From Deltaproteobacteria bacterium (GTDB lineage: Bacteria > Desulfobacterota > Binatia > UBA9968), in NCBI GenBank assembly GCA_009692615.1, contig SHYW01000052.1, forward strand, positions 1 through 32,910: a stretch of DNA of 32,910 nucleotides, written 5' to 3'. Positions 1 through 32,910 of this stretch are shown here, piece by piece. The first letter of the stretch is position 1. The number at the start of each line of letters is the position of its first letter. The notes under the pieces were generated by a model. The model worked only from the letters and a program-made list of their open reading frames with translations. It was not told where the DNA came from and searched no databases. The position numbers and the translations under genes were made by a program.

Positions 1-392
1 TTGTAAGAAGAAGTCATGGCGGTGGCGAGCGGAGCATTCTTGGTCAGCGGGTAGGCGAGGAACAGTGTTGTGTAGATAACTTGGATGGCGATATCTTCTT
101 CGTCCATCAACTTCAAGCGCGCAGGGACGTCGTCAAGCTCCATGTTGGCGATGCTTTCCTTCTTGCCCAAGCTATGGGCGGCAAGCTGGCCGTTGACGTT
201 GGTCGGCGTGCCCAAATTATTGCAGCCTGGCCCGACGCGGCGCGGATAAAGCTGCTCTTCGATCACCCAATACGCCAGCCCGTCGACGCCGGTGACGCGT
301 GGCCGCAGCGCGCGAAACGCTGGATCTAAATATTTGTCGCTAAAAGTTTCTAAATTTTCTTCGACGTGGCCGTCGGCATCGATGACGCGCAT
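1..392 (-). CDS. Amidohydrolase-family protein, N-terminal part (cut by window edge)
   Basis: Only the first 130 codons are present; the gene continues beyond base 1. The protein begins MRVIDADGHVEEN, which resembles the first metal-binding strand of the amidohydrolase-2 (ACMSD / gamma-resorcylate decarboxylase-like) superfamily, here with DGH where many members have HxH. The start is well supported by a GGGAGG ribosome site about 8 nt upstream. Members of this family are metal-dependent hydrolases or non-oxidative decarboxylases, often of aromatic acids. Being downstream of a UbiD-type decarboxylase, a crotonase and a CoA ligase on the same strand fits a catabolic role, but the substrate cannot be read from this fragment. 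The metal ligands located later in the protein lie outside the window. Confidence 0.75.
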   Translation of the reverse strand, partial: MRVIDADGHVEENLETFSDKYLDPAFRALRPRVTGVDGLAYWVIEEQLYPRRVGPGCNNLGTPTNVNGQLAAHSLGKKESIANMELDDVPARLKLMDEEDIAIQVIYTTLFLAYPLTKNAPLATAMTSSY

Positions 393-422
393 GGTTTTTT
401 TCCTCCCGATTCGACTTTGCAT

Positions 423-449
423 GTAGTACTGAGGTGTACGCCTTGTCAA
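423..449 (-). promoter_or_regulatory. Putative promoter of the amidohydrolase gene
   Basis: On the minus strand there is a perfect TTGACA (444-449), then 15 bp, then TACTAC (423-428), about 30 nt ahead of the amidohydrolase ATG. The spacer is short for a sigma70 promoter, so this is tentative. It would let the amidohydrolase be expressed independently of the upstream ligase gene. Confidence 0.35.
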
Positions 450-454
450 GGAGA

Positions 455-473
455 GGGCGACCGCCGGTCGCCC
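455..473. repeat. Palindromic hairpin GGGCGACC-gcc-GGTCGCCC
   Basis: A perfect 8-bp stem (455-462 with 466-473) and a 3-nt loop, lying just after the CoA ligase stop. There is no T-tract on the minus-strand downstream side, so it is not a textbook terminator. A diverged copy of the same motif lies after mfd (10252-10290), so it looks like a member of a small dispersed palindromic repeat family. Confidence 0.6.
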
Positions 474-509
474 CTACAGTTGCCCAATTCGAATGTTACG
501 GCGCTGCGT

Positions 510-2075
510 TCACAGCGCGGCGCGCAGAATCTTTCCGACGGCACTCTTCGGCAAGCTCGTGGCGAATTCTATCACATGCGGGATTTTGTACGGCGCGAGT
601 TGGCTGCGTAAGCTGTCGCGGATTTGTTGATTGAGCTCGTCGCTAGCCGTCTGTCCTTCACTTAGAACCACCACCGCGCGAATTTTGTTGCCGATCTCGG
701 CGTCGGGTTCGGCGACCACGGCGGCTTCGACGATAGCGGGATGCTTTTGCAAAGCGTTCTCGATTTCGGTCGGCGAGATGAAGATGCCGCGGCTTTTGAA
801 GCAGTCGTCGCGACGGCCGGCGATGAAGAAGTAGCCGTCGTGGTCCTGGTAAGCGAGATCGCCGGTGAAGTACCAGCCATTTCTAACCACCGCTTCGGTT
901 CGTTCGCGATCCTTGTAGTAGCCGAGAAATAGACCGGGATCTTCAGTCGAGATCGCGAACTGGCCGAGCTCACCGGTGTGCACGGGTCGGAATTCATCGT
1001 CAAAGATGGCGACGCCAACGCCCGGAAGTCGTTTTCCCACCGAGCCGGGTTTGACGGCGTGGCGCACGCCATGGCCGATGACGAGCTGGTATTCAGAGAC
1101 GCCATAATGCTCGTAGAGCTCGGAGCCGACGCGCTGCTGCCATTCATTATAAGTCGCTTCGCGGAGCGCCTCGCCGGTGGAGTGGGCGCAGTGAAGCGTG
1201 CTGAGATCATGCTGCTTTTCAAATTCGGGCATGGCGAGCAATCGGCGGTAAACAGTGGCGACGGAATGAAGCACGGTGACGCGGTATTTCTCAATCGCGG
1301 CGAGAATATTTTCCGGCGTGGCGCGGCTGGATAAGACCGCGCCGGTGACGCCGTTGCGGAGTGCAAAAAGCAGATTGTGGCCGAGGGCGCTGATGAAACT
1401 CCATTCGCCGGTGGCCAAGACGACGTCGTTGTCTTGCGGCGGCAAACGGTAGCGGTTCAAATCGCCCAGGGCGACGATCCAGCGGTGCGCATGAACGATA
1501 CCTTTCGGTTTGCCGGTGGTGCCGGAGGTGTAGACGATGAAGGCCGGTTCGTTTGCCAGGGTATCGGCGCTGGCAAACGCTCTGTCGGGATGCGCGGTCA
1601 GCGACTTGAACGAAATCTCGTTCTCGCCGGCGCCGTCGCGGCAGACCACTTGATCGATTAGCCCGCTGGCGCGCAGTTCGCGCACCGCTTCGGCGCGCGC
1701 CGCTTCGGTAAAAATTAACTTAGGCTGACACTGTTCCACGATGCTACGTAATTCGCCCGTGGAGAGCAGCGAATTCACCAGCACCGGAACGACGCCGAGT
1801 TTCACCGCGGCGAGAAACGCCATGGCGAACTCGGGCGAGTTGCCCATCTTGATCAGCACCAGATCGCCGCGGTTTAGGCCGCGATCGATTAGACCGGTGG
1901 CAACGGCGTTCACCTGCTGCAAAAGCGCTTGATAGGTTATCGCTCCATGCTCGCCGACGAGCGCGGCGCGCGGGCCGCAGCCGCGCGCGACCGAGGAGTC
2001 GAGTACTTCGATGGCAAGATTGAGTTTTTCAGGCGGGCTTCGATAGCCTGGCCAGGGGATCTTCGCGTCGCTCAT
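510..2075 (-). CDS. Acyl-CoA synthetase, benzoate-CoA-ligase-like (AMP-forming)
   Basis: A 521-residue member of the ANL adenylating superfamily, which activates a carboxylic acid with ATP and CoA to the acyl-CoA via an acyl-adenylate. Visible motifs are the phosphate-binding loop YTSGTTGKPKG (about 182-192), the YEHYGVSEY segment that closes the active site, the YFTGDLAY motif, the hinge GRRDDCFKSRG (from 420) and the C-terminal catalytic lysine K515 in PKSAVGKILR. The length and hinge context resemble benzoate/aminobenzoate-CoA ligases rather than fatty-acyl ligases, but the acid is not determined. The start is 6 nt after the crotonase stop, so the two are almost certainly cotranscribed. 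A palindrome follows the stop codon. Confidence 0.88.
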   Translation of the reverse strand: MSDAKIPWPGYRSPPEKLNLAIEVLDSSVARGCGPRAALVGEHGAITYQALLQQVNAVATGLIDRGLNRGDLVLIKMGNSPEFAMAFLAAVKLGVVPVLVNSLLSTGELRSIVEQCQPKLIFTEAARAEAVRELRASGLIDQVVCRDGAGENEISFKSLTAHPDRAFASADTLANEPAFIVYTSGTTGKPKGIVHAHRWIVALGDLNRYRLPPQDNDVVLATGEWSFISALGHNLLFALRNGVTGAVLSSRATPENILAAIEKYRVTVLHSVATVYRRLLAMPEFEKQHDLSTLHCAHSTGEALREATYNEWQQRVGSELYEHYGVSEYQLVIGHGVRHAVKPGSVGKRLPGVGVAIFDDEFRPVHTGELGQFAISTEDPGLFLGYYKDRERTEAVVRNGWYFTGDLAYQDHDGYFFIAGRRDDCFKSRGIFISPTEIENALQKHPAIVEAAVVAEPDAEIGNKIRAVVVLSEGQTASDELNQQIRDSLRSQLAPYKIPHVIEFATSLPKSAVGKILRAAL

Positions 2076-2081
2076 AACGCT

Positions 2082-2999
2082 TTATCTTTTGGTCTTTTTC
2101 TTCGCGGCGTTCTGGGACGGAAACGGCCAGCCGGCACTGTAGGGGTCGGTGTAGCGCGCTGGGCGTTTTTCGACGAAGGCGCGCATGCCTTCCTGGCAGT
2201 CTTTGGTGCGGGTGATTTCGAGCACCGCTTCGAGCTCCTGTTGATAGCCTTCATCGGTGCGGTTCCAGTTCCAATACAATTTTACCAAGCGCTTGGCTTG
2301 ACGCACGGAGAGATAAGGGTTGGCGGCGATCTTGCCAGCGAGCGCGAATGCCGCGTTCATCAGTTCGTTGGGCTTGACAACTTCTTCGACCAAGCCGATG
2401 CGCAAAGCTTCCTTGGCGTCGATGATTTCGCCGGTGAGAATCATCCGCATGGCGCGGCCGATACCGACGAGCTTGGGCAAGTTGCGCGCGCCGCCGCTTT
2501 CCGGCACGAAGCCGGCCGGCACCGCGACTTCGCCGAAGCGGGCTTTGTCCGAGGCGATGCGCATGTCGCAGAGCGTCGCCATTTCCAAACCGACACCGAC
2601 GGCTGGTCCATTGATCGCGGCGATGGTGGCTTGCGGTAGGTCTTCGAGTTTCTTCATGGCGCTTTGTAAAACTTTGTGGCGCAGATCGTTGAAGAAATAC
2701 TCAGCCATCTCTTTATACGGCCCGGTGATGCCCATCGATCCTTCAAACGCGCCGAGCACGTCGCCCTCGGATTGCAAATCGCCGCCGGCGCAGAAACCGC
2801 GGCCCGCACCGGTGAGGATCACGACTTTGACAATCGAGTTGCGCGCGATCTCGTTGCACAGCGCGTCGAGCTCAAGACGCATGAGCGGGTCGACGGCGTT
2901 AAGTTTTTCTGGGCGATTGAGCGTGATGACGCCGATACACGGCTCGCCGGGATTTTGCGGGTTGTCGTGCACCGACCAGGTGAGGGCTTTGTAGTCCAT
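2082..2999 (-). CDS. Enoyl-CoA hydratase/isomerase family protein (crotonase)
   Basis: A 305-residue crotonase-fold protein. The oxyanion-hole segments are GFCAGGDL (about 68-75) and NGPAVGVGLEMA (about 130-141). E139 aligns with the first catalytic glutamate (E144) of rat enoyl-CoA hydratase. The second (E164) is replaced by A159, with a glutamate two positions earlier (FGEVAV), a pattern I recall in several crotonase subfamilies. The reaction may therefore be hydration, isomerisation or another CoA-thioester reaction. A clear AGGAG ribosome site lies 6 nt before the ATG. The last residues are a lysine-rich tail. It sits between the UbiD-type gene and the CoA ligase, consistent with degradation of a CoA-activated acid. 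Confidence 0.88.
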   Translation of the reverse strand: MDYKALTWSVHDNPQNPGEPCIGVITLNRPEKLNAVDPLMRLELDALCNEIARNSIVKVVILTGAGRGFCAGGDLQSEGDVLGAFEGSMGITGPYKEMAEYFFNDLRHKVLQSAMKKLEDLPQATIAAINGPAVGVGLEMATLCDMRIASDKARFGEVAVPAGFVPESGGARNLPKLVGIGRAMRMILTGEIIDAKEALRIGLVEEVVKPNELMNAAFALAGKIAANPYLSVRQAKRLVKLYWNWNRTDEGYQQELEAVLEITRTKDCQEGMRAFVEKRPARYTDPYSAGWPFPSQNAAKKKTKR

Positions 3000-3020
3000 G
3001 AGGGGGCTCCTAAGAATTTA

Positions 3021-3094
3021 CTCTCGCAAAGGCGCAAAGACGCCAAGTTCGGAAATTCATAGATTCTTACTTTGCGTCTTGGCGCCTTGGCGAG
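3021..3094. repeat. Imperfect inverted repeat of the CGCCAAGGCGCCAAGACGC type
   Basis: Arms at 3023-3047 and 3070-3094 match in opposite orientation with three mismatches in about 24 bp, separated by roughly 22 bp. It fills most of the 116-bp gap between the UbiD-type gene and the crotonase gene. It resembles a short motif that recurs between genes in many environmental bacterial genomes. There is no T-run, so termination is unlikely; it may be a mobile or processing hairpin. Confidence 0.6.
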
Positions 3095-3115
3095 AAATAA
3101 TCCGAAACTTCTTCT

Positions 3116-4795
3116 CTACTTTTCTTTCTGGTGACCGTAGTACGAAGTGTTGACCGCGACTTCATCTGTGCGTTTGCGCTCGCCGGCGATCTTTTCACCG
3201 GTGCGCCAAAATTCACCGGCGACGGCGAGCTTGGCTTCGGCGTCCAGTTCAGGATTCCAGTCGCCCAACGAGTAGCCGTACCAGGGCGACTCGGGTTCGA
3301 GCTTGGGTAGCTCCAGCCGCTCCCAGAGTTGCCGTGCGCGCTCCATATATTCTTTCTTCGGCAGTGAGATCGGCGGCAAGGTTTCTTTTAGCGTCGCATC
3401 CCAGAGCAAACAGGAATCGTCCGCCGAGCCGCGCGCGTCGTGGCGCGGCGCGTGGCCGATATCGGTGCCGCGAATAATCTGCACGTCGCGATGCGGTTGC
3501 GAACGGTAACCGAGAGCCCAGAAGACGGCGTCGAGATTATCCGGGTCAATATCCTCGTCGACGGCGATGACGATCTTCGACATCGACGGGCGAAAGGTCA
3601 CCGCGCCCATCAAGGCGCGCCAGACTTCGGCTGGGCTCGGTTGGCGCATTTGAATGATGGTCAGTTTTTGCGTCGCGGTGAGCGGCTCGTGCAGCATGAC
3701 GCGAAGGACCGACTTGATGCCCAAAACATTTCTCAAATGATCGAGGTAGAGCGGCTCGTAGGCCATCTTCTTGATCACGCTCGATTCCGACGGAGTTACC
3801 TGGCTGATGATCGAGCAGAGAATCGCTTTTTTGCGCCGCGTGATCGCGGTGACTTCCATGTAGGGATTGTACTCTTTCGGATTCACATGACCATGCGACT
3901 CGCCAAAGGGCGCTTCGGGTTCGAGCCACTCGGTATTGATCCAACCCTCGATGATGATTTCGCCGTCGGCGGGAACGATCAATGGCACCGTCTTGGCCTT
4001 GACGACGCGAATCGGCGCTTTGACCAAGCCGCCGGCGACGGCGAACTCGTCGACATCGTAGTTGAGTTTTTGCGCCGCGACATAGGAGATCGCCGGCACG
4101 CCGCCGATACAGAGTGCCGCGGGCATCTTCGCTTTGCGCGCGCGGTACTTTTCCCAGTGAATGTAGATGCCCTGGCCCAATTCCAACGACGGATTGCAAC
4201 CGACCCTATCGCTCGCTTTGATCATCGCCCGGTAGGTGCCGATGTTGTGGATACCGCTGTCGGGATCTTGGGTGATGAAATGGGCGGCGCTGATATAGGG
4301 CGCGTTGTCCCAGCCCGGCGTGGAAATCGGCACCGGAAGCGCATCGAGCCCTTGGCCGGGTACTTGAAGTTGGTCGCCTTGAAACACGACTTCATGCACC
4401 GGCGCGGCCGCGGATGGGATTTCCACGGGGGCGATGGGATTTGCCTTCGCTTCGGCCCAGAGTTGATTCACGCTTGCCGGATCGGCGCCCAGGCCGATGC
4501 CGTAGATCTGTCGATTCGCCGCCAGAATGCCGATGGCGACCGGGATGTCGTATTGTTTGCCGCGCGCGTCGACCGGATTTTCGAAGAGAAAGGCCTTGCG
4601 GTCTTTTTCCTTGATGCCGCCGCGGAATTGCCAGCGCACCAGGGGATGCATTTCCTGATCTTTACAGACCTGTTCTTTGACGCGAATCAGCAAACCTTCG
4701 CGTTCGAGTCGCTCTAAATGATCGTGCAGATCGGGATATCTTCGGACGGGAACGGGCGGCAATTTTTTCGCTACCGCTAACTTTTTTTTGGCCAT
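3116..4795 (-). CDS. UbiD-family decarboxylase (prenylated-FMN dependent)
   Basis: A 559-residue UbiD-superfamily protein. This family uses prenylated FMN made by UbiX to decarboxylate or carboxylate aromatic and unsaturated acids reversibly. The expected catalytic triad can be placed: R189 in the IGTYRAM segment, and E294 and E299 in EAPFGESHGH, five residues apart as in Fdc1 and UbiD. The N-terminus carries a lysine-rich extension (MAKKKLAVAKK) before the conserved DLHDHLERLEREG start of the fold. I chose ATG at 4795; the frame is open further upstream to a GTG at 4837, but that codon lies inside the putative promoter. No ubiX is in the window. The gene heads a minus-strand run with a crotonase and a CoA ligase, so an aromatic-acid role is more likely than ubiquinone synthesis. 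Confidence 0.88.
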   Translation of the reverse strand: MAKKKLAVAKKLPPVPVRRYPDLHDHLERLEREGLLIRVKEQVCKDQEMHPLVRWQFRGGIKEKDRKAFLFENPVDARGKQYDIPVAIGILAANRQIYGIGLGADPASVNQLWAEAKANPIAPVEIPSAAAPVHEVVFQGDQLQVPGQGLDALPVPISTPGWDNAPYISAAHFITQDPDSGIHNIGTYRAMIKASDRVGCNPSLELGQGIYIHWEKYRARKAKMPAALCIGGVPAISYVAAQKLNYDVDEFAVAGGLVKAPIRVVKAKTVPLIVPADGEIIIEGWINTEWLEPEAPFGESHGHVNPKEYNPYMEVTAITRRKKAILCSIISQVTPSESSVIKKMAYEPLYLDHLRNVLGIKSVLRVMLHEPLTATQKLTIIQMRQPSPAEVWRALMGAVTFRPSMSKIVIAVDEDIDPDNLDAVFWALGYRSQPHRDVQIIRGTDIGHAPRHDARGSADDSCLLWDATLKETLPPISLPKKEYMERARQLWERLELPKLEPESPWYGYSLGDWNPELDAEAKLAVAGEFWRTGEKIAGERKRTDEVAVNTSYYGHQKEK

Positions 4796-4819
4796 GAGAT
4801 TTCGCCTGGGTGAGAATTC

Positions 4820-4835
4820 GTTGACAATTGTCGAC
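4820..4835. promoter_or_regulatory. Palindrome in the divergent ubiD-like/MFS promoter region (putative operator)
   Basis: GTTGACAATTGTCGAC reads nearly the same on both strands, with a perfect 10-bp core GACAATTGTC (4823-4832). It lies 2 bp downstream of the predicted -10 box of the decarboxylase gene and so would overlap its transcription start, the usual place for a repressor. The shape is compatible with a GntR- or similar-family site, but no regulator gene lies beside it. Confidence 0.45.
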
Positions 4836-4837
4836 AC

Positions 4838-4864
4838 CTTATAACAATCGTTTTTTGCGGTAAA
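4838..4864 (-). promoter_or_regulatory. Putative promoter of the UbiD-type gene
   Basis: On the minus strand a TTTACC-like -35 (4859-4864), a 15-bp spacer and TATAAG (4838-4843) precede the palindrome and the gene. The -10 match is good; the -35 and spacing are weak. Confidence 0.35.
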
Positions 4865-4925
4865 GGCGTGCCGCGAGATTGTAGACGGTTTCTTGCTTTG
4901 CTAAACACTGTAGCTAGTTTCACTC

Positions 4926-6164
4926 ATGCGCTTCTCTCCGACACCTTGGTTGATCGCCGGTCTTGCTTTCGTCGTGCTCGGTATCTCGCGCGGCATTCAT
5001 AGCTCCTTCGGTGTATTCAACGTCGCTTTGCTCGACACCTTCGGCTGGAGCCGGGGCGCCACCGCGGGAATTTTCTCAGTGGTGTTGACCGTCGACGCGC
5101 TGCTCTCGCCGGTGGTCGGTTATCTGCTCGACCGCTTCGGCACGAAAAAAATCTCCATCATCGGTTGTCTGACGCTCAGCGCCGGACTGTTTCTCAGCAG
5201 CCAAGTGACGGCGCTCTGGCAGCTTTATATCAGCTTCGGTTTGGTGCTGGCGGTGGGCTTCACCTTCACCGGCATGGTGCCGCATATTTTTCTGATCTCC
5301 GAATGGTTCTCATCCAATCGCGCCTCGGCCATCGGCATCGTCTACGCCGGCACCGGCGTCGGTATTCTCATCTTGGCGCCGCTCAGCGAATGGCTGATTT
5401 CCAGCCACGGCTGGGCGCGCGCCTTCGAGATTTATTCCTTTGTTGTGCTGCTCATGCTGTTGCCGATCGCTTGGCTGTTTTACCTTCCCGGTCCGTTCGG
5501 CGAGCAACGGCGGCAACATGGCGAGAAAAAAGCAGTGACCAAACAGTGGACCGCCAAGTTGGCGCTGCAAAGTTTGCAATTCTGGCTGCTGTTTTTCGCG
5601 CGCATCTGCGCCGCGTCGGGAACCACGGTGATCGTTACCCACCAAGTCGCCCACGTCGCCGAGGTCGGCTACAGCAAATTGTTGGCGGCGTCGATCTTCG
5701 GCTTCGCCGGCATCACTAGCAGCTTCGGTCGAGTCTTCTTTGGCTTTATCGCCGACCGGCTGTCGCGCCAGGGCGCTTACACGCTCAACATCGTCATGAC
5801 TCTGGTTGGCGTCGGCGCTTTGATGTTGCTGCGCGACGCGACTCATACTTGGCTGCTCTATGTTTACGTGATTTTTTTCGGCCTCGGCTTCGGTTCCCGT
5901 GCCGTGATTTTTTCCGCATTGACCGCGGATACTTTTTCCGGCAAAGGGTTCGGCGCGATTCTCGGCTATTCCACGGTGGCCGTCGGCGTCGGCGGCGCGC
6001 TGGGTTCTTATTTGGGCGGCGCGTTTTACGATTGGACCGGCAGTTATTTGGTTTCCTTCGGCTTGTCCGCGCTGGTGTTGTCGCTTTCCGATGTCTGTAT
6101 TTGGCTGGCGTCGATTACTTCAGTGGCCAATTACGACAAGCGGCTTTGGCAACGCGGGGTTTGA
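4926..6164 (+). CDS. MFS transporter (monocarboxylate/oxalate-formate antiporter-like)
   Basis: A 412-residue integral membrane protein with about 12 hydrophobic segments. The loop between helices 2 and 3 reads GYLLDRFGTKK, the major facilitator superfamily A-motif, and its counterpart in the second half is GFIADRLSRQG. The start MRFSPTPWLIAGLAFVVLGISRG is typical of the family that includes oxalate/formate antiporters and monocarboxylate carriers. It would move a small organic acid across the inner membrane. It is transcribed away from the UbiD-type operon and shares its control region, so it may import or export that pathway's substrate or product; this is inferred from position only. There is no obvious strong ribosome site before the ATG. 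Confidence 0.82.
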   Translation: MRFSPTPWLIAGLAFVVLGISRGIHSSFGVFNVALLDTFGWSRGATAGIFSVVLTVDALLSPVVGYLLDRFGTKKISIIGCLTLSAGLFLSSQVTALWQLYISFGLVLAVGFTFTGMVPHIFLISEWFSSNRASAIGIVYAGTGVGILILAPLSEWLISSHGWARAFEIYSFVVLLMLLPIAWLFYLPGPFGEQRRQHGEKKAVTKQWTAKLALQSLQFWLLFFARICAASGTTVIVTHQVAHVAEVGYSKLLAASIFGFAGITSSFGRVFFGFIADRLSRQGAYTLNIVMTLVGVGALMLLRDATHTWLLYVYVIFFGLGFGSRAVIFSALTADTFSGKGFGAILGYSTVAVGVGGALGSYLGGAFYDWTGSYLVSFGLSALVLSLSDVCIWLASITSVANYDKRLWQRGV

Positions 6165-6200
6165 AATCGTTCAAACCGTTCGAACCTTTCAAGCGGTTCC
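6158..6200. repeat. Hairpin and degenerate tandem repeat (GTTCAAACC / GTTCGAACC type)
   Basis: A perfect 8-bp hairpin, GGTTTGAA-atcg-TTCAAACC (6158-6165 with 6170-6177), overlaps the MFS stop codon. It continues into degenerate 9-10 bp units (GTTCGAACC, TTTCAAGCG, GTTCC). It could act as a weak terminator or be another dispersed repeat; no T-tract follows. Confidence 0.45.
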
Positions 6201-6214
6201 ATGCTTGCGTTGCC

Positions 6215-6243
6215 TTGAGGGCGGCGCGGGAAGTTGCTAACTT
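6215..6243 (+). promoter_or_regulatory. Putative promoter for DUF309-mfd
   Basis: TTGAGG (6215-6220), a 17-bp spacer and TAACTT (6238-6243) stand 18 nt ahead of the DUF309 start codon. The spacing is good and the -10 is weak. A small palindrome, AAGTT-gct-AACTT, overlaps the -10. Confidence 0.3.
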
Positions 6244-6261
6244 CACTGCTGGAGAAAACTT

Positions 6262-6627
6262 ATGGATGCTCGGCTGCGAGAGGGCATACGTCTATTTAAC
6301 GATCGGCAATTTTTTGCCAGCCACGAAATTATCGAGAGCTTTTATCAAGAAACCGAGGCGGTGAATAAACCGTTTCTCGAAGGCTTGATTCAGCTGGCGG
6401 CGGGCTTTCGCATGTTCGCCGACTTTGGCGAGACCAAAGCCTCGGTGCGGCTGATATATCAGGCGCTGATCCGCTTCGAAAATTTTCACCCGGCGTTTTT
6501 GCAAGTGAAGGTCGCTGAGCTTTGCCAAGCTTCAGAGGCCTGGGCAAAGGCGGCAGAGGCAGCAGATGCGCAACCGGCGATCGCCAACATGCCAAAAATC
6601 TCGCTCCAGCGTTTCGGTTTATTTTAA
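6262..6627 (+). CDS. DUF309 family protein
   Basis: A 121-residue protein with the DUF309 signature: FND-x-x-FFASHEIIE near residues 12-23, then FLEGLIQLAAGF around 38-49. The family is small, helical and of unknown function; its conserved HE and GLIQLAA motifs are clear here. A GGAG ribosome site lies 8 nt before the ATG. The stop codon overlaps the mfd start (TAATG), so translation of the two is probably coupled. That arrangement suggests a link to transcription-repair coupling only by position. Confidence 0.8.
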   Translation: MDARLREGIRLFNDRQFFASHEIIESFYQETEAVNKPFLEGLIQLAAGFRMFADFGETKASVRLIYQALIRFENFHPAFLQVKVAELCQASEAWAKAAEAADAQPAIANMPKISLQRFGLF

Positions 6628-9600
6628 TGGCCGATCTGCCCCTCATCGATAAGCTTGAGCGCTTTCTCTCCGGCAACTGGCGCGGCATTAAGCGCGTGCA
6701 AGGCGTGCAGGGCGGCGCCCGGGCCTATTTGCTGTCGCTGGTGGCGGCGCGGGCGCGCCGGCCGTTGCTGGTGATCGCTGCGAGCGCCAATCATGCGGAA
6801 ACTCTTTTCGACGATTTGAGTTTTTTTCTCGGCGAGGAGCGCAACCTGCCGCCGTTTCGCAAGCGTTTACATCTGCTGCCGTCCTGGGAAGTGCTGCCGT
6901 TCGAAAATCTCTCGCCCCATCCTGACAACATCGCGGCGCGCTTGGAGGGACTTTACAAGTTGGTCGAGGAGTCGGCGCCGATTCTGATTTCCACGCCGGC
7001 GGCGTTGATGCAGAGGGTGATTCCCAAGGATGCGCTCAAGCTTTCGTATCTATATCTGGTCGCCGGCCAGGACTTGCTGCGGGACACCTTGGTCGATCAT
7101 TTGATTCAATGGGGTTTTCAAAACGTGCCGTTGGTCGAAGAGCGCGGCGACTTTAGCTTGCGCGGCGGCATCGTCGATTTATATTCGCCCGGCTACGGCC
7201 GGCCGCTGCGGCTGGAATTTGACGGCGATCGTTTGGAATCGATCCGGGAATTCAGCACGTCGAGCCAGCGCACTGAGCAGCTGTTGGAAGAGATGCTGCT
7301 CCTGCCGATGAAAGAGTTTTCGCTCAAGCTCGGCGGTTTGGACGATACGCTGCGCCGGCTCGATCAGCGCGCCATCGATCTGGAAGTCGACCGGCACGAA
7401 AAAAATCGTCTGTTCGAATCGATTCGCGAGGGGATTCCCTTTCCCGGCATTGAAAATTTAGCGCCCTATTTTTGTCCGCCGTTAGTTCCGCTGTTCGCTT
7501 ATCTCCCAGCCAACACTCTCGTCTGGCTCGACGGCGCCGACCGAGTGGAAGCGGAGAGCGAGCGCTTCGGCCAATTGGCCTGGGATCGTTATGAGCGCGC
7601 TAAAGAAGATCGTCGCTTGGTGCCCGCCGTCGAGCAGCTTTATCTCAATGAGCATGAATGGCGCGCCACGCTGGAAGTTTTCTCGCAAGTTCACGGCGAG
7701 GCCCTCAACATCATGGCGGCTTCGGACAAGGCGTTGGAAACGACGTTGACGGTAAAGTCGTTTCTCACCACCGACGTGCGTTTAGAAACCGCGCTGCAAG
7801 GTAAGGACGCGTCGTTAGCGCCGCTGGTGGAAAAACTCAAAGGCTGGCGCGGCGAACAGGTGATCTTCGTGGCGCCGACCAAGGGCGACGCCACTCGGCT
7901 GCGCGAACTGTTGGGCAATCACGAGCTGCCCTGCGCGCTGATCGACGAGCCTGACGTCTCCATCGATAGTTTGCTCACGCGCGCCGATTTGCCGCGAGCG
8001 ATCGTGCGCGGCCATTTGAATCAAGGCTTTCGCCTCGCCGATGAGTCATTGGTGTTTCTCACTTTCGATGAGATCTTCGGCACGCGCAAACGCCAGCCGA
8101 CCGCGGCCCAGACGAAAAATCATCCGAGCCATTTTCTCACCAGCTTGAGCGAACTCAAGCAGAACGATTATGTCGTCCACTTGGATCACGGCATCGGTGT
8201 CTATCGCGGTTTAAAATTTCTCACCGTGGCCGGCATCGGCGGCGAGTTTCTCCATCTCGAATACGAAGCCGGCGACCGGCTCTATTTACCCGTCGACCGC
8301 ATCAACATGGTGCAGAAATATATCGGCGGCGACGGCGCCCAGCCGGCGCTCGATCGATTGGGCGGCACTTCATGGGAAAAGGTCAAAGCCAAAGCGAAAA
8401 AAGCGATCCTCGCCATGGCCGAAGAATTGGTCCAGCTTTACGCCCTGCGCGAAGCGCGCGCCGGCACCGGCTTTGCGCCGCCGGATAATTTGTACAAAGA
8501 ATTCGAAGCCGCCTTCGAATTCGAAGAGACCGCCGATCAGCAGCGCGCCATCGACGACACGCTGGAAAGCATGCAAGCGAAAAAACCCATGGACCGTTTG
8601 GTCTGCGGCGACGTCGGTTACGGCAAGACCGAAGTGGCCATGCGCGCGGCGTTTCTCGCCGTCGAAGGCGGCAAGCAGGTGGCCGTGTTGGCGCCGACGA
8701 CGATTCTCGCCCAGCAGCATTTGCAAACCTTTCGCCACCGCTTTCGCAATCATCCGGTGCGCATCGAAATGGTCAGCCGCTTTTTGACGACCAAAGAGGT
8801 TGCTCAGGTTTTGCAAGACGCGGCCAAGGGCAGCGTCGACATCGTCATCGGTACGCACCGTTTGCTGCAAAAGGATGTCGAGTTCAAAGATTTAGGTCTA
8901 GTGATCATCGACGAGGAGCATCGTTTCGGCGTGGTGCACAAAGAGCGGCTCAAAAAAATGCGCCAGCTGGTCGACGTTCTCAGTCTCACGGCGACGCCGA
9001 TTCCGCGCACGCTGCATATGTCGCTGGTCGGCATTCGCGATTTGAGCATCATCGAAACCCCGCCGGTGGATCGTTTGGCGATTCAAACCTACGTCACGCG
9101 CTACGACGACCGGGTGATCCGCGACGCGATACTTCGGGAGATTGACCGCGGCGGGCAGGTTTTCTTCTTGCACAACCGGGTGGAAACCATCGACCGCTTG
9201 GCGTTGAAACTCAGCGAGTTGATTCCCGAGGCGAAAATGTCGGTGGGCCATGGCCAAATGCGACCCAAGGAGTTGGAGAAAGTCATGGTCGATTTTCTCG
9301 AGAACAAGACCCAGGTCTTGGTCTGCTCGGCGATCATCGAATCCGGTCTCGACTTTCCCAACGCCAACACGATCATTATTAACCGCGCCGATCAGTTCGG
9401 GCTGGCGCAGCTCTATCAACTGCGCGGCCGGGTCGGCCGCTCCCATCGCCATGCCTTCGCTTATTTGCTGATTCCCGGCGAGAAGGCGATCACGCCGGAC
9501 GCCGAGCGGCGCTTGCGCGCGCTCCAAGAAATCGACGGGCTCGGCGGCGGCTTCAAGCTCGCTTTGCATGATTTGGAAATCCGCGGCGCCGGCAATCTGC

Positions 9601-10199
9601 TCGGCGACCAACAGTCGGGGCAAATCACCGCGGTGGGGTTCGAACTTTACACCGAGATGATGGAAAAAGCCGTGCAGGAGTTGAAAGGCGAAGAGGTTCT
9701 GCCCGAAGTGGATCCGGAAATTCGCCTGGGCATCTCGGCCTATTTCCCCGATCGATATATTCCCGACGCCAATCAGCGCTTGTACTTTTACAAACGGTTG
9801 GCGAGCTTGCGCAATGTCTTAGAGTTGGCAGAACTCAAGGCCGAGATCCAAGATCGCTTCGGACCTTATATCGATGTGGTCGAGAATTTATTTCTGGTCA
9901 TGAATCTGCGCCGGGTCTTGAAAGAATTCTTGGTCCAGCAGATCAGCGTGTCCGACGGCAAAGTGTTTTTGCTGTTTCATTCCGAATCGCCGGTGAAAGT
10001 GGAAAAGCTTCTAGAATTGATCCGCAAGCAGAAAAATCGCTTTCGTCTGGCGCCGGACGGCCGGCTTTCTTTCATGCCGAAGAACCGGGAATGGAGTGCA
10101 TTGATGGATGAAGTGGCCGAGCTGCTGCACGCGATCCAAGAAATTCCCACGCCGAAAGGCGATACGGTTACAGTCCAGGCGAATACGATCCAAGCTTAA
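6627..10199 (+). CDS. mfd: Transcription-repair coupling factor Mfd
   Basis: A 1190-residue protein, close to the usual 1150-1200. The Mfd translocase removes stalled RNA polymerase at DNA lesions and recruits UvrA. The N-terminal UvrB-like module has [15 protein letters not shown]. The CarD-like RNA-polymerase interaction domain starts near residue 510 ([16 protein letters not shown]). The helicase motor has Walker [10 protein letters not shown] (K667), DEEH (762-765), [12 protein letters not shown] and the QLRGRVGRS motif. The C-terminal TRCF domain follows (EDRFGP-like IQDRFGPYI region). The ATG overlaps the DUF309 stop by one base; an in-frame open stretch upstream is the DUF309 gene in another frame. 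A uvrA homologue lies four genes downstream. Confidence 0.97.
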
Positions 10200-10251
10200 G
10201 TGCGATGAGGTCTCACCACAGAGGTGACAGAGCCGGAGATTCGGATTAGGA

Positions 10252-10290
10252 ATTGTCGGGGCCACCCCGCGTGGTCGCCCTTCCGATAAT
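10252..10290. repeat. Large imperfect hairpin after mfd, related to the 455-473 palindrome
   Basis: The outer arms ATTGTCGG and CCGATAAT pair with one G-U, and the inner arms GGGGCCACC and GTGGTCGCCC pair imperfectly around CCGC. The GGTCGCCC element matches the hairpin after the CoA ligase gene. It lies in the 144-bp gap between mfd and the chaperone gene, and may end mfd transcription or be a dispersed palindromic repeat. Confidence 0.5.
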
Positions 10291-10343
10291 CGGAGGTGTG
10301 GCAAGGTTTGGATTTTCCCTAGCGGTATGGTAGCAGTTTTCCC

Positions 10344-11672
10344 ATGTGGACGGCCTTTGCCAGAAGCTTGCTTATGCGGCGGTCAATAATTTCTCCGGCG
10401 ATTGTTCTTCTCGGGGTTCTGGTGCCGTTTCATGGCGCCCGCGGCGCGGTGATCGAGCAATTGATCGCGGTGATCGACGGCGAACCTTTCACGCTGACCA
10501 ATATCAACCGCTATGCCAAGGAAAAACTCAAGCGCGGCTTTCCGACCGGCGATCTGAACCAGATCAACAGTGCCGACCGCGAGGCATTGGAACAATTCAT
10601 CACCGATAAATTGCTCGAAGCGGAAGCGCGCGAAGGCGGCATCAACGTAGGCGAAGAAGATGTCAATAATTACATCGCCCAGGTAAAGACGACCAATCGG
10701 CTTACCGACGAGGATCTAAAGACCGCCCTGAGCCGGGAAGGACAGACTTTGGCGAGCTACCGGGCGTCGGTTAAGTCCGAGATGGAAAAATCGGAAATTC
10801 TCGACCGCCAGGTGCGCCGCAAGGTCAACATCACCGACGAGGATGTCGAACGTTACTATAAGCAAAACCAGAAAAATTACCGCGGCGACGAGCGCGCGCG
10901 AATTCGCCATATTCTTTTCTCGTTGCCTGAAAACGCCGCGTCCGACCGCGTCCAAGGCGCCACCGACAAGGCCCTGGAGCTGTACAAGAAAATTTCCGCC
11001 GGCGAAGACTTCGCCGCGCTGGCGCGAGAACATTCCGAGGGCGCGGGCCGCGCCGACGGCGGCGACATCGGTTGGGTCAAGCGCGGTACATTGATATCGG
11101 GTCTGGAAGAGATCGCTTTTGAAAAGCTCGCAGTCGGCAAGGTGAGCGAGCCTTTTCGCACCAGCATGGGCTTGCATATCGTCAAGTTGGAAGCGCGCGA
11201 GTCGGGCGCGGTATTGCCGCTCAGCACGGTGGCGCCGCGCATCAAACAAGAGCTGCTGAACAAAGCTTTAGAAGAGCGCTTCGCCCAGTGGCTCAAGACC
11301 GATCTCCGCCGCAAACATCGCGTCGATCTCAAAGTCGCGGGTGTCGTGTTCAAGCCGGAAGATTCGAAAGAGGGCACGGTCAATGCTCTGATTGCCAAAT
11401 CCAATCGCCCCGCGCGCAGCGAAAATCGCACGGCGCTCAGCTATCTCAATCCATTCTCTTACATCGTCAAAGAAACTCCCTTCGAAGAGCAAGATTCGCA
11501 GAGTCCGCTGGTGGGCAAGAGTGTGGTGAGTTTTTTCGGTGTGCCGCTGTTTGTCACCGATGCGCCAGAAGACACGCCGGATATTTTGACGCCACCGCCG
11601 CCAGACGGCGGCAAAGGGGTTTTCTCGACGATTATCGACTCGATCAATCCGTTCTCGGCAAAAAAACCCTAG
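10344..11672 (+). CDS. SurA/PrsA-like periplasmic peptidyl-prolyl isomerase (parvulin)
   Basis: A 442-residue secreted chaperone. A signal peptide is visible (hydrophobic stretch about 14-29, likely cleavage at GARG-A near 34). A SurA N-terminal-like helical domain covers roughly 36-160 (VIEQLIAVIDGEPFTLTNI). One parvulin domain spans about 185-287, with RIRHILFSL, GGDIGWVKRG and GLHIVKLE. The family catalyses cis-trans proline isomerisation and helps outer-membrane proteins fold. E. coli SurA has two parvulin domains; this has one. The roughly 110-residue tail is unusual, with two NPFS motifs (LNPFSYIV, INPFSAKK) and a proline run. The ATG at 10374 is an alternative start that also gives a good signal peptide. 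It is followed by pdxA, the same order as surA-pdxA in Proteobacteria. Confidence 0.88.
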   Translation: MWTAFARSLLMRRSIISPAIVLLGVLVPFHGARGAVIEQLIAVIDGEPFTLTNINRYAKEKLKRGFPTGDLNQINSADREALEQFITDKLLEAEAREGGINVGEEDVNNYIAQVKTTNRLTDEDLKTALSREGQTLASYRASVKSEMEKSEILDRQVRRKVNITDEDVERYYKQNQKNYRGDERARIRHILFSLPENAASDRVQGATDKALELYKKISAGEDFAALAREHSEGAGRADGGDIGWVKRGTLISGLEEIAFEKLAVGKVSEPFRTSMGLHIVKLEARESGAVLPLSTVAPRIKQELLNKALEERFAQWLKTDLRRKHRVDLKVAGVVFKPEDSKEGTVNALIAKSNRPARSENRTALSYLNPFSYIVKETPFEEQDSQSPLVGKSVVSFFGVPLFVTDAPEDTPDILTPPPPDGGKGVFSTIIDSINPFSAKKP

Positions 11673-11704
11673 TGTCCCTTGCCTGAGATTTGGCAAGCGG
11701 CGAT

Positions 11705-11736
11705 AATGAGCGAACTCATTGTTGAGCTTGCTCATT
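11705..11736. promoter_or_regulatory. Stable hairpin immediately before pdxA (attenuator or terminator-like)
   Basis: Arms 11705-11718 and 11723-11736 pair over 14 positions (12 Watson-Crick, one G-U, one mismatch) around a TTGT loop. The 3' arm runs straight into TTTTC, and the pdxA ATG starts only 3 nt after the stem. In RNA this would cover the place where a ribosome site should be, and it also has the stem-plus-U look of an intrinsic terminator for the chaperone gene. Confidence 0.5.
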
Positions 11737-11739
11737 TTC

Positions 11740-12759
11740 ATGTCTAACAAACCGATTATTGCCGTCACCATGGGCGATCCCGTAGGGATCGGCCCGGAAA
11801 TTATTATAAAAGCGCTGGCCGATCCGGCGATCAGGAAAGCCGCTAGGCTGTTGATCCTCGGCGACTGGGGCGTGCTGCAGCGGGCGCGCAAGAACAACTC
11901 TCCGGAGCTGATTTGTTGGCAGCCGGGGCAACGGCTGTTGCCGCTGCTCAATCAATCCCACGCCATCGTGGTTTGTTCCTTGTCGGCGTTGTCGGCGAAA
12001 GAGTCGCGGCCGGCCAAACCGACGAAAGCGGCGGGCCACGCCGCCTTCAGTTACATTCGCGTCGCGGCCAAGTTGGCGCTCTCGCAAGTCGCCGACGCCA
12101 TCGCCACGGCACCGATCAGCAAACATAGCTTGATCGACGCCGGCTACAATTATCCCGGCCACACCGAACTGTTCGCTGAGCTGAGCGCTACGGCGGAGTG
12201 CCGCATGATGCTGATCGGCGATAAGCTTCGGGTCGTGCCGGTGACCGGACATATTGCATTTGCCAAAGTGCCGCGCAGCTTAAATCGCGAAAATATTCAA
12301 AGCACGTTGGAGTTGACCCAACGTAGTTTGAAAAATTATTTCGCCATCGCCCGGCCGCGCATCGCCGTGGCCGCGCTCAATCCCCACGGCGGCGAGCAAG
12401 GCATCTTTGGCGATGAGGAAATTGAAATCATCACGCCGGCGATCAATGCGGCGCGCAAAAAAGGCGTCGGCGCCTTCGGGCCGTATCCGGCGGACAGTTT
12501 GTTTTATCACGCGGCGCGCGGCGACTACGACGCGGTGGTGTGCATGTATCACGATCAAGGTTTGATTCCGCTCAAGCTGCATCATTTTTACGGCGGCGTA
12601 GCGCTGACCTTGGGGCCGCCGTTTATTCGCACTTCCGTCGATCACGGCACGGCTTACGATATCGCCGGCAAAGGCAAAGCGGATGAAACCAGCATGACCC
12701 AAGCGATTCTCCTGGCGGCGCGCTTGGCGCGACAGCGAGGCGGGCGGAGAAAGAAATGA
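11740..12759 (+). CDS. pdxA: 4-hydroxythreonine-4-phosphate dehydrogenase PdxA
   Basis: A 339-residue protein that oxidises 4-phosphohydroxy-L-threonine in the DXP-dependent pathway of pyridoxal phosphate synthesis. Diagnostic segments are VTMGDPVGIGPEI at the N-terminus, the metal/substrate residues in YPGHTE and TGHIAF, NPHGGEQGIFG, and MYHDQGLIPLK followed by VDHGTAYDIAGKG. The length is normal. The ATG at 11740 gives the standard start (SNKPIIAVTMGDP); a longer frame upstream begins with TTG inside the hairpin. Its stop overlaps the next start (ATGA). PLP is the cofactor of the two cysteine desulfurases further downstream. Confidence 0.95.
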   Translation: MSNKPIIAVTMGDPVGIGPEIIIKALADPAIRKAARLLILGDWGVLQRARKNNSPELICWQPGQRLLPLLNQSHAIVVCSLSALSAKESRPAKPTKAAGHAAFSYIRVAAKLALSQVADAIATAPISKHSLIDAGYNYPGHTELFAELSATAECRMMLIGDKLRVVPVTGHIAFAKVPRSLNRENIQSTLELTQRSLKNYFAIARPRIAVAALNPHGGEQGIFGDEEIEIITPAINAARKKGVGAFGPYPADSLFYHAARGDYDAVVCMYHDQGLIPLKLHHFYGGVALTLGPPFIRTSVDHGTAYDIAGKGKADETSMTQAILLAARLARQRGGRRKK

Positions 12760-14114
12760 ACCCAGCGGTGTTTCGCGAATACGACATCCGTGGTTTGGCG
12801 GAGATCGACTTCGACAATGATTTCGCTTTACTGCTCGGCAAAGTGCACGGCACGGCGATCGTCGAAAAGGGCGGCAGGCGGGTTAGCGTTGGACGCGACG
12901 TGCGGGCGACTTCCGATGCTTATGCCGAAGCGGTGATCGCCGGTCTGGCTTGGGCTGGATTGCATGTCTATGATCTCGGCGTTTGTCCGTCGCCGCTGCT
13001 GTACTTTTCTTTGTTCCATCTCGACCTCGACGGCGGCATACAAATCACCGCCAGCCATAATGCGGCGGAGTACAACGGCTTTAAAATCTGTCTGGGCAAA
13101 GACACTATTTACGGCGAACAGATTCAAGAGCTTTGTGGTCGGATGGAACGCGAAGTTTTTTCCGCGAATACCGGCGGCAAAGTCGAGCGCTACGAAATTA
13201 TTCCTCCCTATCATAAACATTTGCTCGCTGACGTGGCCAAACTTTCAAGGCCGTTGAAAGTCGTCGTCGACGCCGGCAGCGGCGTTGGCGGACCGGTGGC
13301 GCCGCCGATTTTTCGCGACCTCGGCTGTACGGTTTGGGAGATCGCCTGCACGCCGGACGGCAGTTTTCCGTTTCATCATCCCGATCCGACGCTGCCGGAA
13401 AATTTGCAGCTGCTGATCGCTAAAGTGCGTGAAGTGAACGCCGATCTCGGCATCGCCTACGACGGCGACGCCGACCGCATCGGCGCGGTGGATGAGCAGG
13501 GTAATATTCTTTGGGGCGACGAACTCTTGATATTGTTCGCCCGCGACATGCTCAAACGGAATCCCGGCGCAACGGTGATCTCCGAAGTGAAATGTTCGCA
13601 GCGGCTCTATGACGACATCGCCAAGCATGGCGGCAAGCCGATCATGTGGAAGGCCGGCCATTCCTTGCTCAAAGCCAAAATGAAAGAGAGCCAGGCGTTG
13701 TTGGCCGGTGAAATGACCGGCCATATCTTTTTCAAAGAACGCTACTTCGGTTACGACGACGCGATCTATGCGTCGTTACGGTTGTTGGAAATTCTCGCCA
13801 ACGCCAACCAGCCATTGTCGGCGTTACTCACCGACTTGCCGAAAAGCGTGTCGACGCCGGAACTGCGGGTCGAATGTCCGGACGATCAAAAATTTCTCAT
13901 CGCCGAACGCGCCACCGCCTACTTTCGCCAGCACTACAATGTCATCGACGTCGACGGCGTGCGCGTGCAATTCGCCGAGGGTTGGGGGCTGATTCGCGCT
14001 TCCAACACGCAGCCAGCACTGGTGCTCCGCATCGAAGCTCAATCCCAAGCCAAGCTTGAAGAATACCGCGCCTTGATCGACGCCAAACTCAGAGACTTCG
14101 CCCAGCAATCGTAA
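12756..14114 (+). CDS. Phosphomannomutase/phosphoglucomutase (AlgC/ManB type)
   Basis: A 452-residue alpha-D-phosphohexomutase that interconverts hexose 6-phosphate and 1-phosphate through a phosphoserine. The four hallmark loops are present: the active serine S100 in TASHN, the Mg-binding DGDADR (236-241), the sugar-specificity loop GEMTGH, and the phosphate-binding RASNTQP near the C-terminus. The GEMTGH loop and overall length fit the dual-specificity PMM/PGM group rather than GlmM. It supplies mannose or glucose 1-phosphate for surface polysaccharide. It overlaps pdxA by 4 nt and uvrA by 1 nt (TAATG), so it belongs to one tightly coupled operon. Confidence 0.93.
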   Translation: MNPAVFREYDIRGLAEIDFDNDFALLLGKVHGTAIVEKGGRRVSVGRDVRATSDAYAEAVIAGLAWAGLHVYDLGVCPSPLLYFSLFHLDLDGGIQITASHNAAEYNGFKICLGKDTIYGEQIQELCGRMEREVFSANTGGKVERYEIIPPYHKHLLADVAKLSRPLKVVVDAGSGVGGPVAPPIFRDLGCTVWEIACTPDGSFPFHHPDPTLPENLQLLIAKVREVNADLGIAYDGDADRIGAVDEQGNILWGDELLILFARDMLKRNPGATVISEVKCSQRLYDDIAKHGGKPIMWKAGHSLLKAKMKESQALLAGEMTGHIFFKERYFGYDDAIYASLRLLEILANANQPLSALLTDLPKSVSTPELRVECPDDQKFLIAERATAYFRQHYNVIDVDGVRVQFAEGWGLIRASNTQPALVLRIEAQSQAKLEEYRALIDAKLRDFAQQS

Positions 14115-16639
14115 TGCCGATGGCCGGCAAGATCGTCGTCACAGGCGCGCGGGTTCACAATCTCAAGAATATCGATCTGGAGATTCCCCGCGACCGCTTG
14201 GTCGTCATCACCGGCGTTTCCGGTTCGGGAAAATCTTCTCTGGCATTCGACACGCTCTACGCCGAGGGCCAGCGCCGTTATCTCGAATCCCTCGGCGCCG
14301 ACGCGCGCCAGTTGCTCAAGCAACTGGCCAAACCCGATGTCGATCAAATCGCCGGACTTTCCCCGGCCATCGCCATCCAGCAAAAGGTTGGCGTGGCCAA
14401 TCCTCGTTCCACCGTCGGCACGTTGACCGATATTTACGATTTTCTCCGGCTCTTGTTGGCGCGGATTGGCGAACCGTTTTGCGTCAGCTGCGGCGGCGCG
14501 ATTCAATCACACACTATCGCGCAGATCGTCGATCAGCTGCTGGAGCTGCCGGCGCAAACCCGAATTATTGTTCTGGCGCCGTTGGAATTTCTCCGCGCCG
14601 CCGACTCGGCCCAGGGCTTACGCGAACTCAGTCGCCAGGGTTTCGCTCGCGTCATGGTCGATGGCCAGATGCATGAGTTGAGCGGTGAGATTCCTGACGT
14701 GGTCAAACGCGCCAATCAACTCGATCTGGTGGTGGATCGCTTGGTTCTGCGCGAGGGAGTTGCCAAGCGGCTGGCCGATTCGTTGGAGGTCGCTGCGCGG
14801 GCGGGCAAAGAGATTATCAAAATCGCGATTCTCGGTGCGAGTGAAAATGAGCCGCCGCGCTATTTGCGCTTTAGCCAAAAATTAGTTTGCCTTCAGTGCG
14901 GCGCGCCGGCCCTCGAAGTGACGCCGAGTTTGTTTTCCTTCAACAGCCCCCAGGGTGCATGCCCGAGCTGCCACGGGTTAGGCATTAAATCCACCAGCAC
15001 AAAGTCGCTGGGAGAGCGCGCGCCGTGCAAAGCTTGCCACGGCAGCCGACTCGGTAAAGAGAGCTTGACCGTACGTCTCGGCGGCAAGAACATTGCCGAG
15101 CTGGCGGCGCTTTCGGTGCGTGAGCTGGGAGAATTTTTCACCGCACTTGAACTTGCCGGCGAACGCCAAGTGATCGGCCAAAAACTTATCGCCGAGATCT
15201 CGAACCGGCTAACTTGTTTGGTGCGATTGGGACTCGACTATTTGAGTTTGGATCGTAGCGCGCCGACGCTTTCGGGCGGCGAGGCGCAGCGCGTGCGATT
15301 GGCGACGCAGATGGGCGCCAGTTTGGCCGGCGTGCTTTATATTCTCGACGAGCCGAGTATCGGTTTGCATCAAAAAGATAATCAGAAGCTGATCGAAATT
15401 CTTTTTCGCCTGCGCGACAGCGGCAACTCGGTCATCGTCGTCGAGCATGATCCGGAAACGATATTGGCCGCCGACTACGTTGTCGACATCGGACCCGGCG
15501 CCGGCGTCCATGGCGGCAACCTGGTCGCATCCGGCACGCCGGCGAAATTGCTCGCCGATCCGCGTTCTCTCACCGGCCGTTATTTATCCGGTGTGGAAAA
15601 GATCGCGCTGCCGCAGTCAAGGCGCCAAGGCGCGTCCATGCTGCGGCTGAAAAATATTTCGGCACGCAATCTAAAAAATCTCACCGTGGCAATTCCCACC
15701 GGCGCTATGACCTGCGTTACCGGTGTTTCCGGCGCCGGTAAGAGCACGCTGTTGATGGAAGTGTTGCGCGACGGCGTCGCCCAGCGCTTACAGCGCCGCG
15801 GCGGCAAAGTTCGCGGCGCGAGCGAGATTTCCGGTTGGGAAAATTTCGACCGGGTGATCGCCATCGATCAAGGCGCCATCGGGCGCACGCCGCGCTCCAA
15901 CCCAGCGACCTTCGTCGGACTCTACGATCATCTGCGCGAGCTCTTCGCAAAGCTGCCGGAAGCGCGTGCGCGCGGTTACCAAGCTGAGCGGTTTTCGTTC
16001 AACCTGCGCGGCGGCCGCTGCGCGGCCTGCCAAGGCGACGGTGTGACGCGCGTCGAGCTGGGATTTTTGCCCGAGCTGTGGGTGACCTGCGAAGTGTGCC
16101 GCGGCCGGCGTTACAACCGCGAGACTTTGGAAGTGAAGTACAAAGGGCTGAGCATCGCCGATGTGCTCGATCTGACCGTCGATCAAGCGCTGGAGTTGCT
16201 CAACAGTATTCCACCGATTCATGACCGGCTGCGCACGTTGCGCGATGTCGGTTTGGGCTATTTGCATCTCGGCCAGTCGGCGACCACGCTGTCCGGCGGC
16301 GAGGCTCAGCGGGTTAAGTTGGCTCGCGAGCTGGCGCGCAGGTCGACGGGGAGGTCGCTTTATATTCTCGATGAGCCGACCACCGGTTTGCATTTCGCCG
16401 ACGTCAACAAACTACTGGAACTGCTCAATCGCTTGGTCGAGCTCGGCAACACCATGGTTATCGTTGAACATAACCTCGATGTGATCAAATGCGCCGATCA
16501 CGTCATCGACCTCGGACCTGAAGGCGGCGCCAAGGGTGGAGAAGTGCTCGCTCAGGGAACGCCGGAGGAGATCGCCCGCGTTACTGCATCCGCCACTGGA
16601 GGCTACTTGAAGGCAGCGCTGAGCAACCCGGCAACATAG
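14114..16639 (+). CDS. uvrA: UvrA-type excinuclease ABC subunit A lacking the insertion domain
   Basis: An 841-residue UvrA homologue; E. coli UvrA is 940. Both ATPase modules are complete: Walker [11 protein letters not shown] and [10 protein letters not shown], and two SGGEAQR signatures with LDEPS and LDEPT Walker B motifs. The first zinc module (C259, C262, C283, C286) and the second (CAACQGDG ... CEVCRGRR) are present, as is the region that binds UvrB in other UvrAs (about 130-250). What is missing is the stretch between C286 and the next CxxC (C305, C308): 18 residues here against roughly 125 in E. coli, which is the insertion domain that contacts DNA. The frame is otherwise continuous. 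It could be the main UvrA or a specialised paralogue. ATG at 14120 is an alternative start. Confidence 0.9.
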
Positions 16640-16662
16640 CTTTTCTGGCGCCAAATCGTCTA

Positions 16663-16691
16663 TTGACTCAAACCATGCACTTGGTTACCTT
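16663..16691 (+). promoter_or_regulatory. Putative promoter of the Fe-S cluster operon
   Basis: TTGACT (16663-16668), exactly 17 bp, then TACCTT (16686-16691). Transcription would start near 16698-16700, inside the IscR-like site that follows. The -35 and spacing are good and the -10 is modest. Confidence 0.5.
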
Positions 16692-16692
16692 C

Positions 16693-16717
16693 ATATCAGA
16701 CTGATTCAGTCTGTGAT
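16693..16717. promoter_or_regulatory. Predicted IscR type-1 operator
   Basis: The site has a perfect inverted repeat, CAGACTGA-t-TCAGTCTG (16697-16713). By eye it matches the 25-bp E. coli IscR type-1 consensus at about 20 positions, including the whole central GACT-R-WWW-Y-AGTC core (GACTGATTCAGTC) and the outer ATA and AT. It overlaps the predicted transcription start of iscS, and an IscR-like Rrf2 gene is the fifth gene of the same run, so autorepression by the Fe-S form is the natural reading. Confidence 0.7.
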
Positions 16718-16733
16718 TGAGAATTTAAAGGAC

Positions 16734-17939
16734 ATGGCAGTGCAGACACCGATCTATTTGGACAACCATGCGACCACGCCAGTGGACCCGCGGGTGTTGG
16801 AGGCGATGCTGCCGTATTTCACCGACAAGTTCGGTAACGCGGCGAGCAAGAGCCACGCCTATGGCTGGGAAGCCGAAGCGGCGGTCGACAGCGCCCGTGA
16901 GCAGATCGCCAAGTTGATCGGTGCGTCGGCGAAAGAGATCGTCATCACCAGCGGCGCCACTGAGTCCGACAATCTGGCGATCAAAGGCGTCGCCGAAGCC
17001 TATCGCGATAAAGGCAACCACATCGTCACCTGCGTGACCGAACACAAGGCGGTGCTCGACAGCTGCAAGGTTTTGCAGAAACATGGCTATGACGTAACCT
17101 ACTTGCCGGTGCGCTCGGACGGTCTGATCGACATGGAGCGGCTCAAAGCGGCGCTTACCGACAAGACGATTCTTATCTCGATCATGGCGGCGAACAACGA
17201 GATCGGCACGATCAATCCAGTCAAAGAGATCGGCCGGCTGGCCAAAGAAAAAAATATTTTGTTTCACACCGACGCAACCCAAGGCGTCGGCAAGGTGCCG
17301 ATCAACGTCGAGGCGATGGGCATCGATTTATTGTCCCTGACGTCGCATAAAATGTACGGGCCCAAGGGCGTCGGCGCGCTCTACGTGCGCTCGACCAAGC
17401 CGAGAGTTAAATTGACGCCAAGCATCGACGGCGGCGGCCATGAGCGCGGCATGCGCTCGGGAACTTTGAATGTTCCCGGCATCGTCGGTTTGGGCAAAGC
17501 CTGTGAGATTTCGCAAAAAGAAATGAGCGCGGAAGGCGAGCGGCTGATCGCGCTGCGCGAGCGGCTGAAAGATGGCATTCTCGCCGAGCTCGATGAGGTT
17601 TACTTGAACGGCCATGCGGTGGAGCGGCTGCCGGGTAATTTGAACGTGAGCTTCGCCGACATAGAAGGCGAATCTCTGCTGATGGGCTTGAAAGAGATCG
17701 CTGTTTCGACCGGTTCGGCGTGCACCTCGGCGAGCTTGGAGCCGTCCTACGTTTTGAAAGCGCTCGGTTTGGCCGATGAGTTGGCCTACAGCGCGATTCG
17801 TTTCGGTTTGGGACGGTTCACGACCGCGGAAGAAATTGATTTTACGATTCAGCGCGTCGTCGAAGAGGTGCGGCGGCTACGAGAGATTTCGCCGCGCTAT
17901 AAAGCAAGAATGGCCAAGCAGCAGAAACGAGCGGGATAA
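16734..17939 (+). CDS. iscS: Cysteine desulfurase IscS
   Basis: A 401-residue PLP enzyme that removes sulfur from cysteine as a persulfide for Fe-S cluster assembly. The start [19 protein letters not shown] is canonical. The PLP lysine is K206 in SHKMYGPKG (the same number as E. coli IscS), the cofactor-stacking histidine is in TEHKAVLD, and the persulfide cysteine is C330 in [14 protein letters not shown], in the long flexible loop that marks group I enzymes. ATG at 16734 has AAAGGA five to six bases upstream; a GTG at 16713 is in frame but falls within the predicted operator. First gene of the Fe-S run, 14 nt before the A-type carrier. Confidence 0.95.
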
Positions 17940-17953
17940 ATAGGAGCGGCATT

Positions 17954-18283
17954 ATGGCGATGGGAGTGAGTGTCACTGAGCGGGCGGCGGCGCGGATCAA
18001 AGAATTGATCAGCGCCGAGAGTCGCGACGGCCAGGGCTTGCGCGTCAAAGTCGTCGGCGGCGGCTGCTCGGGGCTGCAGTACAAAGTTGATTTGGATTTG
18101 CCTAAAGGCAGCGACAAGGTTTTCGAAAAAGACGGCGCCAAGGTGTTGGTCGATATGAAAAGTTTACTTTATCTGACCGGCACGGAGCTCGATTACAAGG
18201 ATGAGCTGATGCAGTCGGGCTTCGTGTTTCAAAACCCCAACGTCAAAAAAGCCTGCGGCTGCGGTGCGTCGTTTACGGTTTAA
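17954..18283 (+). CDS. iscA: A-type Fe-S carrier (IscA/ErpA/SufA, HesB family)
   Basis: A 109-residue HesB-like protein with the three conserved cysteines C38 (GGGCSGLQY), C101 and C103 (CGCGASF), which hold iron or an Fe-S cluster in transit to target enzymes. The length is normal. A strong AGGAG lies 7 nt before the ATG. It lies between iscS (14-nt gap) and sufB (14-nt gap). Which of the IscA, ErpA or SufA subtypes it belongs to cannot be settled by eye. Confidence 0.92.
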   Translation: MAMGVSVTERAAARIKELISAESRDGQGLRVKVVGGGCSGLQYKVDLDLPKGSDKVFEKDGAKVLVDMKSLLYLTGTELDYKDELMQSGFVFQNPNVKKACGCGASFTV

Positions 18284-18297
18284 GTTAGGATTACCAG

Positions 18298-19752
18298 ATG
18301 GCAACACAAACAGTCGAAGAACTCGCCGGTCGCGAATACCAGTATGGTTTTGTCACCGACATCGAAGCGGACACGGTTGCGCCGGGATTGAACGAAGATG
18401 TCATCCGGCTAATTTCGGCGAAGAAAAACGAGCCGGAGTTTATGCTCGAATGGCGCCTCAAAGCGTATCGTCACTGGACGAAGTTGGAAAAATCCCAAGC
18501 CGAACCCACTTGGGCTAAGGTGCACTATCCGCCCATCGACTACCAAGCGATTCGCTATTACTCGGCGCCGAAAAACAAAAACGACGGACCTAAGAGTTTG
18601 GAAGAAGTCGATCCCGAATTGCTCAAGACCTACGCCAAGCTGGGCATTCCGCTGATGGAGCAAGAGCGGCTCGCCGGGGTCGCCGTCGACGCGGTGTTCG
18701 ACAGCGTCTCGGTGGCGACGACGTTTAAGGGCAAGCTCGCCGAGCTGGGAATTTTTTTCGGCTCATTTTCAGAAGCGGTGCACGACCATCCCGAGTTGGT
18801 GCAGAAATATCTCGGCTCGGTGGTGCCCTATAGCGACAATTTTTTCGCCGCGCTCAACGCCGCGGTTTTCAGCGACGGCTCTTTTTGTTACATTCCCAAA
18901 GGCGTGCGCTGTCCGATGGAGCTGTCGACTTATTTCCGCATCAACGCCGCCGACACCGGCCAGTTCGAGCGCACCTTGATCGTCGCCGACGAGGGCGCGG
19001 TGGTAAGCTACCTCGAAGGCTGCACCGCGCCGATGCGCGATAAGAATCAATTGCACGCCGCGGTGGTCGAGCTGGTGGCGCACAAAGATGCGCAGATCAA
19101 ATATTCCACCGTGCAGAACTGGTATCCCGGCGACAAGGAAGGCAAGGGCGGCATTTATAACTTCGTCACCAAGCGCGGCAAGTGTTTGGGCGAGCGCTCG
19201 AAGATTTCCTGGACGCAAGTAGAGACCGGCTCGGCGATCACCTGGAAATATCCAAGCTGCATTTTGCAGGGAGACGATTCGGTGGGCGAATTTTATTCCG
19301 TGGCGCTGACCAACAATTATCAGCAGGCCGACACCGGCACCAAGATGATTCATATCGGCAAGAACACCAAGAGCACGATCATTTCCAAAGGCATTTCCGC
19401 CGGCCACGGCCAAAATACCTATCGCGGCTTGGTGAAGATCATGAAAGGCGCCAGCGGCGCGCGCAACTATTCGCAGTGCGATTCGTTATTGCTGGGCGAC
19501 AAGTGCGGCGCGCATACGTTCCCGTATCTGGAAGTGCTCAACAATGCTTCGCAGGTCGAGCATGAAGCGTCGACTTCGAAGATCGGCGAGGATCAGCTGT
19601 TCTACTGCCGCCAGCGCGGCATCTCGACTGAAGACGCGGTCAACATGATCGTCAACGGTTTTTGTAAGCAGGTATTCAAAGAGCTGCCCATGGAGTTTGC
19701 GGTCGAGGCGCAAAAATTATTGGGCGTCAGTCTTGAAGGCAGCGTGGGGTAA
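18298..19752 (+). CDS. sufB: Fe-S cluster assembly scaffold SufB
   Basis: A 484-residue SufB. It shows the N-terminal [13 protein letters not shown], the [19 protein letters not shown] segment, [10 protein letters not shown], and the conserved core with [18 protein letters not shown] followed by [22 protein letters not shown]. These cysteines and the glutamate correspond to the sites where SufB receives sulfur and builds the cluster. SufB normally acts as SufBC2D with the ATPase SufC and its paralogue SufD, but neither is next to it; a second cysteine desulfurase follows 37 nt later. Sequence quality looks fully functional. AGGA lies about 7 nt ahead of the ATG. Confidence 0.96.
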
Positions 19753-19789
19753 GACAATTTTTAGTTCTTAGTGTTTAGTTGTGAGTTGC

Positions 19790-21010
19790 ATGCAAATTTA
19801 TTTCGATAATAACGCGACCACGAAAGTGCTGCCGGAAGTTGCCGAGGCGATGCTGCCGTTTTACACCGAGCATTATGGCAATCCTTCGAGCATTCACCGT
19901 TTTGGCAGCGCGGTGGGCGACCAGATCGCTCATGCGCGAGATCAAGTCGCGGCGCTACTCGGCGCGGCGGATCCAATTGAAGTGATTTTTACCAGCTGCG
20001 GCACCGAAGGGGACAACGCGGCGATTCGCGCCATGCTCGAAGCGCGGCCGGACAAACGCCATATCGTCACGACCAAAGTCGAACATTCCGCCGTGCTCGG
20101 TTTGTGCCAGCATTTAGAGAAAAAAGGCTACCGGGTCACTTGGCTGAGCGTCGATCAAGAGGGCGCGCTGGATTTGGACGAGCTTGCTAGCGCGTTGACC
20201 GATGACACCGCGCTGGTCTCGATCATGTGGGCGAACAACGAGACCGGGGTGATTTTTCCGATTGAAAAGATCGGTGCCATGGCGCGTGCCAAGGGAATTC
20301 CATTTCACGTCGATGCGGTCCAAGCCGCCGGCAAAATTCCCATGCACGTCAGCGAGCTGCCGATCGATCTGTTGACCATCTCCGGCCACAAGTTTCACGC
20401 GCCCAAGGGCGTCGGCGCTTTGTACGTTCGCCGGGGCATCACCTTCCCGCCGTTTCTAATCGGCGGCCATCAGGAAAAAAATCGCCGCGCCGGCACCGAA
20501 AATGTCGCGAGCATTATTGCCATGGGCAAAGCCGCGGAGGTCGCGCTGCCGCGCATCGCCGCCGACGCTGCTTACGTTGCCACGTTGCGCGATCGCTTGC
20601 AGGCTTTGTTGCTCGCTTCTTGTCCGGAGAGCCGAGTCAATGGCGGCAAAGAAACGCGCTTGCCGAACACGCTCAATATCAGTTTTCGTTATCTCGAAGG
20701 CGAGTCGATTCTGGTCTTGCTCGATCAGCAAGGGATTTGCGCTTCCACCGGCTCCGCCTGCACCGCCGGTTCTGCCGAGCCGTCCCATGTGCTCCGCGCC
20801 ATGGCCGTGCCGGCGGACTGGCTTCAAGGCGCGGTGCGTTTTAGCTTGAGCCAATTTAATACTCAGGATGAAGTTAGTTTCGTGAACGAAAAGGTGCCCG
20901 CCATCGTCCAACGCTTACAAGGGTTTTCGGCGTTGGGCCGGCTGGCAAACAAGCCCCAGCCGCAAATCGAACGGGGCGCGACGGCAGCCACCCATGGGGT
21001 GAGGGAGTAA
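19790..21010 (+). CDS. Second cysteine desulfurase (IscS/NifS-like)
   Basis: A 406-residue class-V aminotransferase-fold enzyme with MQIYFDNNATTKVLPEV at the start, PLP lysine K201 in SGHKFHAPKG and catalytic C324 in STGSACTAGSAEPSH. It is a group I desulfurase like the first, not the SufS type. The two differ clearly in sequence, so this is not a recent duplication. AGSAEPSH after the cysteine is typical of NifS-like enzymes. ATG at 19790 is preferred; GTG at 19781 is in frame. The 37-bp gap from sufB is AT-rich (TTTAGTTCTTAGTGTTTAG) with no good ribosome site, so its expression may differ from that of sufB. It ends 4 nt before the regulator gene. Confidence 0.92.
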   Translation: MQIYFDNNATTKVLPEVAEAMLPFYTEHYGNPSSIHRFGSAVGDQIAHARDQVAALLGAADPIEVIFTSCGTEGDNAAIRAMLEARPDKRHIVTTKVEHSAVLGLCQHLEKKGYRVTWLSVDQEGALDLDELASALTDDTALVSIMWANNETGVIFPIEKIGAMARAKGIPFHVDAVQAAGKIPMHVSELPIDLLTISGHKFHAPKGVGALYVRRGITFPPFLIGGHQEKNRRAGTENVASIIAMGKAAEVALPRIAADAAYVATLRDRLQALLLASCPESRVNGGKETRLPNTLNISFRYLEGESILVLLDQQGICASTGSACTAGSAEPSHVLRAMAVPADWLQGAVRFSLSQFNTQDEVSFVNEKVPAIVQRLQGFSALGRLANKPQPQIERGATAATHGVRE

Positions 21011-21014
21011 GAAT

Positions 21015-21470
21015 ATGGCGCTCATGCAAAATCCGCGGCGGGTGGATTACGGTTTGCGCGCGGTTATTTACCTTTCCGACCAGGAGCCCGAGAAATGCTG
21101 CGCCATCGGTGAGATCGCCAGCAAACAAGGCGTGCCGAGAAAGTTTTTGGAAAAGATCATCCAGGATTTGGTGCGCGGCGGATTGTTGAAATCGAAGCGC
21201 GGATCTGCGGGCGGTTACCTTTTGGCGCGGGCGGCGGAAGAGATTTCTTTTTGCGACGTGATCGAAGCGCTCGAAGGTCCGATCGCGGTGAACGCCTGCA
21301 TCGACCAGCATCTCGGCTGCGATCAAATGCCGCGCTGCACGATGATCGGGGTGTGGAGCGAAGTGCAAAATAGAGTCATGGAAGTGCTCAGCCGGACGAC
21401 CATCGCCGGACTACGGCGGTTGCCTTGCCGGGAAATTATCGGCTCCTCTTCTCTTTCGAGTGCGGCGTGA
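21015..21470 (+). CDS. Rrf2-family regulator, IscR-like
   Basis: A 151-residue winged-helix protein. The N-terminal DNA-binding part has VDYGLRAVIYLSD and the wing KRGSAGGYLLAR. Three cysteines at C95, C102 and C108 (C-x6-C-x5-C) lie where IscR holds its [2Fe-2S] cluster (C-x5-C-x5-C). The fourth IscR ligand, a histidine three residues after the last cysteine, is isoleucine 111 here. GGGAG stands 8 nt ahead of the ATG. Its place at the end of the Fe-S genes, with an IscR-type site at their promoter, supports a feedback role: the Fe-S form represses the operon and loss of the cluster relieves it. The changed ligand set may alter how it senses Fe-S or redox state. Confidence 0.88.
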   Translation: MALMQNPRRVDYGLRAVIYLSDQEPEKCCAIGEIASKQGVPRKFLEKIIQDLVRGGLLKSKRGSAGGYLLARAAEEISFCDVIEALEGPIAVNACIDQHLGCDQMPRCTMIGVWSEVQNRVMEVLSRTTIAGLRRLPCREIIGSSSLSSAA

Positions 21471-21531
21471 CTGGGATCACCGTTTGGCGGTTAATCCCCA
21501 GATCAAGCTGCGCCCTAACGGGATGGATTTT

Positions 21532-21996
21532 ATGGCGTACGATTCGGGACTAAGTATGGAAGAGCGAGTGTCATCATTGTTTCAGCCGGATACTTTGTTG
21601 CCAGATCAGTATCTCGACACCTTTCGGCGCAAGGTGCACTTGGAACCGGAAAAGAAGCTGCTGTTGGCGATCCTCGAAGACGCCATCGCCTGCTATCAAA
21701 AATATGTTTTCGCCACAGAGGCCAAAGGCAAGGCGCTGTTTCGCGAGACCGAAGATTGGGTAGCGAAAAAAGGCGCGGACGCGGTTTTCGCTTTCGACAG
21801 CGTTTGCGAGATGCTCGAATTCGATCCGGCGTACCTGCGGCGCGGCCTGGCGGAGTGGAAAAGCAACGCGCTAGCGCAGCGTAATCAAGCGAGAGTTTTT
21901 CAGTTGGCGCCCCGGCTTAAGAAAAGCCGCGGCAACGTCGCGATGGCACGGCCGCGCCAGCCAGGGCGGCGCTTCAAGCGCGTGGTGAATCGTTAA
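21532..21996 (+). CDS. Conserved hypothetical protein following the IscR-like gene
   Basis: I do not recognise a function. About 154 residues from ATG 21532, where a GGATGG lies 5 nt upstream; the frame is open back to GTG 21460, which overlaps the regulator gene by 11 nt, and ATG 21523 is another option. The middle part is helical and well ordered (DQYLDTFRRKVHLEPEKKLL, LEDAIACYQKYVFA, FAFDSVCEMLEFDPAYLRRG), and proteins of this pattern occur, as far as I recall, in many deltaproteobacterial-type genomes. The last 35 residues are basic (KKSRGNVAMARPRQPGRRFK), suggesting nucleic-acid or membrane contact. Position suggests cotranscription with the Fe-S operon. Confidence 0.7.
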   Translation: MAYDSGLSMEERVSSLFQPDTLLPDQYLDTFRRKVHLEPEKKLLLAILEDAIACYQKYVFATEAKGKALFRETEDWVAKKGADAVFAFDSVCEMLEFDPAYLRRGLAEWKSNALAQRNQARVFQLAPRLKKSRGNVAMARPRQPGRRFKRVVNR

Positions 21997-22113
21997 CGCA
22001 CCGCGGCCTATTATCAGTTCGCGGCAACGCTGCCACGTGCATGCATCCGCTGTGTATGCGTTCCACTTATTGCCGACCTTGAAAAGCTTTGCGATCGAAT
22101 TCATAAATAACTC

Positions 22114-23142
22114 ATGGCTATTTTCGGACGCCGCTCGGCGCTAGGACAGCTGCTTTACGAATGGCGTTACCGCGCCGGCGAATACGCCTTACGCGGTTTC
22201 ATCGGCTTCCTGCCTTTGGTCCCCCTTCGGGTGATGACATCGATCACTTCGTCGCTGGCTTGGTGTGCGTTCCAATTCATGCCTGGCTATCGTGAGCGCA
22301 TGGAGAAAAACGTGGGCGCTGCCATGGGCGAGGAATTTCCCAGCGTTGAGGCGCGCAAAGAATTAGTATGGCAAGCCTGGCATAACTTTGCCCGCACGGT
22401 GTTCGATACCACTATGTTGATGCACCTCTCCAAGGAAAAAATCATCGCCATGGTGGCGGTGGAAGGGGAGGACGAGCTACGACGCGCGTTGGAAAAGGGC
22501 AAGGGCGTGCTCGCCTTGAGCGCGCACTTGGGCAGCTTCACGATGCTCTGCGCGCGTCTGGCGGCGGACGGTTATCCTTTCAGCGTGGTGGTGAAACATC
22601 CCAGACATCAACGCTTCGCGAAATTGACCGACGATTATCGCGCCCAAGTGGGCATTCACACGATCCCCGCCAAGCCGCGTCGTGAAGCGGTGCGCGGCAT
22701 TCTCAAGGCGCTGCGCAATAATCGCGTCGTTTTGGTGATCGCCGATGAATTCAAATCAGGCGACCAGCTGGTGGATTTTTTCGGCATGAAAATACCGGCG
22801 CCGCGCGGCCCGGCGACCTTGGCGCTGCGCACCGGCGCGGTAACCTTGCCGATGTTCGCCACCCGCCAGCCCGACGATTCGTTGCTGCTATCGATCGACG
22901 CTCCCATCGATCCGGTGCTGGGCGAAGATATGGAGGCCGGCGTTGCGGCGACCACCGCCGTTTACACCCGCTGCCTCGAGCAGGCGATTCGCCGTTATCC
23001 GGCCCAGTGGAATTGGCTCGGCTTGCCTGAACGGGATGGAAAACCATCGCGCGCGACGATGGTACGGCTTGAAAAAGAAGCGCGCAAAGCCAGCGCGGCG
23101 CAAGGTCAGAGTGAAATAAGAAAAACCGGCACGGCGTCTTGA
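22114..23142 (+). CDS. Lipid A biosynthesis acyltransferase-like protein (LpxL/HtrB family)
   Basis: A 342-residue member of the family that adds secondary acyl chains to Kdo2-lipid A at the inner membrane. Family features are an N-terminal hydrophobic region, the block ALSAHLGSFTML (H138), APRGPATLALRTGAVTLPMFATR, and the C-terminal PAQWNWLGLPER. In typical members the catalytic motif is H-x4-E/D; here H138 is followed by LGSF and then T143, so the acidic residue is absent. It may use a different residue, act on another lipid, or be inactive. A TTGAAA / CATAAA promoter-like pair lies just ahead of the ATG. Its end is 4 nt from the end of the convergent TPP gene. Confidence 0.82.
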   Translation: MAIFGRRSALGQLLYEWRYRAGEYALRGFIGFLPLVPLRVMTSITSSLAWCAFQFMPGYRERMEKNVGAAMGEEFPSVEARKELVWQAWHNFARTVFDTTMLMHLSKEKIIAMVAVEGEDELRRALEKGKGVLALSAHLGSFTMLCARLAADGYPFSVVVKHPRHQRFAKLTDDYRAQVGIHTIPAKPRREAVRGILKALRNNRVVLVIADEFKSGDQLVDFFGMKIPAPRGPATLALRTGAVTLPMFATRQPDDSLLLSIDAPIDPVLGEDMEAGVAATTAVYTRCLEQAIRRYPAQWNWLGLPERDGKPSRATMVRLEKEARKASAAQGQSEIRKTGTAS

Positions 23143-23146
23143 GCCG

Positions 23147-23746
23147 TCACAGCTTCGAATCGAATCCCGGATTTAGAATCGGTTTGTGCTCGGCCGCTTC
23201 GAGATAACGCATGAAGCGATATTTGTTCTCGATCTCGTCGAGCTTGAGCGGCGGCAAGTCTTTGGGCTGGCCGGGATCGACTTTGACGGCGATCAACGTC
23301 AGCTCATTTTTTTCCCAGGCGCGTTGGAACGCGGCGCGAAATTCTTCCCGCGATTGAACCCACCGAGCATTTCCATATCCCGCGCCTTTGGCGAGGGCCA
23401 CCGCATCGCAGTTTCGCGACGCGGTCACGGTGCCGCCGGAGGCTTCATAGATTTCATTGTCGAACAGCAGATGAATCAGATTGCCGGGGTTTTGCCGGGC
23501 GATGGTCGGCAGGCCGCAGAGGTTCATGAGAAACGCGCCGTCGCCGTCGATGGCGATGACTTTACGCTGCGGCAGCGCGATGGCTAAGCCGGCGGCGATG
23601 GATGACACAAGTCCAAGAGTGCGGGTTTTGAGATTTCCGTCGCTCGGCCGCATTGCGCACCATTCACGTGTCGCCCAGCCGGTGGAAACGCAGAGCGCGT
23701 CCTTGGCGTAGCCGGCGATCTCTTTTAAATAATCATAACGCTGCAT
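23147..23746 (-). CDS. TPP-dependent decarboxylase, beta subunit (ComE/sulfopyruvate or phosphonopyruvate decarboxylase type)
   Basis: A 199-residue protein carrying the thiamine-diphosphate-binding half of a split decarboxylase. The Mg/TPP motif starts at GDG (68-70) in AIDGDGAFLMN, with the paired asparagine N97 in LLFDNEIYEASGG. The family splits the pyrimidine and pyrophosphate domains into two genes, as in sulfopyruvate decarboxylase (coenzyme M synthesis) and phosphonopyruvate decarboxylase. The start codon overlaps the alpha-subunit stop by one base (TAATG), so the two are made together. No other sulfonate or phosphonate gene is near, so the substrate is open. Confidence 0.85.
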   Translation of the reverse strand: MQRYDYLKEIAGYAKDALCVSTGWATREWCAMRPSDGNLKTRTLGLVSSIAAGLAIALPQRKVIAIDGDGAFLMNLCGLPTIARQNPGNLIHLLFDNEIYEASGGTVTASRNCDAVALAKGAGYGNARWVQSREEFRAAFQRAWEKNELTLIAVKVDPGQPKDLPPLKLDEIENKYRFMRYLEAAEHKPILNPGFDSKL

Positions 23747-24258
23747 TATTTTACTCCGAGGACGCTTTTGGTCAGCAGCACGGCCACCGGTTTCTTCGAA
23801 TCGTCGGCGAGGATCTGCGCGCCGACGAGGATTTCGTCAATCTCTTCGGTTTTGCGCAGGACGTAGCTGCGAAAGCCCAGCGCTTGGAGCACCGGTTCGG
23901 TGACCGCGCCCAACGTGGTAAAGCCGCGGTCGCCGATATCGCCGGCGTAGTAGATCAGCATGAGAATGGGGATTTGCAATTGCAACGAGGTGGTCGTCAG
24001 TGCGTTGCAGCTGTTCAAAAAGCCGGCGTTCTGCATGATGATCGCGGTCTTCTTCCCAGCCAGATAGGCGCCGGCGCATATGCCGATGCCTTCTTCCTCG
24101 CGGCAAAGCGGCACATGTTTCAGCTCTTTATCCGTCTCCACGGCGCGGATCACTTCGAGCATCTTCTCATCCGGCAGGGTGGCGACGAAATCGATGCCGG
24201 CTTTCTTCAGTCCGGCGACGATGCGCGCGGCGGCGATTTGCGGTTCTGCAGCGGTCAT
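23746..24258 (-). CDS. TPP-dependent decarboxylase, alpha subunit (ComD-like)
   Basis: A 170-residue protein matching the pyrimidine-binding domain of the split TPP decarboxylases. The likely cofactor-activating glutamate is within CREEEGIGICAGAYLAGKK (E54-E56), and IMQNAGFLNSCNAL (about 74-87) matches the QNSGLGN-type segment of ComD. With the following gene it would form an alpha/beta decarboxylase for a 2-oxo acid such as sulfopyruvate or phosphonopyruvate. AGGA lies about 7 nt before the ATG. A palindrome and a perfect TTGACA on the minus strand (24351-24356) lie upstream, so the pair has its own promoter region divergent from the GcvH-like gene. Confidence 0.84.
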   Translation of the reverse strand: MTAAEPQIAAARIVAGLKKAGIDFVATLPDEKMLEVIRAVETDKELKHVPLCREEEGIGICAGAYLAGKKTAIIMQNAGFLNSCNALTTTSLQLQIPILMLIYYAGDIGDRGFTTLGAVTEPVLQALGFRSYVLRKTEEIDEILVGAQILADDSKKPVAVLLTKSVLGVK

Positions 24259-24310
24259 TTTCAGTCCTATTCAGCGGCTAAAGAATTTCTCTCCAGCTTT
24301 GCTCCTTGAT

Positions 24311-24323
24311 TTGTCGACGACAA
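24311..24323. promoter_or_regulatory. Palindrome TTGTCG-a-CGACAA upstream of the TPP decarboxylase genes
   Basis: A perfect 13-bp palindrome between a minus-strand TTGACA (24351-24356) and the alpha-subunit start. It shares the TTGTCGAC string with the palindrome upstream of the UbiD-type gene (4827-4835). It could be an operator; no regulator can be named. Confidence 0.4.
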
Positions 24324-24392
24324 TTAGCGCTACTGTGAATCGATCAGGATTGTCAAGGCGGCGTGGCGTTGGAGATTTGATGGGCAACGCCC

Positions 24393-24419
24393 TTGACAGC
24401 TTCATGGCAAGTTTATAGT
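24393..24419 (+). promoter_or_regulatory. Putative promoter of the GcvH-like gene
   Basis: Perfect TTGACA (24393-24398) and TATAGT (24414-24419) with a 15-bp spacer, or TAGTGA with 17 bp. The start codon is 15 nt further on, leaving a very short leader with no clear ribosome site. Confidence 0.45.
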
Positions 24420-24434
24420 GATCGTGCAAACCCG

Positions 24435-24821
24435 ATGACGGAAAACGAAGTAAAAGTCAGTAAGCTCCATGTTTGGGTCGGCGTCGAAGACCGCATCGCG
24501 CGGCTCGGTCTGACCAACTATATTCAAGGCGCCCTGGGCGCGGTGATCTCGGTGGAACTGCCGGACATCGGCGACAAGATCGAGGAAGGCGAAATCTTCG
24601 CCGAGATCGAGTCGGTGTCGACGGTGCACGAGCTGGTCGCGCCGATTTCCGGCACGGTGCTTTCCGTCAACCCCCACTTGGAAGATCATCCTGGCACCAT
24701 CAATGAAGATCCCTACAGCGACGGCTGGCTGATCGAAGTGCGCTTAACCGACGATTCGGAGTTGGACGCTTTGATGGATATGGATGAGTACTACCATTTT
24801 GTCTTCAAAGACGAGACCTAG
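24435..24821 (+). CDS. GcvH-like (glycine cleavage H family) protein without the lipoyl lysine
   Basis: A 128-residue lipoyl-domain protein that aligns along its whole length with glycine cleavage H protein: VWVGVEDRIARLGLTNYIQ, LPDIGDKIEEGE, then ESVSTVHELVAPISGTV and NEDPYSDGWLIEVRL. In true GcvH the lipoylated lysine lies in ESVKAA; here S62 replaces it, and the next residues are T-V rather than A-A. The fold therefore looks intact while the swinging arm cannot be attached at the usual place. None of gcvT, gcvP, lpd, lipA or lipB is near. It may be a structural or regulatory relative of GcvH. ATG 24435 gives the normal length. Confidence 0.82.
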   Translation: MTENEVKVSKLHVWVGVEDRIARLGLTNYIQGALGAVISVELPDIGDKIEEGEIFAEIESVSTVHELVAPISGTVLSVNPHLEDHPGTINEDPYSDGWLIEVRLTDDSELDALMDMDEYYHFVFKDET

Positions 24822-24917
24822 GCGGTTTCCCGCAGCCTCGAACGTTTCACGAAAAATAATTGCCGCTTTGCTAACCGCGAAAGCTTGGCGCGCTTGGGCA
24901 CAAATCATGTTTGGCGA

Positions 24918-25295
24918 TCAATTTGATTTGGCTTCAAATTCGGGCGCCGACAAGGGCTTATCGCTCAAACCGCTACTACGGTTGGCGCGGGACTCGCTTT
25001 TGGGAAAGAGGTAGACAACGTCGCCGGGTCGGACCAGGTTCAACTCTTCGCGGGCAAGCTTTTCCAGATGCTGGTCGTCGTGGCGGATGCGCGCGATGCG
25101 CTGGCGCAACGCTTCATTTTCTTTTTGCATGCGGTAATTCTGCTCGTCGAGTTGGGCCTTTTCGCCGTGGAGGCGCCAAAGATGGAGCGCGCCGCGCTCG
25201 CCGATGATGGTCACGAGAGCCACCGCCAGGATCAGCGATCCGAGCAAGTAGAGCAACCATCCTGTAGGCAGACGTAAGTGAAAACGAATTGGCAT
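24918..25295 (-). CDS. ftsB: FtsB/DivIC-like septum formation initiator
   Basis: A 125-residue bitopic protein with a short cytoplasmic start, a transmembrane helix at about 12-32 (WLLYLLGSLILAVALVTI) and a coiled coil at about 42-82 (GEKAQLDEQNYRMQKENEAL), then the conserved AREELNLVRPGDVVYLFP that ends the FtsB core. FtsB joins FtsL and FtsQ in the divisome and helps activate septal wall synthesis. A polar tail of about 25 residues follows. I chose the ATG at 25295; the frame runs further upstream to include promoter sequence. ftsB is often beside eno, but here the two are divergent. Confidence 0.85.
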   Translation of the reverse strand: MPIRFHLRLPTGWLLYLLGSLILAVALVTIIGERGALHLWRLHGEKAQLDEQNYRMQKENEALRQRIARIRHDDQHLEKLAREELNLVRPGDVVYLFPKSESRANRSSGLSDKPLSAPEFEAKSN

Positions 25296-25307
25296 GACGA
25301 CGAAAGT

Positions 25308-25335
25308 AATATAACATACCAAAAAAATTTGTCGC
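25308..25335 (-). promoter_or_regulatory. Putative promoter of ftsB
   Basis: On the minus strand GCGACA (25330-25335), 16 bp, TATATT (25308-25313). Transcription would start only about 5 nt before the ATG, so the mRNA may be nearly leaderless. The same AT-rich intergenic stretch must hold the eno promoter. Confidence 0.35.
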
Positions 25336-25340
25336 GCTGA

Positions 25341-27336
<1,996 letters not shown>

Positions 27337-27423
27337 TGGGCGACGGCTAAGATCGGTTGAGGGCGCCGAATCTTTAGCGTTTGGGTCAAGTTTTATGGTT
27401 ATTCAGCGGTGCGCGGATAATCC

Positions 27424-27441
27424 GGCAAGATTTGTCTTGCC
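27424..27441. other. Hairpin GGCAAGA-tttg-TCTTGCC
   Basis: A perfect 7-bp stem with a 4-nt loop in the 178-bp gap between nth and the PilZ gene. No T-run follows, so it is at best a weak terminator or mRNA-stabilising hairpin. The rest of the gap shows nothing I can name. Confidence 0.35.
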
Positions 27442-27514
27442 ACTGTCGCGTCGGAAAATTACAATGCGGTTCTGACCCATGACTGGACTAGCATGAACGG
27501 CGGAAGGTAACTGA

Positions 27515-28015
27515 ATGGCGCAAGTGAAATGTCCCAACTGTTCGCGGCAATTTGTTCGGCGCGTGTCGATTGTCGGCTCGGCCGAAACGTTGCTTGGGGT
27601 TTTCTTTATCTACCCGTTTCGCTGCCAGCTCTGCGGCGTGCGTTTCCGCATGCCGCAGTGGGGTGTGCGCTATGTTCGCGTGCCGGAAGACAAGCGCGAA
27701 TATGATCGTCTGACGACCAGTTTCCCTTTGATCTTTCACGCCAACAATATGACCGGCCAAGGCTTGTCGATGGAAGTTTCCATGGGCGGCTGCAGCTTCA
27801 GCTCGACGATGCAGCTGGCGAGCGGTACGGTTTTGCAAATGTCGCTGCAGGTGGCCGACTCGGTGAGCCCCATCGTCGTCGACGCCGCGGTTGTGTGCTA
27901 TACGCGCGAGCGCTTGATCGGCGTCGAGTTTCTCCAATGGCAGGAAAGCGAGCGGGATCGTTTGCAGCTTTTCGTGCGCGGCCTGCTGATCAGCCAACAA
28001 CAGCGCGCGGCTTAA
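27515..28015 (+). CDS. Zinc-ribbon PilZ-domain protein
   Basis: A 166-residue protein. The N-terminus has two CxxC pairs (C6/C9 and C37/C40) around a hydrophobic stretch, most likely a zinc ribbon. A PilZ domain follows, with the RxxxR cyclic-di-GMP motif at R61-R65 (KREYDRL) and the second motif EVSMGG (87-92), where the usual D/N is glutamate. PilZ proteins bind cyclic-di-GMP and control motility, polysaccharide or other surface functions; binding here is plausible but not certain because of the E. Monocistronic, converging on the TRAP permease gene (13-nt gap). Confidence 0.8.
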   Translation: MAQVKCPNCSRQFVRRVSIVGSAETLLGVFFIYPFRCQLCGVRFRMPQWGVRYVRVPEDKREYDRLTTSFPLIFHANNMTGQGLSMEVSMGGCSFSSTMQLASGTVLQMSLQVADSVSPIVVDAAVVCYTRERLIGVEFLQWQESERDRLQLFVRGLLISQQQRAA

Positions 28016-28028
28016 TCTTCCGATCCAA

Positions 28029-29960
28029 TCAATTCGGCGCTAATTCTCGGCGCCGGTACTGGAGCGCGGCGGCGACGGCAAATAGGCCGATGCCGATCAT
28101 ATCCTCGAGCAAACTCGGATAGACCAGCACCAACCCCGCGGCGATCAGCAGCAATCTTTCGATTTTTGTCGTTGCCACTTTCAACCAACCGGTAAAGCCC
28201 GCCGCCAATGCGACCAAGCCGATGGCGGCGGTGGTCGTGGTCCAGATAATATTTTCCCAATTACCTTTGAGCAGCAGGCCGACGCCGTCGGGATGGAGGG
28301 TGAACATGAACGGCACTAAGAACGCCGGCAGAGTGTATTTCCACGCCATCATCGTCGTCTTATACGGATTGCCTCCCGTGATCGCCGCGGCGGCGAAGGG
28401 CGCCAGCGCGGTGGGCGGCGAGACTTCGGAGAGCACGGCGTAATAAAAAATAAACATGTGGGCGGCGTATTCCGGAATGCCCAGCTTGATCATCGCCGGC
28501 GCGGTGATGACCGCGGCGATGATGTAAGAGGCCGTGACCGGCACGGCGAGGCCCAAAACCCACAGCGCCAACGCGGTGTAGAGCACGGTGAGAAATAAAT
28601 TGTTGCCGGCGAGGGAGAGAATGATCAGGGAAAATTTCAAGCCGAGACCGGTAAGCGTGACCACGCCGACGATGATGCCGGCGGTCGCGCAGGTCGACGC
28701 CACCGACAAGACATCCAACGTGCCTTTCTCCAACATCTGCCACAAGCGCGTCGGCGAAAGCGCGGTGTCGCGGCGCAAATAACTCAATGCCACGCTGACC
28801 AAGCAGGCATAGGCAACCGACAAGATCGCCGTATAGCCCCACATCATGAAGCCAACGATGGCGAACAACGAGATGAAATGAAAACCGTATTTGCGCGTCA
28901 AGCTCCAGCAGTTGTCGCCCTCGACCTGGATCGGCTTGGCGCCGAATTTTCGCGCGTCGAGCTCGACCATGGCGAAGATCGACCAGTAGTAAAGCAGCGT
29001 CGGGATCGTCGCCATGGCGAGCACTTCGAGATAGGACACTTTTAAAAACTCAGCGATCAAAAATGCCGCGGCGCCGAGCACCGGCGGCGAGATGATCGCG
29101 CCGATGCCGCCGGCGGCGAGCAAACCGCCGGCGGATTCTTTATCGTAGCCGGCTTTGGCGAGCAGCGGCCAGGCCACCGAGCTTAGGGTTACCGTAGTGG
29201 CGACGCCGGAACCCGACGGACCGCCGAGTAGAAATGACGCCAGCGTCACCGTTCGTCCCGCTGCCGCCGGTTTGCCGCCGGTGGCGGCCAATGAAAAATT
29301 TACGTAGAACTCGCCGGCTTTGGAAAATTCCAAAACCGCACCGTAGATGGTAAACAAAATAATAAATGTCGCGGCGACGTCCAGCGGCACGCCGAAAATT
29401 CCTTCGAGCGTGACATACATGTGGCCGACCAAGCGATCGAGTTGATAACCTTGATGGGTCCAGGGCGGCGGCAAGTAGGCGCCGAAACTGGCGTAGGCGA
29501 GAAAACTCAAGGCGACCAGCGGGAGTATCCAGCCAGTTGTGCGCCGCGTCGCTTCGAGCACCAGCAGCATGGTCAGAGCGCCGAAAATTTGATCCCGCGG
29601 CGTCGGCAATGCGGCGCGATAGATGAACTCTTCAAAATCCCACAGCGGATAGCCCACCGCGGCGATGCTGGCGGCGACCAACAGCCAATCGTGCCATGGC
29701 ACGCCGCCATGTTGACCCTTGGCGCGCGCCGGATAAATCAGAAACGACAGCACCAGCGCCAGGCCGAGAAATACCAAGCGTAGTACCTGGGCGGTGACCG
29801 ACACCCAGGCCCAGTAAAGAAATAGTAAAGAGGTGAGGACGGCGAGAGTCGAAGTGATTTTACCGGCGACGCCTTTGAGTTGGCGGCGCGGCCCTTCTTC
29901 TTCCTGAACGAATTGCTGGGTCGCTTCGAGACGGGCGGGATCGATGCTGTCTTCACTCAT
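28029..29960 (-). CDS. TRAP transporter fused permease (DctQ-DctM type, TAXI-associated)
   Basis: A 643-residue, very hydrophobic inner-membrane protein: a small N-terminal set of helices (DctQ-like) fused to the large DctM-type permease, as usual for TAXI-type TRAP systems. Typical segments are GVPLDVAATFIILFTIYGAVL, LLGGPSGSGVATTVTLSSV, AGGIGAIISPPVLGAAAF and the second-half YAVLSEVSPPTALAPFAAAAI. TRAP systems use an ion gradient to import organic acids delivered by a periplasmic receptor. The ATG at 29960 overlaps the DUF1850 stop by 8 nt (ATGAGTGA); the frame extends upstream but only through the DUF1850 gene. Receptor and accessory genes lie directly upstream. Confidence 0.94.
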   Translation of the reverse strand: MSEDSIDPARLEATQQFVQEEEGPRRQLKGVAGKITSTLAVLTSLLFLYWAWVSVTAQVLRLVFLGLALVLSFLIYPARAKGQHGGVPWHDWLLVAASIAAVGYPLWDFEEFIYRAALPTPRDQIFGALTMLLVLEATRRTTGWILPLVALSFLAYASFGAYLPPPWTHQGYQLDRLVGHMYVTLEGIFGVPLDVAATFIILFTIYGAVLEFSKAGEFYVNFSLAATGGKPAAAGRTVTLASFLLGGPSGSGVATTVTLSSVAWPLLAKAGYDKESAGGLLAAGGIGAIISPPVLGAAAFLIAEFLKVSYLEVLAMATIPTLLYYWSIFAMVELDARKFGAKPIQVEGDNCWSLTRKYGFHFISLFAIVGFMMWGYTAILSVAYACLVSVALSYLRRDTALSPTRLWQMLEKGTLDVLSVASTCATAGIIVGVVTLTGLGLKFSLIILSLAGNNLFLTVLYTALALWVLGLAVPVTASYIIAAVITAPAMIKLGIPEYAAHMFIFYYAVLSEVSPPTALAPFAAAAITGGNPYKTTMMAWKYTLPAFLVPFMFTLHPDGVGLLLKGNWENIIWTTTTAAIGLVALAAGFTGWLKVATTKIERLLLIAAGLVLVYPSLLEDMIGIGLFAVAAALQYRRRELAPN

Positions 29961-30591
29961 AGCGGTGATCGTTGCATGGGCCGACGGTAATTCGATACGC
30001 GCGGTCGGGCGGTAGATTGAATGTTTCGCCTTCGACGCCCAGAGACATCGCCGCATCGGCGCTCAGGTTCAATTTCAACTCCGGCAAAAATGCCGGCGCC
30101 GGCGTGACGATCCATGCGCCGTTGTCACGCGTCGCCGCTTCATGGCCGTAAAAATCCACCAAGCGCGCTTCGCTGTAGCGCAGTTGGTTGAGTTCGAAAC
30201 CGTTGGCGCGAATTAAAAAGACTTCTTCGACTTGGCTGGCGTAGATCGAGTGGCGAAAACTTACCTGCAAGATGCTGCCGACGCGCATTGGTATTTTACG
30301 ATGGAAGTCTTGGTCATTCGTCACTTCGATGCACAATGGCTGGGCTTGGGTCAGCTTCCCCCTTTGAAAAAGGGGGGCCGAGGGGGATTTTCTTTGGCCG
30401 AGTTGCGCAGTTGCCGCTGGAGAAAATCCCCCCGTTCCGCCCTTTTTCAAAGGGGGGGCAAGAGATGCAAAGAATTCGCTGGGGTCGCCGCCATTGTCGG
30501 GCCCGGCGCTTACTGGATTGATGATCGTAACTACGGCTGCGCAGACCAAACCGGTTATGAGACTGGGTAAATTATTTTTCAACGAAATCAT
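29953..30591 (-). CDS. DUF1850 protein with an in-frame palindromic-repeat insertion
   Basis: A 212-residue exported protein. DUF1850 proteins commonly accompany TAXI-TRAP permeases; their role is unknown. A signal peptide is visible (hydrophobic stretch about 9-27, likely cleavage at PVSA-G near 29). The DUF1850 core starts at LCIEV (about 86) and includes SFRHSIYASQVEEVFLI and LRYSEARLVDFYG. Between them, residues about 44-79 (PPLKKGGTGGFSP ... KSPSAPLFQRGK) are translated from a palindromic DNA repeat, not from the family's own sequence. The insertion is in frame and lies between the signal peptide and the fold, where it should be tolerated. The start overlaps the TAXI stop by 4 nt. Confidence 0.85.
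   Translation of the reverse strand: MISLKNNLPSLITGLVCAAVVTIINPVSAGPDNGGDPSEFFASLAPPLKKGGTGGFSPAATAQLGQRKSPSAPLFQRGKLTQAQPLCIEVTNDQDFHRKIPMRVGSILQVSFRHSIYASQVEEVFLIRANGFELNQLRYSEARLVDFYGHEAATRDNGAWIVTPAPAFLPELKLNLSADAAMSLGVEGETFNLPPDRAYRITVGPCNDHRYE
30355..30462. repeat. Palindromic (MITE/REP-like) element inside the DUF1850 gene
   Basis: About 108 bp. The left arm 30355-30394 (CCCCCTTTGAAAAAGGGG then GAGGGGGATTTTCT) and the right arm 30419-30462 are near-perfect inverted copies around a roughly 24-bp centre. The length is a multiple of three, so the host frame survives. Similar CCCCTTTGAAAAAGGGG palindromes are, to my knowledge, scattered through many unrelated bacterial genomes. The exact ends and any target-site duplication are not clear. 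Confidence 0.8.
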
Positions 30592-31574
30592 TTCGCCGCC
30601 GTCGGCACGCGCACGCCTTTTTCTTTGTAGTAGCGCAGCGCGCCGGGATGAAACGGGATCGGCGAGCCGACCACGGCATTTTTCAAATTAATTTCGACGG
30701 CGGCTTTGTGCACGGCAACCAGCTCGGATGTGTTTTCGAGAAACAATTTGGTGATTTGGTAGGCGAGGTTCTCGTCTAGTTTCTCGTTGGCGATGAGCAA
30801 GTTGGTCGCCGCTGCCACCGGGATATCTTCGTCGATGCCTTTGTAAGTGCCCTTGGGAATGTTGCTGACGTAATAGAGCGGGCCGTACTTGCCGACCATT
30901 TTCGCCACCGCGTCGCCGTGCGGGATCATGGTGATTTTAATTCCCGGCGTGGCGGCGAGGTCGAGCACCGCGGCGGTGGGCAAGCCGCCGTCCCAGAAAA
31001 AGGCGTCGATCTTGCGGTCTTTCAGTGCGCCCGCCGATTCGCCGGCGCCGAGACGCTCTTGGCTTCTCAAATCTTTAGGCGTCAGGCCGTAGGCTTCGAG
31101 CACGCGCAGCCCTTTCACTTCCACGCCTGAGCCAGGCGCGCCGGTGGAAACCCGCTTGCCCTTGAGATCGGCGACGCTCTTGATGCCGCCGCCGTCGACG
31201 GCGACGATGTGCATGTAATTGCCGTAGAGCGCCATGAGCGCGCGGATGTTGGCTTTGTCGGGCAGCCCTTTGAGCAGGCCGCTGAAGCCATCCCAAGCGG
31301 TGTCGGGAAGAGAAAATGCTAAGCCGACGCGATTGCCGTGCAGCAGCTTCACATTATCCACCGACGCGGTGGTGACTTCCGCGGTCGCTTCGGTGTTGGG
31401 AATCATTTTCGAAATCAGCGCCGCCATGCCGCCGCCGAGCGGATAATAAACCCCGCCGGTACCGCCGGTGGCGATGGACAAGCGGGTTTTGACCTGCGCG
31501 CCGGCTATTCGAGGAAGCGGCATGAGCGCGACGATGATCGCGCTTATAAAAAATAAAAAATGTTTCCTAGTCAT
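30588..31574 (-). CDS. TAXI-family TRAP transporter solute receptor
   Basis: A 328-residue periplasmic binding protein that captures the substrate for the TRAP permease. The signal peptide is MTRKHFLFFISAIIVALMPLPRIAGA, with cleavage before QVKT. The mature start LSIATGGTGGVYYPLGGGMA is the TAXI hallmark, followed by VTTASVDNVKLL, DLKGKRVSTGAPGSG and FFWDGGLPTAAVLDL. The frame is open to a GTG at 31628 that overlaps the preceding stop by 4 nt (GTGA), which would add 18 residues; ATG 31574 gives the cleaner signal peptide. TAXI ligands are mostly carboxylates or amino acids such as glutamate; the substrate here cannot be read. Confidence 0.92.
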   Translation of the reverse strand: MTRKHFLFFISAIIVALMPLPRIAGAQVKTRLSIATGGTGGVYYPLGGGMAALISKMIPNTEATAEVTTASVDNVKLLHGNRVGLAFSLPDTAWDGFSGLLKGLPDKANIRALMALYGNYMHIVAVDGGGIKSVADLKGKRVSTGAPGSGVEVKGLRVLEAYGLTPKDLRSQERLGAGESAGALKDRKIDAFFWDGGLPTAAVLDLAATPGIKITMIPHGDAVAKMVGKYGPLYYVSNIPKGTYKGIDEDIPVAAATNLLIANEKLDENLAYQITKLFLENTSELVAVHKAAVEINLKNAVVGSPIPFHPGALRYYKEKGVRVPTAAK

Positions 31575-31624
31575 TTGGCTTCTGCTCTTTCTGAGTGGCG
31601 CGATTCGGGAGTTGCGAACCGGCG

Positions 31625-32593
31625 TCACATCTTGCGCATGGCAATTACGTAGTAGGGAACAAAGCCGGTGCCGGCGTCGACTTCCAAGCGCTCTTCAAAG
31701 CCGTCGGCGGTGGGCTGGAGAATTTTTCGCGCCCGTTGCCCCTGGCTGGCGTGGCCTGGCGGCAAGTCGGCGAATTCTAGTTTGCTTTGATTGCGCGCGA
31801 TGGCGTATTCGCGCACGGTGCCGCCGTCTGTGTAGGCGTGAGCGGTGATCGTTCCCGCCGGTTCGGCGCCGACGATGACCAAGGCTTTGTGTACATCCTT
31901 GCGGCCGTCGGCCAACGGATAGGTGGCGTTCATGCGCAGAGAGATAAAACGGCCACCGGCTTCGAAACTGCCGACGACTTCTTTTTGAAAGACGTAATCG
32001 GTCATGGCGTACTTGCCCTCGCCGCGAAAATGGCCGACGAGAAATTCCAACGGCTGCACATGGGCGCTCGGTTTGCCGTGATCGTGCACCGGATCGAAAC
32101 GAAACTTTTCCGCCGCGCCGCTGTCGACGAGCAAGGTGCCGGCTTGCGCCGCCGCTTTCGCGTATTGAATCACGGCGCGCCAAGCGTCTTCGTTGGCGAC
32201 TTCGGCGAACATTTCTTGCCGGTCGCCGATGCGCAGCGACAGCACCGGAGCCTGTTTGCAAGGGCCTTGGCAGCCGGTCTTTGAAATCGGCGCGCCGATA
32301 TCGGCGCTCAGCCGCGCGAGTTCGCGATCCGACATGTCGAAGTCGATTTTGTTGTAACAGGGCTGGGCGGAGCAGAGAAAAAGACAGTTGGAAGCCTCGA
32401 AGTAAGCTGCTTTGGCGCGATCAAGCGCGCCCAACAGCTCGTCATCGGATGGATCGAGACGCCGAAGATGCAGAAAGTGACGCAGTTGGGCGAGCCCAGC
32501 TTCGGTCCAGGCGCCCTCCGTCTTAACCACGAATCCCGAGGCGTGGATCGCGAGTTCGGATTCTGTTTGTAGCTCTGCCGTCGTTCGTCGCAC
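31625..32593 (-). CDS. Fusion of thioredoxin-like [2Fe-2S] ferredoxin and DUF1579-like beta-barrel
   Basis: A 322-residue protein, apparently cytoplasmic (no signal peptide). Residues about 65-150 look like a thioredoxin-fold [2Fe-2S] ferredoxin: C74-x4-C79, then C108-x3-C112 in TGCQGPCKQAPVL, with ELARLSADIG between; C70 is an extra cysteine. Residues about 180-322 start with LEFLVGHFRGEGKY and continue as a beta-strand-rich domain resembling DUF1579 or the lipocalin/nitrobindin-like barrels, ending FVPYYVIAMRKM. The first 60 residues are not recognised. GTG at 32593 is supported by AGGGGAG 6 nt upstream. First gene of the TAXI-TRAP run, so it may sense or process the imported compound; that is inference. 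Confidence 0.75.
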   Translation of the reverse strand: MRRTTAELQTESELAIHASGFVVKTEGAWTEAGLAQLRHFLHLRRLDPSDDELLGALDRAKAAYFEASNCLFLCSAQPCYNKIDFDMSDRELARLSADIGAPISKTGCQGPCKQAPVLSLRIGDRQEMFAEVANEDAWRAVIQYAKAAAQAGTLLVDSGAAEKFRFDPVHDHGKPSAHVQPLEFLVGHFRGEGKYAMTDYVFQKEVVGSFEAGGRFISLRMNATYPLADGRKDVHKALVIVGAEPAGTITAHAYTDGGTVREYAIARNQSKLEFADLPPGHASQGQRARKILQPTADGFEERLEVDAGTGFVPYYVIAMRKM

Positions 32594-32616
32594 CGTTTAC
32601 TCCCCTATCAGGGAAT

Positions 32617-32646
32617 AACTTACTGTGAAGGACGTGAGGGCGTCAA
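32617..32646 (-). promoter_or_regulatory. Weak putative promoter of the ferredoxin-TAXI-TRAP operon
   Basis: On the minus strand TTGACG (32641-32646), 18 bp, TAAGTT (32617-32622), about 24 nt before the GTG start. The matches are modest; the nearby IS end may also affect expression. Confidence 0.25.
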
Positions 32647-32677
32647 GGAATTAATCCTGACTTGTTGTAGCAAAGTG

Positions 32678-32910
32678 ATTATGTCAGGGGTTAACGGCAA
32701 CGTAATTATGTCAGGGTGGAAGGATGACAACCCTGACAATGAAAGACGAGAAACGACTAGACGTATAAATCGCGGGCGTAAAGTGTACCACTGAACCGGC
32801 AAAGATCTGGCAGAAAATGGCGGGTCAAAAGTGTACCGGTCCTGTAGGCTGTCTCGATGTTATTGAATGGCATCGGGAGGCTGGAAGGATGTTCACAGTG
32901 GAGCTTTATG
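32678..32910 (+). mobile_element. Left end of an IS21-family insertion sequence (boundary uncertain)
   Basis: No gene fills 32594-32888. Short direct repeats occur here: ATTATGTCAGGG at 32678-32689 and 32705-32716, a shorter inverted partner ACCCTGACAAT near 32730-32740, and AAAGTGTACC at 32780-32789 and 32828-32837. Multiple short repeats just inside the end and a following istA are the layout of IS21-type elements. The two repeat types may mark one end or two nested ends. The right end lies outside the window. Confidence 0.5.
32889..32910 (+). CDS. istA: IS21-type transposase IstA, first codons only
   Basis: The last 22 bases read ATG then F-T-V-E-L-Y, a common start of IS21-family IstA transposases. 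GGGAGG lies 8 nt upstream of the ATG. Only seven codons are visible, so the call rests on that start, the ribosome site and the repeat-rich leader. Confidence 0.55.

Follow-up and report, generated by a model that had tools for sequence, protein, structure and literature searches.

How does a near-palindrome of about a hundred base pairs come to lie in frame within a protein gene, and does the protein or the transcript make use of it? The question is raised by a DUF1850 gene in the window, by which we mean the whole analysed stretch of 32,910 nucleotides, a contig of a Deltaproteobacteria bacterium whose draft genome (G000) comprises 5.05 Mb in 186 contigs.

The element and its host gene

The features relevant to the discussion are the following:
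28029..30056, minus strand: DctM-type permease ORF; the likely start is near 29960, as judged from orthologue frames
29953..30591, minus strand: DUF1850 ORF of 212 aa, whose frame stays open across the element
30013..30267, minus strand: DUF1850 domain match (Pfam), residues 109-193
30355..30459, minus strand: palindromic repeat element of 105 bp (35 codons, APPLKKGGTGGFSPAATAQLGQRKSPSAPLFQRGK), with the A-arm followed by the B'-arm in gene sense
30358..30393: second arm of the inverted repeat in gene sense
30421..30456: first arm of the inverted repeat in gene sense
30460..30504, minus strand: 15 codons (GPDNGGDPSEFFASL), likewise missing in orthologues and without a second significant match elsewhere in the genome
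30505..30591, minus strand: putative signal peptide by hydropathy, residues 1-29 (hydrophobic at about 7-25, ending in VSA)
30588..31628, minus strand: TAXI-type receptor (NMT1_3), overlapping the DUF1850 start by 4 bp

The arms of the element are 36 nt each and 86% complementary, with a spacer of 27 nt. The initial annotation had placed an inverted repeat of about 108 bp between the signal peptide and the mature fold, adding about 36 residues without breaking the frame. The inverted repeat and its position are confirmed and the ORF is indeed open throughout, but the unit that aligns with the rest of the family (30355-30459) is 105 bp long and corresponds to 35 codons, residues 45-79. The very strong hairpin expected in the transcript is also predicted here, with a minimum free energy of −76.8 kcal/mol for 30330-30480 compared to a shuffle mean of −57.9 (z = −4.7), none of 200 shuffles being as good.

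The host gene matches the DUF1850 family (Pfam PF08905) with 24.2 bits, slightly below the curated cut-off of 27, and the assignment is supported by the operon partners NMT1_3 and DctM and by the orthologue alignments, whose invariant residues are retained in the window domain. In an AlphaFold2 model calculated from a shallow alignment of 10 sequences, the beta fold starts at about residue 81 and the mean pLDDT of ten-residue blocks is 80-96 up to residue 210, compared to at most 57 for residues 1-80. As a separate observation, the contig end (32660-32910) is a repeat with TGTCAGGG motifs that has at least 40 matches (40 of 173 candidates were scored), mostly located at the ends of contigs; the assembly seems to have broken here at the terminus of an insertion sequence.

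Among the 117 genomes searched, DUF1850 orthologues were found in G002, G010, G001, G023, G020 and G008, the remaining matches being the element itself, while none was found in G003 and G004. After the signal peptide, none of these six has residues that align with the insert of the window, and the insert is also missing from the aligned named relatives of other groups (L174-L182). In the orthologues aligned, the segment is thus not conserved protein sequence, and none of them carries the element there. The alignment does not, however, give the clean gap of 36 residues that had been envisaged. The gap is about 50 residues (about 31-81) and exceeds the element, as some 15 more upstream codons are also specific to this lineage. 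For the 81 bases that precede the element in gene sense, the genome contains no second significant copy, the next best match having an E of 0.19.

It is important to note what occupies the corresponding junction in related genomes. In G010, G023, G020 and G008, where this element alone was sought, no copy of it is present. The same-genus genomes in which the DUF1850 locus was found, namely the own genome, G001 and G002, each have some repeat at the junction. That of G001 is a diverged pair that faces outward and precedes the signal peptide, recognised visually on the basis of two half-sites (3 mismatches) and weak by the covariance model described below (12.1 bits, E 0.52), while that of G002 is an unrelated repeat with at least 57 matches in its genome, itself included. 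Both may lie in untranslated spacer. A caution given in PMC3733652, that repeats at protein N-termini may stay untranslated because translation starts downstream, fits these two cases; it fits the window less, since a signal-like segment lies upstream of the element there.

The comparison also brought up a second abundant repeat family (L107:1309-1450 in G002), which translates as NTKDTKHVLSKVEGSTK...RVLRDLRDLRG. Among the six genomes searched for it, it has at least 48-69 matches in G002, G000, G001, G004 and G010 and at least 5 in G003, and one copy is located at the start of the G002 DUF1850 ORF.

A modular repeat family and its genomic setting

The element is one of many in its own genome. 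At least 96 blastn matches were obtained (40 of 87 candidates scored, both strands of the palindrome counted), and the exact half-site CCCTTTGAAAAAGGG occurs 54 times, compared to 0 for the reversed pattern. Merged, these correspond to at least 51 places, so the further copies that the initial annotation led one to look for are indeed there. Full-length copies, 25 in number, align to one consensus consisting of two half units CCCCCTTTGAAAAAGGGGGnnnnnGGGGGATTT facing inward, and outward-facing pairs are also present (L069, L072, L077, L086 and L087). Conservation of the flanks reaches about GGGGGAAGTT on the right side and is weak on the left. A covariance model (R1) built from 25 copies, the window copy among them, scores the latter at 88 bits on the minus strand.

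Several signatures were looked for in these copies. A target-site duplication was not found, the summed flank identity being 88 compared to a mean of 82.5 (maximum 106) for shuffled pairs. None of the 25 copies has a GTAG or CTAC tag, and there is no consistent CGTC tag either (near 3 of 25 copies, compared to 2 of 25 at a control distance; for GACG 3 compared to 1). RNAalifold finds covariation in only one of 25 pairs, and the alignment thus gives no sign of a selected RNA structure; no Rfam family is above threshold, the best match scoring 19.3 bits where the gathering score is 83. Of the 150 copy-frames (25 copies, six frames), 60 are free of stops, which indicates that in-frame survival of an insertion is not improbable.

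The unit is present in 18 of 117 genomes and, across the phylum, in 37 of 395 genomes and 22 of 246 genera, the own one included in each case. The reversed controls gave zero, and in the larger survey the positive genomes contain between 1 and 43 exact units. Of 15 chosen genomes, 13 have matches to the covariance model and two (G009, G053) have none, and the plasmid and named phage collections contain no DNA match to the element. Such a patchy distribution fits a mobile or horizontally moved repeat.

A RAYT enzyme was considered as the partner that moves it. Y1_Tnp genes are present in all 13 genomes searched, but no copy of the element was seen in the 30 loci read (both of G000, all three of G001 and both of G095 included), only chance-like matches with 4/17 mismatches, and these loci therefore do not point to the mover. 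As to a parent element, the two genes scanned between neighbouring copies (L091, L068) encode solute-binding proteins and not transposases.

Of the 53 other copies tabulated in G000, 52 are outside the genes called by codon score and one touches a gene edge. The orientation of the neighbouring genes was determined at 51 sites, with 36 being co-directional, 10 convergent and 5 divergent; for the remaining gaps of 60 bp or more in these loci, the corresponding numbers are 59, 10 and 22. Divergent gaps are thus depleted of copies (5 of 51 versus 22 of 91, p = 0.045), while the excesses at convergent gaps (p = 0.21) and at 3' ends (p = 0.065) are not significant. Among 116 chromosomal clusters from G000, G001, G095, G073, G060 and others (for G001, G095 and the others a subset of the copies), two are judged to be inside a gene, one in G060 by the codon test and the window copy by its domain and signal-like segment. 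At L204, L213, L216, L220 and L266 an open frame leads from the element into a gene whose product has a Pfam match. N-terminal extensions are possible at these sites, and two of 116 is accordingly a lower bound.

We now turn to the suggestion that the hairpin sets the expression ratio of the receptor and the permease. Flanking genes of at least 300 nt were scanned (51 of 53 distinct ones on the 3' side and 42 of 44 on the 5' side, the other two being already in the 3' set), together with 59 of 84 control genes, as the remaining 25 are truncated at the ends of their loci. NMT1 genes are not enriched beside the copies, with 7 of 51 on the 3' side and 7 of 42 on the 5' side compared to 10 of 59 controls. 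There is no terminator-like site at the element, and translation through the ORF would tend to unfold the hairpin. With no receptor-gene enrichment, no such site and a copy that probably lies within a translated ORF, the expression-ratio reading is weak; an effect of this kind is possible, and the analysis does not support it. The control value also illustrates that NMT1-type solute-binding proteins are numerous in G000 (L061-L105).

In-frame copies in helicase and phage genes

In G060, which belongs to the same class, the element is found at residues 666-696 of a 1240-codon Lhr-type helicase ORF, between DEAD_assoc and WH3_Lhr, with Pfam helicase and Lhr domains on either side. The Lhr region is matched in 24 of 38 genomes, most orthologue matches breaking at about query residues 96-157, and the G118 protein aligns across the site with a different linker. 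In the Lhr alignment, from which 6 of 19 rows were left out because they were on the wrong strand, the linker is short in 11 of the 13 usable rows, and in the two closest (L273, L274) it is longer but does not contain the element.

The unit also occurs in 28 viral stretches. In four IMG/VR contigs (L324-L327), the gene of the terminase large subunit (phrog_38, 2.6e-131) contains an outward-facing pair in frame. Of 137 related loci the best 80 were compared; at this site 75 of them have 8 residues, the four with the repeat have 41, and one has 24. The terminase gene of L328, whose DNA shows 97% identity to that of the first repeat carrier over the aligned positions, has a different palindrome with GTAG/CTAC ends, in frame and at the very codon position that the repeat occupies in the other four. 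This palindrome folds at −51.4 kcal/mol. Its half has no exact match in other viral contigs, and a looser form is found in 3, itself included, so that we treat it as a candidate repeat family. Both terminase-contig frames lack a Pfam family, and of the 290 named phage records matched by the terminase none exceeds 80% identity.

In L296, L297, L302 and L315, a Mu-like portal gene contains a single in-frame unit close to the C-terminus, although the L302 contig is frameshifted within this gene. The alignment of 20 of 52 portal loci (L404-L410 included, with L406 frameshifted) shows that L409 and L410 are without 30 nt at the unit site; they retain AAATCCCC, as would be expected after a precise deletion of the hairpin. 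Among plasmids, nothing closely matches the portal gene. One unit also occurs towards the end of a tape-measure ORF (L300), at codons 919-927 of 988, possibly another case of in-frame residence. A half-site in a DUF6502 gene (L142) was discarded, as it looks like chance, and among the 20 open frames scanned those of L244, L241, L256, L139, L225, L250 and L261 have no Pfam family.

Origin of the segment and its meaning

Three types of known repeats are relevant for comparison. The RPEs are palindromes of about 100-150 bp that form a stem-loop and are tolerated in frame in conserved protein genes (PMC2229807, PMC10969869), one of these two reviews counting 19 reading frames and the other 44 insertions; a CGTC tag is reported for the R. 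conorii repeats in PMC3733652. The window element is similar in size (105 bp) and in its stable stem-loop, but its family is rarely in frame (two of 116 clusters, a lower bound), is without a consistent CGTC tag (3 of 25), and has hosts other than Rickettsia, with units on phage contigs too. As described in PMC3733652, GTAG REPs and BIMEs are palindromic units, single or in inverted pairs, located mainly between co-directional or convergent genes and also in repair and helicase genes, intragenic cases being mentioned for both GTAG and CGTC REPs. The window family shares with these the modularity, the inverted pairs in both orientations and the mainly intergenic location with tandem or convergent over divergent gaps, the likeness in gene orientation being weak in view of the p values of 0.045 for the divergent depletion and 0.21 for the convergent excess. 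It differs in having no GTAG (0 of 25), in its longer and GC-rich unit, and in that no copies flanking a RAYT gene were found at the 30 Y1_Tnp loci. Finally, ERIC and Correia-type MITEs are short, multi-copy elements with terminal inverted repeats and open frames that fuse to genes, and intragenic ERIC-type cases are known (PMC2229807). The window element is like them in all of these properties, and unlike them in that its family has no target-site duplication and no parent insertion sequence in the few places examined.

Taken together, we consider it very probable that the window segment belongs to a multi-copy, modular family of REP/BIME-like palindromic repeats and was inserted into the N-terminal linker of the DUF1850 gene. 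In the mechanism that we propose, the repeat, made of two inverted units of the half CCCCCTTTGAAAAAGGGGGnnnnnGGGGGATTT, would insert into this linker, and as its 105 bp have no stop in the reading frame it would be read through. The translated element is predicted to form a disordered Gly/Pro/Lys-rich spacer between the signal peptide and the beta domain, and an insertion of suitable length could survive as coding sequence where the linker tolerates it. Our best guess for the spread is a hairpin-based mobilisation in trans of the recognised unit by a RAYT/HUH-like enzyme, which is suggested by the lack of a visible target-site duplication and by the pairing of units both inward and outward. 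The DUF1850 protein with the insert is probably made and exported, and the insert is probably close to neutral.

A different possibility is that the hairpin is under selection at the junction between the receptor and the DUF1850-permease genes and tunes mRNA decay or translation, as known for the malE-malF REP. The very strong predicted fold, the presence of a repeat at this junction in all three congeners and the scarcity of copies between divergent genes would be in line with such a role. These three repeats are, however, unlike in family, position and strength, the other four junctions are without the element, and the window copy is within the ORF. Since, moreover, solute-binding-protein genes are not enriched beside the copies, no terminator-like site is present at the element, and the convergent and 3'-end excesses are not significant, we find regulation of this kind unlikely.

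The insertion could also have disrupted the gene, such that export of the DUF1850 product is lost or its translation starts past the element and leaves out the signal peptide. The codon-score caller does place the start downstream of the element, and the window copy does not pass the codon test, the upstream segment scoring near zero (−0.07) and the downstream one +0.18. Yet the frame is intact over 35 plus about 15 extra codons, the hydrophobic signal-like residues 7-25 are still upstream in frame, the domain residues are conserved and the overlap with the receptor gene is retained. Between the element and the domain there are only the few residues LTQAQPL, with no signal-like segment. A disrupted gene is thus, in our judgement, quite improbable. 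An assembly or binning artefact can be imagined in a 186-contig draft in which many contigs end in a repeat, but the window copy is unique (the next best has 81% identity among the matches listed) and about 2.4 kb inside the contig, and both of its flanks come from one orthologous operon, which makes this explanation very improbable indeed.

With the inserted repeat as the preferred reading, the class to which the window segment belongs is already known from RPEs and intragenic REPs. The untagged family, the residence in phage genes and the exchange at one site look new within the searches made. In open full texts, judged by title, neither the motif nor the peptide of the repeat was found in work on bacterial repeats, and there was no paper on DUF1850 and none on terminase together with REP. 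Tentatively, one can speculate that codon positions in tolerant linkers and operon junctions are landing sites at which palindromic families swap with the frame kept, phages being both targets and carriers. This idea comes from the terminase site, with the repeat in four contigs and a GTAG-ended palindrome in the 97%-identical one, from the three repeat arrangements in three congeners at the DUF1850 junction, and from the presence or absence of 30 nt in frame in the portal genes.

Protein-coding palindromes are best known from Rickettsia, and here we have an untagged family that is patchy across a phylum, occurs on phage contigs too and is in frame in a transporter accessory gene, a helicase gene and phage packaging genes. 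Short hairpin repeats may thus have added segments to proteins on repeated occasions. That repeats are a general supply of protein linkers, and that phages ferry them between genomes, are both ideas that can now be tested, and the near-identical terminase genes with two palindromes at one site provide a natural experiment on how such repeats enter and leave a gene.
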